From: Catalimonadaceae bacterium JC749
Lineage (GTDB): Bacteria; Bacteroidota; Bacteroidia; Cytophagales; Cyclobacteriaceae
NCBI GenBank assembly: GCA_021730635.1
Contig: JAJNNC010000001.1
Coordinates: 186,001-250,000 of the forward strand
DNA: 64,000 bases
Reading direction: 5' to 3'
The position numbers and the translations under genes are program-made. The notes under the pieces were generated by a model that saw nothing but the letters and a program-made list of their open reading frames with translations, had not been told where the DNA came from and searched no databases. Shown piece by piece: positions 1 to 64,000 of this stretch. Numbering within the stretch: position 1 is the first letter of the stretch; each line of letters starts with the position of its first letter.

Positions 1-5
1 GTACT

Positions 6-1121
6 ATGAAAATTAAACCTAAAACACAAAAATCAGATCCTCAGGGAGATGCTATCAACAGACGCACGTTCCTGCAACGGGCTAGCGCAGGCGCTGTGGC
101 ACTGTCATTTCCGGGTATCCCTACCCTGGCCTCACTTTTTAAAGAGGTGCCCATGGGTGTCGTCGTGCATTCTTATGCCAGCCGCTGGCACTCAGAAACA
201 CCCAGCAAAAAGTATCCGGGATTTCAACAGGCCATCGACCTGTTAGAACATTGCCATAAGATTGGCGCCGGTGGCATACAAGTGGGTGTCAATGACTGGA
301 CGGCAGACTTTGCCCAAAAAGTCCGTGACAGAAGAGAAGCGTTGGGCATTTACCTGGAAGGGTCGATCGGCCTGCCCAAAACTAAGGAAGAGGTATCAGG
401 CTTTGAGCAGGAAGTAATGCATGCCAAAGAAGCGGGTGTGCGTGTGTTGAGAACAGTATGTTTGGGTGGAAGGCGCTACGAGACTTTTTTCACACAGGAA
501 GCATTTCAGGAATTTAAGAAAAATTCACTGGTAGCTCTGCAGTTGGCTGAGCCTGTGGTTCGAAAACACGCCATGAAACTGGCAGTAGAAAATCACAAAG
601 ATTGGCGGGCTGATGAATTGGTCAGCGTCATGCAACAAATTGACAGCGAATGGGTAGGTGTTACCCTTGATTTTGGCAACAGCATCGCCCTGATGGAAGA
701 TGCGATGGAGGTAGTACAAACCCTGGCGCCTTATGCCATGAGTACCCATGTCAAAGATATGGGGGTGGAAGAATACGACGAGGGCTTTCTGCTATCGGAA
801 GTCCCCCTGGGAAGCGGTATTCTGGACTTACCAAAAATGGTAGCCATATGCAAAAAGCACAATCCGTCCATCACTTTCAATCTGGAAATGATTACCCGCG
901 ACCCACTGGAAATTCCTTGTCTGCAAGAGGCCTATTGGGCAACTTTTGAGGGAGTCTCCGGCAGTGAGCTGGCCAGAACCCTTCGCATGGTAAGGCAGCA
1001 CCCCTATGCCTCGGCCCTTCCCAGAGTGACCCAACTGAGCGCCGAAGAACGGCTGGCTATTGAAGAAGACAATGTGGTAGCCTCCTTGACGTACAGCAAA
1101 AACAGATTAGCATTAAAATAA
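6..1121 (+). CDS. Tat-exported sugar phosphate isomerase/epimerase family protein
   Basis: The protein has 371 residues. A twin-arginine signal is visible near residue 18 (NRRTFLQ) followed by a small hydrophobic stretch (AGAVALSFPG), so it is probably folded in the cytoplasm and exported to the periplasm. The rest reads as a xylose-isomerase-like TIM barrel: segments such as VENHKDWRADELV, VGVTLDFGNS and STHVKDMG match the conserved strands carrying the metal-binding Glu, Asp and His of this family. The substrate cannot be told. The ATG at 6 is the first start possible in the window, so upstream context is unseen. An SDR dehydrogenase starts 20 bp downstream, which suggests an operon for oxidation or isomerisation of a sugar. 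A paralogous Tat-exported isomerase occurs at 50602-51582. Confidence 0.85.
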   Translation: MKIKPKTQKSDPQGDAINRRTFLQRASAGAVALSFPGIPTLASLFKEVPMGVVVHSYASRWHSETPSKKYPGFQQAIDLLEHCHKIGAGGIQVGVNDWTADFAQKVRDRREALGIYLEGSIGLPKTKEEVSGFEQEVMHAKEAGVRVLRTVCLGGRRYETFFTQEAFQEFKKNSLVALQLAEPVVRKHAMKLAVENHKDWRADELVSVMQQIDSEWVGVTLDFGNSIALMEDAMEVVQTLAPYAMSTHVKDMGVEEYDEGFLLSEVPLGSGILDLPKMVAICKKHNPSITFNLEMITRDPLEIPCLQEAYWATFEGVSGSELARTLRMVRQHPYASALPRVTQLSAEERLAIEEDNVVASLTYSKNRLALK

Positions 1122-1141
1122 ATCAATATCAACTTTTAATT

Positions 1142-1927
1142 ATGAGTAAAGAAACACTACCCGGAATCAAACAATTTGACTTAAGTGGAAAAGCTGCCAT
1201 CATTACAGGAGGATCTAAAGGGTTGGGCTTAGCGATGGCTGCCGGTTTAGCCTCAGCAGGTGCCAACGTGATGCTGGTCAATCGGAATGCAGAAGAAGGA
1301 GCCCAGGCTGCTAAAGAACTGAGTGCAGCGTATAAGACAAAGATTCTTTCTTTTTCAGCAGACATTACCCAGGCAGATCAGACAGAAGCGATGGCCCAGG
1401 CAGCTATGGATGCTTTTGGTCAGATTGATATTCTGATCAACAGTGCTGGTATCAATATCCGGGGCCCGATCGATGAAGTAACGCCGGAAGATTTCAACAA
1501 AGTGATAGCAGTAAATGTGAATGGTACCTGGCTGTGCTGCCGGGCAGTGACACCCTACATGAAAAAAAACGGAAGTGGCCGTATCATCAACCTGGCTAGT
1601 ACGCTCGGGCTGGTAGGTTTGGCCAACCGGACACCCTATACAGCCAGTAAAGGGGCTGTCGTGCAGATGACCCGAGGCCTGGCGCTGGAGTTAGCGCCTT
1701 TCAATATCATGGTGAATGCCATTTGTCCGGGGCCGTTTCTGACAGAAATGAATGTTCCCATCGCTGGCACCGAGGAAGCAAAGAATTTCATTGTAGGCGC
1801 TACCGCCCTGGGCCGCTGGGGAGAGCTGCGGGAAATTCAGGGGGCTGCCATTTTCCTGGCCAGTGATGCCGCCAGCTATATGGTGGGTTCCATGCTCACT
1901 GTTGACGGTGGCTGGACTGCCAAATAG
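1142..1927 (+). CDS. SDR-family oxidoreductase (gluconate 5-dehydrogenase-like)
   Basis: This 261-residue classical short-chain dehydrogenase has the NAD(P)-binding TGGSKGLG at residues 22-29, NSAG at 100-103 and the catalytic Ser153, Tyr166 and Lys170 (YTASK). The C-terminus [15 protein letters not shown] is typical of the family. Its position between a sugar isomerase and a GntP-type permease suggests a polyol, gluconate or keto-acid substrate, but SDR specificity cannot be read from sequence. The last 120 coding bases plus the stop are duplicated almost exactly 1.2 kb downstream, beyond a two-gene insertion, so this gene appears to be an integration target whose reading frame has been kept intact. 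Confidence 0.88.
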   Translation: MSKETLPGIKQFDLSGKAAIITGGSKGLGLAMAAGLASAGANVMLVNRNAEEGAQAAKELSAAYKTKILSFSADITQADQTEAMAQAAMDAFGQIDILINSAGINIRGPIDEVTPEDFNKVIAVNVNGTWLCCRAVTPYMKKNGSGRIINLASTLGLVGLANRTPYTASKGAVVQMTRGLALELAPFNIMVNAICPGPFLTEMNVPIAGTEEAKNFIVGATALGRWGELREIQGAAIFLASDAASYMVGSMLTVDGGWTAK

Positions 1928-1929
1928 CC
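1807..1929 (+). repeat. 123-bp direct repeat, copy 1 (3' end of the SDR gene)
   Basis: This stretch, from CCTGGGCCGCTGG through the TAG stop to AGCC, is repeated at 2984-3106 with a single difference (GGG here, GGA there). The difference falls at the third base of a Gly codon and is silent. The match begins and ends abruptly, and flanking bases do not match. The pair brackets the low-GC two-gene insertion. Confidence 0.97.
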
Positions 1930-2030
1930 GGTATTTTCGATCGCTACTGTTTAGAGGATTTTGTTTGGTTACGGATCAGTCTCACATCAATAGGACTGCT
2001 GAAATTTAATTTTTTTCAGATTTTATCCAA

Positions 2031-2651
2031 TTATTTTCGTGCTTTTCTATGGATAATCCATTCCCTAACATAGAGTTTATATTCTGACCATGGCATAGAA
2101 ACTAAATCCTCTTTACTATAGTTTTCTTCCCGAACCACCTCATCTAATTTATCCAAAAATTCATTGTAGGTATTCCAGATAGCTTTACCACTAGTAAGCT
2201 TTTCTCCCTTGATATGAAACAACCAGTTCCTCACTTCTCGGATAAGTACTTCAGGATCTTCTTTATGATAGGCTATATCATTACCAGAGAGGTCGGAGAT
2301 AACTTTCTGATAACGGTATTTTTCTTTATCTAGAATCAGACAACGCTTGTCAGTATGCTCTCCTCCTTTAAATCTTCGACAGCCTAAATCTAAACCTAGT
2401 TCAAAAGGCATATTGAAGCGAGCCAAATCACCCGCCTTGGCTGCTTCCATACGTGATAGATCATGAATGCTGTACTTGGATGCCTCAATAAGGTTTGCTA
2501 TGCCTTGAACACGTGTCCGACCAGAATCTAAAGTTTCGCTAATCTGGGGATCAAAACCACAATAAAGGACAGTAAAAAGAAGAGGCTTTAATAAAGTTTT
2601 ATAATCTTCATCAAAAGGACAATTGATAAATACATTCGTTTCAAAAGTCAT
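2031..2651 (-). CDS. Conserved protein of unknown function, possible TIR/deoxyribosyltransferase-like fold
   Basis: The protein has 206 residues with no signal peptide or membrane segment. I recognise the pattern of a widespread uncharacterised family: FINCPFD at residues 8-14, an IHDLSR motif at 62-67 and RFNMPFELGLDLG at 78-90. A strand ending in a polar IHDLS-type motif followed by a helix with an invariant Glu (E84) resembles nucleoside 2-deoxyribosyltransferases and TIR-like NAD-cleaving enzymes, so a nucleotide substrate is possible. This is inference; a catalytic role is not shown. Its ATG overlaps the stop of the upstream DUF2188 gene by one base (TAATG), which implies translational coupling. 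The gene lies in a low-GC insertion flanked by direct repeats, so it is probably horizontally acquired cargo. Confidence 0.8.
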   Translation of the reverse strand: MTFETNVFINCPFDEDYKTLLKPLLFTVLYCGFDPQISETLDSGRTRVQGIANLIEASKYSIHDLSRMEAAKAGDLARFNMPFELGLDLGCRRFKGGEHTDKRCLILDKEKYRYQKVISDLSGNDIAYHKEDPEVLIREVRNWLFHIKGEKLTSGKAIWNTYNEFLDKLDEVVREENYSKEDLVSMPWSEYKLYVREWIIHRKARK

Positions 2652-2917
2652 TAACTAGCTAAGGTCATGCGTTCTTCCACCGAACCATCTTTACGATGAA
2701 CCACTACTTCATCTATTTTTCCTCTTTCTAAATAATGAGCAGCTTCTTTTTTAGCTTCATTCTTATCAAGATAAACTCCCAATGCCCTTTTAGCTCCCTC
2801 CTTTACAACCTGCCACTTACCTTCCCAGATAATAATGTGAATCTTGTTCTCTTTGGTAGCGCCGGATTTTCTGAATTTAGCTGCTAAATTGCTTTTGTTG
2901 ATCGCAGTTGATTCCAT
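2651..2917 (-). CDS. DUF2188 domain protein
   Basis: This is an 88-residue small basic protein. The core HIIIWEGKWQVVKEGAKRA, the KNEAKKEAAHYLERG helix and a final VVVHRKDGSVEER hairpin give the usual DUF2188 pattern of strand, W-x-V, helix and HRxDGxI. Its function is unknown. I use the ATG at 2917 rather than the TTG at 2923. It is the first gene of a coupled pair: its stop overlaps the start of the 206-residue protein by one base. Small DUF2188 proteins paired with a larger putative enzyme could act as regulator or antidote, but nothing in the sequence proves this. Confidence 0.8.
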   Translation of the reverse strand: MESTAINKSNLAAKFRKSGATKENKIHIIIWEGKWQVVKEGAKRALGVYLDKNEAKKEAAHYLERGKIDEVVVHRKDGSVEERMTLAS

Positions 2918-2983
2918 ACCCAAATATACGCACTAATGGCTGAAAAAGATATGACAAGGAAAATGGCTTAATTATTATACATT

Positions 2984-3106
2984 CCTGGGCCGCTGGGGAG
3001 AGCTGCGGGAAATTCAGGGAGCTGCCATTTTCCTGGCCAGTGATGCCGCCAGCTATATGGTGGGTTCCATGCTCACTGTTGACGGTGGCTGGACTGCCAA
3101 ATAGCC
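2984..3106 (+). repeat. 123-bp direct repeat, copy 2 (orphan SDR 3' end)
   Basis: This is the second copy of the SDR gene's last 120 coding bases plus stop and AGCC, 122 of 123 identical to 1807-1929. It is detached from any start codon. It is followed directly by the sequence leading into the convergent GntP permease, so it may mark the original 3' end of the SDR gene before insertion. Confidence 0.97.
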
Positions 3107-3128
3107 ACTATAAGGTTATCGCTAAAGC

Positions 3129-4457
3129 TTATATAAAAGATGTAATAACGTAAATAGTCACGATGGCTGTACATGCCAGGAGCAGCGTACCCACACTATG
3201 GGATTGGTACCCCTGCTTGATGTTCATGCCTGTAAGCTGCGTCATGGCCCAAAAGAAACTGTCGTTGGCATGAGAAACGGCGGTAGCCCCCGCTCCAATA
3301 GCCAGCACTGTGAAGACTTTCAGAATGGGGGTATCCAACCCTAAGGTTGGCAACAGCGGCGCTACGATAGAGGCAGTGGTCACCAAAGCCACAGTAGAAG
3401 AACCTTGTGCTGTCTTCAGCGCCAGAGCCATAAAGAAGGGCAGCAACAGGCTCCAGTTACCTCCTGCCACATTGCCGCTTACCAGATCAGCGATCCCTGA
3501 ATTTTGTAGCATGGCACCAAATACACCCCCCGCACCCGTGATGAAAACGACCGGCGCAGCAATGATAATGGCTTCGCCAAACCATCCGGTGGAGGATAAC
3601 AGGGTTTTGTCTAGTTTCTCCGGAAGCATAAAGGACAGAAAAGTACCCAACAACAAAGCGATCAGCGGATTACCAATAAATATGATAATGGAGGCAAAGG
3701 CATTTTCCCCAAAAGGATGGGTAGGATAACTGGCGATAGAAGCCAGTACGATTAAAAGCAACGGGACGATAATGGGTAAAAAAGACTTTCCGAAAGAAGG
3801 ATATTTTTTGACCTCTGTTGTCTTTTCCACTTCAGCGAATTGCGGAACAAGGTCAATGCGTGAGGCATAATATTTGGCAAAAAAGAAACAGGGAATCAAC
3901 GCGATCAGACTTACTATGATGCCCCAGAAAATAACCAACCCCAGGTCGGCTCCCAGGATACCGGCAGCGGCAATCGGGCCGGGTGTGGGAGGCACCAGCG
4001 AATGACTGGCTGTTACGCCTAAAGTCAATGCGATGGTAGTGGCAGCAAAGGGCAGTTTGCCTTTAAAAGATAAGGATTTGTTAATGGGGTTGAGCATAAT
4101 GAAAGTACTATCTCCAAAAACCGGGATGGATAAGACCCAGCCTGTGAGCATCATGGCCAGCATGACCGATTTCTCCCCGATATAGCGAAGTATTTTTTGA
4201 GCGATGACAAAAGCGCCCCCGGTCTTTTCTAAAAACGTTCCGATAATCACGCCCAGTATGATCAGGAGGCCGATTCTTCCCAACACCCCTCCAAAGCCAT
4301 CCGAAATAGATTTGAGAATGAGTTCGGCTGACATGCCTGATAGTAAACCATAGGCAATGGCTCCTACAAAAAGCGCCAGAAAGGGATGTATCTCAAATTT
4401 GATGATAGCCACAATGATGAAAGCCAGGGCTAATAGCACAATGAGGAGGGTAAGCAT
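3129..4457 (-). CDS. GntP-family gluconate:H+ symporter
   Basis: This is a 442-residue polytopic inner-membrane protein with about 12 hydrophobic segments. The start (LLALAFIIVAIIKFEIHPF), GLLIILGVIIGTFLEKTGGA and the central SHSLVPPTPGPIAAAGILG segment are hallmarks of the GntP family (gluconate, fructuronate or related sugar-acid permeases). It would import a sugar acid with protons. It converges on the SDR and isomerase genes at 6-1927, and before the two-gene insertion the SDR and permease would have been close convergent neighbours, which supports a role in the same sugar-acid pathway. Exact substrate unknown. Confidence 0.9.
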   Translation of the reverse strand: MLTLLIVLLALAFIIVAIIKFEIHPFLALFVGAIAYGLLSGMSAELILKSISDGFGGVLGRIGLLIILGVIIGTFLEKTGGAFVIAQKILRYIGEKSVMLAMMLTGWVLSIPVFGDSTFIMLNPINKSLSFKGKLPFAATTIALTLGVTASHSLVPPTPGPIAAAGILGADLGLVIFWGIIVSLIALIPCFFFAKYYASRIDLVPQFAEVEKTTEVKKYPSFGKSFLPIIVPLLLIVLASIASYPTHPFGENAFASIIIFIGNPLIALLLGTFLSFMLPEKLDKTLLSSTGWFGEAIIIAAPVVFITGAGGVFGAMLQNSGIADLVSGNVAGGNWSLLLPFFMALALKTAQGSSTVALVTTASIVAPLLPTLGLDTPILKVFTVLAIGAGATAVSHANDSFFWAMTQLTGMNIKQGYQSHSVGTLLLACTAIVTIYVITSFI

Positions 4458-4608
4458 AATTTCGTTTTAGGTTTAGTTTGGCTCAAGCCAAAGTGTATTT
4501 TAGAGATTCGTATTAGCTTCTGAAATTATTGATTTAGTATTGAAATTACATACATCCTACCAGAATAATATTTTTGCCTGCACTATATGCCTGGTTTTGA
4601 AGCAAAGA

Positions 4609-4649
4609 CTTCTGAAAACAGATCAGCAAAAGCCTCCTGTTTTCAGAAG
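4609..4649. terminator. 13-bp perfect inverted repeat downstream of the RND operon
   Basis: CTTCTGAAAACAG at 4609-4621 is perfectly inverted at 4637-4649 with a 15-base loop. It lies about 40 bp beyond the stop of the efflux adaptor gene, on the side where minus-strand transcription would end. There is no clean T-run after it on the minus strand, so intrinsic termination is only a possibility; it could also stabilise the mRNA 3' end. Confidence 0.45.
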
Positions 4650-4686
4650 CCTGTAGAAACTTTGCCTAGCACTTGGCCTGATGCTG

Positions 4687-6030
4687 TCAATGGCTGTGGT
4701 GCCCTCCCTCCCCTTTTTTCATTTCCGAAAAAAGATCGTAGGCTCCTTGCACAACCAGCCGAGCCTCCCTCGGTAAATCAGGGACTGACTTGATTTCCAC
4801 CAGTCCATTTTGGGAGATACCGGTCACCACCTCTACACTCTGAAATACAACCCCGCCCGGCTCATGGTGATGATCCGCCGAACTTTCTTCATGCTCATGT
4901 TCGTGTCCGGATGCCTGCTGACTCTCCTGGGCATGTTCATGATCTTCTTCGTGTGCCGGTTCCTCTTCCTCATCGTGGGCTGTTTCCTGATGCGGCAGCT
5001 CTTCCACAGCCACAAAAATATACTGTCTATCCTCATCCCGGATCACGGCTTCTTCCGGCAATGCCAGTGCCGCTTCCCTACCCGTATAAATAGTGGCGTC
5101 CAGATACAGGCCCCGGATAAATTCCGGGTGTTCTCCCTGTATATGGCCATGTACCCGGACTATCTTTTTTTCCATATCGAAAGATTTTCCAACCAGAAAG
5201 ACTTCTCCGGCATAGGTTTTCCCAGCCAGGCTCGGTACTTTGAATCGGATCTCTTGCCCTACCTTGATCTTGTGAATATCTTCTTCAAACACATTGAGCT
5301 CTAAATGCATATGAGCAATATCAATGATTTCATAGAGCTCCTGCTCGGGCTGAACAAACAAACCATTGTGGATATTCAGTTGCGTAATATAACCGGAGAA
5401 AGGGGCTCGAATGTAGATGACAGCAGAAAGGTTCCCCTTGCTAATCTCCTTCGGATTGAGTCCGATATACCTAAGCTGCTCTTCCAGAGATTTCGTACGG
5501 GCCAAGGTCACCTTATAATCAGCTTCCGCTTCCTGGTAGCGTTTTTTTGCGGCAATATTAGCCGAACTAAGCTGTTGCTGACGCTTCCATTCCGCCTCCA
5601 GATAATCCAACCGGCTCACCTGGGTTAAATAATCCTCCTGAATTTTCAGATAGTCGGGATGTTCCATTTCTGCCAACACATCTCCTTTTCGCACATGGTT
5701 CCCCACCAGATAATTCGCCTTTTTCACAAAACCTGCCATAGGAGCAGAAATGGCTGCGATATTTTGAGGCGGCAGATCCAGCACTCCATTAGACTTTACA
5801 AACCCGGAAGTATTCAAAGTATCAAAATTGCCAAAAACTACTCCTGCCATGGCCATCTGGGCATCCGTCAGCCTCACGCTGTTTTCCTCCCCGGCATGGT
5901 CATCATGATCAGTGGTTTCCTCCTGGTGTGCCTGTTCCTCTTCATGCTCATGGTCGGTAGGTGCCGTACAACCAAAGCTCAAAAAGTAACACACTAGAAT
6001 ATGTATGATGGACAATAGATTCGGTTTCAT
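4687..6030 (-). CDS. Heavy-metal RND efflux periplasmic adaptor (CusB/CzcB type), His-rich lipoprotein
   Basis: This 447-residue protein begins with a lipoprotein signal ending LSFGC (Cys21), so it is probably anchored to a membrane. Residues 27-50 and about 350-395 are rich in His, Asp and Glu (HEHEHEESSADHHHEPGG), and the chain ends GGHHSH; these would bind divalent or monovalent metal ions. The middle has the membrane-fusion-protein layout: barrel-sandwich segment (ISAPMAGFVKKANYLVGNHV), a coiled-coil hairpin around residues 130-190, and the second lipoyl half (IYIRAPFSGYITQLNIHNG). It would link the pump to the outer-membrane channel encoded as one fused gene immediately upstream. Metal specificity (Zn, Cd, Co, Cu or Ag) is not certain. 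Confidence 0.92.
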   Translation of the reverse strand: MKPNLLSIIHILVCYFLSFGCTAPTDHEHEEEQAHQEETTDHDDHAGEENSVRLTDAQMAMAGVVFGNFDTLNTSGFVKSNGVLDLPPQNIAAISAPMAGFVKKANYLVGNHVRKGDVLAEMEHPDYLKIQEDYLTQVSRLDYLEAEWKRQQQLSSANIAAKKRYQEAEADYKVTLARTKSLEEQLRYIGLNPKEISKGNLSAVIYIRAPFSGYITQLNIHNGLFVQPEQELYEIIDIAHMHLELNVFEEDIHKIKVGQEIRFKVPSLAGKTYAGEVFLVGKSFDMEKKIVRVHGHIQGEHPEFIRGLYLDATIYTGREAALALPEEAVIRDEDRQYIFVAVEELPHQETAHDEEEEPAHEEDHEHAQESQQASGHEHEHEESSADHHHEPGGVVFQSVEVVTGISQNGLVEIKSVPDLPREARLVVQGAYDLFSEMKKGEGGHHSH

Positions 6031-6063
6031 TACTTGATTTTTAAAAAGTTAATTCGCTTCATT

Positions 6064-9000
6064 TTATAATGACTCTCCTGTCAACTGCTTTACGGCAATC
6101 ACAGCCTCATTGTATTCTCTCAGAGAGCGTAAATATGCCTGCCGGATATCCATAGCCTGTTCTATATTTTGTATATAGGCCACATATCCTATTTCCCCAG
6201 CGGCATAACTCTGCGTGGCGGCAGCCATCTGCTCTTCTGCCAACGGAAGCCCCTGAGACTCATAATAGTCGAGCGAGGCCATCAGCTTCTGTTTCTCTCC
6301 CAGCCATCGCTGGTATTCTCTCTGCCAGTCGAGCTGCTGCTTTTTCCATTCCTGTTCAGCCACCTGCTTTTGCAAGCCGGCAGCCTGAATACGCCCCTGT
6401 TGTGCCCAAAAAAACAGCGGGACATTGACTCCTACCCTGTAAAGGAAAAATCCTTCCTGCCCGTTGACGGTCTGGGCGCTATAACCTACCGAAAGCTGGG
6501 GCCAACGCTCCGAACGTTGCGCCTGTAAGGCCGCCGTGGCTACCGCTGTATTTTGCCTGTAATAATCTAAAAGTGGATTATTTTGCATGGCAGCAGCATC
6601 TGTGGCAAATGCGGTAGAAGTCTCAAATTTGACAAAATCCCCTTCTACCTGAAGCGGTTGATCCATGTTTAACCACTGCTGAAGATTGTTGAGTGCGATA
6701 CGCTGATCAGCCTGTGCCTGCTGCAGCATCATGCGTATCTGCTGACGTTTGGCTGAAGCGGCAATCCAATCCAGCTTGCCGGTTTCTCCGGTTTCATAGC
6801 GGAGTAGCGCGGCCTCTTCAAAATGCTGGAAAAGACTATCCAGCTCCCTGATGAGTTGTAAGCGGGTGCGGGTGTAAAGTGCCTCGTTATAGGCAGAAGC
6901 TACGGCTGCCATTAAATCATTGCGGGTCAATGTCTGCCAATGTTCACTCAAAGCTGTTTGCTCTTTTTGATACTGGCTCCTCCGCAGGTAGGTAAGGGGA
7001 AAATCTATATTCTGTTGAATACCCAGGGAGCGTATGCCCTGCAAATCCTCACCGTTCGTTTCTTCCCGCTGGAAAAATAATTGGGTGTTTCCCAGGTCAA
7101 TGACAGACCTTTGCAATGCCTTTTGTCGCTCTACCTGCAAGCCAGCCTGCGCTATGGTCGGATAGTTTTCCACCGCTATGGTTAGGACTTCTTCCAGTGT
7201 GAGGGTCATGGTATCCTCTGGGGCAATTTGTGCTTTAGCCGGAGAGGCCATCAGGCTCAGTAATCCTATTATCAGGACAGAAGCTTTTGTACCAAACCTG
7301 GGCCATCCGGTTTTTTCCAGGTATTCATACAACACCGGCAGCACCACCAGGGTCAGCAAAGTAGCGGTTATCAATCCTCCTATCACGACGGTAGCCAGTG
7401 GCCGCTGTACTTCAGCGCCGGCAGAAGTAGACAAAGCCATGGGAAGAAATCCTAAAGAGGCAACCGAAGCGGTCATGATGACAGGTCTGAGCCTCACCTG
7501 CGTTCCCTTCAGGATGCGTTCTCTCAAATTGGTAACGCCTTCCTGTTTGAGCTGGTTAAAATAGGCAATCAGTACAATGCCGTTGAGCACCGCCACACCA
7601 AAAAGGGCAATGAATCCTACCCCTGCAGAGATGCTAAAGGGCATATCCCGAAGCCATAAGGCAAAAACACCCCCGATGGCGGACAGCGGCACGGCAGTGA
7701 AGATCAGCAGCGCCTGCTGCACAGAGCGAAAGGTAAAGAACAACAGAATAAATATCAGTCCTAGGGCTACCGGTACGGCAATGGAAAGCCGCTGTCGGGC
7801 TTCCAGCAGGTTTTCAAACTGTCCGCCGTATGTAATGTAATAGCCAACGGGCAGTTCCAGCTGTTCTTCCAGCCTTTGCTGAATATCTTCCACCACACTT
7901 TCCGTATCGCGGTTGCGGGTATTGATGCCAATGACAATCCGTCTTTTAGCATTATCTCGTGAAATCTGAGCAGGAGCCTCTTCCAATTGGATGTCTGCCA
8001 GTTCTTTCATAGGCACCTGGTTTCCCTGTGGTAGGGAGACATACATATTCTGTACGTTACTAATGTCTTGCCGAAACGCTTCCTGAAACCGCATGACCAG
8101 GTCAAATCGCTTTTCTCCTTCAAATACGACGCCCGCATAGCCTCCGGAAAAGGCTGTATTGATGGCCTGGTTCAGCTCTTGAATAGGAACACCATATTGT
8201 GCTACTTCCTCCCGGTTGTAGTTAACCTGAATCTGGGGAAGGCCACTTATTTGTTCTACCACTACCCCACTCAGACCTTCCACCTGCGCAATCAGGGCAC
8301 GGGCTTCCTGCGCTTTTTGCACAAGTACCTCCAAATCTTCCCCATATATCTTCACGGCAATATCCTGCCGTACTCCGGTCATCAACTCATTAAAGCGCAT
8401 TTGTATAGGCTGGCTGAATTCTGTGCCCACCCCGGGAATCGTATTCATCACCACTTCCATCTTTTCAAAGAGCGCTTCCCGGCTGGAGGCACTCACCCAT
8501 TCTTTTTTATCTTTCAATACCACAATAATATCCCCTACTTCCATGGGCATAGGATCGGTAGGAATTTCAGAAGTACCGATCTTGGTGACAATTTCTTCAA
8601 TCTCGGGAAACTCCTGCAATAGTGCTTTCTGAATTTTGGTGGAAATGGCTACACTACGATCCAGGGAAGTGCCGGTAGGCAATATCTGGTGCAGTGCCAG
8701 GTCGCCTTCTTCCAGCGTAGGGATGAATTCTCCGCCGAGCCGGCTAAATAATACTACCGTAATGACCAGCAGCCCTACGGCTATACTGAGTACAAGCCAT
8801 TTGGCATGCAGGGCAAACCGGATCACCGGCTCGTAGAGCCGATGAAAAAAATTCATGATGCGGTCGGCGATGGTTGTCCTGACCACGATCGTGCGCTTAA
8901 GAAATAAAGCGGACATCATGGGGACATAGGTCAGTGAAAGGATTAATGCACCCAGGATGGCAAAACTTACGGTCTGGGCCATGGGCTTAAACATTTTTCC

Positions 9001-10407
9001 TTCAATCCCGGTGAGTGCCAGGATAGGCAGGTAGACAATCAGGATAATAATTTCGCCAAAAGCCGCCGATTGGCGTATTTTGATAGCCGCTATATTCACT
9101 TCCTCATTCATTTTCGCCGCACTCAGGGTTTGGTTAGGAAATCGACTATACAGGCGGTGAATAATGGCTTCAACAATAATGACTGCTCCATCCACGATCA
9201 ATCCGAAATCGATAGCGCCCAGGCTCATCAGGTTGGCCGATACACCGAAAACCTGCATCATCCCCAAAGCGAACAGCATGGAGAGTGGTATGACAGAGGC
9301 TACAATCAATCCTGCCCTGAGATTACCCAGCAGTAGTACCAATATAAAAATAACAATGAGCCCACCTTCTACCAGGTTTTTGGTAATGGTGACAATGGCC
9401 CGGTCTATGAGTTCCGAACGGTTGAGAAAAGGTTTGATCACAACACCGGCCGGAAGACTTTTCTGGATCTGTGCTACCCGTTGCTGGATCGCTTTGGTAA
9501 CCTGATGTGAGTTTTCCCCTTTCAACATAAGCACCAGGCCACCCACCGCTTCGCCTTCACCGTTCCGCGTGAGTGCCCCATAACGCTGTGCGTAGCCAAA
9601 CTGCACTTCGGCCACATCCTCTACCAGAATGGGCGTTCCCGTTCTGTTTCTGATCAGCACTTTACCCAAATCTTCCAGCGATTGAACCATTCCTTCGCCC
9701 CGTATGAAATAGTAGGTATTGGTTTTAGCAATATAAGATCCTCCTGTATTACGGTTGTTATTTTGTAAGGCGTCATACACATCTGTCAAAGTCAGATGAT
9801 AGGCCCTCAGCTTTTGCGGATCAATGGCTACTTCGTATTGTTTCAGATAACCGCCAAAACTACTCACCTCAGCCACACCCGGCACACCAGCCAATTGGCG
9901 CTTGACAATCCAGTCCTGAAGGGTCCGTAACTGCATCGGTGTGTAGGTAGTGTCTGCTACCGGATCAACGACCAAGGTATACTGATAAACCTCACTCAGG
10001 CCGGTTACCAAAGGAGCCATATGAGGCGTGCCATACTCTTCCGGAATACTTTCCTGGGCTACCTGTATTTGCTCATCCACCAGTTGCCGGGCCAGGTAAG
10101 GGTCTACCTTTTCTTCAAATACTACTGTGATAACGGACAGCCCAAAGCGGGAGATAGAACGTATTTCCACAACATCCGGAATAAAAGACATAGCTACTTC
10201 CAGCGGGTAGGTGATGAACTGTTCTACCTCCTGCGTAGCCAGATCCGGGGCTTGGGTAATGACTTGAATCTGGTTATTGGTAATATCCGGAACGGCATCT
10301 AGCGGAATTTCAGAAAGAGAATAGATGCCCCAGCCGATCAGCCCCAATACCAGCAAGCCTATAATCAGTTTGTTTTTAATAGAAAAATGAATGATGTTAT
10401 CAATCAT
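6064..10407 (-). CDS. Heavy-metal RND efflux pump (CusA/CzcA type) fused to a TolC/CzcC-type outer-membrane channel
   Basis: I place the start at the ATG at 10407 (MIDNIIHFSIKN), which begins the first RND membrane segment, giving 1447 residues; a longer frame to 10461 adds an unlikely leader. Residues 1 to about 1040 are a complete HME-RND pump with two sets of membrane helices and porter domains (for example FGLIVDGAVIIVEA and GVGFIALFGVAVLNGIV in the membrane). Residues after about 1060 are an outer-membrane factor with two repeats of long helices. At the junction, SVLIIGLLSLMASPAKA followed by Q looks like a normal Sec signal peptide with an AxA cleavage site near residues 1057-1059. Such RND-OMF fusions occur in Bacteroidota. 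It forms an operon with the small protein upstream and the adaptor downstream. Confidence 0.93.
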   Translation of the reverse strand: MIDNIIHFSIKNKLIIGLLVLGLIGWGIYSLSEIPLDAVPDITNNQIQVITQAPDLATQEVEQFITYPLEVAMSFIPDVVEIRSISRFGLSVITVVFEEKVDPYLARQLVDEQIQVAQESIPEEYGTPHMAPLVTGLSEVYQYTLVVDPVADTTYTPMQLRTLQDWIVKRQLAGVPGVAEVSSFGGYLKQYEVAIDPQKLRAYHLTLTDVYDALQNNNRNTGGSYIAKTNTYYFIRGEGMVQSLEDLGKVLIRNRTGTPILVEDVAEVQFGYAQRYGALTRNGEGEAVGGLVLMLKGENSHQVTKAIQQRVAQIQKSLPAGVVIKPFLNRSELIDRAIVTITKNLVEGGLIVIFILVLLLGNLRAGLIVASVIPLSMLFALGMMQVFGVSANLMSLGAIDFGLIVDGAVIIVEAIIHRLYSRFPNQTLSAAKMNEEVNIAAIKIRQSAAFGEIIILIVYLPILALTGIEGKMFKPMAQTVSFAILGALILSLTYVPMMSALFLKRTIVVRTTIADRIMNFFHRLYEPVIRFALHAKWLVLSIAVGLLVITVVLFSRLGGEFIPTLEEGDLALHQILPTGTSLDRSVAISTKIQKALLQEFPEIEEIVTKIGTSEIPTDPMPMEVGDIIVVLKDKKEWVSASSREALFEKMEVVMNTIPGVGTEFSQPIQMRFNELMTGVRQDIAVKIYGEDLEVLVQKAQEARALIAQVEGLSGVVVEQISGLPQIQVNYNREEVAQYGVPIQELNQAINTAFSGGYAGVVFEGEKRFDLVMRFQEAFRQDISNVQNMYVSLPQGNQVPMKELADIQLEEAPAQISRDNAKRRIVIGINTRNRDTESVVEDIQQRLEEQLELPVGYYITYGGQFENLLEARQRLSIAVPVALGLIFILLFFTFRSVQQALLIFTAVPLSAIGGVFALWLRDMPFSISAGVGFIALFGVAVLNGIVLIAYFNQLKQEGVTNLRERILKGTQVRLRPVIMTASVASLGFLPMALSTSAGAEVQRPLATVVIGGLITATLLTLVVLPVLYEYLEKTGWPRFGTKASVLIIGLLSLMASPAKAQIAPEDTMTLTLEEVLTIAVENYPTIAQAGLQVERQKALQRSVIDLGNTQLFFQREETNGEDLQGIRSLGIQQNIDFPLTYLRRSQYQKEQTALSEHWQTLTRNDLMAAVASAYNEALYTRTRLQLIRELDSLFQHFEEAALLRYETGETGKLDWIAASAKRQQIRMMLQQAQADQRIALNNLQQWLNMDQPLQVEGDFVKFETSTAFATDAAAMQNNPLLDYYRQNTAVATAALQAQRSERWPQLSVGYSAQTVNGQEGFFLYRVGVNVPLFFWAQQGRIQAAGLQKQVAEQEWKKQQLDWQREYQRWLGEKQKLMASLDYYESQGLPLAEEQMAAATQSYAAGEIGYVAYIQNIEQAMDIRQAYLRSLREYNEAVIAVKQLTGESL

Positions 10408-10489
10408 GATCAAATGTTTAAGTATTCTCAATAAAGTCCCTGCCCTGCAGGCACAAGGCAAGGGGTAGCAAACAAAAAAATGAAATTAC

Positions 10490-10882
10490 TTAAACCTGAG
10501 GGGGCTGAAAGATGGAATGGAAGTATTCAGAATAAAGTGGCTCCTGATAGGGAAATACCTTCTCGGGCAGCATTATAGCTTCGCAAAAATAATGATAGGT
10601 GATAAAAGTAGGAACAAACAGGGTGACAGTATAGCAGCAGGGTTGCCCTTTAAAAGGCAGTTCTTCATCATGATCATCCTGATGATGATGGGCCCCCTTA
10701 TCCTGAGAACCATAATGGAAGGTCAGAAACTCAACAAGGTTATTGTCAACACCATGAGCATGCTCCTGATAATGCTTGAGCAAAGCAGGAATCTTAGGAA
10801 TCTCACAGCACAGGTCCATTGGAGGTAGTAATGCCTGGAAGGAGATCAACAATGCCAACCCGTTGAGCAACAACTTTTTCAT
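10490..10882 (-). CDS. Small secreted Cys/His-rich protein of the metal efflux operon
   Basis: I start at the ATG at 10882 (MKKLLLNGLALLISFQALL), which gives about 130 residues with a clear signal peptide; the frame can be extended six residues upstream. The mature part has two CC pairs (LCCEIP, PCCYT) and a HHHQDDHDEE cluster, suggesting periplasmic metal binding. It does not belong to a family I recognise. It is the first gene of the RND efflux operon, about 80 bp before the pump start, so a role as metal chaperone or sensor for that pump is plausible but inferred. Confidence 0.7.
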   Translation of the reverse strand: MKKLLLNGLALLISFQALLPPMDLCCEIPKIPALLKHYQEHAHGVDNNLVEFLTFHYGSQDKGAHHHQDDHDEELPFKGQPCCYTVTLFVPTFITYHYFCEAIMLPEKVFPYQEPLYSEYFHSIFQPPQV

Positions 10883-11211
10883 GAGAATGCAAAGATACAT
10901 AAAAAATCAATGCCACAGAATGGCATAAACCAGACAATATCATGATCACCATGAAGGGTGTCCATTCATTCATTGCTGCATATTTACTCAAAGTCCAGGT
11001 ACTTGCGCAAACACAGCCCCAGCCGCTCTGAACTACGGGGTAGTAGACTTAAAGGCAGAGGCACTCTGATGAGCCTTTGTTAATCATTTTGTGGTGTAAG
11101 CCCAACCCATGAAACATCTCTGACGAAGGTATCTGTATAGAGTAAGTTTACTAAAAATAATTATTTGCAACTCTGTTGCATTTATGAGTTTAGATATTAA
11201 TTTTGGCAAAT
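10883..11211. other. Divergent intergenic region between metal efflux and TonB/ABC operons
   Basis: These 329 bp separate two divergently transcribed operons and must hold both promoters. No conserved gene is seen; a short frame on the minus strand at 10803-10991 overlaps the small efflux protein and is not credible. The only clear element is the inverted repeat at 11166-11180. No convincing TTTG/TAnnTTTG promoter pair could be placed. Confidence 0.6.
11166..11180. promoter_or_regulatory. 15-bp inverted repeat, candidate operator of the TonB/ABC operon
   Basis: TGCAAC and GTTGCA form a perfect 6-3-6 palindrome 31 bp before the ATG of the 111-residue gene. A site of this size and place is what a dimeric repressor, for instance a Fur/Zur-type metalloregulator, would use to block transcription. 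The regulator is not in the window and the identity is inference. Confidence 0.45.
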
Positions 11212-11538
11212 ATGAAACTGATTGCTCGCTTTCGGATCATACTTGCCTATCTTTTGTTGGTAGCTTTTTCTCTGATAGCACTACCCAGCGCGTTATGGCA
11301 TCATTGTGAGTATCGGGCGATCAACATACAGGAGAGTAATAGTGAACAGGCTTACGTTTCTGTAACACAAGCGTTGTGTTCCATCTGCGCCGTTCAAATA
11401 GCCCCATATCTCTCTCCCACCTACTGGGATACGAAGATTGAGGTTGTGGTATTTCACCTGCAATCCTTACCTCAATATGTCGGTCAGGAATTTACCTTAT
11501 CCACCTCGTTAAGCTTACGTGGACCTCCTCTTGGATAA
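11212..11538 (+). CDS. Small exported protein with HHC and CxxC motifs, unknown function
   Basis: The ATG at 11212 (MKLIARFRIILAYLLLVAFS) gives 108 residues; a TTG three codons earlier is the alternative. The N-terminal 25 residues form a signal peptide or anchor. The mature part carries LWHHCEY and CSICAV, a possible metal- or haem-binding or disulfide pair. I do not recognise the family. It precedes an ABC/TonB operon on the same strand by about 400 bp and follows a perfect palindrome, so it may be the first gene of that regulated unit. Confidence 0.6.
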   Translation: MKLIARFRIILAYLLLVAFSLIALPSALWHHCEYRAINIQESNSEQAYVSVTQALCSICAVQIAPYLSPTYWDTKIEVVVFHLQSLPQYVGQEFTLSTSLSLRGPPLG

Positions 11539-11933
11539 AACTTTACCCTTTTCTACTTCCAAAATTAATCTCAGATGACACTTGAGTGCTGATTGCATAG
11601 TACCAAGCAAAGTGTCTTACGAATTGATGTATTGCGTCGCTTTTTACTATTCCAAAGGCTTGGGATAGGTCTGGCCAGTTGTTTAAAAAGTAGTATAGTC
11701 ATCACCCAATCTGGTAGGGTCACAGGAAAAGTTGCGTCTGGATCTTCATAATCAACTGTTTATTTCACACAGTAGCAGAAGTAAAATCGTAACAAGAACT
11801 TTTCTCTTTCCACGGCTACCCTTGGCAAATATGCTGACTATATGACTGAGATGACGGCCCGAAGCATCAGTAAATCCTTTAGGTCTGACTGAGATTGCCT
11901 CACTCTATTACAAAAGCTAAACTAGTTTTATCT
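11539..11933 (+). other. 395-bp gap before the ABC ATPase, no gene seen
   Basis: I find no conserved frame, tRNA or strong hairpin here. The sequence is broken in all frames. It may hold a 5' leader or promoter for the ATPase operon. A TTG start at 11895 would extend the ATPase by 13 residues, but the family begins at the ATG at 11934. Confidence 0.5.
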
Positions 11934-12629
11934 ATGCTCAAAGCAATAAACTTAAGCAAATCTTACAATGGCACTGCTGCCCTTCGTGATGTCTCTTTCG
12001 AAGTGAAGCGAGGAGAAATATTTTGTCTCCTTGGGCAAAATGGCGCAGGCAAAACCACCACCATTAATCTGTTCCTTGGCTTTGTTGAAGCTACCAATGG
12101 CAAAGCCCTCATCAATGACATTGAGGTAAGACCTAATCATGCCCTCACCCATGAAATGATCGCCTACATACCAGAGGTAGTACAACTGTATGGCAACTTA
12201 ACAGGCATAGAAAATCTGGATTTCTTCAGCCGTCTTGCAGGAATAAAATATGCTCAGCAAGTACTTGGTAAGTTTTTAAGCAAGGCCGGCCTACAAGAAG
12301 AAGCCCATGCTAAGCGCTTGTCAACTTATTCAAAGGGCATGCGCCAGAAGGTGGGTATTGCCATAGCCCTGTCAAAAAATGCCGATGTCATTTTCATGGA
12401 TGAACCTACCTCTGGTCTTGACCCAAAAGCTACTGCCGAGTTCACCAGTATTTGTAAAGCATTAGCCGCTGGCGGTAAGTCTATTTTTATGGCTACACAC
12501 GACATCTTTAATGCCGTCAATGTAGGAACAAGAATCGGCATCATGAAAGAAGGATCATTGGTGCATACCATTCCTACCTGTGAGGTAAATGCCAATCAAT
12601 TACAGCAATTGTATCTGGAAACTATTTAA
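11934..12629 (+). CDS. ABC transporter ATP-binding protein
   Basis: From the ATG at 11934 (MLKAINLSKSYNG) the protein has 231 residues, a normal length for a stand-alone ABC ATPase. Walker A is GQNGAGKT at about 34-41, the signature is LSTYSKGMRQK, and Walker B is VIFMDEPTSGLDP, followed by the switch His in MATHD. It belongs to the ABC-2 export-type class (drug, NatA or gliding-type ATPases). Two bases separate it from the TonB receptor start, and its membrane partners are the two DUF3526 permeases beyond the receptor. Confidence 0.92.
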   Translation: MLKAINLSKSYNGTAALRDVSFEVKRGEIFCLLGQNGAGKTTTINLFLGFVEATNGKALINDIEVRPNHALTHEMIAYIPEVVQLYGNLTGIENLDFFSRLAGIKYAQQVLGKFLSKAGLQEEAHAKRLSTYSKGMRQKVGIAIALSKNADVIFMDEPTSGLDPKATAEFTSICKALAAGGKSIFMATHDIFNAVNVGTRIGIMKEGSLVHTIPTCEVNANQLQQLYLETI

Positions 12630-12631
12630 AC

Positions 12632-15148
12632 ATGCTTACTGAAATGATACAAAAACTACTATTTCTTCTTTTGCCTGTAATGATTTGTCATCCGTCTTTT
12701 TCCCAGATCAGCATGAGGGGTAAGGTCGTTGACGCTCAGCAAAAGGCTATTCCAGGGGCAAGCGTTACCATCCGTAGCGATGGTCAAAATCAGGGCACGA
12801 TCACAGATCAAAATGGTGCTTTCATCATAAACCTTTCTGATACCGGCGTATATGAAGTTGAAGTCAGGTTTCTGGGGTATGAAACTTACCGGAAGTCATA
12901 TGAGCTTCTTCAAGCCCAAACCTACGACTTGGATACCATCGTTCTTACAGAACTCACCCAGGAATTACAGACTGTAGAAGTACTCGGACGTTTACAACGT
13001 GACTACAACAGTGCGTATTCCTTTTCTGCCACCAAGATTGCCATTGAAAACAAGGAGCTTCCGCAATCTATGTCTACTGTTACTAAGGAACTGATAGCAG
13101 ACCGGCAGGCCTTTCAGTTAGCCGATGCAGTAAAGATCGTTAGCGGAGTAGCTCCCTCAAGTTATTACAACCAGTACAATATCCGGGGCATCAGCCAAAA
13201 TGAAGAAGGCCAGTTCCTCAATGGGATGCGTACCCGGCAATATTATTTTCTGCAACCCATCACCTCTCATATTGAAAGGGTAGAGGTGCTGAAAGGCCCG
13301 GCCTCGGTTACTTTTTCCACAGTAGACCCGGGAGGAAGTATCAATATGGTAACCAAAAAACCGCTGGCAGAAGATCGCAAAGAAATCAGTATGAGCGTAG
13401 GCAGTTTTAGTACGATCAGAACCGCCCTGGATTTTACGGGTCCCTTGAATAAGTCTAAAACCCTGCTCTACCGCATCAATGGTGCCCTTCAGGAAGCAAA
13501 GTCTTACCGCGATTTGGTGACCAACGATGCCCTGCTCTTTACGCCCTCTGTTAGCTATATCCCCACAGATAAAACAGCCATCAATGTGGAAATGATGTAT
13601 AGCCATAGTACAGGCACACTGGATCGGGGTCAACCCATTTTTGGGGCTACGGCTGGCATGACAGACTTGAACAGTACACCCATTAGTTTAAACTTAGGCG
13701 CATCCAATGATTTCTTTATCTCCAAAGAGTTCATCATCATGACGAACCTCGCCCATAAGTTTACAGACAACATTAGTTTCAGTACGGCCTATATGAAGCA
13801 AACGTGGACAGAGGATTTACAAGAGCATCGAACCACCAATGCATTTGCCGTAGATATTAATAACCAACCGCTCACAAGCCTGGCCGCCATGCGGTTTATA
13901 CAGAGACAACAGTATTGGAACACGGACAACCTGAACGCATACTTCAATATTGACTTCCCTCTTGGCAAAGTCTCTAACAAACTTTTAGTGGGCTATGACC
14001 TGAGTCGCTGGCACAAAACCAAAGGAGGTGGGCAAAATTCAGCCAGAGGTTTTCTGCTTACCAATGGCACTGTGACCCCAGGTTTTGATGTAACCAATGC
14101 AGATGCTTATCAGACCATCACGACGGATGGCAAGACACTACCAAAACCCAATGTAGCGCATTTTGATCTTAACAATCCGCAGTACACCATCAAGAATGTA
14201 GAAGATTATGTGCTGGACTCCAGAATTGCCATACCCTCTGCGCTAACTTCAACCCATGCGATTTATGTGCAGGAACTGCTAACATTCGGAAAGCTATCTG
14301 CCCTGCTAAGCCTGCGGCAGGAATGGTTTGAAGATATCACTAATTATGAAGCTACGAACGAAGCAGCCTTTACCAACACTGCCTTGATTCCAAGAGTAGG
14401 TCTTACCTATGCGCTAACCAAAGAGGTAAATGTCTATGCTACCTACCTGGAAGGCTATCAACCTCAGTCCAATACAGTGACGCTCATGCCCAGTACAGGA
14501 GTATTCTTCTGGGATCCTAACTCGCCAGCTCGTTTTAAACCACTCATTAGTGATTTGAAAGAGGTAGGGGCTAAAGGTGAGTTTTTCGACAGTAGAGTAA
14601 CCATGAGTGTAGCGCTGTATGAGATCAATCAGAAAAATATTTTGATGAATGCCAACCTTCCTGCTTTTCCGGATTCACTGGTGCAGCGTGGCGCTGACAG
14701 GAGCCGTGGTTTTGAATGGGAACTGGCAGGTTACATTTTACCCAACTGGCAGATCAATGCTTCCTACAGTTACATTGATGCCCGTATCGTAACTGATCAG
14801 GACGAAAGCCTCAATGGAAAACGCAAAGAGAATACTCCCGTTAACAGTGCAAACCTGTGGTCACGTTACGATTTTTCTCGTACTACTTTCCTCAAAGATC
14901 TGGGTATTGGCGTCGGACTACAATACAGTGGCAGCAAAATACCGTGGTTCACACGAGAATTTACAGTCCCTGCCTATACTCTTATGGATATGGCCCTGTA
15001 TTACAATCCGGTCAAAACCAATGTACAATTAGCAGTAAATATCCACAATGTGTTGAATGCGACCTACTGGATCGGTGCTCAAAACTATCTCAGGTTATTT
15101 CCGGGTGCTCCCCGTAACTTCCTGCTTACCGCAACTTATCATTTTTAG
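12632..15148 (+). CDS. TonB-dependent receptor, siderophore-receptor type, with carboxypeptidase-like N-terminal domain
   Basis: This 838-residue protein has a signal peptide (IQKLLFLLLPVMICHPSFSQ), a carboxypeptidase regulatory-like domain at about 28-110 (GKVVDAQQKAIPGASVTI), a plug domain at about 125-250 (LPQSMSTVTKELIADRQA, EVLKGPASVTFS) and a 22-strand barrel ending LTATYHF with a terminal Phe. The plug pattern is that of siderophore receptors of the FhuA/FoxA class. It would import a metal chelate or other bulky ligand with TonB energy. Lying inside an ABC operon, between the ATPase and its permeases, it suggests one dedicated transport system across both membranes. Confidence 0.92.
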   Translation: MLTEMIQKLLFLLLPVMICHPSFSQISMRGKVVDAQQKAIPGASVTIRSDGQNQGTITDQNGAFIINLSDTGVYEVEVRFLGYETYRKSYELLQAQTYDLDTIVLTELTQELQTVEVLGRLQRDYNSAYSFSATKIAIENKELPQSMSTVTKELIADRQAFQLADAVKIVSGVAPSSYYNQYNIRGISQNEEGQFLNGMRTRQYYFLQPITSHIERVEVLKGPASVTFSTVDPGGSINMVTKKPLAEDRKEISMSVGSFSTIRTALDFTGPLNKSKTLLYRINGALQEAKSYRDLVTNDALLFTPSVSYIPTDKTAINVEMMYSHSTGTLDRGQPIFGATAGMTDLNSTPISLNLGASNDFFISKEFIIMTNLAHKFTDNISFSTAYMKQTWTEDLQEHRTTNAFAVDINNQPLTSLAAMRFIQRQQYWNTDNLNAYFNIDFPLGKVSNKLLVGYDLSRWHKTKGGGQNSARGFLLTNGTVTPGFDVTNADAYQTITTDGKTLPKPNVAHFDLNNPQYTIKNVEDYVLDSRIAIPSALTSTHAIYVQELLTFGKLSALLSLRQEWFEDITNYEATNEAAFTNTALIPRVGLTYALTKEVNVYATYLEGYQPQSNTVTLMPSTGVFFWDPNSPARFKPLISDLKEVGAKGEFFDSRVTMSVALYEINQKNILMNANLPAFPDSLVQRGADRSRGFEWELAGYILPNWQINASYSYIDARIVTDQDESLNGKRKENTPVNSANLWSRYDFSRTTFLKDLGIGVGLQYSGSKIPWFTREFTVPAYTLMDMALYYNPVKTNVQLAVNIHNVLNATYWIGAQNYLRLFPGAPRNFLLTATYHF

Positions 15149-15153
15149 GACTT

Positions 15154-16602
15154 ATGCAAAAAGATTTAGTATTACTCATCGCAAAACAGTTCTGGTCAAG
15201 TACCTTCAAATTAAAGGCAATGTATCCAATCCTATGCATTGTAGTGCTGATACTGGCGTACGCTGCATATAGTGGCTGGAAAAATTACACTACCCACAAT
15301 CACATTCGAAACCACTATCAACAGGTAGTAAGACAGAGCTGGGAGAGCAATCCTGATAAACACCCGCACCGGATGGCACACTATGGTTCGTTTGCTTTCA
15401 GGCTGAAACACGCCCTCAGCATGTTCGACTTTGGGCTGGAAAGTTTTACCGGTAATGCCGCATTTTTGGAAGCTCACAAGCAGAATACGGTTAATTTTTC
15501 AGAAGCCAGCTTCTCGACCGGCTTGCTAAGATTTGGTGAGATAAGCCTGGCCATGTTGCTTCAGATCATCCTTCCTTTGATCATTTTCTTCCTGGGTTTT
15601 GCTTCAGTGGCTACAGAAAGAGAAAACGGAACCCTGAAAATTGTCCTCATCCAGGGTGCTGGCTGGAAGGAGATACTGTTTGGCAAGTCTCTGGGCTTGA
15701 TGGGGCTGGCTCTTTTGTTTTTCATTCCTGTAGCACTGGCAACGATGCTTTTGTTATTCATCATTGAAGACAAGGCTTTGACGATGGATGTATGGTTGCG
15801 ATATGCGGCAATCGTCATTAGTTACCTATTATTTTTTCAGATACTCTGCATCGTCACTGTATTGGTTTCTGCCATCAGCCAATCAGCCAAAGATGCCCTG
15901 ATCAAACTACTGGGGGTGTGGTTATTCTTTATCGTCTTGCTGCCCCGGACCACCCAGGCCCTGGGAAGTTACTGCTATGCTTCACCTTCTAAAATCGAGT
16001 TTGAATCTTTGATCGAAGAAGCGCTGATCAAAGCTGGGGATAGCCACAATCCTGATGATCCGCATTTCAGCGCCTTAAAAGATTCGCTCTTGCTGGCCCA
16101 TCAGGTGAGTTCAGTAGAACAGTTACCCTTCAACTATAGTGGTTTTGTGATGCGGGAAGGAGAAAGAATCAGCACCCATATTTATAATGATCACCTGCAT
16201 GCCTTGCTACAAACTTATGAAAAGCAGAATAGCTTCACCCGGCTTACTGCCTTGATCAACCCGTATGTAGCTGTCAAAAATATCTCTATGGCCCTCTCCG
16301 GGACCGATTTTGAATCCTACACTGCTTTTCAAAAGCAGGCGGAAGCGTATCGGTATCAGCTGGCACAAGAGATGAATGAACTACAGATGGAACTGATCAG
16401 CAATAAGAAACTGGGTCCGGATGACGAGCCATACACCATCAGCCGGGAATACTGGAAGAAATTCCCTGATTTTAAATATCAGTTTATCTCCATCAGCGCT
16501 GCGCTTCGCAGTGAATTGTGGTCAATCATAGCCCTGGTAGTGTGGAGTATAGCTTCTTTTGGGTTCATCCTCTATCTGTCAAAAAAAGCCAAAGCAATTT
16601 AG
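15154..16602 (+). CDS. ABC-2 type permease, DUF3526 family (first of pair)
   Basis: This 482-residue membrane protein has an N-terminal helix (YPILCIVVLILAYAAYSGW), a large periplasmic part, and a block of helices at about 130-270 including VATERENGTLKIVLIQGAGWKEILFGKSLGL, the cytoplasmic coupling segment of ABC-2/DUF3526 permeases. A second large extracytoplasmic loop at about 280-440 precedes the last helix. It starts five bases after the receptor stop and ends three bases before the next permease, so the genes are in one operon. With its paralog it should form a heterodimer driven by the ATPase at 11934-12629. Confidence 0.88.
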   Translation: MQKDLVLLIAKQFWSSTFKLKAMYPILCIVVLILAYAAYSGWKNYTTHNHIRNHYQQVVRQSWESNPDKHPHRMAHYGSFAFRLKHALSMFDFGLESFTGNAAFLEAHKQNTVNFSEASFSTGLLRFGEISLAMLLQIILPLIIFFLGFASVATERENGTLKIVLIQGAGWKEILFGKSLGLMGLALLFFIPVALATMLLLFIIEDKALTMDVWLRYAAIVISYLLFFQILCIVTVLVSAISQSAKDALIKLLGVWLFFIVLLPRTTQALGSYCYASPSKIEFESLIEEALIKAGDSHNPDDPHFSALKDSLLLAHQVSSVEQLPFNYSGFVMREGERISTHIYNDHLHALLQTYEKQNSFTRLTALINPYVAVKNISMALSGTDFESYTAFQKQAEAYRYQLAQEMNELQMELISNKKLGPDDEPYTISREYWKKFPDFKYQFISISAALRSELWSIIALVVWSIASFGFILYLSKKAKAI

Positions 16603-16604
16603 TA

Positions 16605-17954
16605 ATGTATTCACTCATCGTAAAACAATTCATTCGCTCAAAAACAGTGGTGCTTACCACTATACTGATCCTTGCCCTGGGTATGATCAGTATTCTTATT
16701 GGAGAACAGTTTTTAGCAAAGCAGGAAAAAGCCATTGCTGAAGTCACCCGGCATCAACAAGAACACATAACGCGGAACGTACACTGGCATCATGATGAAA
16801 TAGGGTTATTGCTCTATTACCTGCGTTTTGCTCTCATCAACAAACCCGATAAACTGGCCGCTTTGTCTATCGGACAGCGGGATGTGAATGCCAGCATACA
16901 AAGTGTGACCATCCGAAACCTGGAAGGACAGCGATATGATACGGATCTGAGTAACCCTTCGAACCTGCAATCGGGTAATCTGGACTTAGGCTTTGTGATC
17001 ATTTATCTGTTTCCTTTACTGATCATTGCCTTTACGTATGACTTGCTTTCCGAAGAAAAGGAAACGGGAACTTGGCGGTTGGTGGCTGTCCAATCCAAAT
17101 CCATCCTTCGTTACCTATTGTACAAGTTATCCGTTCGGGCATTCCTGCTGTATGCAGTATTGTTTATGTTATTCGTCATCGCCATCCTGAAGTTATCGCT
17201 TCCGCTTAACGAAACTCTAGTGGCCTTTTTCGTACTCAGTGTACTGTATCTAGCCTTCTGGTTTGCCTTATGCTTCTGGATAGTATCCTGGCAATGGCAC
17301 TCGAGCTTCAATGTACTTACCCTGCTCTCACTGTGGGTCGTGCTCGCCATTCTGTTACCTGCTTCCGTCAATAACTTTCTGGCGAATCAATATCCAGTTC
17401 CCGAAGCTTTAAGCACCATGGTAAAACAGCGGGATGGCTATCACGAAAAATGGGACATGGAGAAAGAAGTAACCATGGATAAGTTCTTCGCTCACTATCC
17501 TCAATATAAAAATTATCGTTGGGCTGGTGATGGCTTTAATTGGCTATGGTACTATGCTATGCAACAGATGGGCGATGATGAGTCTCGTGAGCAAAGTGAA
17601 GCCATGCGTGAAAAGATCCTGCAGCGTGAACAGGCAAGCCGTGCTGTGGCACTGGCTATTCCTACCATGCATGCTCAGCTTCTGTTTAACGACATTGCCC
17701 GGAGCAGTTTGGGCAACCACATGGAATTTCTTGACCAAACGTACGAATTTCATGAAAGGATGCGACTGTATTTCTACCCTAAAATATTTGAGAATGCATC
17801 GGCTGCAGAGGAAGACTGGACGCAGTTCAAGCCAGAGTATTTTACAGGAAAGAATGAGGTACACTGGGCTGGAATGGTTATTCCTCTTCTCTTCATTACC
17901 ACTGTCATCTCAGTACTCTCAGCATACAATGTAAGAAGGCTCAAGGCAATGTAA
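16605..17954 (+). CDS. ABC-2 type permease, DUF3526 family (second of pair)
   Basis: The start is the ATG at 16605 (MYSLIVKQFIRSKTVVL), two bases after the previous stop; a longer frame runs into the previous gene and is not used. The protein has 449 residues with an N-terminal helix, a periplasmic loop, a membrane block containing LLSEEKETGTWRLVAVQSKS (coupling segment) and a final helix. It is a divergent paralog of the permease before it. Gene order ATPase, receptor, permease, permease indicates that both permease subunits serve the same substrate as the TonB receptor. Confidence 0.88.
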   Translation: MYSLIVKQFIRSKTVVLTTILILALGMISILIGEQFLAKQEKAIAEVTRHQQEHITRNVHWHHDEIGLLLYYLRFALINKPDKLAALSIGQRDVNASIQSVTIRNLEGQRYDTDLSNPSNLQSGNLDLGFVIIYLFPLLIIAFTYDLLSEEKETGTWRLVAVQSKSILRYLLYKLSVRAFLLYAVLFMLFVIAILKLSLPLNETLVAFFVLSVLYLAFWFALCFWIVSWQWHSSFNVLTLLSLWVVLAILLPASVNNFLANQYPVPEALSTMVKQRDGYHEKWDMEKEVTMDKFFAHYPQYKNYRWAGDGFNWLWYYAMQQMGDDESREQSEAMREKILQREQASRAVALAIPTMHAQLLFNDIARSSLGNHMEFLDQTYEFHERMRLYFYPKIFENASAAEEDWTQFKPEYFTGKNEVHWAGMVIPLLFITTVISVLSAYNVRRLKAM

Positions 17955-18036
17955 ACGATCTCACTTAGAGTAGCTGAACAATAGGCCCTACAGACTTGAC
18001 AAAAGGATATACGATATACATAGAAATATAAAAGCA

Positions 18037-19113
18037 ATGCTACACATCATGTCAACGAAATGCCGTGCATTAGCAGTCATAGGATGTTTTTTACCCTTCA
18101 TGCTGAGTGCACAAAATAGTTTTGTCTTTCAGGAGCAGTCCATTGCACCAGGTACTCATCAGAAGTTTAAGCTAAAGATAGCTGAGGGAAAGGACAGCAC
18201 TTTTATTCCGATAAGTGTATTTCATGGAAGCCAGCCAGGGCCGGTGCTTGGCCTCACAGCAGGAGTGCATGGTTACGAATATGCCCCTATTCTGGCTGCG
18301 CAGCAAATCGCACAACGGATAGATCCGAGTACTTTGTCTGGCACTGTGCTTCTTGTCCATCTGGCCAATGTGCCTGCCTTTTTAGGGCGCAGCCCTTATG
18401 TGAATCCTACAGATCAGAAAAATCTGAACCGTGAATTTCCGGGCAAAGCGGAGGGTAGTACCACTGAGCAAATCGCTTATCAGATCACCCAGGAAGTCAT
18501 TGCACGATCCGACTATTTTTTAGACATGCACTCCGGTGATGCTCCGGAAGACCTGCGACCTTATGTAGGCTACTACAGATCAGGGCGCTTTCCTGAAGCT
18601 TCCCAACAAGGAGAAGCCATGGCCAGAGCCTTAGGATTTGATCATATTGTAATCTTTGATGTAGCCAACGAGCGTATGGATGAGCCCAGCCTATACTGTT
18701 CGCAGGAAGCCTTTCACCGGCAAATCCCCTCAGTGGATATTGAGTGTGGCAGATTGGGTACTGTCCATACAACTGATGTAGACCCTATAGTGAAGGGTGT
18801 GATGAGCCTGTTGCGCCACCTGGGTATGACGAAGGGGGAGCCTATATCTTTGAAAGCGCCAATCATCATACAGGAACGTACGAGCGTGACAAGTCCTCAG
18901 GATGGTATTTTTTATTCACTAAAGACATCAGGAGAATTTGTCGCTGAAGGAATGAAAGTAGGCTATATCACTGACTTCTTCGGAGAAAATCCTGTAGATG
19001 TTTTTGCCAATGCTTCCGGGATTATCCTCTACATAATAGGTACCCCACCTATCAAACAAGGAGAGACAGTGGTAAGGATAGGACTGATGCCCACACCAAA
19101 AAAACCTGAATAA
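18037..19113 (+). CDS. Succinylglutamate desuccinylase/aspartoacylase-family metallohydrolase, exported
   Basis: The protein has 358 residues with a signal peptide (ALAVIGCFLPFMLSAQ). The M14-like zinc site is visible: His78 and Glu81 in GVHGYEY, and His165 in FLDMHSGD. The C-terminal ERTSVTSPQDGIFYSLKTSGEFV is the beta-domain typical of the family. It should act in the periplasm as a deacylase or carboxypeptidase on a small amide. In this operon it may process the ligand brought in by the TonB receptor. The next gene starts on the last base of its stop (TAATG), so the two are translationally coupled. Confidence 0.87.
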   Translation: MLHIMSTKCRALAVIGCFLPFMLSAQNSFVFQEQSIAPGTHQKFKLKIAEGKDSTFIPISVFHGSQPGPVLGLTAGVHGYEYAPILAAQQIAQRIDPSTLSGTVLLVHLANVPAFLGRSPYVNPTDQKNLNREFPGKAEGSTTEQIAYQITQEVIARSDYFLDMHSGDAPEDLRPYVGYYRSGRFPEASQQGEAMARALGFDHIVIFDVANERMDEPSLYCSQEAFHRQIPSVDIECGRLGTVHTTDVDPIVKGVMSLLRHLGMTKGEPISLKAPIIIQERTSVTSPQDGIFYSLKTSGEFVAEGMKVGYITDFFGENPVDVFANASGIILYIIGTPPIKQGETVVRIGLMPTPKKPE

Positions 19114-21350
19114 TGCTCTCTCTGCTACACCACACTTTCTTGCTTGTACAGCTCTTTTTTACTGGATCAATATTATTCTTTGCACTTAGCCCTATAGCTT
19201 ACGGTCAAAATGCTCAAAATTTTCTTCCTCCTGAAAAAGCCCCTGAAGTACAGGCGAGAGAAGCCGTGGAGGTGATCACCGTAGATGGTCGATTAGATGA
19301 AGCGTCCTGGCAAGAAGCTCCGGTCATTGATAATTTCTTCCGGATGGAACCCCGTCAGGGCGGTGCTTACCGCTATCCTACCCACGTCAAAATTTTATTT
19401 GACGACAAAAATCTTTACTTCGGGGTTTTTGCCTGGGATAGCCTGGGGCGCAAAGGCGTGCGGGTACAGGACTTTCGACGTGACTTTATGTATGGAGAAA
19501 ACGATGTGATTTATATTCAATTGGATCCTCAGAATCTCCGGCGCTACTGTGTCTCCTTCCAGGTGACACCGCTGGGCACCCAGCGCGACTTACAGGTGTT
19601 TGACGATAGTTTTAAAGACAACGATTGGGATGCCCTGTGGCGAGTACGCACTGCTGTAGTGGATAGCGGTTATTTTGCTGAGTTTGCCATCCCTTTCAAA
19701 TCGCTGCGTTATGAACGCACAGCACCCGGCGATTCCATTTCCTGGGGAGTAACCCTGGCTAGGATGGCCCGCCGTGGTTATGAAACCACCGTTTTTCCAG
19801 CCATACCGCAGGCGTATTCGCCCTATCGGATGACCTATGCTGCCCAGTTGAAAGGTTTGCAGTTACCTGAGCCTTCGGTCAACCTGCGGGCACAACCTTA
19901 TGGCTTGTTTCAGTATGACCGACGCACAGGTGAGGAAGGACAGGTGGCTACTGAGCAGAATTTTAAAGCAGGCGGTGAGCTTAAATGGGCGGTGAATCCA
20001 CACGCTGTGCTGGATCTGACGTTCAATACGGATTTTGCGCAGGCCGATGTAGACCGGGCTGTCAATAACCTGACGCGCTTTAACATATTCTTCCCGGAAA
20101 GAAGACAATTTTTTCTGGAAAATTCGGGGGTATATGCCGGGGCAAGTGTAAATGCCATTAAGCCATTTTTCAGCCGCACTATCGGTCTGGCTAATGCCCA
20201 GTTCAATGCCGACCCTGTACCCATAGAGGCAGGAGCACGTTTTACGGACCGCACTGAAGCACGCACGCTGGCAGGTTTGTTTGTGCGCCAGCGAAGTACA
20301 GAGAATCAGGGGGTGGCCAACTTTGGCGTATTGCGTTATGCTAAGAACTATGGTCGACAGAATAGCATAGGCATGATGCTCACCCATCGCCTGGATGAAG
20401 CCAAACCGGACATTAATTTTACGCAACAGAACAATACAACACTAACCATAGATGGGCTGATGCGACCCAAAGATGAAATTACAATTCAATATATGGCTTC
20501 CGCCTCACGGGACAATTCGCCAGATAACATAGGTTTTGCAGCCCACCTTTATGTTGGCTATTTTCCCAATAACATGTATTTAGGGTGGTTAAGTAATATG
20601 GTTAATAGAAAATATGCCCCTGATATGGGTTATGTCTTTCAGAACGATGTCATACAGCATAATCCGGGAGGATACTACATCATCCGGCCAAAGGGTAAGA
20701 AGTGGCATTGGATACGCAGGTGGGACCCTGGCTTTTTTCTTAATGCGTATCAAAGTGCTTCTGACGGAGCTTTTCAATCCGCTCAAATAGATATTTTTCC
20801 CATTTGGTTTATCTTTCAGGATGGAGGTAAATTCACCGGTAGTATTTTACCGACCTGGGAGCATTTCTTTTTTCAGCCACTCAACATTCCGGTTGCAGCA
20901 AAAAAGTATTATTATACCCGCTACCGGCTAAGTTATAGCTCGGATGCTTCAAAAAAAATATCTGGCAGCATCAGCTACCAATGGGGAGATTATTACGATG
21001 GCGCCTTGCAGGAACTGAACATGGGCATCCGTGTAGCGCCTATTCCCCACATTGCATTTTCGGCAGAATATACCTACAATGGTATTCAGGCGTTAGGAGA
21101 ACAACAAACCACCACTGATATACATTTGGTCACAGGAGAGTTGAGGTTGGCTTACAACCCTCGCATTCGGGCTTCTGCTTTTTACCAATACAACACTGCC
21201 GATCAACAGGGGCGTTGGAACATACGGGGCAGTTGGGAGCTTGCTCCTCTGAGCTTTCTTTACATTGTATTCAACGAGAATTCATTCCTGGATACCAATG
21301 TAAGGAATCAGTCATTGATCGCTAAGCTAACCTATCTGAAACAGTTCTGA
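19113..21350 (+). CDS. CBM9-like/DUF5916 outer-membrane protein
   Basis: This 745-residue protein starts with a signal peptide (FFALSPIAYGQ). Residues about 45-215 form a family 9 carbohydrate-binding-like domain (ITVDGRLDEASWQEAP, VKILFDDKNLYFGVFAWDS), followed by DUF5916, which here ends in alternating aromatic strands and a terminal Phe, so it is likely an outer-membrane beta-barrel. Function of DUF5916 proteins is unknown; they often sit with TonB receptors and peptidases in Bacteroidota. It is coupled to the deacylase gene (TAATG) and is the last gene of the ABC/TonB operon. Confidence 0.85.
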   Translation: MLSLLHHTFLLVQLFFTGSILFFALSPIAYGQNAQNFLPPEKAPEVQAREAVEVITVDGRLDEASWQEAPVIDNFFRMEPRQGGAYRYPTHVKILFDDKNLYFGVFAWDSLGRKGVRVQDFRRDFMYGENDVIYIQLDPQNLRRYCVSFQVTPLGTQRDLQVFDDSFKDNDWDALWRVRTAVVDSGYFAEFAIPFKSLRYERTAPGDSISWGVTLARMARRGYETTVFPAIPQAYSPYRMTYAAQLKGLQLPEPSVNLRAQPYGLFQYDRRTGEEGQVATEQNFKAGGELKWAVNPHAVLDLTFNTDFAQADVDRAVNNLTRFNIFFPERRQFFLENSGVYAGASVNAIKPFFSRTIGLANAQFNADPVPIEAGARFTDRTEARTLAGLFVRQRSTENQGVANFGVLRYAKNYGRQNSIGMMLTHRLDEAKPDINFTQQNNTTLTIDGLMRPKDEITIQYMASASRDNSPDNIGFAAHLYVGYFPNNMYLGWLSNMVNRKYAPDMGYVFQNDVIQHNPGGYYIIRPKGKKWHWIRRWDPGFFLNAYQSASDGAFQSAQIDIFPIWFIFQDGGKFTGSILPTWEHFFFQPLNIPVAAKKYYYTRYRLSYSSDASKKISGSISYQWGDYYDGALQELNMGIRVAPIPHIAFSAEYTYNGIQALGEQQTTTDIHLVTGELRLAYNPRIRASAFYQYNTADQQGRWNIRGSWELAPLSFLYIVFNENSFLDTNVRNQSLIAKLTYLKQF

Positions 21351-21711
21351 TTAGTTTTCTCTTTGTGACACCAGCTCACACACCTTATGGAAATAAACCA
21401 TAAAAACCCCTCTAATACTAAAATTTGAAGGGCTTTAATACTAACTAAATCTGTGAGGCAGAGGTAGCAAGCATTCGAACCTCCTGCCTATAAAGATTTT
21501 CTTCATTTGTTTGAGGCGGAAGAGAACCTAGATTATAAGAATGAAAAAATTATAATTGTGAGGATTCGGCCTATCTGAGTCACTTAAGTTGTACTGTTTT
21601 GTATGTACCTAAATATTGTGACACATAAAACATTGCAAATCAATAGCTTAACTCTTATCATTATTAAGTTTATTTACCAAAAGGTTATACTCCTTTATAA
21701 TACTATCTCTG
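21351..21711. other. Intergenic region carrying tRNA-Ser-like repeat copy A
   Basis: No gene is present. From 21403 to 21563 lies a sequence also found near 30.35-30.72 kb, and its first part matches the tRNA-Ser 3' end plus terminator at 63.13-63.20 kb. The rest (21564-21711) is AT-rich with no recognisable element and leads into the 3' end of the histidine kinase gene. Confidence 0.7.
21403..21563 (-). repeat. Decayed tRNA-Ser 3' end and terminator, repeat copy A
   Basis: Read on the minus strand it contains GGTTCGAATGCTTGCTACC and CTCTGCC (remnants of T-arm and acceptor), then TTAGTTAGTATTAAAGCCC and a weakened hairpin like the terminator after tRNA-Ser at 63185-63269. The part from 21464 to 21563 also matches 30617-30721. 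No tRNA 5' half exists here. Such partial copies are usual scars of elements that integrate at tRNA 3' ends. Confidence 0.7.
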
Positions 21712-23940
21712 TCAGAACCTGAAGAACACTCTAAAGGTAGAGCCTTGTTCTACCTGGCTTTCTACCTCAATCTTACCACCGGCATTCTCTATTATTTTCT
21801 TGACTATATAAAGGCCAATACCACTGCCTTCCACATGGTGGTGCAGCCTTTTGAACATGGAGAAGATCTTGTCTTGCTGGGAAAGATTCATACCTAAACC
21901 ATTGTCTGTGATGCTCAGTATCTGATAGCTGGAGGTCTCATGACAGTGAATCTGGATGCACAACGCTCTTGTAGGAGAACGATATTTCAGGGCATTAGAC
22001 AGCAAATTATAGACAATGCTTCGCAGGTTCTTGGCAGAAAAGTGGATAAAAGGACAAGCAGATACCTCTATGCTTAACTGAGCACCCGCTTCCTGTATAG
22101 AGGGTTGCAAATCCAGTTGAACTTCCGCTATCACCTCAGCTAGAGAAACCTGACTGATATCTTCTCCTGGATCCCGCTGAAGCTTGGTAATCTCGGTGAG
22201 TTCCTGAATGGTTTTCTTGAAACGTTCTACAGAGCTTTGCATCATGGTCATAAGTTTTTTGATCACCTCTTGCTCAAGGCTCTCTGCTGGCAGGTTACGC
22301 TCCAAGGTCTGCAGGAGCCCTTCAATATTGGTAATAGGAGCTTTCAGATCATGAGAAGCTGCGTAGATGAAGTTGTCCAGGTCTGCATTGACTCTGAGAA
22401 GTTGTTCATTTACTTCTGAGAGATCTTCGTTGCTGGCCGATATTTCTTCATTGGCAGCCGTCAACTCCTCATTGGCAGCCGCCAGTTCGCGAGTAAAATC
22501 CTGCAAAGCTCTTTCATTTTGCTCTAACTGCTTTCGGGCCTTCGCCAAATCAGTGACCTCAAAAGCAAATACCAGGACGCCATCCACCTTACCCTGGGCA
22601 TCGTAACGGGCCTGGTAGATAAAGTTGAAGTAGCTGTCTTCCAGCGGTGCCCCTTGCTGACGAGCCAGGCGGACCAGCACTTCCTCACCCTTAAACGTTT
22701 CTCCCGTCTGCAATACTTCTTGGAGGATGTACCAGATGGGCTGATCGGCGATTTCGGGTAGGGCTTCCAGCAATGCTCTACCCAGCAAGGGACGATTTGG
22801 AAATAACTGCTGATAGATAGGATTCACTAGTTCAAAAACCAGATCAGGTCCTCCGGCTACACAAATAGCCGCTGGCGCTTGCATAAAGAATCTCTCCAGG
22901 CGATCCTTTTGTCGTTCTACTTCCATACTTGTCTGCACACTAGCCAGAGAGTTGGCTATTTGCCCTGCCAACAGCTTGTGAAAAATTTGATACACCTCAT
23001 CATACGTCAGCTTGTCACTGACCCCCAGAATCAAAAAGCCCATCATCTGTTCTCCCCCTGGTTGAAAAACAGGTAGTATGACAGCTTTATGAGGAAGATC
23101 AGTTTCAGATTCATGGGGAAAGTGGGGTAAGACCGTCATGGCTGGCTGCTTGTGCTGTTGCACCTCAAGCAGTGGCCAAATAGCCTTATCTGATTCGGAG
23201 AGCACGATAAGAGGTTGCACCAATGGCTCTGGCAGGTCTGCGGAATACCCCATCAGTCTGGCTTCACTGGCATTTTCCTGGAGCAAATAAATCAAGCTGA
23301 AAGGAATGTCCTGTGGGTTAGCAGCCATCACCTGACAGGCTGTTTGGCAGACTTGCTCCATAGTGGGCAACCCCGCCAATATTTCAGCCATGTCCTTGGT
23401 GGTTTGCTGACGGCGTTTGGCTAACACAGTCCAGGTCACTTCATTACAGGCACAGAAGATGCCGTTGATCTTACCCTGGTCATCAGGCATGGAGCTGTAG
23501 GAGAATGTCCAGTAGGTTTCCTCCATAAAACCTTTCCGTTTGAGTTCAATATGCAACTCTTCGGCATAGAAGGATGGTCCTCCTTTCAAAATATCCTCCA
23601 CAATGCCACCTATCTGCCACCAGATTTCCGACCACATCTGCTGGGCTTGGGCTCCTAGCGCCTGCGGATGTTTATCACCCAAGGCAGGCAGGTAAGCATC
23701 ATTGTGAAACATGTAGAGTTGCTCTGACCACCAGATAAACATGGGATGCCCGGAATGAAGGATCATACGCAGACCGGTTTGTAAACTAGCCGGCCAATGT
23801 GCCGGATCGCCCAGGGCATGATTCTTCCAGTTGTAAGCACGCATCAGCTCCCCCATCTGTCCTCCTCCTGGAAAGAGAGAATGTTGCGCATGAGGATGAT
23901 TCTGCTTTGCCGAATCGCTGCTAGCATCAGTATGCTCCAT
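21712..23940 (-). CDS. PAS-GAF-PAS sensor histidine kinase
   Basis: This 742-residue soluble kinase has no membrane segment. It has a PAS-like domain at about 45-175 (PMFIWWSEQLYMFHNDAY), a GAF-like region at about 185-335, a second PAS at about 350-470 (PAAICVAGGPDLVFELVNP), a coiled coil rich in AANEE and SASNEDLSEVNE at 470-520, then HisKA with His530 in ASHDLKAP and a HATPase domain (NLLSNALKYR, DNGLGM, GSGIGLYIVKK). It should autophosphorylate in response to a cytoplasmic signal and pass phosphate to an unlinked regulator. The same N-terminal PAS and C-terminal kinase are found in the giant hybrid kinase at 57688-62319. No partner lies beside it. Confidence 0.92.
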   Translation of the reverse strand: MEHTDASSDSAKQNHPHAQHSLFPGGGQMGELMRAYNWKNHALGDPAHWPASLQTGLRMILHSGHPMFIWWSEQLYMFHNDAYLPALGDKHPQALGAQAQQMWSEIWWQIGGIVEDILKGGPSFYAEELHIELKRKGFMEETYWTFSYSSMPDDQGKINGIFCACNEVTWTVLAKRRQQTTKDMAEILAGLPTMEQVCQTACQVMAANPQDIPFSLIYLLQENASEARLMGYSADLPEPLVQPLIVLSESDKAIWPLLEVQQHKQPAMTVLPHFPHESETDLPHKAVILPVFQPGGEQMMGFLILGVSDKLTYDEVYQIFHKLLAGQIANSLASVQTSMEVERQKDRLERFFMQAPAAICVAGGPDLVFELVNPIYQQLFPNRPLLGRALLEALPEIADQPIWYILQEVLQTGETFKGEEVLVRLARQQGAPLEDSYFNFIYQARYDAQGKVDGVLVFAFEVTDLAKARKQLEQNERALQDFTRELAAANEELTAANEEISASNEDLSEVNEQLLRVNADLDNFIYAASHDLKAPITNIEGLLQTLERNLPAESLEQEVIKKLMTMMQSSVERFKKTIQELTEITKLQRDPGEDISQVSLAEVIAEVQLDLQPSIQEAGAQLSIEVSACPFIHFSAKNLRSIVYNLLSNALKYRSPTRALCIQIHCHETSSYQILSITDNGLGMNLSQQDKIFSMFKRLHHHVEGSGIGLYIVKKIIENAGGKIEVESQVEQGSTFRVFFRF

Positions 23941-24278
23941 AAAAGTGTGTATTAATAAATTCAGGCTAAAGTATTAAAAGAGGATTTGCCCTAAAAAGGT
24001 TTTCTGTTCTCCATTGTGACCATGACTAGACAACAGATGACTCAGAGGAAAAGACAGCAGATAGGCTACGCTGTACCACTCCCTTTTTTTGACGTAGATT
24101 TTATCACCTTCATTCTAATCATTTAGATTCTAAAATAGAATCAAAATAGCTATATATCCATTTATCTTGTAGGTATGGTGGGAGTATTCGTAGCACAGTG
24201 GATCGTCTCCCAATAGTTTTGATGAGCGGCCTGTATAGCTGCAACTCATACATCAGAAGGGAAGTGATTGGCATAATG
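23941..24278. other. 338-bp gap, no gene recognised
   Basis: The region between the kinase start and the sulfotransferase stop is AT-rich and contains only short frames. A 61-residue minus-strand frame overlapping the sulfotransferase end has no recognisable motif. The kinase promoter should be here, but no clear element is seen. Confidence 0.5.
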
Positions 24279-25238
24279 TCACACGGTGGAATGCCAGGCC
24301 GCACGCCCCTGTTCTAACCAGCGCGCACATTCCAAGCTTAAAACCTGAGATTTGGTCGCCTCGTACATGGCTAGCTCATCGGCTGATAATATATCTCGCC
24401 AACGACCATTCGTGCCTTTGAAAAAGAAGGTATTGGCACCCCCTTGAAAGATCTGGTGGCCTTGCGCCTCTAACCTTCTTTGTCGCACAGTGGACAGACT
24501 CGTGTAGTGAACAATCCTGGAAATAGCCTCAGCTGAAACCTTAATGTCTAAAAATTCAGCGATCCGCGCTATCTCTGCCAGGGGGTTAGCCAGTAAATCA
24601 GCGTAATGGAAGAATTGGATATTCTCTAAATGGCGATAATCCCACCAGGTCTGAGCATGATGCATATTGCCCCAAAACGGATACCCTTCCTGTTCCCAAT
24701 CAAACCAGCCCTGGCTGATCCAGCTTTGCCAGAAGGCATGGATATCTTCGGGACAGCGGGGACAGGGCTTGCCGACTAGCCCACGGGCTTCATTAATTTT
24801 TTGATAGAAATCATCGGTATAGTGAGCATAATGGTTCCACAAAGACATGAACACGTCTCTGGCATCCCGTCCGACTACCACATATTTGACTTGAGGATAG
24901 AAAGGCAATCCATCTAGCGGTAAATGTGTTTTGATAAACCGGCGGTGTTGCTGAGCCTCCAGGGTCTCATATAAAGCCCCGATCTCACCAGTAAAGGTAC
25001 CGTCGATCCAGAAGCTGGAGCCATTGTCTGGGAGCGGCCGGTCAGGAATACTAGCTTCATTTCTCTCTAGCCCATGAACAATGAGTTCTCGCACAATTAC
25101 CTGCATCCAGGTGGTACCAGACTTAATAGAAGTTGAGATGACAATATCATCAGGGCGAGGTGAATAAGCTTCCCATCGGGTGCTATCCATATGGTGGTTT
25201 TGATATAGGTGTCTGACTTGTGATAGTGTTGATATCAT
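24279..25238 (-). CDS. Sulfotransferase family protein (PAPS-dependent)
   Basis: Starting from the ATG at 25238 the protein has 319 residues; a TTG four codons upstream is possible. The 5'-phosphosulfate-binding loop is STSIKSGTTWMQ near residues 35-46, and the 3'-phosphate site is VGRDARDVFMSLWNH, followed later by GTNGRWRDILS, the family's KGxxGxW-type motif. It resembles aryl/steroid-type cytosolic sulfotransferases and would transfer sulfate from PAPS to a small acceptor, unknown here. It stands alone on its strand between a kinase and a gene-poor region, within the patchwork bounded by tRNA-like repeats, so horizontal gain is possible. Confidence 0.88.
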   Translation of the reverse strand: MISTLSQVRHLYQNHHMDSTRWEAYSPRPDDIVISTSIKSGTTWMQVIVRELIVHGLERNEASIPDRPLPDNGSSFWIDGTFTGEIGALYETLEAQQHRRFIKTHLPLDGLPFYPQVKYVVVGRDARDVFMSLWNHYAHYTDDFYQKINEARGLVGKPCPRCPEDIHAFWQSWISQGWFDWEQEGYPFWGNMHHAQTWWDYRHLENIQFFHYADLLANPLAEIARIAEFLDIKVSAEAISRIVHYTSLSTVRQRRLEAQGHQIFQGGANTFFFKGTNGRWRDILSADELAMYEATKSQVLSLECARWLEQGRAAWHSTV

Positions 25239-25903
25239 AGGATTTCCCAAACTGGTTTTTAAGTAAAAAACAAAAAGCCGTGTAGCCCTTAGGGCAATGG
25301 AAGCGTATCAATATACCATAGACCGCGAAATGACAGTCTATCACTGGTTAGATTTTTATAGTATTCATTGAAAACTAATCTATTACTGATATATCAATCT
25401 TAATAAATACTATAAATGAAAAAGCAGGTGATTTTGAATCCGCAATCAAGTAATTCCCACCAACTAATAGACCAATGAATAAATAAAAAAAGTAGTGCCC
25501 TTTTGACACTACTCTTGTTTTATTACTACCTACTCAAGTTGAAAAAAATATCTATATGATCCAGTTTAAAAAATGCCTCTATCATCATATATGGCTAATC
25601 CTATGCCAATACTAATTTTACTCTTTCCCCTGTTATTTTCGCTTCCAAAAGGGAAAAATATTCTACAAAATGAGGAGCAGCAGCCGTCTTTCTTACCCAC
25701 CACTTCCTTTATCTCTGCTTGCCTTAGAGGCACAAAATGGTGCTTAAAGTTTTACTGCTTGATATTTAACTACACTATTTTTAGCTTCTTTTTTAGCGCT
25801 CATAAAAGGATAATTATATAGCAGTTTCAGACCGTTGTATTAAATAAACTTCTTTCATTATTATCTTGCGCCTCAAAGATTTACTACCTATTTTAAATAA
25901 CCT
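25239..25903. other. 665-bp gene-poor region
   Basis: No conserved gene is seen. A plus-strand frame at 25573-25821 (82 residues, hydrophobic and Phe-rich) lacks family features and I do not accept it as a gene. The one structural element is a terminator-like hairpin at 25484-25513 facing the minus strand, with no gene behind it. The bases around 25830-25900 probably include the promoter of the response regulator. Confidence 0.5.
25484..25513 (-). terminator. Orphan intrinsic terminator
   Basis: AGTAGTG at 25491-25497 pairs with CACTACT at 25507-25513 around a 9-base loop. On the minus strand the stem is followed by a run of seven T residues and an AT-rich tail. No minus-strand gene lies upstream of it, so it may be the remains of a lost transcription unit. 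Confidence 0.55.
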
Positions 25904-26314
25904 ATGAAAAAAATATTTCATCAGATCCTATTAGTAGAAGATGACACTATTACTAACTTTATCAATGAGCAGTTGCTCTTAGACATGCAGGTCGCTGACA
26001 GAATCCATGCAGTGGGGAAAGCCGAGTTGGCTTTAACTTTTATTAGGCAACATTGGCTATCACCCGAAAAGCAAACAGAATCTGAAAGTAAGTTGCTCCT
26101 GTTGGATATCAGGCTGGAAAATTGGGATGGATTTGAGCTATTGGAACAGTTACCAATCATTGAGCACCTCTGCATTGTCATACTCTCTGCTTCTACTCAT
26201 CCTAAAGATATTGAAAAGGCGAAAGAATTGAAGGTAGATGCCTATTTGGAAAAGCCCCTCACCAGAGAAAAACTGGAGGCTGTTGCTGATAAACTGAAGC
26301 AATGTGCTGCTTAA
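25904..26314 (+). CDS. Single-domain response regulator
   Basis: The protein has 136 residues and consists only of a receiver domain. The acidic pocket is EDD at 12-14, the phosphorylation site is Asp68 in LLLLDIRLENWDG, the switch Ser is in VILSAST and the conserved Lys in YLEKPL. There is no output domain, so it should act by phosphotransfer or protein contact, as CheY-like regulators do; likely donors are the PAS kinases of the window. A related but broken receiver gene follows 160 bp downstream. Confidence 0.9.
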   Translation: MKKIFHQILLVEDDTITNFINEQLLLDMQVADRIHAVGKAELALTFIRQHWLSPEKQTESESKLLLLDIRLENWDGFELLEQLPIIEHLCIVILSASTHPKDIEKAKELKVDAYLEKPLTREKLEAVADKLKQCAA

Positions 26315-26474
26315 CCTACTCTTTTATCCTATTTTCTATTTGATGCTTGATTTCATGAAACTCAATGGTTTCAAAAGAGATTGGGTAATTATTTTATAAA
26401 AGAATCTATTATGAGCAGTTAACAATTTAACATTTTAAGACAAGAAGCTATTTTTTACTTGTTTTCTACTTGGC

Positions 26475-26890
26475 ATGAAAGCTAATTTTACTGATATCCT
26501 GCTGGTGGATGATGATCCAGTCAGCAATTTTATCAATGAAAACCTACTGGCTGAGTTGCAGATCAGCGACCATATTGGTGTGGTATACAATGGCAAAGAA
26601 GCCCTGGATTATATTGAAAATTATTGGCATACAGAAAGAAACTTTCTTTGACTCCCCTGAAAAATTAATCCTGCTGGATACCAATATGCCCGTTATGGAT
26701 GCCGACATGGAACGGAGTTTGAATTTTTAGAGCATTACCGGAAAATAGCCCGCAAGGATGAAGTCTTGATTGCCATTCTTTCCTCTTCCAACAATGAAAA
26801 GATATGGAAAGGGCTGGCCGCTATTATGTCCAGTCCTATATCCAGAAACCCTTGGACAAAGACAAACTATTTCATCTTCTAAAATATTAG
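26475..26890 (+). pseudogene. Frameshifted response regulator
   Basis: From the ATG at 26475 the product begins as a receiver (DILLVDDDPVSNFINENLL) closely resembling the intact regulator upstream (both have a D/E-D-D pocket then SNFIN or TNFIN). The frame breaks after about 55 residues. The remaining receiver is still readable in other frames: LILLDTNMPVMD, FLEHYRKIARKDEVLIAILSSS and PLDKDKLFHLL. At least two frame changes are needed, so the gene is dead unless these are sequencing errors. Confidence 0.75.
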
Positions 26891-27269
26891 CTAAGGCAAA
26901 AGGAAATATTTATAGCACTTTTAGACAGTTTAGTCCCACTAATGGTAAGATCAGCTTAGGATCAAGCCAAAAAAGCCTTACCTAGTCACTATAAAAAGAT
27001 CTGAAGGAGAATTATCCATGGAAAAAACTTTTATTGAGAGAATTGTTGATTTACTAATCTGGAAGTAGCCCTATATGGATTAAATCAGCTTATCAATACC
27101 ATCTATGTCTACGTTAACCTGCTGGTCTATAGGCTACAGAATTGTATGGCACGTTACTCATACCTTGTCAAATTATTAGATTATTTTTTTGAAAACACAT
27201 GCTTTTTGAAAACAATTTATCACTCCCAGTGATTTACTCAAGTGTGTTTTACACTTTCCTTGAGAAACT
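26891..27269. other. 379-bp gap, no gene seen
   Basis: Only short broken frames are present. No hairpin, repeat or RNA gene was recognised. The promoter for the DUF2382 pair should be at the right end. Confidence 0.5.
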
Positions 27270-27728
27270 ATGAAAAAGAGCAAATCACCCTCTTCAGATA
27301 CATCTACATCCAACCTAGAGACACTTACTGACACTATCTCCATTCCAGTTGTCCAAGAGAGAGCCACAATCAGCAAGAAAATTGTGGCCTCCGGAAAGGT
27401 GAGAATCAGCAAAAAAGTAAAGCAAGAAGATGTATTGGTAGATGTGCCTGTGGAGCATGATGAGATGGAAGTAAAAAGAATCCCCATCAATCGATATGTC
27501 AAGACACCACCTGCTGCTATGCGTTATGAAGGTGATACCCTGGTGATTTCTGTGCTCAAAGAAGTCGTAGTCACAGAAAAGCGATTAATGTTGGTAGAAG
27601 AGTTACGCATCACTAAACGCAAAATCAAGGAGACTGTACAAGAAAAGGTAACTTTACGCAAAGAGCAGGTCAGTGTAAAGCGGATTAGTCCTGACTCAGA
27701 GGAAAATACCTCAGAGGCATGCCCATAG
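27270..27728 (+). CDS. DUF2382 (YsnF/AvaK-type) stress protein
   Basis: The protein has 152 residues and is soluble. It shows the repetitive DUF2382 pattern: short strands such as IPVVQERATISKKIV, VRISKKVKQEDVLVDVPVEH and EVVVTEKRLMLVEELRITKR, with alternating acidic and basic residues. Members are linked to general and osmotic stress, but biochemical function is unknown. Its 3' end lies 50 bp before the start of a second DUF2382 protein, so the two form a small operon. Confidence 0.85.
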   Translation: MKKSKSPSSDTSTSNLETLTDTISIPVVQERATISKKIVASGKVRISKKVKQEDVLVDVPVEHDEMEVKRIPINRYVKTPPAAMRYEGDTLVISVLKEVVVTEKRLMLVEELRITKRKIKETVQEKVTLRKEQVSVKRISPDSEENTSEACP

Positions 27729-27778
27729 CATTTTTTCATTTTTTACTTATTATATTTTTTTATTTAACACCCACACTT

Positions 27779-28552
27779 ATGGCACAAACAGTAATTGGAG
27801 TATTTGAAAAAGTAGCGGATGCCAACCGAGCCGTTCAGCAACTGTTAGAAGTCGGTTTTCAACACGCAGATGTAGATGTTTCTCCCAATGATAGGAATAG
27901 AGACATCAGCAGAGAAGAAGACAGAGACAAAGGGATCGCAGGATTCTTTCAAGCTTTGTTTTCAGATGCTGACGAACAAGACAGGTACAGACAGGCCACC
28001 AGCAGAGGCACTTTAGTCACCGTGCATACCCAAACCATGGAAGAAGCAAAGCGTGCCTCAGCCATCTTGGATGAATATGGATCAATGGATGTCAAGGATG
28101 CTTCCTATTCTAAAGATACGGCTGCCACTGCTGAGCACACAGAGGGTAGTATACCGGTCATTGAAGAAAAACTGCAAGTAGGTAAGCGCAGTAGAGAGTC
28201 AGGGCAAGTAAGAGTATGCAGCAGAATAGTAGAACGCCCGGTAGAGGAGCATTTACGGCTTAAGTCTGAGCATGTATATGTCAACCGCAAACCCGCCAAT
28301 CGTCCTGCTTCTGAAGATGAAATAGCCAACTTCAAAGAAGGATGCATAGAGGTCACAGAACACGAAGAAGTTCCTGTGGTTCACAAAGAAGCCTGGGTAG
28401 TAGAGGAAGTAGATGTTCATACCGATGTAGAAGAGCGTGAGGAAATAGTCAGAGACACAGTTCGTCAGACAGAAGTAGAGGTGGATGAACATGTAAGTGA
28501 GGAGGAAAGAAGACTTCGAGCCGAAGATGATTATGATGGAGACAGAAGATAA
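27779..28552 (+). CDS. General stress protein 17M-like domain fused to DUF2382
   Basis: I use the ATG at 27779 (MAQTVIGVFEKVADANRAVQ), giving 257 residues; a longer frame from 27719 adds a hydrophobic leader that overlaps the previous gene. Residues 1-105 match the YflT/GSP17M-type domain (a small alpha-beta domain that handles repetitive stress signals), with GTLVTVHTQTMEEAKRASAI at its end. Residues about 125-250 are DUF2382 (IPVIEEKLQVGKRSRESG, RPVEEHLRLKSEHVYVNRK). It is probably cytoplasmic and stress induced. A good terminator follows the stop. Confidence 0.85.
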   Translation: MAQTVIGVFEKVADANRAVQQLLEVGFQHADVDVSPNDRNRDISREEDRDKGIAGFFQALFSDADEQDRYRQATSRGTLVTVHTQTMEEAKRASAILDEYGSMDVKDASYSKDTAATAEHTEGSIPVIEEKLQVGKRSRESGQVRVCSRIVERPVEEHLRLKSEHVYVNRKPANRPASEDEIANFKEGCIEVTEHEEVPVVHKEAWVVEEVDVHTDVEEREEIVRDTVRQTEVEVDEHVSEEERRLRAEDDYDGDRR

Positions 28553-28581
28553 GTCTTCAGCAGCTAGGTAAGATCTAAAAG

Positions 28582-28610
28582 AGCCCGGTGTATCGTACTG
28601 GGCTTTTTTT
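28582..28610 (+). terminator. Intrinsic terminator after the DUF2382 operon
   Basis: AGCCCGGT and ACTGGGCT form an 8-bp stem (one G-T pair) with a short loop, followed by seven T residues. It lies 30 bp after the stop of the stress gene. Confidence 0.85.
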
Positions 28611-28774
28611 AGATTTTGATAAAACTATTCGCTTGAATAAGGCAGGAAAACATCTTGGCTCCCCGCCAGAGTTCTGCCAATTTGTGAAGCATCCTTAGCG
28701 ATCCAAAAAACATAATTTTTCAGCAAGCTATCTTCTTCTTTATTCGTAAAACATTTTTTTATTTTCCTAAACTG

Positions 28775-29893
28775 ATGAATACCCCTCCTGCTTATATCAA
28801 GTATTTCTTTGCCTTGGGTGCCCTGATGCTTACCATTTACATCTGTATCATTGGCAAGTCTATCATTAGTCCCATTCTTACGGCTTTCATATTAGCGCTT
28901 CTGCTCAGGCCCTTAAGCACAAAAATAGAAACACTGCGCATCTCCAGAGGCTTTAGCTCCATCCTTTCTATCGTTGTCATATTAGCAGGAATAGTAGGCC
29001 TGTCCTGGTTTTTTTCTTCACAAGTAGGAGGCATCGCCTCAGATCTGAATGCCATAGGGAGCAGGTTTAATGAAGTAATAGATAGGGCTCATGACTGGCT
29101 GGAAAACACTTTTCATATCAAGCAACAGGAACAAACCGCCTATCTTAAAAATTCGCTTAATACTTTTCTGCGCAGTAGTAGTTCCATGTTGACCCGTACA
29201 GTTTCTGCAACGGCAGGATTCTTTACTGCATTTTTTCTTTTTCTGTTCTCCCTTTTTTTCTTTCTCTACTACCGCCGTTTCTTTGTGACTTTTGTCTACA
29301 AGCTTTCCAGAAATGCCAATCACCCTCTGGTGGAGGCCACGCTTGTGAAGATTGAAAGAGTGGTCAGAAAATACATATTAGGCCTTTTTGCTGTCATTCT
29401 GATCATTGCTGTGCTGAACATCATTGGACTCGTGGCCCTTGGCATCCAACATGCCGTTTTCTTTGGAGCCCTGGCTGCAGTGCTCACCATTATCCCTTAT
29501 ATTGGAATTGCTATCGGATCATTGCTCCCCATTATTTTTGCTTTCGTGACCAAAGATTCGCTTTGGTATCCCTTAGGCGTAGCGCTGATATTTTGGTTTG
29601 TGCAGTTTCTGGAAGGTAATTTCATTACCCCTAATGTAGTAGGTTCCAGCGTGAGTATCAATCCCTTTGCTGCTATCATTGCCTTGTTCATTGGCGGTAT
29701 GATCTGGGGACCTATCGGTATGATTTTATCCATCCCTACCTTGGCCATGATCAAAGTGATTTGTGATGCTGTCCCTTCCCTACAACCTTATGGTTTTCTG
29801 CTGGGAAATCCACCGGATGAGGATACTTTGGAAAACAGACGTCCTAGGTTGAAGGATCTCATTAAAAACACAGATAAAAGAGCCAAAGCCTAG
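28775..29893 (+). CDS. AI-2E family transporter (YdiK/PerM-type permease)
   Basis: This 372-residue inner-membrane protein has about eight helices. It shows the N-terminal pair (YFFALGALMLTIYICIIGKS, ILTAFILALLLRPLS), a long amphipathic segment at about 95-145, then the conserved C-terminal block (YFGALAAVL-like FFGALAAVLTIIPYIGIAIGS, FLEGNFITPNVVGSSVSINP). Members transport small solutes or ions; AI-2 export is only one proposed role. It stands in its own transcription unit between the stress genes and an orphan antitoxin-like gene. Confidence 0.88.
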   Translation: MNTPPAYIKYFFALGALMLTIYICIIGKSIISPILTAFILALLLRPLSTKIETLRISRGFSSILSIVVILAGIVGLSWFFSSQVGGIASDLNAIGSRFNEVIDRAHDWLENTFHIKQQEQTAYLKNSLNTFLRSSSSMLTRTVSATAGFFTAFFLFLFSLFFFLYYRRFFVTFVYKLSRNANHPLVEATLVKIERVVRKYILGLFAVILIIAVLNIIGLVALGIQHAVFFGALAAVLTIIPYIGIAIGSLLPIIFAFVTKDSLWYPLGVALIFWFVQFLEGNFITPNVVGSSVSINPFAAIIALFIGGMIWGPIGMILSIPTLAMIKVICDAVPSLQPYGFLLGNPPDEDTLENRRPRLKDLIKNTDKRAKA

Positions 29894-29972
29894 TTAATCA
29901 ACCTTCAAGGTTTCCACTTGCTGCCACTACTGGTAAAAGGAAACATTTATAAGGAGCAGTAGTTTTACCTGT

Positions 29973-30314
29973 ATGAAAGCTCATGACCCATGCAAGCCCC
30001 ACAAGATCCTACAGGATTTCATCCGCAGCCAAGGACTCACCGTGGATCAGACGGCTGAAGCCATGGGGATACCCACTTGGAAACTCTCAGCCATTTTGAT
30101 GGAGCAAAAAAGAATTGATGCAGAACTGGCTGCCAGGCTGGCACTAGCTTTTGGCACAACGGCAGAATACTGGCTGCAGTTACAGCATGAGAAGGATAGG
30201 TGTGATGCTGAAGAGATCCATAAGAAGCTCAAAAAGAAGAAAATAGTCAAACAGCTATTAGCTGCATCCCAACTTCCTCTACCCACAGCAGCCGTGAGCA
30301 ATTCTCCCATATAA
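29973..30314 (+). CDS. HigA-type antitoxin / XRE helix-turn-helix protein (orphan)
   Basis: The protein has 113 residues. A HigA/VapI-like helix-turn-helix is clear: ILQDFIRSQGLTVDQTAEAM, then WKLSAILMEQKRIDAELAARLALAFGTTAEYWLQLQ. HigA proteins bind DNA and neutralise a HigB RNase encoded just upstream. No HigB frame is visible on either side, so this is an orphan antitoxin or a stand-alone repressor. It lies directly before the tRNA-like repeat copy B, at the edge of the suspected island. Confidence 0.85.
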   Translation: MKAHDPCKPHKILQDFIRSQGLTVDQTAEAMGIPTWKLSAILMEQKRIDAELAARLALAFGTTAEYWLQLQHEKDRCDAEEIHKKLKKKKIVKQLLAASQLPLPTAAVSNSPI

Positions 30315-30332
30315 GGTTACAAGAAAAATTGA

Positions 30333-30425
30333 AAAATATGAAGCGATAAAAAATAAAAAAACCCTCTAATACTAAAATTTGAAGGGTTTTGATACTAAAT
30401 GATTCTGCGAGGCAGAGGGTAAGGC
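30333..30425 (-). repeat. tRNA-Ser 3'-end/terminator-like repeat, copy B1
   Basis: AAATATGAAGCGATAAAAAA and the following hairpin (CCCTCTAAT, ATTTGAAGGG) plus TGATACTAAATGATTC and GCAGAGGGT align with the terminator and acceptor end of tRNA-Ser at 63.10-63.19 kb. The match fades inside the T-arm (AAGGCTCTTGAATCA). It is a partial, decayed copy with no 5' tRNA half. Confidence 0.7.
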
Positions 30426-30616
30426 TCTTGAATCATTTCTGTATATTTCTGATAGTCAATAAATTATTGTTTTAAAAATAAATTAGGCTACCGAATAGGT
30501 CACCTTTTGGTTTATTTGTATTTGTTCCCATTTAGCTGGCAGGTTTATGTATCAAATTATTCCTCTTTTTAAATTATAGGTTACTCATCTTCATTGATAC
30601 CTTCATTCCATAAATC

Positions 30617-30721
30617 GTAGCAAGCATTCGAACCTCCTGCCTATAAAGATTTCCTTCATTTTTTTAAGGAAGAAAAGAGCCTAAATTCCAAGAATGAAAC
30701 AATAATAATTACGAAACGAGG
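30617..30721 (-). repeat. Repeat copy B2, matching 21464-21563
   Basis: GTAGCAAGCATTCGAACC and the next about 85 bases match copy A closely (TCCTGCCTATAAAGATTT, GAGCCTA, AAGAATGAAA), with scattered changes. In copy A this part is continuous with the terminator-like piece, while here it is separated from B1 by about 190 bp. Confidence 0.75.
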
Positions 30722-31083
30722 CTCATCAGGATGATGAGTAAAAGTATTTCTTTCATCATGGATACTTAAAATTTATTGGCCTTACAAACGAGGACATGTT
30801 GCTCCCGATGAATGGAAATACGGATAAAACCACCTCCTCAGCATCTATTTTGAACTGGATGCTCCAATAAAAACAACATGTTTCAATTCCAGAGCAGTGA
30901 TAATAAAACCTTCCACTTTGATGGCCATGAAAATATCCTCATACGTTCCAGATTCCCAAACAATTGAATCTTCGCTGGTTGTTTCATCAATGGCTATTTC
31001 AAATTCCGATACAGAAGAAAAATTGTATTGGGTTTGAGCAAAGGTCAAGATCAATCAATGGGGTGTGATTCGCCTAGTAAGGA

Positions 31084-32319
31084 TCAGTTAAAAATGTCCA
31101 TCAATCCATTCACCATAATAATAATGGAAAACACAAAGGCAGTCACCATGATTATGTTGGTTACCATTCGCTTGGTGGGTAAACCAGCATTTTTCCGATT
31201 CCAAAGGACAAGGAAACTGATGACCACAAGCGGCAAAGCGAAAACATTAAACACCTGCGTAAAAATCTGACCCTGAATTGGATTAAACCCAAAAACAGGA
31301 ACGCTCAACGCAAGCACGCTCGCCACTCCCGTGATCAGCTTGAAGCGACTCGAGGTAACATCCAGTTTCCCGGAATTAAAATCCCCAAGCATTAATGGAA
31401 CAATCATCAGGCAAGGGAAGATCGAGGAAAGACCCGCACTCAAGGTCCCGGCAAAAAATATGCTGACGGCAAATTTTCCGACGGAGGGTTCCAAAGCGCC
31501 TGACATGTCTAATACGTGTGTTATTTCTTTTCCTTTTCCATACAAACTTCCACTGGCCACGGCCATAATTGATCCACTAATAGTGAATATCAACAGTGCC
31601 GCGATTATCGAATCGTTTTTCTGTATTGTAAAATCATCTTTAGTCCAACCTTTTCCTTGAATAAACAATGGCCGTGACAGGAACGTAGCTGCTGCCATCG
31701 TAGTCCCCACAAAGGCTGCAATGAGAATACCAGCCCCTTCTACTTCTGGGATTTTAGGAACCAATCCCCTGATTATTTCAGTGGGTAGCGGAAAAACAAA
31801 AAGGAGCGTGAAAATGAATGACAACCCCATTAAGGTGACAAAAAGGGCAAGTACTTTTTCAAACATGGAATAATTACCTTTTACCAAAAGGAAATAGAAA
31901 ACCCCTATGATCAAAATAGCAAGCCCTAGAACAACCCAATACTTTTGACCTTCAAGTCCGGAAAAATTGATCGCCAGGATTTCGAAGATCACATTAGAAG
32001 TAATTCCCAAAATCCCTATTAATGAATTCCATTGACCGATTCCCACGGTTATGATAATGGCAATGGCCAGGAATTTACCCCAAGGTAAATGATTTCGAAC
32101 AGCAAAAAGGGCGGTTTCTCCGGTAGTCAGGTAATAACTTCCGGAAACGTAAATTAAGACTCCCGAAAATAGACAGCTAAGAAATAGCACCCAAAGCAGG
32201 TCCATCCCAAAAGAATTACCTGCCACGATCATAGAAGTGACACTACCCGTTCCAATGGTATAGCCAATGGCAAATATGCCGGGCCCGAAGGCTAATAGGA
32301 AGGTTAATAACTTTTTCAT
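31084..32319 (-). CDS. Nramp-related transporter lacking the canonical metal-site motifs
   Basis: This 411-residue membrane protein with about 11 helices has the Nramp layout, including the opening GPGIFAIGY. At the place of the TM1 metal motif DPGN it has TIGTGSVTSM (residues 21-30), and the TM6 region reads FVGTTMAAATFLSRP where MPH is usual. It therefore probably does not carry Mn or Fe in the normal way; Mg, a proton or an organic substrate is possible. It lies 170 bp downstream of the KDG kinase gene on the same strand, so it may belong to the alginate/uronate locus. Family call is fairly safe, substrate unknown. Confidence 0.75.
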   Translation of the reverse strand: MKKLLTFLLAFGPGIFAIGYTIGTGSVTSMIVAGNSFGMDLLWVLFLSCLFSGVLIYVSGSYYLTTGETALFAVRNHLPWGKFLAIAIIITVGIGQWNSLIGILGITSNVIFEILAINFSGLEGQKYWVVLGLAILIIGVFYFLLVKGNYSMFEKVLALFVTLMGLSFIFTLLFVFPLPTEIIRGLVPKIPEVEGAGILIAAFVGTTMAAATFLSRPLFIQGKGWTKDDFTIQKNDSIIAALLIFTISGSIMAVASGSLYGKGKEITHVLDMSGALEPSVGKFAVSIFFAGTLSAGLSSIFPCLMIVPLMLGDFNSGKLDVTSSRFKLITGVASVLALSVPVFGFNPIQGQIFTQVFNVFALPLVVISFLVLWNRKNAGLPTKRMVTNIIMVTAFVFSIIIMVNGLMDIFN

Positions 32320-32490
32320 AGAACTTAGTACAGAATTTCAAGTTTTTGCTGCTCTTCCACCTTGACACAGATACCTAAATTAACGCTGAACTAACAGGTG
32401 ATGAAATAAACACCTTTGTGCAGACGGACCCATGGATGACTATCTTCAGCTTCTTGAGGACAATGTGGTATAAAATTCACCTTAACAAGT

Positions 32491-33501
32491 TTATCTGTTA
32501 ATTTTTCCAGATGTATTTCCAGTCATTAGCTCAAGTACATCTTCCAGAGAAACAATGTTGGCGTCCCCTTCCACCGTATGCTTCAGCGCACAGGCTGCCG
32601 TAGCGAACGCAAGTGCTTCTTCATCACTCTGATAATGTAATAGTCCGTAAATTACTCCCGCAGCATACGCATCTCCTGTACCCACCCGATCTACAATGTG
32701 GGTTACGTCCAGTTTATTGGCTTGTATAAAGCGCTTCCTGTTCCATACTTTACCTTGTATGCGATTATGAGAGGCACTGAGCATCTCCCGTTCCTTATCA
32801 AATATTTTCATGACTTCAGGGCACACCGCTGTGAGCTGACTTGCGGCAGCTATGAATTCCTCATCCTTGTTGCCTGTGGTTTCAAATCCAAAAATTTCGC
32901 AAATATCTCTTTGCCCGGCAATAATAATATCACATCCTGCTATCAACTCAGGCATCACTTCCTGTTGTCTTTTACCATACTTCCATAAGTTTTTGCGAGA
33001 ATTGATGTCAGAGGATACCCTAATGCCCTTGCTTCTGGCTACTTGTATGGCTTCTCTGCAACATTGCGCTGCTCCTCCAGAAATAGCTGGCGTAATACCC
33101 GTCCAGTGGAACCAATCGGCACCCTCAAAGATGGCATCCCAGTCGAACATAGAGGGCTCTGCCAGGGCGAAAGAAGAGTATTCTCTTTCATAGACTACTC
33201 TACTGGAACGATGTACAGCCCCTTTTTCCAGAAAATACTTGCCTATTACTTCTCCACCGTATAGAATTCTGGAAGTATCAACCCAGTGGTGTCTTAAAAA
33301 TTGAGTAGCAGCTTTGCCAATCAGATTATCAGGAAAACGGGTAATGTGTACGGCATCCATACCTAAATACGCTAATGAAATAGCTACATTGGCTTCACCA
33401 CCTCCGTAGGCTAGATCAAGGCTGGTAGCCTGTGAAAATTTAGCATGGCCCGGAGGTGACAGGCGCATCATCACCTCGCCGAAGGTTACAATTCTTTTCA
33501 T
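32491..33501 (-). CDS. kdgK: 2-keto-3-deoxygluconate kinase (PfkB family)
   Basis: The protein has 336 residues. PfkB signature 1 is in GGEANVAISLAYLGMDA near residue 34, and signature 2 with the catalytic Asp is DRVGTGDAYAAGVIYG. Ligand-contact segments match KDG kinases. It should phosphorylate KDG, made from alginate monomers, to KDPG in the cytoplasm. Its ATG overlaps the stop of the phosphofructokinase gene by four bases, so the two are coupled. No KDPG aldolase follows in this window, so the last step must be encoded elsewhere. Confidence 0.87.
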   Translation of the reverse strand: MKRIVTFGEVMMRLSPPGHAKFSQATSLDLAYGGGEANVAISLAYLGMDAVHITRFPDNLIGKAATQFLRHHWVDTSRILYGGEVIGKYFLEKGAVHRSSRVVYEREYSSFALAEPSMFDWDAIFEGADWFHWTGITPAISGGAAQCCREAIQVARSKGIRVSSDINSRKNLWKYGKRQQEVMPELIAGCDIIIAGQRDICEIFGFETTGNKDEEFIAAASQLTAVCPEVMKIFDKEREMLSASHNRIQGKVWNRKRFIQANKLDVTHIVDRVGTGDAYAAGVIYGLLHYQSDEEALAFATAACALKHTVEGDANIVSLEDVLELMTGNTSGKINR

Positions 33502-34715
33502 ATCCAGTCTAATAGCTTGTTAAAGTCGTAAGCCTCTGGCTCCGGAAGATAAGCCGAAGCCTGTTCGTAATCTTCTTCCAGGATATAATGCATATTCTGA
33601 AAGCATAGCTTGGCAATTTCAGAGTCAATATCTACCAAACGAGGGGGGATCTTGCCATCTTTATTTTCAAATTCCGATAGATAGAGCGGGGTAATGTCAC
33701 CGCGTGAATTGGCGCTTACGATGCAACCGCTTTTTCCTTCATCGTAAAGTTTTTTAACTCCAATCCCTAAAAGAGTACAAAGGGTAAGGTCAAACCCTAT
33801 GGGTCGGCAGCAGCGTAGCTCATAGCCGAGTTCTACCGGGCGACTCTTCAGCCGAATGCCTAGCCTTTTCAGCTCTTTCTGCAATAATAGATTGAAAATA
33901 TGTGACTTGCTAACATTACCTAGTTCCGGATGTCCATGAGCATCATACGTGAACTCAACGCCTGACTTTCGCAGTTCCTCATTGTCAAGGATATGAAACA
34001 CTCCTTCGCTAACCAATGCCACCCCGTACTCAATCCCTAACAGCTTACGTTTTACAACAGAGGATATAATGAGGTTGGTGATTTTGCTCAGGGTTGGCCT
34101 GGTTTTGTTGAACATCTCGGGAATGATCATCATGGGAAAGTGACAGCCAGTGGCAATGCCAAAGGCAAGGTGACCAGCCGACCTACCCATCGTGGAAACG
34201 ATAAACCAGTTGCGGCTGGTGCGGGCATCCTCGTAGATGGTGTTGCCGATGCGTACGCCCTCATCTTTTGCCGAATGGAACCCAAAAGTAGGATTGCGAT
34301 CCGGTAGTGGCAAGTCGTTGTCAATTGTTTTAGGAACATGGATATTGGAGATAATGATATCCTTACTAGCCAAAAACTTGGTGACCCGGTTAGCCGTTGA
34401 GGCCGTATCATCACCACCAATTGTCACTAATAATTTTATATTTTCTCTGGAAAAGATTCGGGTATTGAAGTCTTCGTCTTTCGGTTTGAATCTACTCATA
34501 ATGAGCGTAGATCCACCTCGGCTAAAAATGCGGTCCGCATGATCAAAGTCAAACTCTTTTACATCCGGTTCATCGGAAAACAAACCCTTGTATCCTTCCT
34601 GTATGCCCAGCACCCGGTAACCGTCCTTCAAAAATATTTTAGCTACGGTACTGATTACTGTATTAATACCCGGGGCAGGCCCTCCACCACATATGATTGC
34701 TACAGCTGGTTTCAT
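33498..34715 (-). CDS. Phosphofructokinase, PPi-dependent type by active-site residues
   Basis: The protein has 405 residues. The family motif at residues 100-103 is GGDD where ATP-dependent enzymes have GGDG, and residues 128-134 are PKTIDND where ATP enzymes have PGTIDND. Asp103 and Lys129 are the known determinants for pyrophosphate use, so this is probably a reversible PPi:fructose-6-phosphate phosphotransferase. MGRSAGHLA and CRPIGFDLTLC regions also fit. Placed before kdgK (four-base overlap) inside an alginate locus, it may run towards fructose-6-phosphate when the cell lives on uronate-derived triose. That physiological role is inference. Confidence 0.85.
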   Translation of the reverse strand: MKPAVAIICGGGPAPGINTVISTVAKIFLKDGYRVLGIQEGYKGLFSDEPDVKEFDFDHADRIFSRGGSTLIMSRFKPKDEDFNTRIFSRENIKLLVTIGGDDTASTANRVTKFLASKDIIISNIHVPKTIDNDLPLPDRNPTFGFHSAKDEGVRIGNTIYEDARTSRNWFIVSTMGRSAGHLAFGIATGCHFPMMIIPEMFNKTRPTLSKITNLIISSVVKRKLLGIEYGVALVSEGVFHILDNEELRKSGVEFTYDAHGHPELGNVSKSHIFNLLLQKELKRLGIRLKSRPVELGYELRCCRPIGFDLTLCTLLGIGVKKLYDEGKSGCIVSANSRGDITPLYLSEFENKDGKIPPRLVDIDSEIAKLCFQNMHYILEEDYEQASAYLPEPEAYDFNKLLDWI

Positions 34716-34822
34716 AAGGTTATCTTTTATGCTATTGCTAAACTGTGTTTATGCTGTTCCAAACTTTACTTAAGAAGCGAGGGTCAGACAATTTTTGCCA
34801 ACGGATAGTAAGCCTGATACTT

Positions 34823-35575
34823 TTAAGAAAATGCTAATCCTCCATTTATATCAACACTATTCCCGGTCATGTAAGACGATTGGTCACTAGCCAGATAGAC
34901 CACCAGGTCCGCTACTTCCTCTGCCTGTCCTTCTCGTTTCAGCGGTGTTTTATCGGCTACCATCTTTCTTACTTCGTCTTTGGTGAAATCATCGTGAAAT
35001 TTCGTAGCGATCATTCCCGGACAAACGGCATTTACCCGGATTCCCTGGGGACCAAATTCTTTAGCCCAGTTGCGCGTCAGCGTCATCACCGCGCCTTTAG
35101 AGGCAGCATAAATGGCTGAACCCGGGCCGCCCCCGTCACGTCCGGCCTGTGAGGCCACATTTACAATAGATGCACCTTCCACCATAAGCGGCTTACATGC
35201 TTTCGTAACAAACACAGTACCCTTGAAATTCACGTCCATTACCAGGTTGTAAAACTGCTCATCAATTTCTTCAATAGTTTTCCTGGCAAAAAGACCTCCC
35301 GCATTATTTACCAGGATATCCACACGATTACCAAATGCTGCTTTGGTTTTAGCAAGCAAGTTGTCAATATCTTCCTGCTTGGTTACATCCCCATATACAG
35401 CAATGGCTTCTCCACCTTTGGCAGTAATGGAGGCAACAGTATCCGTACTGTCCTTTTCACTGCCAAAATAATTAACCACAACTTTGGCTCCTTCTTTGGC
35501 TAACTTGATACAGATTGCGCGCCCAATATCCCGGGCTCCGCCGGTAACCACAGCTACTTTACCTTTGAGTTTCAT
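34823..35575 (-). CDS. SDR-family reductase of the alginate locus (first of pair)
   Basis: This 250-residue classical SDR has TGGARDIG at 11-18, NNAG at 90-93 and catalytic Ser142, Tyr156 and Lys160 (YAASK). It should be cytoplasmic. In alginate pathways an SDR reduces 4-deoxy-L-erythro-5-hexoseulose uronate (DEH) to KDG with NAD(P)H; either this or the next SDR is the likely candidate. Gene order MFS, SDR, SDR, PFK, KdgK on one strand supports this. Which of the two is the DEH reductase cannot be told. Confidence 0.86.
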   Translation of the reverse strand: MKLKGKVAVVTGGARDIGRAICIKLAKEGAKVVVNYFGSEKDSTDTVASITAKGGEAIAVYGDVTKQEDIDNLLAKTKAAFGNRVDILVNNAGGLFARKTIEEIDEQFYNLVMDVNFKGTVFVTKACKPLMVEGASIVNVASQAGRDGGGPGSAIYAASKGAVMTLTRNWAKEFGPQGIRVNAVCPGMIATKFHDDFTKDEVRKMVADKTPLKREGQAEEVADLVVYLASDQSSYMTGNSVDINGGLAFS

Positions 35576-35596
35576 TTTATCTTGTTTTGATGTTTA

Positions 35597-36364
35597 CTAA
35601 ATACCTAATGCCTGTCCACCACCTACCTGTATGGTCTCGGCCGTAATAAAAGATGCATCTTTGCTGGCCAGAAAAGAAACCACAGAAGCTACTTCTTGCG
35701 GTTCGCCTAATCTTCCCAACATGATATTGTTTTTCCACGAAGCGAACACTTCCGGCTTGGTCTCTTTGATTTGCGCGTGAAATGGCGTATCAATGGTGCC
35801 CGGGGATACGGCATTTACCCGGATTCCATACTCGGCCAGGTCTTTTGCCAATGCCCTGGTAATGGCGTGTACCCCCGCCTTGGATGTACCATAGATCCCA
35901 GCCCCGGGCCCCCCCGCATTCCAGCCAGCATTAGAGGTATAATTAATAATAGTGGCATTTTCACCCTTTTTGAGATAAGGAATGGCCGCTCTTGACGTAA
36001 AAAAAACAGAATCCAGGTTAAGTGCCATTACCTTCCTGTAAAATTCGGTCGTCATTTCCTCGAATCTTGACCGACCACCCAGCCCACCAGCATTATTGAC
36101 CAGCACATCGATTCTACCATATTTTTCACCAATGGCCTTAATATTAGCGTTTACCTCTTCTTCGTTGGTAACATCAAATCCATAATAGGTTGCTCTGATA
36201 TCTTCCTGGGCCAGCTCTTCCACTCTTTGCGCTCCCACCTCATCTTCAATGCCATTTAATATCACCGTGTACCCATCTTTTCCCAGGCGCTTTGCCACCG
36301 CAAAACCAATACCTCCGGTTGCACCGGTCACTATCGCTATTTTATGTTCAGATTTATCGTTCAT
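35597..36364 (-). CDS. SDR-family reductase of the alginate locus (second of pair)
   Basis: This 255-residue classical SDR shows TGATGGIG at 13-20, NNAG at 90-93, catalytic Ser144, Tyr158 and Lys162 (YGTSK). It lies 20 bp after the MFS transporter gene and 21 bp before the other SDR, clearly within the same transcription unit. It is a candidate DEH reductase or a dehydrogenase for another keto-uronate. The two SDRs are related but not near-identical, so distinct substrates or cofactors are likely. Confidence 0.86.
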   Translation of the reverse strand: MNDKSEHKIAIVTGATGGIGFAVAKRLGKDGYTVILNGIEDEVGAQRVEELAQEDIRATYYGFDVTNEEEVNANIKAIGEKYGRIDVLVNNAGGLGGRSRFEEMTTEFYRKVMALNLDSVFFTSRAAIPYLKKGENATIINYTSNAGWNAGGPGAGIYGTSKAGVHAITRALAKDLAEYGIRVNAVSPGTIDTPFHAQIKETKPEVFASWKNNIMLGRLGEPQEVASVVSFLASKDASFITAETIQVGGGQALGI

Positions 36365-36384
36365 GTTTTTATGTGTATTAAAGT

Positions 36385-37677
36385 TTAGTCAACTGATTTA
36401 ATTTCTTTAGCAAAAAAAGTGATGGACAAGTAGCCTAATGGCACAAAAACAGCAATCATGATAAAGATTGGGGTATAGGAATAATTTTCGGTGATTACCG
36501 GGACCAGAAAATTCATGATGATCACTGAAAAGATACCAACAGTGCCTCCCAACCCGGCCAATGAGCCTACAGACTTACCACTAAACAAGTCGCTTGGAAT
36601 AGTCTGGATATTAGAAATAACAAACTGAAACCCAAAGAGCACTACTGCTACTATAGCCACAAATTTTATGGCGGTGTTGCCATACAAAATGGTTGCCGCC
36701 ATTCCCAGGAACATAATGATACACCCAATGAGTATGGTTTGCTTTCTTGCTTTATCTATTGATGCTCCATTAATCATTAATCTGCCTGAGTAGTACCCTC
36801 CAGCAAGACTTCCGAGCGCTGCCCCCACATAAGGGACCCATGCCATGAGACCAATTTCTTTTACATCGAATCCGTATACATCGGCGAGATAAATCGGCAT
36901 CCATCCGACAAAAAGCCACCAGATCGGCTCAATAAAAAACCGGGAAGCCAGCACGGCCCATGATTCACGATGTGAAAGAATAGCCGGCATACTGAGGCCA
37001 GGTTTGTCAGCTGCTTTTTCTTTTTGTTGCATCCCGGACAGAATATGGTCTCTTTCCTCATCGGTGATCCAGCTATGTTTTGCTGGTAGTGCTTTATTAA
37101 AAATCAACCAGGGAATGACCCATATTAACCCCAGTACCCCTAGCAACACGAAGGTCATTTGCCATCCTATGGCAACCCACACAACTGCTATGAGTGGCGG
37201 GGCAACAATTGAACCCATGGCCGCTCCGGAATTAAAGATACCTTGTGCCAACGCCCGTTCTTTCACAGGAAACCATTCTGCATTACTCTTAACAGCACCC
37301 GGCCAGTTACCTGCTTCGCCCAATCCCAGGAGTACCCTGAAAAAACTGAAGGTAAGCACGCTTCTTGCCAGTGCATGCAAGGCAGTTGCCAACCCCCAGA
37401 CCGTAATTGAAACGACAAACCCTAACCGGGTTCCGATTTTGTCAAACATCTTCCCTGAAACCGATTGCCCAATAGCATAGGCTACCAGGAAAACATTAAG
37501 GATCAGAGCGTAATCGTTCTTATCCATTCCCAGGTCACTGGAAATGTCGGGCCACATAATAGCCAATGCTGAACGGTCTATGTAGTTGATAATGGTTGCC
37601 AGGCAGACCAGTCCGATGATCCACCAGCGTAGCCCATTAATCTTCAGCAGTTTGGGTTTTTTAGTCTTGGTTTCCAA
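36385..37677 (-). CDS. MFS transporter, anion:cation symporter type (hexuronate/glucarate-like)
   Basis: This 430-residue protein has 12 hydrophobic helices. The start INGLRWWIIGLVCLATIINYIDRSALAIMWP and GEAGNWPGAVKSNAEWFPVKERALAQGIFNSGA are the signature segments of the ACS family that carries hexuronates and sugar acids. It should import unsaturated monouronates or DEH from the periplasm. Its first 17 bases overlap the end of kdgF, so expression is tightly linked to the lyase operon. Confidence 0.9.
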   Translation of the reverse strand: METKTKKPKLLKINGLRWWIIGLVCLATIINYIDRSALAIMWPDISSDLGMDKNDYALILNVFLVAYAIGQSVSGKMFDKIGTRLGFVVSITVWGLATALHALARSVLTFSFFRVLLGLGEAGNWPGAVKSNAEWFPVKERALAQGIFNSGAAMGSIVAPPLIAVVWVAIGWQMTFVLLGVLGLIWVIPWLIFNKALPAKHSWITDEERDHILSGMQQKEKAADKPGLSMPAILSHRESWAVLASRFFIEPIWWLFVGWMPIYLADVYGFDVKEIGLMAWVPYVGAALGSLAGGYYSGRLMINGASIDKARKQTILIGCIIMFLGMAATILYGNTAIKFVAIVAVVLFGFQFVISNIQTIPSDLFSGKSVGSLAGLGGTVGIFSVIIMNFLVPVITENYSYTPIFIMIAVFVPLGYLSITFFAKEIKSVD

Positions 37678-38035
37678 AATATGATGGTTTTTTACCTGTT
37701 AGAAAATCTTCTCTTACCGGGCTGAAAGTATCAATTAACATTCCTGCTTCAAGGCACACGGCACTGTGTAATAGGTTCGGTTCGATATATACGCCATCTC
37801 TTCCACTGACAATTTGCTTGACCCCATCGATCTCAAATTGAAATTTTCCTGACACACAATAAGTGGCCTGTGTATGAAAATGGCTGTGAGGTGTGCCTAA
37901 AGCGCCCTTCTCAAACTTGACGAGTACCATCATGATCTGATTATCATAGCCGAGGATTTTTCTAGAAACGCCTCCTCCAAGATCTTCCCAGTTCATGCCT
38001 TCTGTTAAAATGTACTTTTCACTATTTCTTTCCAT
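37661..38035 (-). CDS. kdgF: KdgF-type cupin
   Basis: The protein has 124 residues and is a single cupin. Metal ligands are visible in PHSHFHTQATYCVSG (His-x-His and Gln) and NLLHSAV (His). KdgF helps turn the 4,5-unsaturated monouronate released by pectin or alginate lyases into its linear keto form, the substrate of the downstream reductase. No signal peptide is seen, so it works in the cytoplasm. Its ATG lies inside the end of the PL17 gene (14-base overlap) and its end overlaps the MFS gene. Confidence 0.87.
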   Translation of the reverse strand: MERNSEKYILTEGMNWEDLGGGVSRKILGYDNQIMMVLVKFEKGALGTPHSHFHTQATYCVSGKFQFEIDGVKQIVSGRDGVYIEPNLLHSAVCLEAGMLIDTFSPVREDFLTGKKPSYFGNQD

Positions 38036-40280
38036 TATTAATATGTTTTTTAAAATGATAAACTCCTTTCCATTTCAAGGGACCCATTGTAGTTGTGAGT
38101 GAGTGCTGGCTGTTCTCCTGTTTATCATTAAGCGAGAATGCAAACTGATAAAGCTCACCGCTCTTGAGTTGAAATTGAATGGCGACATAATCCGCTGATT
38201 CATGAAGTACTTTCAGATCGGTGACGGATGTAAATGAGTTGATTGGAATCTCACTGGCGTAGTCATAAGTGCCATGCATCTCATAGAGGCTGGCAAAAGT
38301 TGTGTTACCTCCTTTTCTCCTATGAATTAAGCCCGGATCTCTTCGCAGGTTGAAATTGGGATCATTGGCCCCTATCCTGGTCAATAGCAGCTCATCTCCC
38401 TCACGAATATCAGCGTTCATGGTGAAGAATCTTCCATGGTTGAACCAGGTAAACCTTAATACATCCCCTTCAAGAGCAGTTTGACCTTCCTGCCACAAAT
38501 GCTGGTAACCATCATTGGTACCCATGGGGGTCAAGCTGTTGTTCGTTTCAATTTCCTGATTTGTTGACATGAGCCCACCTACATAGTAAAGCGGCAAGTC
38601 GTATCTCGTATTTTCAGGAGCCTGAACTGAGAAAAGATCAATGATGATTGGGTTTTCTAATTCCTCAATGCTTACGACTGCCATGGTCCGCTGCATCACA
38701 ATGCTGTCATAAGCATTCAACTCTTTAGCGCTCATGATCTGTATGGTATCACCCGGCAAAAAGAAATAGGGGGTACCAGCAAATTTGTCAGCTGCCTTCA
38801 CATTATGATCAAATTGCGAATCCTTGTTAATAACAAGCGTATTATGCGCGACTGTCTCCTTCGCCCAGCTATGATTTTCTTTCAGGTACCCTCCACCATC
38901 TTTATGCTCTATGTTCACCCAACGTGCCGAACCATAATCCTGGATGACCTCACCAAGTTCATCGTATAGCAGGAATCCCAACCGGTCGAAATGGCCGTGT
39001 CCCATACCATGTTTGGCATATTTCATGACCAGGGTCAGACCATCAGCTCGGATAATGCCAATAGCGCCTTCATCACCCATCGCACCGTCGGTAAGTTCCA
39101 GGCTTTTGTATTCATAGGGTTTTGCTTTCCCCTCAGCGATTGCTTTTGCAGCAGCCAGGCCGGAATTATCTAACGGAACCCTGCCCTGATCCTTGATAAT
39201 GGAAAGCAATTGTGGATCGTTTCCACCACAATGATAGGCCATACTCACAGCATAGACGAGCTCTCGGGAGGCCAGGGACATCCCCTTCTGTGCATCATTG
39301 ATAGGAAAAAACTCTCCCTGTGCGTTCGTTTGATTAATCAGGGCATAAATTGCTTTAATTAACAAACGATCCCGATAGTTTAGAATTTCTAATCCAGGTT
39401 TCTTATTGGCTAAAGCCTGGGCAAAAACCAGGAACGGATAGATGGCGTACCGTTGGTAATAAGGCCCTTCCGTGTAATAGCCATCTGGAGAAAAGGAGTG
39501 ATCAATTTGTGCTAAAAACCCACCTTCTTTATATCCTTTTAATTCAATGGTGCCTCCATCGTTATCAGATTTCAGCTTCACAGAATCGTCGATGTCAAAT
39601 GCATAAAGGGCCCTGTCAATGAGTTCTTCATCGTCCATCACCAAACCAATCATCCCTACCGCTACATTTCCCCACGCGCTATGATTATGGATACGATTAA
39701 AGAACCTGGGGTTTTCAATGGAGATGAAATCAGCGTAAGGTCTGAAAAGCTCAGTATTCAGTCTGGTTTTTGTTTCCTCATCTAACCAGTCGTAAATGCA
39801 GTCGTACCCCTGACTGGTATAAACCAGCCAGTTCGCATCATTGAGGCATTGCCAGAAAAACTTTCCCGGGGCATAAGACCGTGTGGCTGGATGTTTACCC
39901 AGTTTTGGGAATATTTCTGCGTACTCGAGAAGCATATCCCGTATGTAGACCGCGTATTTTTCCTCACCGGTAATCTGAAACAGTACCCCTGCTTTCTGCA
40001 TGGTGAAGAAGTTGGCCTTATGTCTTTCATGGGTATATCCACCAGCCAGGTCTTTAGGAATTGGAACATCAATACCTGCTTCAATTTCTGCGTCTACTTG
40101 CTCACGAGCAGTTTCAAATGATTGATCGAAAAGGGGTACCTTTCCCAGACTTGCTCGCATGTTGGTAACCCCTTCCACTGTTAAAATAAGGTTTGGGTGC
40201 TCCTGTCCGGCATGAACCTGTTCCTGCTCCGCATGAGCGAACAAGAGAAAAACTAGCGATAGGATCGAGACTAACTTCAT
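38022..40280 (-). CDS. Oligoalginate lyase, polysaccharide lyase family 17
   Basis: This 752-residue protein has a signal peptide (VSILSLVFLLFAHA) but no lipobox, so it is probably periplasmic. It has an alpha/alpha-toroid domain with GGYTHERHK near 80-88, the catalytic Asn199/His200 (NHSAWGN), the Tyr-rich YYTEGPYYQRYAIYP near 268-282, and then a heparinase II/III-like beta domain (GMGHGHFDRLGFLLYD). These are hallmarks of exo-type PL17 enzymes that release unsaturated monomers from alginate oligomers. It overlaps the small lipoprotein gene upstream by four bases and kdgF downstream by 14. Confidence 0.9.
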   Translation of the reverse strand: MKLVSILSLVFLLFAHAEQEQVHAGQEHPNLILTVEGVTNMRASLGKVPLFDQSFETAREQVDAEIEAGIDVPIPKDLAGGYTHERHKANFFTMQKAGVLFQITGEEKYAVYIRDMLLEYAEIFPKLGKHPATRSYAPGKFFWQCLNDANWLVYTSQGYDCIYDWLDEETKTRLNTELFRPYADFISIENPRFFNRIHNHSAWGNVAVGMIGLVMDDEELIDRALYAFDIDDSVKLKSDNDGGTIELKGYKEGGFLAQIDHSFSPDGYYTEGPYYQRYAIYPFLVFAQALANKKPGLEILNYRDRLLIKAIYALINQTNAQGEFFPINDAQKGMSLASRELVYAVSMAYHCGGNDPQLLSIIKDQGRVPLDNSGLAAAKAIAEGKAKPYEYKSLELTDGAMGDEGAIGIIRADGLTLVMKYAKHGMGHGHFDRLGFLLYDELGEVIQDYGSARWVNIEHKDGGGYLKENHSWAKETVAHNTLVINKDSQFDHNVKAADKFAGTPYFFLPGDTIQIMSAKELNAYDSIVMQRTMAVVSIEELENPIIIDLFSVQAPENTRYDLPLYYVGGLMSTNQEIETNNSLTPMGTNDGYQHLWQEGQTALEGDVLRFTWFNHGRFFTMNADIREGDELLLTRIGANDPNFNLRRDPGLIHRRKGGNTTFASLYEMHGTYDYASEIPINSFTSVTDLKVLHESADYVAIQFQLKSGELYQFAFSLNDKQENSQHSLTTTMGPLKWKGVYHFKKHINNGKK

Positions 40281-40516
40281 CTGTTTGCGATTATTTTTTC
40301 AGCCATACAAAGTTCACCCATAGTCTTCATCCCATCAGAGCCTTTGCTGTAAGTGATTTTTACATCACTATTCGCTTTACAGGATTTAATCGACATTTTG
40401 ACAACAGGGGTCACGGATGACTCTTTGCAAGACAGCACCCAACTATAAGTTGCTATAAGCATGAGAGGGCAACAGTATTTTCTCAATGTAGCCTGTATAA
40501 AATTTTTAACTGGCAT
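40277..40516 (-). CDS. Small putative lipoprotein at the head of the PL17 operon
   Basis: The frame codes for 79 residues. CPLMLIATYSWVLSCKESS looks like a lipoprotein signal with Cys at about residue 30. The mature part is short and basic with two further Cys. I do not recognise a family; it could be the remnant of a larger lyase or binding protein, or a true small lipoprotein. Its stop overlaps the PL17 start (ATGA), and SusD ends 78 bp upstream, so it is positioned as a translated leader between SusD and PL17. Confidence 0.45.
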   Translation of the reverse strand: MPVKNFIQATLRKYCCPLMLIATYSWVLSCKESSVTPVVKMSIKSCKANSDVKITYSKGSDGMKTMGELCMAEKIIANR

Positions 40517-40594
40517 TAACGTGTAGTTTAATCGGAAAAATATCTGTGAAATCAGTTAACAAAGGGCAACTTTTGCTGCGCTTTGTTAGCATTT

Positions 40595-41932
40595 CTATTG
40601 AGCGTAACCAGGGTTTTGAGTTATTACTCCATCAGAGGCCAATACTTCCGAAGGTGGAATGGGAAACAGATAATAATTCGGATCGATGATTTGTCCCATC
40701 TCGGCATCTACAGTTCCGGTTCTCACTAAATCAAACCACCGCTGACCTTCCAAAGCCAGTTCCAGTCTTCTTTCATCATAGATGGCCTGTCTCACCAATT
40801 CCTGGGTGTTAAGCACTGTATGATCGAGAACATTTAATCCAGCTCTGACCCGGATAGGATCCAATACATCCAGTGCTGCTTCTCTTGCGGCATCTGTATC
40901 AGCATTCTCATTCACTGCTTCAGCATAAAGTAGAAGGATATCCGACAATCTCAGCTCGATGAAGTCCTGTTCCAAACCCCCGGTATATTTAATACCAGTT
41001 CTGGCTTCCTCATCAATGGTCAACGCTTTTCGCAAATCTATTCCTCCCCCTGCAGTACTACTGGCATCAAAAGCAGCCGTTAAGTCTGGATCTAGTGGAA
41101 AGTCAGACTTTGGATCCTGTCCGGCAAACCATCCAGGAAATTCAGTGGCAAGGGCCGTATAGGCATCGCTATATGAAGTAGAAAACTGGGTAGCAAAAAG
41201 GGTTTCTGAACTCTCGTCAGTTACCACATTGGCAAAGTCAGCTTCCAGCACAACACCCGCTGAAGCGGCATTATTAATCACAGTGGCAAGCACGTCTTCT
41301 GCATTCTGAAAGTCGCCGATATGCATATAAACCTTGCCTAACAATGCGCTGGCCGCAATTTGAGACGTCCGGCCACTAGTAATCTCTGAGTTATCCAAAC
41401 TCATTATTGCATCTTGCAAATCAGGAATGATCACCTCGCTATAAATAGTTTCAGCTGGTTGTCTGGGCAAAATAGAAGGATCCGATACACTTGGTGTAGC
41501 TTCCAGATTCACGGTAACATCACCGAAAACTTTCACCAGCTTAAAGTATGACAATGCTCTAAGAAACTGCGCCTCACCTACTTCAACAGGGTCTTTTGAA
41601 TTCTCAATCACGTTATTCGCACTCAAAATTGCTTTGTACAAATTACTATACATCGGACGAAAGAATAATCCATCCATTTCCAGGATATCCGTATTAAATC
41701 GGTCAAAAGATGGGTAAGGCTCTTCAATCATCAGCATATTATCTGACCTGAAATCGCCCATGACCGCCAATGGCGTTGCCGAGCCTGTCTGATAATAATA
41801 TGCGGCATTTAATACTTGAGAGTAATCGGTTAAAGAATTTGAGGCAACCAGGTTAGGGGGTGTCTGATCTAAATCATTTTCACATGATGTTATTAAAAAC
41901 ACGGACACCACTAACATATATAGCTTTTTCAT
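40595..41932 (-). CDS. SusD/RagB-family glycan-binding lipoprotein
   Basis: I start at the ATG at 41932 (MKKLYMLVVSVFLITSC), 445 residues; the longer frame adds eight residues and hides the signal. The lipobox is LITSC with Cys17, so the protein is anchored to the outer membrane. The SusD pattern includes the TPR-like helices (AQFLRALSYFKLVKVFGDV) and the C-terminal IYDERRLELALEGQRWFDLVRTG. It should sit as a lid on the SusC channel and bind alginate oligomers. It follows SusC by ten bases and is followed by the PL17 operon. Confidence 0.93.
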   Translation of the reverse strand: MKKLYMLVVSVFLITSCENDLDQTPPNLVASNSLTDYSQVLNAAYYYQTGSATPLAVMGDFRSDNMLMIEEPYPSFDRFNTDILEMDGLFFRPMYSNLYKAILSANNVIENSKDPVEVGEAQFLRALSYFKLVKVFGDVTVNLEATPSVSDPSILPRQPAETIYSEVIIPDLQDAIMSLDNSEITSGRTSQIAASALLGKVYMHIGDFQNAEDVLATVINNAASAGVVLEADFANVVTDESSETLFATQFSTSYSDAYTALATEFPGWFAGQDPKSDFPLDPDLTAAFDASSTAGGGIDLRKALTIDEEARTGIKYTGGLEQDFIELRLSDILLLYAEAVNENADTDAAREAALDVLDPIRVRAGLNVLDHTVLNTQELVRQAIYDERRLELALEGQRWFDLVRTGTVDAEMGQIIDPNYYLFPIPPSEVLASDGVITQNPGYAQ

Positions 41933-41942
41933 GACTTTTAAA

Positions 41943-44900
41943 TTAAAAATTAACATTTAGACCTAGCGTGAAACTTCTCACAATGGGACTTGCCCCTTCC
42001 TGATACCCATAGGTGGTGGGTCCTAAATAACCAGAATTCGTAGTTTCTACACCCTCCGGGTTGAAAGAGGTATATTCGTCAGAAAATAAATACAACAAGT
42101 TGGTAGCAGCAGCATATACTCTTACTGACGTAAGCCCTACGTTTGCGACCCATTCCGGATTGAGCGTATAGCCTACCGTCAGGTTTCTCAAGGCTATAAA
42201 AGACGCATCCTGCACCAAGGCCCCGTGAGCAAATCTAGTCTGCGTATAAAATTCTCCGTTATGATCAGCAATGCCGTCCTGATCCGCATCAAAACTTTCC
42301 CGTACGCGGCCACCAAATTGTGATTTCCAGTATATGGGGTCAATGTTGTAAACTTCAGCTCCCTGAGAACCTTGGAATTGGAATGAAAAATCAAAATTCC
42401 TGTAGTTCATTTGAGAATTCAAGCCCCAGTAAAAATCAGGCGTATTTGATCCCAACTTCACAAAATCTTCCTCGTTGATTTGTCCATCGTTGTTTTGATC
42501 TACGACATAATATTCCGAGCTGTTTATCCCGATATTTCGGGTTGGGTCGGCTATAAACGCTGATTCTACTTCACCAGTGACTTCCAATCCCCACATCTCA
42601 CCAATTTCCCCGCCAACATAATTTCTCCACTGAGGTCCCCTGCCGCTTGGTCCACCATAAACCACTCGTGGCAGTTCTTCCAGGTCACCCAGGCTGGTGA
42701 TTTCGCTGTTAACAGTGGAAAGGTTTGCATTCACATTCCAGTTGAAATCAGTTTTTTCAATGATCACTGCGCCCAAATTAAATTCTATCCCTGAACTTTG
42801 CACATCACCACGATTAAGTACTATAGAAGGGGTGCCTAGAACTTCTGAAACACTTTGATTAATTAACATGTCCTCAATATCCGAAGTGTAATAATCCACA
42901 CCCAGGGTAAAACGGTTACCAATTAAGCCAATATTGAAACCGAAGTTGGTCTCGGTATTGCTCTGCCAGGTAAGATTTTCGTTTGCTATGTTTTCAGGAA
43001 TAAGGAACCCTGTTCCCAAAGCAGTTGCCTGGGTGGACAAAAGGCTTAATGCATCGTATGCGCCCAGAAAAGAGGTTGTTCCCAATGTTCCTCTGCTAAA
43101 TCGTAGCTTTAAATTGCTTATAAGGTTTGAGTTAAAGAAGGATTCATTATGGATATTCCATCCTAAAGAAACGGCAGGGAATGTCTCAAAACGATTATTC
43201 TCACCGAAACGGGAATCGCCGTCTCTTCTCAGTGATACGGAAGCTAAATAACGGTCGGCATAGGCATAGTTGACCCTCCCAAATATGCTCCGTCTCGAAA
43301 TCGTTTCATCTCGCTCAGATACAGTAATATCAGCTGGTTCAATGAAGGAATAGTCTACTGGCAGATCAATCGGTAAGTTAGTACCTCTGATCGTAGTTCC
43401 TGTTATATAGAAATTTTGAAATTCTAATCCAGCTACCGCAGATAGCTCATGATCCCCAAAGGATTTGTTAAAATTCAAAGTGGTCTCACTCAATACAGAA
43501 GACCTTTTAGTGTCTATTTGGTCCAGGGCAGACTGATTGCTTCGTTCCTGAGCATCTGCCAGCACCCCCCGCCAATAGTAATCCTGCATATCGCTGAGGT
43601 CGGCACCCAGCACTGTTTTGATATTTAAACCATCTATGATGCTGTATTGTAGGTAGGAAAAAGCATTAGCGAAATACGTTCTCTCAGTACTTTCTGCATA
43701 ATCTAGTTTAGCGGCAGGACCACTATCACTAGTTCCTCCGATTCCATTCTCGCTTCGGCCATAGTGCCAGTCATGCGCGATTTCTCCCGGTTGCAAATCA
43801 TAGATGCTGGAAACAATATTTCCGTTTCCTCTGTATCCTTCATCAAATGGCGATAAGCCCAATGACTGTCCCTGCTGATCCAGCGCCTGTACAAACGCAA
43901 TGGACGCATCGGTGTGATAAATCGGATGAATACTGTAGGCCCTGAGGAGATCTCGCATATCGTGAGGCACACGCTCCTGCTGGCCAATAAATCCGTTAAA
44001 GCTTAACCCCGCCTTGAATTTGTCGCTGAGGTTAGCATCAACGTTCAAACGGCCGTTGTATCGTTCAAATCCCTGTCTCCTTACGATACCTTCCGTATTC
44101 AGGTAACCCAGGGAAGCAAACACATTTATCTCATCACTTCCCCCTCTCATACTTATGTCATGGCTGTGGGTCATACCCTCACGAAATAGCCAGTCTTCCA
44201 TACTCACTACATCAGGTGCATCCCGGTAGGCATTTAACCTGTAATTCACCAATTCCGGATCGACTTCAGAAAGATCGTAAGCATCAGTTTGTAAATCACT
44301 GGCCCATTCACCGGCTGTTTTAAGCATTTCAATGTCATCCACATATTTGCTTGACCAGCTCGTGTAACCGTTGTAGCTAAAGCTCAGCCCACCTCTGCCC
44401 TTTTTCGTGGTAACCAGGATCACGCCGTTGGCTCCCCTGGAACCATAAATAGCAGCCGAAGCAGCATCTTTCAATACCTCGATACTTTCAATATCATTTG
44501 GATTCACCGTGGCTAGGCTGCCCGAAATTGGATACCCATCTACCACAATGAGTGGGTTGGAGTCTCCAGATAAAGAAGAAGCAGCCCTAATTTGAATCCG
44601 GGGATCGGCACCGGGTTCACCGCTTTGATTTTGAATCAGAACACCCGGCATCTTGCCGGCAAGCGCATCGTCTACCCGTGGAGCTTGAATGGCTGCTATA
44701 TCTTCACCGCCTACTTGTGCAATTGCACCAGTGTTATGTGATTTTTTCCGGGTACCATACCCTACCACGATAACTTCTTCCAGTTGTTCAAGGTCTTCCA
44801 TAAGGGTAACATCAATCGTACTTCTGCCGTCTACAGCAATTTCCTGCGTTTCATATCCAACATACGAAATGATCAGAACCGCATCGTCGCCCACACTTAA

Positions 44901-45113
44901 TGAATAGTTTCCCTCAATATCGGTGACTGTTCCTTTAGATGTCCCTTTTTCAAGGATCGACACACCAGGTACTCCTAACCTGCTTTCATCCACAATTGTA
45001 CCTCCTACAGTATGCTGTGCCACTGAAACTGCAGAGATACAAAGAGCCAAAACCAGTATGAGCGTTAACCTCATAATCAGTTTGAGCAATACAGATTTTA
45101 AATTATTTTCCAT
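41943..45113 (-). CDS. SusC/RagA-family TonB-linked outer-membrane transporter
   Basis: This 1056-residue protein has a signal peptide (RLTLILVLALCISAVSVAQ), a carboxypeptidase-like regulatory domain at about 33-110 (GGTIVDESRLGVPGVSILEKG), the SusC-specific EEVIVVGYGTRKK segment, a plug domain (LIVVDGYPISGS, IEVLKDAASAAIYGSRGANGV) and a beta-barrel ending in Phe. It should import oligosaccharides, here alginate oligomers by context, into the periplasm. It is the first gene of the SusCD-PL17 unit. A palindrome at 45319-45339 lies about 205 bp upstream. Confidence 0.94.
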   Translation of the reverse strand: MENNLKSVLLKLIMRLTLILVLALCISAVSVAQHTVGGTIVDESRLGVPGVSILEKGTSKGTVTDIEGNYSLSVGDDAVLIISYVGYETQEIAVDGRSTIDVTLMEDLEQLEEVIVVGYGTRKKSHNTGAIAQVGGEDIAAIQAPRVDDALAGKMPGVLIQNQSGEPGADPRIQIRAASSLSGDSNPLIVVDGYPISGSLATVNPNDIESIEVLKDAASAAIYGSRGANGVILVTTKKGRGGLSFSYNGYTSWSSKYVDDIEMLKTAGEWASDLQTDAYDLSEVDPELVNYRLNAYRDAPDVVSMEDWLFREGMTHSHDISMRGGSDEINVFASLGYLNTEGIVRRQGFERYNGRLNVDANLSDKFKAGLSFNGFIGQQERVPHDMRDLLRAYSIHPIYHTDASIAFVQALDQQGQSLGLSPFDEGYRGNGNIVSSIYDLQPGEIAHDWHYGRSENGIGGTSDSGPAAKLDYAESTERTYFANAFSYLQYSIIDGLNIKTVLGADLSDMQDYYWRGVLADAQERSNQSALDQIDTKRSSVLSETTLNFNKSFGDHELSAVAGLEFQNFYITGTTIRGTNLPIDLPVDYSFIEPADITVSERDETISRRSIFGRVNYAYADRYLASVSLRRDGDSRFGENNRFETFPAVSLGWNIHNESFFNSNLISNLKLRFSRGTLGTTSFLGAYDALSLLSTQATALGTGFLIPENIANENLTWQSNTETNFGFNIGLIGNRFTLGVDYYTSDIEDMLINQSVSEVLGTPSIVLNRGDVQSSGIEFNLGAVIIEKTDFNWNVNANLSTVNSEITSLGDLEELPRVVYGGPSGRGPQWRNYVGGEIGEMWGLEVTGEVESAFIADPTRNIGINSSEYYVVDQNNDGQINEEDFVKLGSNTPDFYWGLNSQMNYRNFDFSFQFQGSQGAEVYNIDPIYWKSQFGGRVRESFDADQDGIADHNGEFYTQTRFAHGALVQDASFIALRNLTVGYTLNPEWVANVGLTSVRVYAAATNLLYLFSDEYTSFNPEGVETTNSGYLGPTTYGYQEGASPIVRSFTLGLNVNF

Positions 45114-45318
45114 AATAAAGAATAGATTGTTGTGATAATTACAAAATGAGGGGAGTGAAACGTAGGCGGGACGATTACTACAGGGTTCTGCTCAGGACAG
45201 AATAATATTATTATGCCTTGCTATTGACAAGCATCTTTAATAGTTTTGTAGAAATCAAGGAGCCTTAGAAAGATACCGATCGCCAAATTGATATTTTACC
45301 GCTCCACTCAGATTTGAC

Positions 45319-45339
45319 GGATTAACCACTGGTTAATCC
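45319..45339. promoter_or_regulatory. Palindrome upstream of susC, candidate FadR-type operator
   Basis: GGATTAACCA (45319-45328) and TGGTTAATCC (45330-45339) are perfect inverted copies around one C. Each half is an 8/10 match to TGGTTAACCA, the palindrome found in front of both FadR genes. It is followed by TTTTT on the plus strand, so it could instead form a hairpin, but no plus-strand gene precedes it. It lies 43 bp beyond the end of the first FadR gene. Confidence 0.5.
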
Positions 45340-45381
45340 TTTTTAATTTTACTTAGGTTGTATTTTTCTCCATAGGCTTAT

Positions 45382-46125
45382 TTAGATTAAGGAGCCATTA
45401 CCGTTAAGTGTCTGACCATTTTTAACTGTTTTGACATATTCACTTATATCCTTCAAATGCTCTTTAATAGCCTGACCGGCTTTTTCAGGGTCTCTGTCAA
45501 TAATGAACTGCAAAAGTTGCTCGTGTTGCTTCACAGCTAATCCAGCCCTGCCTTCTCCACATACATTATGCTTCTTGAAATACTGCATGATGTCAGGCGT
45601 AATGATTAACATTAAAGACGTCAGAACTGAATTTTTGCTGGCTTCTGCTACCTTCAAATGAAACAAAAGATCTTCTTCGACAGCATCTTCTTCCAACTCT
45701 ATCTTCCTTCTGTGTGTGTGCAGCGCATTCTCAATTTCTATGATATCCTGATTCGTTCTGTTTTCTGCTGCTAACTGCACGATGTTCGTTTCAAGAATTA
45801 CCCGGGTTTCAACCAATGATCTGAAATCCCGGCCTTGGATATTTAATACATCGGTAATAAGTCCTTCCAATGCGGGCATCCCGAGTCCTGACACTACTGT
45901 ACCACTTTGTGGTAATGTTTTCAGAAGGCCGTAGAACTCCAGTTTTCTACGTGCTTCCCTAAGGTGGGTTCGACCCACCCCCAATTTTTCACTCAACTTA
46001 CGCTCCGATGGCAGACGATCCCCAGGCTTTAGCTGACCTGAAGTGATTAGTCCCCTGATCTGGTTAATTATTTTATCGACCGGGGATTCAACTTTGATGG
46101 GGAAAAAGCTATTAAGTAACTCCAT
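45382..46125 (-). CDS. FadR/GntR-family transcriptional regulator (copy 1)
   Basis: The protein has 247 residues. The winged helix-turn-helix occupies about residues 12-80 (GQLKPGDRLPSERKLSEKLG, GVGRTHLREARRKLEFYGLL) and the alpha-helical FCD ligand domain follows (LVETRVILETNIVQLAA, LLFHLKVAEASKN), with Asp and His metal ligands likely. FadR/UxuR-type regulators respond to sugar acids. It lies between the PL6 gene and susC and is a close paralog of 49184-49930. Two palindromes just upstream of its start suggest autoregulation, and it probably controls the alginate genes. Confidence 0.9.
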   Translation of the reverse strand: MELLNSFFPIKVESPVDKIINQIRGLITSGQLKPGDRLPSERKLSEKLGVGRTHLREARRKLEFYGLLKTLPQSGTVVSGLGMPALEGLITDVLNIQGRDFRSLVETRVILETNIVQLAAENRTNQDIIEIENALHTHRRKIELEEDAVEEDLLFHLKVAEASKNSVLTSLMLIITPDIMQYFKKHNVCGEGRAGLAVKQHEQLLQFIIDRDPEKAGQAIKEHLKDISEYVKTVKNGQTLNGNGSLI

Positions 46126-46429
46126 GTTTAACTGAGTGATTGGTTAACCAATTTATGGTATACCAGTTAATTTTCCTAGAAATAAACCGATTTTTTTTAT
46201 CTTTTCACAAATGTTCATACTAAATAGTCAAATATTATAAATTTTGTAAAAGAGAGTAGCTTAATGTACCGGGTGCCATATAACTGGACAACTATTATAA
46301 TTCAATCTCACTGTTTATTTTTTGCATAAACTAATGTCAAAATATGCCACTATGGCCGAAATCACCCAACAGCAAGCTTGATTAGCAGAGAAAATATAGG
46401 TCAGTATAGATAGTTTGCTTTTCAAGAGC
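46126..46429. other. 304-bp region upstream of FadR copy 1
   Basis: No gene is seen. The left end contains the operator pair at 46139-46165. The remainder is AT-rich (long runs such as GATTTTTTTTATC) and leads into the stop of the PL6 gene. The FadR promoter should be here. Confidence 0.6.
46139..46165. promoter_or_regulatory. Tandem palindromes, candidate FadR/ExuR-type operators
   Basis: ATTGGTTAACCAAT (46139-46152) is a perfect 14-bp palindrome and TGGTATACCA (46156-46165) a perfect 10-bp one, with centres 15 bp apart. TGGTATACCA is the core known for enterobacterial ExuR/UxuR, which belong to the same FadR subfamily and sense hexuronates. They lie 14-40 bp upstream of the FadR copy 1 start. 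The second FadR gene has the same pair with the same spacing. Confidence 0.7.
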
Positions 46430-48676
46430 TTATTGACTTATGATTTTAACATTATTTTTACTGAACGCCAGGCTATTACTGACAACGTCTCCGGAATTTG
46501 TAAGCGTAATATTATTAATGTTGGTGACGGGTTCGCCATTGGTGAGGTGTAGTGTCAATGGGGCACTTTCCTGCCATTGAGAGTCAGAAATGGTCAGGTC
46601 TTGTACTCCATGGAACTTAAGCGAAGCCTTTGTCTTATTGCGTGAACCTTTGCCAACGTCTGTAAAGGTAGATTTTGTGACGCTTACAATGGGGCCAAAC
46701 GTACTTTCATCGTTCCCTCCCCTATAAATATTGACCGCGGCCCCTTCCACCTGCTCAAACGTACTCCCGGTAATAATCACATGTTCAACATTATACATGC
46801 CCAAATCTTCCAACTCCTGAGCCATGGATATAACGGAACCCGTCACATGATGAAAATTGGAGTTTTCAATCAGTATAGTGTCAGCCATGGTAGCTGGGTA
46901 AATCTTTAAGAAGTCGAAAGTATGATTGACATCCAGGTTTTTTATTTCACAGTTTCGGACAAAGAGCTTGTAGTTTCTGTTCATGGAATATTTACTGGTA
47001 CTTACAATGCTGTTGCCTGCCATGTCAGGAGATTTGGAGCCATCAAGTATGACGTTGACCAGTTCCAATCCTCCTTCATTCTCAATGCTGAAAAATGAAT
47101 TCTTTTCAGATAGAATAGTTGGCTTATCGGAAGCTTCAGACAGGATCGTGACCAGGTGATGAATGGGAACATTTTTAGTCAGCAGGTACTCAGCAGCGCC
47201 TCCCAATACCAGTATGTCACCGGATTCACTCTCTTCCAATGCGTTCAGTATGGTATTGACTCCTGGCGCCACATGAATCTTTTTGCCGGTTCTAAAGGTC
47301 GGCTCTTTAAAATCCTGTGTGTAGTATTCAGCTCCGGTTTCACTTTTTTCTACAGGTAGCTTAAGGTCTGAAAAACCTATTTTATCCAGTAACTCCTTAG
47401 CAGGAACTTCCAAACCATTGTCATTTTCATGCACTTGATAATCAACGAGTTCAAATCCCTTTTCCTGAGGCGGAATGGCTTCTCTGTTAATCAGGTTTTG
47501 AGAAAATGTAATGCCGGAAATATCATCATAAACTGTGAAGGGGTTAGGGTTTGTCTTGCTTAAGAAAAGATTTCTGGAAAAGGTGGTCCCAATGGGTACT
47601 GCCGAACGTTCTGCATCACTACCGGCACAGAACTGTACATGGTCGCAATCGATGATAATATTACCTTCCACTTTCGAGTCTACTACCTGATTGTAGCGGT
47701 TGATCGGTGAGTTAGGGACTCCGTTCATGATGACCAATGCCCCTCGGAAGCGATACCCGGTAAGACCACTCATATAATTGTTGACAACAGTCTGGTATTC
47801 ATTAATCACCCGTATACCGCCGGTGTTAGGCTTTCCCTTCCCGAGAAAATAGTTGTTCTCTACCAGGGTGTGCTGCCCGTGACGCATGGTAAGGGTTCCC
47901 CGGCACTGGTCAAACACATTGTTTTGGAAAACATTTCTCCCTGATTTATTGGAAATAATCTCGTGCTCGCCGTCGCAGCGGTCAAAATAATTGTTTCTCA
48001 CCATGGTCTTGCTATCAGTTAGGGAATAATGGCTGGTTCCAATTCTGAGTGTTTCACCACCATTGGCAGCCAGATTTTGCCGGGGACCAAAATAGTTATA
48101 CTCAATCAGGTGGTTGTTCTCCCTGCTTTCTTCAGTATTTAGCATCACGGCCATGGTCACGCCTAAATTTCTTTTTCCGGTCAGGCTGTTGTGGTCAAAT
48201 GTATTGTTCTTCCCATACATGGTTACCCAAATGTCTGATTCGAATCGCTCAGGGTTACTAAAATTATCGATGACACAGTTCGTTACCCTGGAATGATTTG
48301 CCAATTGGTCTTCACTGGTCCGAAAAGAGATGACAGCACTGGTTGGGGAATATCCATTTCTAAATACTAAGCCTGAGACTGTGAGGTAGTTGCCCGACAG
48401 GCTTAGGTTAGACTGACCTTCAATAAACACTTTACCAGCTTCTTCGGCAGTCAGTGTAATCAAAGAATCTTTTTTTCCCTCCCCTATAAATTCAATTTCA
48501 ATATCTTTCCAAACTCCGTTGGCCAGGGTGATCACACTCCCCGGCTTGGCATCGGCTATGGCCTTTTCTAATTCGGCTTCATTGCTGACCAGACTGGGGC
48601 CTGCACTATCGCAGGAAAATATGAATTGGGAAAAAAGTACGAAAACCAATAGTTTAATAAAGAAATGTTTCATCAT
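46430..48676 (-). CDS. Alginate lyase, polysaccharide lyase family 6, lipoprotein
   Basis: The protein has 748 residues with a lipoprotein signal ending FIFSC (Cys22), so it is likely on the cell surface. It is a right-handed beta-helix with many short N-x-F and N-N-x-F turns. The PL6 catalytic Lys and Arg are visible as SNKSGRN (Lys244) and MRHGQ (Arg265). A second beta-helix half from about 440 makes it a long, two-domain PL6 enzyme like known exo- or endo-alginate lyases. It would start alginate breakdown outside the cell and lies between the two FadR paralogs. Confidence 0.9.
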   Translation of the reverse strand: MMKHFFIKLLVFVLFSQFIFSCDSAGPSLVSNEAELEKAIADAKPGSVITLANGVWKDIEIEFIGEGKKDSLITLTAEEAGKVFIEGQSNLSLSGNYLTVSGLVFRNGYSPTSAVISFRTSEDQLANHSRVTNCVIDNFSNPERFESDIWVTMYGKNNTFDHNSLTGKRNLGVTMAVMLNTEESRENNHLIEYNYFGPRQNLAANGGETLRIGTSHYSLTDSKTMVRNNYFDRCDGEHEIISNKSGRNVFQNNVFDQCRGTLTMRHGQHTLVENNYFLGKGKPNTGGIRVINEYQTVVNNYMSGLTGYRFRGALVIMNGVPNSPINRYNQVVDSKVEGNIIIDCDHVQFCAGSDAERSAVPIGTTFSRNLFLSKTNPNPFTVYDDISGITFSQNLINREAIPPQEKGFELVDYQVHENDNGLEVPAKELLDKIGFSDLKLPVEKSETGAEYYTQDFKEPTFRTGKKIHVAPGVNTILNALEESESGDILVLGGAAEYLLTKNVPIHHLVTILSEASDKPTILSEKNSFFSIENEGGLELVNVILDGSKSPDMAGNSIVSTSKYSMNRNYKLFVRNCEIKNLDVNHTFDFLKIYPATMADTILIENSNFHHVTGSVISMAQELEDLGMYNVEHVIITGSTFEQVEGAAVNIYRGGNDESTFGPIVSVTKSTFTDVGKGSRNKTKASLKFHGVQDLTISDSQWQESAPLTLHLTNGEPVTNINNITLTNSGDVVSNSLAFSKNNVKIISQ

Positions 48677-49183
48677 AGTCGTTAGGACTCTACTAATATT
48701 AGAGCCGTTTATTTACAAAGTGGAATTGTTAAGTTCGGTAGTGGCTAGTTTCTAATGCGTAATAATGGCATATACACCTTCATCCGGGGTAGTAAGGAAA
48801 TTACCCGCTATAAAGCAGTTTTCAGATACGCTCTATTCTTCTATATGCATGCCTTCATCAGCGTTAACTGTACCTCTATTTTGTCTGCCCTGACCGAAAG
48901 GGAATTAATTTGTATAATGCGATCAGCGCCATGAGGATGCAAGAATTACGCCCTTGCAAGGGAAGTGTTAGATTGTGTTTCATGAGTAGTTTATTTTAAA
49001 GTGTCAGTAATGACAGCTCAGGGAAAAGGACATGAAACCGCTTGACAAGCCAAACAGAATTTGGCTATATTTGGGAATCAAATTACGTTCACTCGGAAAT
49101 ACTGTTTCAATTTGGCGATTGTGAGGTATTTTCTCGTGATTGTGTCCGAATGGATTAGCTACTAACTAGGCTAATCCATTTTT
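48677..49183. other. 507-bp region upstream of PL6
   Basis: No gene is recognised; short frames are without motifs. No TGGTWWACCA palindrome was found here, unlike in front of the FadR genes. TCAATTTGGCGAT near 49108-49120 occurs in inverted orientation near 45283-45295. A hairpin at 49147-49178 lies directly beyond the end of FadR copy 2. Confidence 0.55.
49147..49178. terminator. Strong hairpin at the 3' end of FadR copy 2
   Basis: AATGGATTAGC (49147-49157) and GCTAATCCATT (49168-49178) form an 11-bp perfect stem with a ten-base loop, five bases beyond the FadR stop. The T-run lies on the plus strand side, so it would act as an intrinsic terminator only for plus-strand transcription; for the minus-strand FadR mRNA it would be a stable 3' hairpin. 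Confidence 0.5.
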
Positions 49184-49930
49184 TTATTTCTGATTGCCAT
49201 TGCTTTTGTTTAACAATTGGTTTTTGCTGATAGAAAAATTCAGAATTTCCTGCAAGTGGCTGTTCATTGCTTCTGCCGCCTTTTCACCATTTTTCTTTTC
49301 AATATATTCCAGAATTTTGTAGTGTTCTTCTAAGGCTGTAACCGGCCTGTTGCCAGCACAGACATTATTATCTTTAAAATACGTTAGTATGTCTGGCGTA
49401 ATAATGAGCATTAAAGATTTCAACACCGGGTTTTTACTTGCTTCAGCAATTTTGAGGTGAAACAACAAGTCATATTCTACTGAATCTTTCCCTGATGACA
49501 CAGCCTTCTCGTAGTCAGAAAGTGAATTAGATATTGCTACAATGTCATCATCTGATCTTCTTAACGCAGCCAGTCGTGCAGAATTTGTTTCCAGCAATAC
49601 TCGAGTTTCTACCAAAGCGTAAAAATCTCTGCCTTCCATCTGTAAGACGTCGGAAATTAGCCCTTCCAGGGCAGTAATACCAAGCCCTGCTACTACGGTT
49701 CCACTCTGGGGTAAGGTCTTAAGGATACCATAGAATTCAAGTTTTTGTATGGCTTCCCGTACATGGGAGCGACCAACCCCCAGGAGTTCGCTCAATGCCC
49801 GCTCAGATGGCAATTTGTCACCTGGCTTTAGCTGGCCGGTTGAAATTAATTCTTTTATCTGCTGAATAATCTTATCAGCAGGTTTTTCTATGATGATCTC
49901 TTTAAAGGTTTTTAAGAATTTCTTTTCCAT
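49184..49930 (-). CDS. FadR/GntR-family transcriptional regulator (copy 2)
   Basis: The protein has 248 residues and the same layout as copy 1. Shared segments include GQLKPGDKLPSERALSE, KLEFYGILKTLPQSGTVV, ALEGLISDVL, LVETRVLLETN and LMLIITPDIL. Recognition-helix residues differ slightly (GVGRSHVREAIQ against GVGRTHLREARR), so DNA preference may be alike but not identical. It precedes the PL6 gene on the same strand by 507 bp. Its start has a tandem operator pair, so autoregulation or cross-regulation with copy 1 is likely. Confidence 0.9.
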   Translation of the reverse strand: MEKKFLKTFKEIIIEKPADKIIQQIKELISTGQLKPGDKLPSERALSELLGVGRSHVREAIQKLEFYGILKTLPQSGTVVAGLGITALEGLISDVLQMEGRDFYALVETRVLLETNSARLAALRRSDDDIVAISNSLSDYEKAVSSGKDSVEYDLLFHLKIAEASKNPVLKSLMLIITPDILTYFKDNNVCAGNRPVTALEEHYKILEYIEKKNGEKAAEAMNSHLQEILNFSISKNQLLNKSNGNQK

Positions 49931-49938
49931 TTTTGAAC

Positions 49939-49963
49939 TAGTATACCAGAAACTGGTTAACCA
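49939..49963. promoter_or_regulatory. Tandem palindromes upstream of FadR copy 2
   Basis: TAGTATACCA (49939-49948, one mismatch from TGGTATACCA) and TGGTTAACCA (49954-49963, perfect) have centres 15 bp apart. They lie 9-33 bp upstream of the start codon and repeat the arrangement seen before FadR copy 1. Confidence 0.68.
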
Positions 49964-50601
49964 ATTTACAACAATAGTTTTTAATTAGCAAACATTACTT
50001 AAAATTTCATGTAAAATTTAATATTCATCTTGAATAACTATTATTTTTTCTCATCATTGATATTCATGCGTTTGCAAATACCTCGGCGTTTGGGTCAAGT
50101 ACGGCATGGTTCCACAGTTTCTAAGAGGGAATATCAGCTAATCAAATCTCCCTAGAATGTTTTCAAAATAGATTAGTTTCTTCTGTTGTATGAACCAACT
50201 TTTAGGAAAGTTCGTGCACCCTACTCATCTGTCCGCTGCCTAATCTAACCACTACCGTTTAAGGCTCTGTAAAAATCTCTTGGCTCTTGCACATTTTCAT
50301 AAGGGCTTCATCTTTGATTTTTTCAAGGCAATCCCTCGCAGAATGACGAAAACAGTTTTCTTAGTCATCACCTTGTACTTGACCATCAGCACATGAAATA
50401 CATTGATGAAAATGATAATGGGAAAATAGCTGAATTTTTGTTTAATGCACGTCTGATCCGGAGAAACGGAATGATTGTAAATTGCAGAATAGAGAAGCAT
50501 TGCGTAAGTTAAACCTTCTGTCAGATCAATGGAAAGCAGATGTACTACCGGAAAGAAAAGATATGATAAACAATGAATAGATAAACAAAAAAATATCTAC
50601 T
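49964..50601. other. 638-bp region upstream of the second Tat sugar isomerase
   Basis: This is the divergent promoter region of FadR copy 2 and the isomerase gene. It is AT-rich. A minus-strand frame at 50297-50500 (67 residues) and a plus-strand stretch near 50480-50580 (NREALRKLNLL then DQWKADVLPERKD) look like broken gene remains but cannot be assigned. Confidence 0.5.
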
Positions 50602-51582
50602 ATGAACGAGCGATTGAAAGCAGCTACCGATAGCCCGTCAAGAAGAAACTTTATCAAGAAATCTATCCTGTGGGGAGCAGTGATTCCTCTCCTGCCTGGA
50701 AATCTATCTTTGAGGTTTCATGATCATGCGGCTACTCCTTTGAAAATTCACATATTCTCTAAGCACTTACAGTTTTTGAATGAACAGGACATGGCTGACG
50801 CTGCTGCCGAAATAGGTTTTGATGGCATTGACCTAACAGTACGTCCTGAAGGACATGTACAGCCGGAGAGAGCGGAAGAAGATTTGCCGAGAGCGGTAGA
50901 AGCTATGCGTAAAGTGGGTTTCGCCCCCACCATGATGACCACCGCCGTTCATGATCCCGATAGTCCAATCGACAAACAAGTGTTGAAAACAGCCGCTAAA
51001 CTTGGGATGCAGTATTACCGCATGAGCTATTTTCGTTATCAGGATAATAAAAGCATCCCTGAATCTTTACTGTATTTCCAGCAACGAATGAAAGCGTTGA
51101 GTCAGCTCAATAGTGAGTTGGGTTTGACCGGATGTTATCAGAATCATGCTGGAAACTATATTGGAGCTTCTATCTGGGAGCTGTGGGATATTCTGAAGAA
51201 GGCCGATCCGCAGTCGATAGGCGCTCAGTACGATATCCGACATGCTGTGGTGGAAGGGGGCTTGTCCTGGCCCAACGGCCTGCAATTGATACAATCCCGC
51301 ATCAAAACCTTAGCCATCAAGGATTTTATATGGGAAAAGAAAAATGGAAAATGGCAACCCCAGCATACTCCCCTGGGAGAAGGCATGGTAGACTTTAAAA
51401 CCTACTTCCAGCTATTGAAAAAATACCGTATACAAGCTCCGGTATCTCTCCATCTGGAATATCCGATTGGAGGGGCTGAACATGGAGCCGCCAAACTATC
51501 GGTCGATAAACAAATTGTTTTTGATGCGATGAAAAGAGATTTAAGCACCGTCAAAGAGTTATGGCAACAATCAGAAGGATGA
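50602..51582 (+). CDS. Tat-exported sugar phosphate isomerase/epimerase family protein (second copy)
   Basis: The protein has 326 residues. A twin-arginine signal (SRRNFIKKSILWGAVIPLLPG) opens it, so export to the periplasm is likely. The TIM-barrel strands with metal ligands are seen in IGFDGIDLTVRPEGH, CYQNHAG, GAQYDIRHAV and PVSLHLEYP. Substrate unknown. It is a distant paralog of 6-1121 and lies divergently from FadR copy 2, next to the alginate locus, so a role in uronate or sulfated sugar metabolism is possible. Confidence 0.87.
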   Translation: MNERLKAATDSPSRRNFIKKSILWGAVIPLLPGNLSLRFHDHAATPLKIHIFSKHLQFLNEQDMADAAAEIGFDGIDLTVRPEGHVQPERAEEDLPRAVEAMRKVGFAPTMMTTAVHDPDSPIDKQVLKTAAKLGMQYYRMSYFRYQDNKSIPESLLYFQQRMKALSQLNSELGLTGCYQNHAGNYIGASIWELWDILKKADPQSIGAQYDIRHAVVEGGLSWPNGLQLIQSRIKTLAIKDFIWEKKNGKWQPQHTPLGEGMVDFKTYFQLLKKYRIQAPVSLHLEYPIGGAEHGAAKLSVDKQIVFDAMKRDLSTVKELWQQSEG

Positions 51583-52672
51583 GAGCAGTCTGCCGGAACA
51601 TAATTTTTTGACAGCAGCAGGTAACTTTTTCTCTGCTTGCGTTAGCAATAAGAGGTTGTTCATCGACTCATTGATCCTGGATTTTCCATTCAGTATTGGA
51701 TAAATAGCCTCGGACGCTCACCATGGCTTTGGACTCCTCCCTATATCTGGTCTACGATCTTTCGGATGGTGTAATCTATAAGGCCTGGAAAGGTGGGTTG
51801 CTACTGGAAGGGGCACCTCTTATTTTACCGATAGCTTTCAGCATTTTGTCTAGGTTGCCAAGCAAGGATGAAACGCTTCATTTGTGATCTGACCGACTTG
51901 GTTAGCACATTGATAGGAGGTGCCACCTGGCTGACCATCGCCAACTGTCACAAGCAGCTCAATAGGGGGTTGGGGGAGACAGTATAGAACGCTAACCCAC
52001 TTACAATAACATCACTGGTGCTGGGCATAATAGTACCTTTCTTTCAGGAGTTTGGGGTAATAGCTAGCTGGATTAGTGATTAAGATTAGAGTATCAATCC
52101 GCCCTTAAGACAGCCTATTGTGCTGTTGTATAATAGAAGTAGTGAGGCAGTGCTATGACAACTTATGCGTAGTCTGTGATTGTATGATACAGTTTTCTCA
52201 ATCATTTACTTAGAGTAGCTAGAGTTAAAATAAATCACATCAATGTTTTTAAATACTTGAGCTTTTTACTCCTTAGTGCCAGACTTGGATATATGATAAC
52301 CCTATACCTTTCCAGTTTTTTTAAGTGAGGCACCCTATCTCCTTATTTGACTTTTTAAGTGAAATAATGCCTATTTCTATAAAGGATAAAAACCTCTAAA
52401 TCCTTGTTAAATTTTCTTGAAATGAACATATAGTAAATTCGCTACTTGTGCTTATCTTTTCTCTATCCAATGGTAGCAAACTCTCTTGAAGGAAAGGGAG
52501 GGTGAATAGCTATGCTGCCCAGCATGTGGCTCAATTAAGTGACCAAGATAACCCCTTCACGCAATAGCTTTTCTAGCAAGAATTATCTGTAGAGTACAGC
52601 TAGTGGTGGCCATTATTTTTCTACTCTCCTCCATGCACAGCTGTGCTATTCAAGGAGATTGAATTTTTCAAC
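51583..52672. other. 1.1-kb gene desert with relic fragments
   Basis: No intact gene is found on either strand. A cytochrome-type fragment lies at 51723-51887. At about 51988-52083 a plus-strand stretch reads TSLVLGIIVPFFQEFGV and ends at a stop, resembling a permease C-terminus. The rest to 52672 has only short frames. The region appears to be decaying former coding DNA. Confidence 0.5.
51723..51887 (+). pseudogene. Fragment of a c-type-cytochrome/PQQ-like secreted protein
   Basis: This 55-codon frame reads LYLVYDLSDGVIYKAWKGG then LLEGAPL. The pattern of (W/L)VAYD...IYK.WKGG..F.GA is one I know from the start of large secreted Bacteroidota cytochrome-containing proteins. The rest of such a gene is missing, so it is a relic. 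Confidence 0.4.
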
Positions 52673-54172
52673 TCACAATTTCTTGTATAAAGGGTTTAAG
52701 TCCAGGCTATCCTCCATTTCCTTTTGCAGTTGCATCAATGCTTTGAAAAGCTGTTTCACCTTCTTTTTGTATGGCTGTTTGTCAGCCAGGTTATGTAACT
52801 CCTTAGCATCTTTTTCCACATGATACAATAACACTTTATCAATCGCAGGATAAACAATCAACTTAAACCCATCTTTGCGGATCATGCGCTGGCTGTCTAT
52901 ATAAGCCCCATATATGGCCTCATAGGGGCTCCTACTAGTTTCTCCCTTAGCTAAAGATAACAGACTGTTGAATTCAACATAGCTGGGCTTTTTAATACCT
53001 GCCAGCTCCAAACTACTGGCCATCACATCCTGAAGGTAGATATCAGCATCTATTTTTTTGCCTTTGGCAAGTTCCGGGCCTACTACCATAAAAGGAACCC
53101 GGATACTATGGTCAAACATGTTTTGTTTCCCCAACAGACCATGTTCACCACAGGCAAGGCCATGATCTGCTGTAAAGAAGATATAAGTATTGTCTTTTTG
53201 ACCATTTCTGTCTAACGCCTCCATTATGTGCCGGATTTGCTCATCCATATGGGTGATGATGGCGTAGTATTCCTGCCGGTGCACTTTTACGGCGTATGCC
53301 GTCCGGGGAAAGGGCGCCAGCTGCTCATCACGCAGGGCCTTACCACTGCCCATGGCCTCTTTAAAAGGATACGCTGCCATAAAATTCTCTGGTACTGAGA
53401 TATTATCCAAAGGATACTTCTCTACATATTCCTTGGGAGACTGGCGGGGGTCATGGGCTGCATTAAAGGCCAGATACATAAAAAAAGGAGCTTCTTGGCT
53501 GGCTGCCTCTTCCAAAAAAGAAAGCGCATCATGGCGGAGCACCTCACTCCAATGCGTGCCTCCTTCCCAAAAGCCACCAAATTGCTTTTCCCAAGGCTGC
53601 CAGCCCTTATCGTTTTCATGTTTGGGACGATGATAGCCCTCGGCTACGTCCTTGGGCATCCCTGGCCTGATGTGGGCCGTATGCATAAACAGCTGAGGGG
53701 CTGGCGCTGCCACATGCCACTTCCCACTCATATAAGTGTTATACCCTGCTGCTTGCATTAACTTTGGCCAGGTTTCTTCATGGTGTTTGCCTGCTGCCAA
53801 GGGCTTGTCCAAGGCATGGGCCCTCCACAAAGATCTCCCGGTAATCATCATCGCACGGGAAGCCATGCAGACGGCCCCATTCCAGGCACCCATGTTGTAG
53901 GCATGGGTAAAGGTGACACCTTCATGGACTAACCTGTCCAAAGCAGGCGTCATGATTTCTTCGTTGCCTAAGGCATGGATGGTAGAGAAGGCCTGGTCAT
54001 CGGCAAAAATGAAGATGATATTGGGTTTGTCAGTCCGAGACTCGTCAGTCCGAGACTCGTCAGTCCGAGACTCTTCAGCTGATGGATGGGTAGTCAAGGC
54101 CCCTTGGGAAAGAGAAGCTCCCCCTAGCATACTGCTTAGGCAAAAAATAAAAGTGAACAAGCCTTTAAACAT
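52673..54172 (-). CDS. Sulfatase, family S1 (formylglycine type)
   Basis: This 499-residue protein has a signal peptide (FTFIFCLSSMLGGASLSQG). Metal-binding Asp58 and Asp59 are in FADDQ, and the formylglycine motif is CMASR with Cys102 to be converted by a maturase encoded elsewhere. KWH near 163-165 and FFTADHG further on complete the site. It is nearest to choline-sulfatase/heparan-type members, but substrate is unknown. Just after the signal peptide the gene has three exact 15-bp tandem repeats coding DESRT. It may remove sulfate from algal polysaccharides in this locus. Confidence 0.9.
   Translation of the reverse strand: MFKGLFTFIFCLSSMLGGASLSQGALTTHPSAEESRTDESRTDESRTDKPNIIFIFADDQAFSTIHALGNEEIMTPALDRLVHEGVTFTHAYNMGAWNGAVCMASRAMMITGRSLWRAHALDKPLAAGKHHEETWPKLMQAAGYNTYMSGKWHVAAPAPQLFMHTAHIRPGMPKDVAEGYHRPKHENDKGWQPWEKQFGGFWEGGTHWSEVLRHDALSFLEEAASQEAPFFMYLAFNAAHDPRQSPKEYVEKYPLDNISVPENFMAAYPFKEAMGSGKALRDEQLAPFPRTAYAVKVHRQEYYAIITHMDEQIRHIMEALDRNGQKDNTYIFFTADHGLACGEHGLLGKQNMFDHSIRVPFMVVGPELAKGKKIDADIYLQDVMASSLELAGIKKPSYVEFNSLLSLAKGETSRSPYEAIYGAYIDSQRMIRKDGFKLIVYPAIDKVLLYHVEKDAKELHNLADKQPYKKKVKQLFKALMQLQKEMEDSLDLNPLYKKL
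54029..54073 (-). repeat. Three exact 15-bp tandem repeats inside the sulfatase gene
   Basis: GTCAGTCCGAGACTC occurs three times in a row, coding three DESRT units after the signal peptide. Units of 15 bp keep the frame, so copy-number change would only alter linker length. Confidence 0.95.
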
Positions 54173-54472
54173 GGATCTTTTTTTAGTTTTCAGGTAATTT
54201 CAAGAGTTACTGGCTGCTGGTACAGCATCTAACTTACGATAAATCTTTGTCAATATTGATTGAAAAAATATCTAAATGGCTTATGTAGTATTCATAATCC
54301 CGAAAGTCATTGTCACTCCCCACAGCGATCTTTTTCTCACCTGGTTCCCTGTCTTTTTGCTTGATTTATTCTCTGTAGGCAGGTAAGTAAGTCAGATTCT
54401 GGGTGCCCCAGGGATCTTACCGGGTATTAAAGAGTCAAGAAGACTGTATTATCACTAAAAGCAAACTTTGTC
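54173..54472. other. 300-bp gap, no gene seen
   Basis: The region between the sulfatase start and the prolyl oligopeptidase relic should hold the sulfatase promoter. No element is clear. Confidence 0.5.
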
Positions 54473-55013
54473 TTATAGATAGACTAACTGCCATAAGAGA
54501 AAAGCAAAAGGGTCGGTATAGTAGGCTATGGTCTCCTCAGCTGTTCCGCTTCCATGCCCTCCTTCATACAAGCGCAATAAAGTGACTCTTTCACTTCCTC
54601 TTTCTTGGGCTATTCTGGCAGCTAGTTTGGCAGGCTCCCAGGCCGGTACCCGGGTATACTGCTTTCCAGCGGTCAGGAGTAAAGCCGGGTAGGCCTCCCC
54701 TTTTTTTACATACAGATAGGTATCCATCTGGTCCATAGGCAAGGCTCCCTTCTTGGCTGGGTTCCAACACAGTCTGATCTTCTAGTGGAGAATTTCCCAG
54801 GATATGAAGCCTAACACGCACTTTGTCAAAAAGATCTACCGAATCTTCCGGTAGGCTCAACTGGGTGTAAAAAAAAGCCCGGCTATCCGGCAACCAACTC
54901 GGAAAGTAGGAAACACTGGCCTGGATCACATCCGAGCGTAACTCACCACGAGCAACATCCAACACCCGTATTTCCATCTGGTCGTTCCCTTCAGGATAGA
55001 GTTGCATCGCCAC
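54473..55013 (-). pseudogene. Broken prolyl oligopeptidase-family gene
   Basis: Two frames together show pieces of a S9 peptidase. The first (54591-55013) has propeller-type MEIRVLDVARGEL and SWLPDSRAFFYTQL. The second (54473-54742) has the C-terminal catalytic end, YPALLLTAGKQYTRVPAWEP and EGGHGSGTAEE with the active-site His. The hydrolase core with the Ser is missing, the Asp expected before RVP is absent, and the frames do not join. It is the remnant of a deleted gene of about 700 codons. Confidence 0.75.
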
Positions 55014-55073
55014 ATGTTATGTCATCTCAACACGATGGCAGCCGCCCAACGCGACTGGCATCGTGCTACGGGG

Positions 55074-56138
55074 TCAGCTTAACGCTTCGCGATGGATGTC
55101 CAGCAGCTCCGGAACCGTGCTAGCTGGGCGACGGCCTAATCCGCACTCGGTGGCAATACCGAAATTGGCGAGGTACTTCTTTGCAGTGGCAAGGCGATTC
55201 TTGGTGCCTTCAAGGCCGTCGGTGTAGTGCACTAAACCGAGGTAGATTCGGGCGTCACCGGTCTTTAGCTTCTTGAGCGGCGCAAAGTAGACATCATCGC
55301 TACGGTTCCGAGGCACGGGTACGTGGAACCAGTCGATGCGCCGTGTTGAGATCTCCGTGGCACGGTTGGCCATCTCAACGACAAGACCGAGATCCTCGGG
55401 CTCCTTCATGTGCTTGTGGCCCAGGTCAGCGTAACAAAGGTGAATGCCCATCAGCGCGTCCTCGGGCACCAGAGGAGTCATTTCCTCAATCTGCTTCGTG
55501 TATTGTTGCCAAGCATCGCCTTCGTCACGCCACGGAAAGATCCCCTCTATGTCGAGAACCTCCCAGCAAACATCCCATTGAATGGCTAGATCTTTCGCCG
55601 GAATTGCTTTGGTGATCTTGTCCACCTCGTGCTTCAGCGCCTGGGTGTAGGCCGGAAGAACACGCGCGATCTCACCTGGACTGCGAAAGAACCAAGACAC
55701 GGCGCTACGCGGCAGCGGCAAACTCACTTGAAAGCGAACGTCTTTCGGAATGTTGCCAGCCTCACGGTGTTTTTTGAACGCCTCGTAGGACTCTTTGGCG
55801 ACGTCTGCGTAGAGCAGGTTATCGAAAGACAAGTCGGTGACCCCGTCTTTGACCTTGAAGTTCCATAAGTCGTGCATCCCGGTGGGCATCCAATCCTCAC
55901 GACCCTCGTCGGGCTTGGCCGCCGGAGGCTTAAGTAGGGTCTCGATCTGTGGATGCTCGGCCCAGACACGATACGCCTGAAACACAACCCAGATAGTGCG
56001 GTCGCCAGTCTCGCCGTCAGGAATGGATGCGACATACGCTCCGACGTGTGCGCCGCAGGTCTTGAACACCGCGTCGCGATCTTCGAGCGGCACGCTCCCG
56101 ACAAGCAGAATGTCGCCTTGACTCTTCATATTTGCCAT
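55074..56138 (-). CDS. MetE/UROD-like TIM-barrel protein, high-GC, probably foreign
   Basis: The protein has 354 residues and no signal peptide. GIHLCYADLGHKH carries a His233-x-Cys235 pair and ATECGLGRRP carries Cys332, resembling the zinc site (HxC...C) of cobalamin-independent methionine synthase; QWDVCWEV near 187-194 is another conserved strand. It lacks the N-terminal half of MetE, so it may be a methyltransferase or an enzyme for thiol substrates. Two 60-base lines count 62 and 55 percent GC, well above neighbours, and codon use is like that of Proteobacteria. It lies between pseudogenes, which suggests recent horizontal gain. Confidence 0.8.
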   Translation of the reverse strand: MANMKSQGDILLVGSVPLEDRDAVFKTCGAHVGAYVASIPDGETGDRTIWVVFQAYRVWAEHPQIETLLKPPAAKPDEGREDWMPTGMHDLWNFKVKDGVTDLSFDNLLYADVAKESYEAFKKHREAGNIPKDVRFQVSLPLPRSAVSWFFRSPGEIARVLPAYTQALKHEVDKITKAIPAKDLAIQWDVCWEVLDIEGIFPWRDEGDAWQQYTKQIEEMTPLVPEDALMGIHLCYADLGHKHMKEPEDLGLVVEMANRATEISTRRIDWFHVPVPRNRSDDVYFAPLKKLKTGDARIYLGLVHYTDGLEGTKNRLATAKKYLANFGIATECGLGRRPASTVPELLDIHREALS

Positions 56139-57137
56139 AGTTTCTTATCAATTAAAGATTATTACGGTTGCTTTTGTAAGGAAATGAAAAAGTACTATTT
56201 CACACGGTGACCGCACTGTCAAAAAATTATGACGACAACTGACAGCATAATGCAATTTAATGCAAGAGCGGGCTTAAACTCAAAGGAATTCATGGATTTA
56301 TTTTACCTCTTCGATCCCTTAGCTGAAGAACATCACCGTCACCATGATATGGAAAGGTCCACTTTAGAGAAAGAGCTTCGCCCAGTGATTTTGGAGAGCA
56401 AAAAAACCGGGGTCAGCTTGAGATCCGTCTCACTTTAAGCTTGGGACAATGGATATACAACCAGTAATTCCTGGTATCTATTGAAGGGTGATTTCAATCT
56501 GAATTTAGCTACCTTCTTTGTGGCGGATCGGAATGGAATTGTATACAGAACCACAGTTAATCCAGACCATAGCATAACAGGTGAAGATGATTTTGATAAT
56601 TTATTGAAAGATGAAAAGGTAAAAGCAGTATTAAATTGGTTGAATAAAAGGAACAACCGCTAACACCGGTGGCTGATGCGCAACTCTGATTTTTGCTCTG
56701 AAAAATTTTTCTTTGAATGGCTCTGGATATTTTCCACAAGTTTTTCTTATCACGTCCAGCAGAAAGAATGCAGCTTACAAAAAGCTGATAATTGCCCTTC
56801 CAAGGCTTTCGCCTGAGCCCCTACCTACTTTTTGGAGAAATTGAGGTACTCTTAAGGTTATAACTGGCAGCAGCTAAGAGCAAAGAGCATTATGGAAGTG
56901 AAGAGATAAAAGAGCAAATTCATTATGATAAACTCCTGGGTTTTATTCATTCCGATGACCGCCGCAGTTCAGAGAGATGCTACAAGACTTTACCAAGGTC
57001 CAGGTTTACCAGGATCTGGAAAAGAAGCTTTCAGGGACAAGGAAATTGAAGAAGTGGAAGGCCAAACAAATTGCTTACAAGGCTAACCTTGGAAAGAAAA
57101 AAAGCTAAGAGCCTCACCACAGCATAAAGCAGACGGC
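56139..57137. other. 1-kb degenerate region
   Basis: Only relic-like short frames occur. 56229-56438 (plus) reads LNSKEFMDLFYLFDPLAEEH and could be the N-terminus of a transposase. 56481-56663 (plus) reads LATFFVADRNGIVYRTTVNP, like the C-terminal part of a peroxiredoxin. Near 56980-57107 a stretch ends KKLSGTRKLKKWKAKQ. None is complete and all assignments are weak. Confidence 0.4.
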
Positions 57138-57413
57138 ATGAGACAGCATTCATATGGTTTTCATTATAGCCTGCCAGATATTATTTTGCTGGTAAAGTCT
57201 TGCAACGAAATAGAAAATCCTCATTTCAGAAAAACTTATAAGGCTGATTTATCTCTTGAAATTATGAGGTTGATATTACCGGAGGGGGGAGAATATTCCC
57301 CAAAAGATATTGCTAAATTAATGGATTATGAAGAAAAAAAGTCATGGCTAACCTTTTGTGCTTCCCTACTGACGAGCTTTCTTGGTTATTTTTCAAGCTT
57401 CCTGATTTTTTAA
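57138..57413 (+). CDS. Small hypothetical protein with C-terminal hydrophobic segment
   Basis: The frame codes for 91 residues: a soluble, mixed-charge N-terminal part and a hydrophobic end (WLTFCASLLTSFLGYFSSF) that could anchor it in the membrane. I do not recognise a family. It lies between degenerate sequence and the giant kinase, and could be real or a relic. Confidence 0.3.
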   Translation: MRQHSYGFHYSLPDIILLVKSCNEIENPHFRKTYKADLSLEIMRLILPEGGEYSPKDIAKLMDYEEKKSWLTFCASLLTSFLGYFSSFLIF

Positions 57414-57687
57414 AGCCAGGTATTTGGATTATAAACTGACACAATCAACAGGAGTAGAGCCTGTTATTACAGTGATTTCTACGCCTGTTTCCTTTATTCT
57501 GATGATAAAAAATAGTTGGAGAAATTGAAAAAATTCGCTTGCTGATCAATTGATTTGCTTGCATCAACCATAAGATTAATAATTACATCAAATCCTGTGC
57601 TCCTACTTTCAGTGGAATGAACTTATCTTAGCGCATAATTTATTGAAGGTAGGTCGTCAATCTTGGCAACGTTTAAAGTGGCATCTC

Positions 57688-60600
57688 ATGAAAAAAAATC
57701 ATAATAATGTTGAGTTAAATTTTCTTTCTGGCGGTGGAGAAATGGGTGAGCACATCCGATCTTTGGATTGGGCCAAAACTTCTATAGGACCTATTGCTCA
57801 CTGGCCCCAAAGTCTGAAAACAGCCCTTAGCATTTGCCTGAATGCTACTATGCCCCTCTCTATCTTGTGGAGTGAAGAACTGATCCAATTTTATAATGAT
57901 GCCTATATTCCCATTGCCGTAGGCAGGCATCCTCATATCCTGGGTGGCAGAGTTCCCCAAAACTGGCCAGACACCTGGTCTGGAATTAAAACCTATTTTA
58001 ACCATGCGTTTGAGGGAAATGCCTCTTATGTGGAAGATACTTTACTGGTCACCCACAGAAAGGGCATACTGGAAGAATGCTATTATACCATGTCTTTCAG
58101 TCCTATCAGAGATGAAAGTGGAGCCGTTGGTGGCGTTTTTCATGCTATTTTAGAAACTTCTGTGAAGGTAATTAATGAACGACGCCTACAAACCAGTCGT
58201 AATTTAGCCGCCAAGCTAGCTGATGCAAAGACCGTAGAGGACGTATTTTTGCAGGCTAGTAGGCTACTTTCTGAAAATCTCTATGATATCCCTTTTACCC
58301 TTTTTTACTCTTACACAGAAGACAATCAGTCTTTAAAATTGCTTGCAGCCAGTGGCTTGAATCCAGATTTATTAATAAGTCCAAAAGAAATAGGGTTAGC
58401 TCAGATAAATGCTGTTTTACCCTTTCGCACAGTTATAGAGCGTAATCAGGCTGAACTCGTAGAAGATTTGGAAGAAAGAATGGGGGTCATAGAGGCAAAA
58501 CCTTGGTCTATGGCCACACAAAAAGCATTAGTACTTCCCATCACACTTCCTGGTAAATCCCAGCCTTCTGCCCTTTGGGTAGCAGGCATAAGCCCCCGGC
58601 TGGCCCTGACGGAAAGTTACTACCACTTTTTTGATCAACTTACCGGGCACATCTCTGCTGCGCTGGCTAATGTGCTAGCTTATGAAGAAGAGCGGAAAAG
58701 AGCTGAAGCTCTTTCAGAAATTGACCGAGCGAAAATTACTTTCTTCAGCAATGTCAGTCATGAATTCAGAACCCCCTTGACCCTATTGTTAGGACCGTTG
58801 GAAGAGTTAATCACGCAACAGGCATCTCAGCAGAAAGCACAAGGGCTGGCGAAGGTAGCCCACCGTAATGCCCTTCGTCTTCAAAAATTGGTCAACATGC
58901 TGCTGGATTTCTCTCGACTAGAAGAAGGTCGGCTACAAGCCTCTTACCAACCCACCAATCTGTCCAGACTCACCACCGCCTTGGCCAGTAACTTTCGGGC
59001 AGTTATTGAAAAAGCTGGATTAAAGCTGAAGGTAGAATGCCCTACTTTACCAGAGCTCATCTATCTTGACCGAGACATGTGGGAAAAGATTGTTTTGAAT
59101 CTGCTTTCTAACGCCTTTAAACATACCTTTGAGGGGGAGATTCAAGTCATCACTCGCTGGCAGAATGAGCGAGTGGAATTACTAGTGCAGGATACAGGTA
59201 TTGGAATTCCTTCAGATCAATTGCCTCACTTATTTGAACGCTTTCACCAGGTACCCCATGCCCGTTCTCGGACTCATGAGGGTAGCGGCATTGGTTTAGC
59301 ACTAGTGCATGAGCTTGTTAAGTTGCATGGGGGTCGCATCACTGTAGAAAGTGTGGTGGATCAAGGGACACTCTTCACTGTTTCTATTCCTACAGGAAAA
59401 GCTCATCTACCTACCGATCGCCTGAAAGCAGCATCCACTTTGTCCTCCACAACACTGGGAGCCCAGCCATTCGTTGAAGAAGCCTTACGTTGGCTAATAG
59501 AGGAGGATAGTGAGAGCTTCAACTTATTGACTTATACCCAGGAAACTGGGATGCAAGCAGAAAGCTGGCACACAACAACACCAGCCAGTAAGGATAAAGC
59601 ACGGATTATTATCGTCGATGATAATGCTGATATGCGTGATTACTTGTCTCGTCTGCTGGCACCCCATTGCGAAGTGGAAGCCTTGCCGGATGGTCAGGCT
59701 GCCTTGGCCGCTGCCCAAAGGAAGAAACCTGATTTGCTGCTTTTAGACATCATGATGCCCCATATGAATGGCTTTTCTTTGTTAAGCTTGATACGTAATG
59801 ACCCTCATTTACAATCTATTCCTGTTATTTTACTTTCAGCCCGGGCTGGAGAAGAAGCTAAAGTCGAGGGATTACAGGCGGGAGCAGATGATTACTTAGT
59901 AAAACCCTTTAGCGCTAAAGAATTACTGGCCAGGGTACAGACCCATCTGGCCTTGGCCAGGCTTAGAAAGCAGGCATCAACAGCTTTAAAGGCGGAACGT
60001 CAGCGCTTGTATGATTTACTCATGAATGCTCCGGCTAGTGTGGCTATCCTTTCGGGTCCTGATCTCATCTTTGAATTTGCCAATCCTCAGTATCGTAAGC
60101 TGTTAGGCATCGATCACAACATTGATGGCAAACCACTTTTAGAAGTAGCCCCGGATATTGCTCCTGCTCTTTTGGAAACTATCAAAAAAGCAGCCTTTCA
60201 AGGAGAGCGTTTTGTGACTTATGAAATTCCCATATTATTAGATTGGGACGAGAAAGGCACAGCCTATACAAAATATTTCAATCTGGTCTACGAGCCGCTT
60301 CATGCAGAGAATCACCAACCCAATGGTCTGGTTTGTTTTGCCTTTGAAGTCACAGAGCAGGTAAAAGTCAGACAGAAGATCCAGGAGAGTGAAGAGAAGT
60401 ATCGTAGATTGTTTGAAAGGATGGATCAGGGATTTTGTATCCTTGAAATGATCTTTGATGCAAACGACAAACCCTTGGATTATCGCTTCCTGGAAGTAAA
60501 TCCCACCTTTGAGCAGCATACAGGCTTGAAAGGGGCAGCAGGCAAGACTGCCCGTGAGCTTCTACCGGATCTGGAAGAACATTGGTTTGAAATTTATGGC

Positions 60601-62319
60601 AGAGTGGCCCTGACAGGTGAATCCATCCATTTTACGGAAGGCTCTGAGGTGATGGGCCGTTGGTTTGAAGTCCATGCCTTTCGGCTAGGTGGCAGTCAAA
60701 GTCGGAAAGTGGCCCTCCTTTTTACGGATATCACGCAACGCAGGCAGACAGAAGGAACCCTACAGCGAAGTAATGAGTGGTTTCAACTCGTTAACAAAGC
60801 CACCCAGGATGCCATTTGGGATTGGGATCTGGTGACACAGAAAGTTAACTGGAATGAAGCTGTTCAGACAATGTTTAACTATCAGCAGGAAGAAGTGGGG
60901 CAAGATGCCACCTGGTGGTATGAACATATTCATCCTGAGGATCGAGAGTGGGTCGTAAAGGATATCCATAGCGTCATTGAAACAGGAAAGGTGCATTGGT
61001 CTAAAGAATACCGTTACCTAACAGGGGATGGCGGTTTCAAAATTGTTTTTGATCGTGGCTTTGTCCTTCATGATGCAAGCGGTAAACCTGTGCGTATGAT
61101 TGGTTCCATGCAGGATATTACTGAACGAAAACAGGCAGAGCAAACCATTAAAGAAAGTGAACATCTCTTCCGCACTTTTGCCAATAACATACAGAATCTT
61201 GCCTGGATAGCCCAACCCGATGGCTGGATTTATTGGTATAACCAGCGCTGGTATGAGTACACCGGTACCACTTTAGAAGAGATGCAGGGATGGGGCTGGC
61301 AACAAGTGCATCACCCAGCGCATAAAGAAAGGGTGCTTGCCTTTGTGCAAAAGGCTTGGGGCAAGGGCGAGACTTGGGAACTTACTTTTCCCTTAAAAGG
61401 AGCTGATGGCCGGTACCGCTGGTTCTTAACCCGTGCTTATGCTGTCAAAGATGCTACAGGGAAGGTGGAGCGATGGATTGGCACGAATACCGATATTGAT
61501 GATCAAAAAATGGCTGAGCAGCAACTTCATGCCCTTACCCAGGAACTGGCTGCCAGTAACGAGGAGCTGGCTGCTGCCAGTGAAGAGATTCAGGCCAACC
61601 TTGAGGAACTCAGCGCTAAAAATAAAGCCCTTTCAGCCATCAATGCAGATATGGATAATTTTATCTATACGGCTTCCCACGATCTGAAAGCCCCTATTTC
61701 TAATATTGAAGGGCTTTTGCAGATGCTCCACAGAAATTTGCCTGAGGACATCACAAATGCTGCCCAGATGCAAAAGCTCTTTAAGTTGATGTCTTCTTCT
61801 ACTGAGCGTTTTAAAAAAACAATTATTGATCTCACCCAAGTAGCCAAGGTAGAAAAAGAGCTGGATGAGCCTATCGGTTTGGTCAATATCGCAGAAGTAA
61901 TAGAAGAGGTGCTGCTGGACCTGGAGTTTATCCTACAAGCATCGCAGGCCAGCATAGAGAAAAATTTACATCCATGTCCTTTGGTAACTTTCTCTGCCAA
62001 GAATATGAAGAGCATTGTGTATAACCTTGTCTCCAATGCTATCAAGTACCGCCATGCAAACAGAAAACCAAAGGTTAAGATTAGCTGTAAGCAAGAACGT
62101 GATTTTGTGGAGCTGACAGTGGCAGATAATGGTTTAGGTATACAGAAAGCAGACCAAGACAAAATATTTGCCATGTTCAAGCGATTACACAGCCATGTAG
62201 AAGGCACAGGCATTGGTCTCTACATTGTCAAAAAAATGGTAGACAGCGCAGGAGGTCGTATTCAGGTGGAAAGTGAAATCGGAAAAGGCTCCACGTTTAG
62301 CCTATATTTTAGACATTAA
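57688..62319 (+). CDS. Giant hybrid sensor with two kinase modules and an internal receiver
   Basis: The ATG at 57688 gives 1543 residues; a TTG at 57643 adds 15. The order is PAS (about 45-165), GAF-like (170-330), HisKA with His358 in VSHEFRTP and HATPase (GSGIGLALVHEL), receiver with phospho-Asp687 in LLLLDIMMPHMNG, four PAS domains at about 780-1275 (for example FYNDAY-type start, DWDLVTQKVNWNEAV, GWIYWYNQRWYEYTG), a coiled coil (EELAAASEEIQANLEELSA), then a second HisKA with His1331 in ASHDLKAP and HATPase (GTGIGLYIVKKM). No membrane segment is seen. The N- and C-terminal modules resemble the kinase at 21712-23940. It may relay between kinases in one chain. Confidence 0.93.
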   Translation: MKKNHNNVELNFLSGGGEMGEHIRSLDWAKTSIGPIAHWPQSLKTALSICLNATMPLSILWSEELIQFYNDAYIPIAVGRHPHILGGRVPQNWPDTWSGIKTYFNHAFEGNASYVEDTLLVTHRKGILEECYYTMSFSPIRDESGAVGGVFHAILETSVKVINERRLQTSRNLAAKLADAKTVEDVFLQASRLLSENLYDIPFTLFYSYTEDNQSLKLLAASGLNPDLLISPKEIGLAQINAVLPFRTVIERNQAELVEDLEERMGVIEAKPWSMATQKALVLPITLPGKSQPSALWVAGISPRLALTESYYHFFDQLTGHISAALANVLAYEEERKRAEALSEIDRAKITFFSNVSHEFRTPLTLLLGPLEELITQQASQQKAQGLAKVAHRNALRLQKLVNMLLDFSRLEEGRLQASYQPTNLSRLTTALASNFRAVIEKAGLKLKVECPTLPELIYLDRDMWEKIVLNLLSNAFKHTFEGEIQVITRWQNERVELLVQDTGIGIPSDQLPHLFERFHQVPHARSRTHEGSGIGLALVHELVKLHGGRITVESVVDQGTLFTVSIPTGKAHLPTDRLKAASTLSSTTLGAQPFVEEALRWLIEEDSESFNLLTYTQETGMQAESWHTTTPASKDKARIIIVDDNADMRDYLSRLLAPHCEVEALPDGQAALAAAQRKKPDLLLLDIMMPHMNGFSLLSLIRNDPHLQSIPVILLSARAGEEAKVEGLQAGADDYLVKPFSAKELLARVQTHLALARLRKQASTALKAERQRLYDLLMNAPASVAILSGPDLIFEFANPQYRKLLGIDHNIDGKPLLEVAPDIAPALLETIKKAAFQGERFVTYEIPILLDWDEKGTAYTKYFNLVYEPLHAENHQPNGLVCFAFEVTEQVKVRQKIQESEEKYRRLFERMDQGFCILEMIFDANDKPLDYRFLEVNPTFEQHTGLKGAAGKTARELLPDLEEHWFEIYGRVALTGESIHFTEGSEVMGRWFEVHAFRLGGSQSRKVALLFTDITQRRQTEGTLQRSNEWFQLVNKATQDAIWDWDLVTQKVNWNEAVQTMFNYQQEEVGQDATWWYEHIHPEDREWVVKDIHSVIETGKVHWSKEYRYLTGDGGFKIVFDRGFVLHDASGKPVRMIGSMQDITERKQAEQTIKESEHLFRTFANNIQNLAWIAQPDGWIYWYNQRWYEYTGTTLEEMQGWGWQQVHHPAHKERVLAFVQKAWGKGETWELTFPLKGADGRYRWFLTRAYAVKDATGKVERWIGTNTDIDDQKMAEQQLHALTQELAASNEELAAASEEIQANLEELSAKNKALSAINADMDNFIYTASHDLKAPISNIEGLLQMLHRNLPEDITNAAQMQKLFKLMSSSTERFKKTIIDLTQVAKVEKELDEPIGLVNIAEVIEEVLLDLEFILQASQASIEKNLHPCPLVTFSAKNMKSIVYNLVSNAIKYRHANRKPKVKISCKQERDFVELTVADNGLGIQKADQDKIFAMFKRLHSHVEGTGIGLYIVKKMVDSAGGRIQVESEIGKGSTFSLYFRH

Positions 62320-63132
62320 ATGATTTTTTACTGACAAATAGACGCTTAAACTTCCTTTAACAGTAAGGTTATGTAGCAAATAGCCTGGAAAAGCAGAGGG
62401 TGATCCCATCACCAACTTTATCCATATCCATAGATATCTATGGCAAGTGCTGCAAGTGGCCCATCACATCACAATAGCAGAAAGGCTTGCAAAGCCCTGG
62501 CAAGTAGCATCTGAACCTTGTAATTAAAAAAAATAGTTTAACCGTTTGGTTCATGGCGGCAGGAAAACAGAATAATTTTGCTCCAAGCAATAGTAGCCAA
62601 GGTATGTCTGGCTATAGGAAAGGTGAGTTTTTTATAAATACCACAGACATCCGCAATTTCTTTTAAATAGGCGTTAAGCTTTTGATTAGAAATGACCGGT
62701 AATAATTTGCCTTTATTAACCGACTCGGGATGGTCTTCGTATTTTTTTAATAATGGCCATAGCAGGAGGAAGCAGTGGCATATTAGAATAAACACCCGTT
62801 TTTTTACGTCCGGCAATAAGCCAGTACTCCCCGTCATTGCCTTTGGAAACGTCTCTCCAGGTAAAGCTTGTAAACATCAGCGGAAGCCCATCCGGTATAA
62901 CAGTAGAAGACAAAAATATCCTTACCGGATTTGTTTATTTTAGTTTTGTTCAACTAAGAGAAAAGAGCAAATGAATAGTTCATAGTTCACAAATTTAGGT
63001 AGCCCTGTTTTCAGCAAAAAGTTACTAATAAAAATGCAAATGTTTGCTTATCAGCTTTTGCAAAATTCGGTTACCTATTTATAGAAATAAGCAATAGGTG
63101 ATTAAAAAATATAAAGCACAAAAAATAAAAAC
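62320..63132. other. Region with integrase relic next to tRNA-Ser
   Basis: The only recognisable content is the broken recombinase at 62538-62945. The rest is AT-rich with no gene. Confidence 0.6.
62538..62945 (-). pseudogene. Dead tyrosine recombinase (integrase), C-terminal part
   Basis: Three frames together read a Bacteroidota-type phage integrase: SGKDIFVFYCYTGWASADVY, then TWRDVSKGNDGEYWLIAGRK, KKTGVYSNMPLLPPAM, then HPESVNKGKLLPVISNQKLN and KEIADVCGIYKKLTFPIARH. Expected HMARH is PIARH here (first His lost) and the C-terminus with LGH and the catalytic Tyr is missing. Frame changes show it is not functional. It lies 240 bp from the 3' end of tRNA-Ser, the normal place for such an integrase. 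Confidence 0.8.
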
Positions 63133-63158
63133 CCCCTCAAATACTAAAATTTGAGGGG
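63133..63158 (-). terminator. Intrinsic terminator of tRNA-Ser
   Basis: CCCCTCAAAT and ATTTGAGGGG form a perfect 10-bp stem with a six-base loop, followed on the minus strand by GTTTTTATTTTTT. It lies 27 bp after the tRNA 3' end. Decayed copies of it are found near 21.4 and 30.36 kb. Confidence 0.92.
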
Positions 63159-63184
63159 TTCTGATACTAACTGAATCTTCGATG

Positions 63185-63269
63185 CAGAGGGTGAGGGATT
63201 CGAACCCCCGGTACCTCTCGGTACAACGGTTTTCAAGACCGCCGCGTTCGACCGCTCCGCCAACCCTCT
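63185..63269 (-). tRNA. tRNA-Ser (anticodon UGA)
   Basis: The 85-nt cloverleaf begins AGAGGGT-TG and its acceptor partner ACCCTCT is followed by discriminator G. The anticodon loop is CTTGAAA, giving UGA. A long variable arm (GTACCGAGAGGTAC) marks a serine tRNA, and the T-loop is TTCGAAT. CCA is not encoded. It stands alone with a terminator behind it, and its 3' end is the sequence copied at 21.4 and 30.4 kb. Confidence 0.96.
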
Positions 63270-63369
63270 GTATGAGTGATCTTGTAATTTAGGAGTGCAA
63301 ATGTATATGTTTTCTGCTTCTTTGCCAAAAGGTTTTATTAAGTTTTGTTATTTTTTGTTAGCCCCCTTT

Positions 63370-63777
63370 CTAAAGAAAGTAAGGATGCAGCAGTGCCAGC
63401 ATTTTCTGTGGCGGTCGGCAGGGTTTTTTAGTATCTGCCCGCATAAAAACCAATTTTGTTTCGCCTTCATGCACCAGCTTCCCCTTTTCATTATAGATAT
63501 GATAATAAAAGGTAATTTTGGCTGAAGGCATTTCTTTAATTGTCACTTCCACACTGAGCAGATCGTCATAGACAGCCGGTTGGTGGTAATAAGAATGATT
63601 TTCCAATACAGGCATCATAATTCCCTCTTCCTCCAATTGTCTGTAACTCATGCCCAGCCTGCGCAATGCTTCTACACGGGCCACTTCAAAATAAGAAGCA
63701 TAATTTCCATAATATACATATCCCATCTGGTCTGTTTCTCCATACCTTACCCTTAGTTGAACTGTATGCTTATACAT
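63370..63777 (-). CDS. Acyl-CoA thioesterase, YbgC/4-hydroxybenzoyl-CoA thioesterase family
   Basis: The protein has 135 residues and a single hotdog fold. The catalytic Asp is in RYGETDQMGYVYYGNYASYF, and ARVEALRRLGMSYRQLE is the conserved helix. It hydrolyses short acyl-CoA or acyl-ACP thioesters; in other bacteria YbgC associates with the Tol-Pal envelope system. It starts nine bases after the mltG stop, so the two form an operon. Confidence 0.9.
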   Translation of the reverse strand: MYKHTVQLRVRYGETDQMGYVYYGNYASYFEVARVEALRRLGMSYRQLEEEGIMMPVLENHSYYHQPAVYDDLLSVEVTIKEMPSAKITFYYHIYNEKGKLVHEGETKLVFMRADTKKPCRPPQKMLALLHPYFL

Positions 63778-63786
63778 AAATCAGAC

Positions 63787-64000
63787 TTAATTATAGATTC
63801 CCGCTTTGCTTAAAGCCTGTTGATATTTTCTGGCATTAGCCATATGGGTTTGCAAATTGGTAGAAAAGTTATGATAGCCTGAAAAATCTTCTTTAGCACA
63901 CATATACAGGTATTTATGATCCTCATGATGCAATACAGCATCTATTGAGGTGATGGAGGGCAACCGAATAGGACCCGGAGGAAGTCCTGTGTATTTATAA
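63787..64000 (-). CDS. mltG: Endolytic transglycosylase MltG (3' end only)
   Basis: The reading frame enters from the right edge and ends at the TAA at 63787. It reads YTGLPPGPIRLPSITSIDAV, then HHEDHKYLYMCAKEDFSGYH and SNLQTHMANAR-type end (here TNLQTHMANARKYQQALS), the conserved C-terminus of MltG/YceG with its G-L-P-P-x-P-I segment. MltG is an inner-membrane enzyme that cuts nascent peptidoglycan. The rest of the gene lies outside the window. Confidence 0.88.
   Translation of the reverse strand, partial: YKYTGLPPGPIRLPSITSIDAVLHHEDHKYLYMCAKEDFSGYHNFSTNLQTHMANARKYQQALSKAGIYN

Follow-up and report, generated by a model that had tools for sequence, protein, structure and literature searches.

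Restriction-modification genes can reportedly insert into chromosomes with a long duplication of their target, a phenomenon said to have been described by Nobusato et al. in 2000 and by Furuta et al. in 2010. The available excerpts of a study on Helicobacter describe restriction-modification modules that are flanked by direct repeats of the target sequence, of variable length and around 100 bp (PMC3874152), and insertion with long target duplication likewise appears in excerpts of other papers (PMC1643837, PMC3031569, PMC4978471, PMC2749054). In the excerpts of all these papers, a dedicated recombinase is not described. The locus analysed here lies in a stretch of 64,000 nucleotides, called the window, from Catalimonadaceae bacterium JC749, and, judged against those excerpts, it looks like the same phenomenon with a different cargo. 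As in the restriction-modification cases covered there, a compact module is bounded by target-derived direct repeats, of 42 to 123 bp at the clear sites treated below, and there are related genomes in which the site is uninterrupted (17 of 29, at the level of the family). In contrast to those cases, the cargo is a pair of genes, encoding a DUF2188 protein together with a TIR-like effector, instead of restriction-modification genes; the duplicated stretches are ends of genes, the 3′ end at five of the six clear sites and the 5′ end at one; and they come from Bacteroidota and one alphaproteobacterial assembly, not from Helicobacter.

In the window, the 3′ end of an SDR oxidoreductase gene is present on both sides of an inserted unit (Table 1). 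The two copies form a direct repeat of 123 bp (99.2% identity, E 4e-58), stronger than the two others that were listed at distances of up to 20 kb in the window. Their sole mismatch, GGG to GGA, falls in a codon for Gly in the SDR reading frame and is synonymous. Identity stops 2 bp past the stop codon at one side and mid-gene at the other, and the repeat has no match in the 8.0-Mb assembly beyond these two places (E ≤ 0.001). Elsewhere in the window, at 21393-21557 and 30346-30710, there are two direct-repeat pairs of 73-94 bp that are 86-87% identical and about 9 kb apart. The unit itself measures 1,054 bp and has a GC content of 36.6%, as against 51.5% in the SDR gene and 48.0% in the GntP gene; among 597 further stretches of 1,054 bp taken from the window, 2.5% have a value as low. 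Its two genes overlap as TAATG, with the stop codon of the DUF2188 gene overlapping the start of the effector gene, and neither has a Pfam match to a recombinase. Unlike a transposon or an insertion sequence, the unit has no inverted pair at its two ends and no Pfam match to a transposase. One tRNA gene is located in the window (63184-63269), and positions 1-6000 have no Rfam match. The original prediction of a coupled, low-GC gene pair without an integrase, whose insertion duplicated target sequence and kept the SDR gene intact, was thus borne out, with the coordinates of the repeat exact and its one mismatch in 123 synonymous as claimed.

Table 1. Features around the inserted unit (window positions) and repeats at the clear target sites.
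Feature	Position	Strand	Match or remark
SDR oxidoreductase gene, intact, target	1142..1927	+	Pfam adh_short_C2, E 7e-66
Repeat copy 1: last 121 bp of SDR gene including stop, plus 2 bp	1807..1929	+	
Inserted low-GC unit between copies	1930..2983	.	single copy in genome
TIR-like effector, 206 aa	2031..2651	-	no Pfam or NCBIfam family
DUF2188 protein, 90 aa from TTG or 88 aa from ATG at 2917	2651..2923	-	PF09954
Repeat copy 2: orphan SDR 3′ end	2984..3106	+	
GntP family permease, convergent neighbour	3129..4457	-	Pfam, E 3e-94
Site in window: SDR 3′ end			repeat of 123 bp
Site L012, Brumimicrobium glaciale: 3′ part of IIGP-type GTPase gene			repeat of 85 bp
Site L047, alphaproteobacterial assembly: 2-oxoacid dehydrogenase acyltransferase 3′ end			repeat of 74 columns, 80%
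Site L147 (= L070): near hemE 3′ end			repeat of 42 bp, 88%
Site L145 (= L102): 5′ end of gene without Pfam match			repeat of ~115 bp, ends at the ATG of the gene
Site L244: beta-CASP hydrolase gene 3′ end			repeat of 98 columns, 79%

The state of this site in relatives indicates which of the two copies is native. Orthologs of the SDR gene are present in 43 of 148 genomes of the family, the genome under study included, and 29 of the 42 others were read with flanks of about 1.5 kb, which were shorter downstream in two genomes. In 17 of these 29 relatives, which belong to the same family and include no closer strain, the GntP gene is convergent with the SDR gene and adjoins it, and the cassette is absent. 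The distance between the SDR stop and the end of the GntP alignment is -1 to 216 bp in these 17 genomes, and about -1 to 60 bp in 14 of them. Neither cassette gene is matched around the SDR gene in any of the 29 relatives; an empty arrangement had been predicted, and a cassette without the repeat, which would have spoken against insertion, was not found among them. In a genome of the same genus (G001), the SDR and GntP genes are at other places, and an empty site within the genus was not found. Between the stop codon of orphan copy 2 (3102-3104) and the GntP gene there are 24 bp, a spacing like that in relatives, and copy 2 is therefore read as the native SDR end. Together, this spacing and the adjacency of the two genes in relatives imply that the cassette was inserted with a duplication of the SDR end. 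The inserted piece may then be read as the cassette plus one SDR end, with copy 1 closing the intact gene.

Related cassettes were collected by searching for the effector, which gave 60 loci in genome contigs and 11 in viral contigs, all samples overlapping. Effector-positive genomes made up 17 of 86 in a family sample, 14 of 291 in an order sample, 12 of 244 in a class sample and 35 of 395 in a phylum sample, which also overlap. A total of 125 sequences were scanned for a direct repeat that spans the cassette (E ≤ 1e-6, within 1 kb), and 14 were left out for flanks shorter than 300 bp. Such a repeat was found at 12 of the remaining 111 loci, window included. As controls, 424 intervals of the same size were taken from the same sequences and from the rest of the window; eight had a spanning repeat (two of these matches were inspected), and two had one of at least 74% identity, the lowest identity among the 12 cassette repeats. 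The scan threshold was chosen after first looks and the rows are not independent, which bears on all of the Fisher values: 2e-7 for the comparison at identities of 74% and above, 1e-6 when the seed window is removed, 7e-5 when, in addition, each distinct site is counted once, and 1e-4, a weaker contrast, when all control matches are counted. The 12 matches reduce to nine distinct sites, as L070 equals L147 and L150, L175 and L178 are one site type, paralogs in a variable gene region. Five further loci came in a later batch, in which L244 was positive, making a tenth site, and L248 had almost no downstream flank. Metagenome assemblies are among the supporting loci.

About nine in ten cassette loci do not have such a repeat, so that cassettes must often arrive in other ways or lose the repeat by decay. 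When orphan gene ends of greater age were sought at the protein level at 83 loci, the search recovered the window and L012, with a few weak or unrelated matches besides, and missed L047; the same search gave matches in 9 of 303 controls. A looser DNA search (E ≤ 0.01), which gave way to the scan described above, had matches in 22 of 182 controls.

Six sites, one of them from the later batch (L244), are clear in that one copy of the repeat lies inside an intact neighbouring gene. The genes are unrelated to each other. Thus, the expectation that the cassette would be found at other genes, each with its own target-derived duplication, also held. The sites L146, L148, L149 and L150/L175/L178 were not counted as clear targets. 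In L148, a perfect 30-bp direct repeat (3930-3959 and 4925-4954, reverse complement) surrounds a cassette variant in intergenic DNA. The 3′ end of the target gene faces the 3′ end of the cassette in the window, L047 and L244, and its 5′ side in L012 and L147, while in L145 the duplicated end is the 5′ end of the gene. The boundaries of the repeat are at or near a gene start or stop in five of the six sites. In L012, the orphan copy begins 2 bp after the effector stop; at 5709-5819 of this locus, the orphan gene piece adjoins a truncated frame that resembles, weakly (E 0.05), the start of a PIN toxin.

The surroundings of L145 are variable. Its orphan gene start is 62 bp from a DJ-1-like gene. 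In G673, a genome of the same genus, a PIN-type gene pair and not the TIR-like cassette is located between the target and DJ-1-like genes, and a cassette of 74% identity is found beyond the DJ-1-like gene; in G555, there is no cassette between the DJ-1-like gene and a gene for what is presumably a peptidase, both of these names being assigned from sequence and not from a family search. In locus L143 (contig C582 of G673; reverse complement, 3186-3864 and 4673-5538), the PIN-type pair lies where the related genome G563 has the TIR-like cassette, and the cassette of G673 is located past the next gene. With a PIN pair at the spot of one cassette and a cassette beyond the next gene, small modules seem to swap at a single spot.

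The extent of the moving piece can be estimated from cassettes at different sites. In nine pairs of at least 70% identity among the matches listed, all of which involve L009 or L010, the homologous nucleotide stretch begins 248-325 bp ahead of the effector start, and its other end lies anywhere from 48 bp before to 16 bp after the effector stop. Two pairs are exceptions: in L010/L015 (67%), homology extends to about 120-136 bp past the effector stop, and in L104/L115 (89%, one genus), it runs from 501-546 bp before the effector to 47 bp after its stop. Conserved module ends were not seen in pairs among the matches listed.

These observations are probably best explained by the insertion of a DUF2188/TIR-like module between the SDR and GntP genes, with duplication of the SDR end and with host recombination as the most likely agent. 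The gene end is duplicated, the arrangement in relatives is empty and the pattern recurs at other targets; with neither a recognisable recombinase nor a fixed target, we infer that host recombination made the insertion. Incoming DNA with a self-contained two-gene module would be acted on by the host, one side being joined by homology in the neighbouring gene and the other by an illegitimate join. Alternatively, the module would be on a circle, together with a gene end, and this circle would integrate. The insertion would leave a duplicate of the last 123 bp of the SDR gene, copy 2 being native and copy 1 closing the gene. Spread by homologous recombination is a plausible route, and homology-facilitated illegitimate recombination and duplications made by transformation, as presented in excerpts of one paper (PMC3784515), have been considered as routes.

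The differences between the copies bear on how the duplication formed. Taken together, the copies in the window, L012 and L145 have seven synonymous and no non-synonymous differences, and the two L145 copies each show a separate synonymous change relative to G673. This suggests that both copies were earlier gene ends in different genomes. Such synonymous-only differences would be expected if the cassette brought the end of a neighbouring gene with it and was integrated through homology. By contrast, the copies in L147 have one synonymous and four non-synonymous differences, and those in L047 have none and four, in the last 10 codons only; in both, the orphan looks like a useless copy in decay. 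In addition, a comparison of hemE ends from eight genomes of one family did not favour an imported end. When the five loci are pooled, L244 being left out, 8 of 16 differences are synonymous (p 0.03), and the pooled evidence is weak. An imported gene end fits three cases and plain decay fits two; with this mixed evidence, host recombination is the preferred but tentative reading.

A tentative alternative is that the duplication is made at insertion, as a long target-site duplication. Two nicks some 40-130 bp apart would be opened, the module captured and the gaps filled, so that the copies would be identical at the start, the orphan would decay and no gene end would be imported. The near identity of the copies in the window, the mostly non-synonymous decay in L147 and L047 and the lack of a sign of import at hemE are all consistent with this. 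Nevertheless, it does not account well for the differences in the window, L012 and L145, seven of seven being synonymous, or for the separate changes of the two L145 copies, and nicking alone does not predict repeat boundaries at or near gene starts and stops.

It is unlikely, yet conceivable, that the two genes by themselves form a minimal mobile element, with one of their own proteins, or a host response that they provoke, making the gene-end duplication. If so, TIR-type modules would move between genes without any known type of recombinase.

A site-specific integrase acting in trans, which would insert the cassette at gene ends and leave attachment sites as repeats, is a rather improbable agent. 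Islands at gene 3′ ends share with this locus the position at a gene end, the duplication of that end and the intact target, and the original prediction had drawn this likeness. Some pairs of repeats share 8-mers, and those of the window and L012 share up to 11 bp, as attachment sites might. However, no 8-mer is common to at least three of the six clear-site repeats, and one 7-mer is found in three of them, an outcome that 37 of 200 shuffles gave as well. The lack of a common core argues against a site-specific island. Moreover, in contrast to islands at gene or tRNA 3′ ends, the unit is of 1 kb and has no integrase, the targets are unrelated and vary, both orientations occur, one site is a 5′ end and the repeats range from 42 to 123 bp. 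Among the matches listed on the contig, the only one to PF00589 is about 594 kb from the unit. The likeness to islands did not hold up, and this candidate was disfavoured. Finally, although tandem duplication often leaves partial copies of genes, it is very improbable that the orphan is the remnant of a tandem SDR duplication into which the cassette fell by chance, and this reading was rejected: the duplicated stretch is limited to 123 bp, no longer repeat having been found, it occurs at two places in the genome only and its limits are not those of a decayed tandem gene, GntP directly follows SDR in 17 of the 29 relatives read, and the same pattern surrounds the same cassette at other genes.

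As for the cargo, the DUF2188 protein matches PF09954 (E 1.5e-9, 38.3 bits against a gathering score of 22) and the PADLOC model PDC-S16 (E 3e-9), PADLOC giving DUF2188 proteins a candidate label only. Its predicted model (pLDDT 78.7) had no PDB match at E ≤ 0.001. The effector had no match to a TIR model of Pfam or NCBIfam at E ≤ 1, and its AlphaFold2 model is confident (pLDDT 93.6) and predicts a TIR fold. In a Foldseek search, the best match of this model was 8i88_C, the TIR domain of SPARTA (E 3e-4, TM about 0.5); the 11 PDB chains at E ≤ 0.001 were all TIR proteins, nine of SPARTA and two of plants, and AbTir matched at E 0.003. Residues invariant in 50 effector sequences include D64, R78, N80 and E84, the last of which opens a helix that follows a strand, a position that may correspond to that of the catalytic Glu in TIR NADases. 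The effector thus resembles SPARTA TIR-APAZ and AbTir NADases in its predicted fold and presumably in E84; it differs from them in lacking a Pfam TIR match, in being a stand-alone protein of 206 aa with added C-terminal helices, and in having DUF2188 or another small protein as a partner.

A DUF2188-like partner is present at 74 of 121 effector loci and absent at 47. Loci without it include L047, L148, L056 and L061-L066, and several have other small genes just upstream; thus, the partner may be exchangeable. On these models, an NADase-type effector controlled by its small partner would be the natural reading. The pairing of the genes, the fold and the PADLOC candidate label are consistent with a role of an anti-phage or toxin-antitoxin type, which we infer for the module. 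The effector matched 17 plasmid records and none of the phage records. The cassette of Lutibacter maritimus (L010 = L086) is on a contig kept as viral in IMG/VR, and some copies may therefore travel with prophages. A description of the DUF2188/TIR-like pair was not found in the open-licence literature.

Small gene pairs of a defence or toxin type are found at scattered places in bacterial genomes, and their entry into chromosomes without a carrier calls for an explanation. The presence of one module family, with target-derived duplications, at six unrelated genes extends a mechanism proposed for restriction-modification genes to a module of TIR type. In addition, comparable scars at these sites let imported gene ends be told from a duplication made at insertion.
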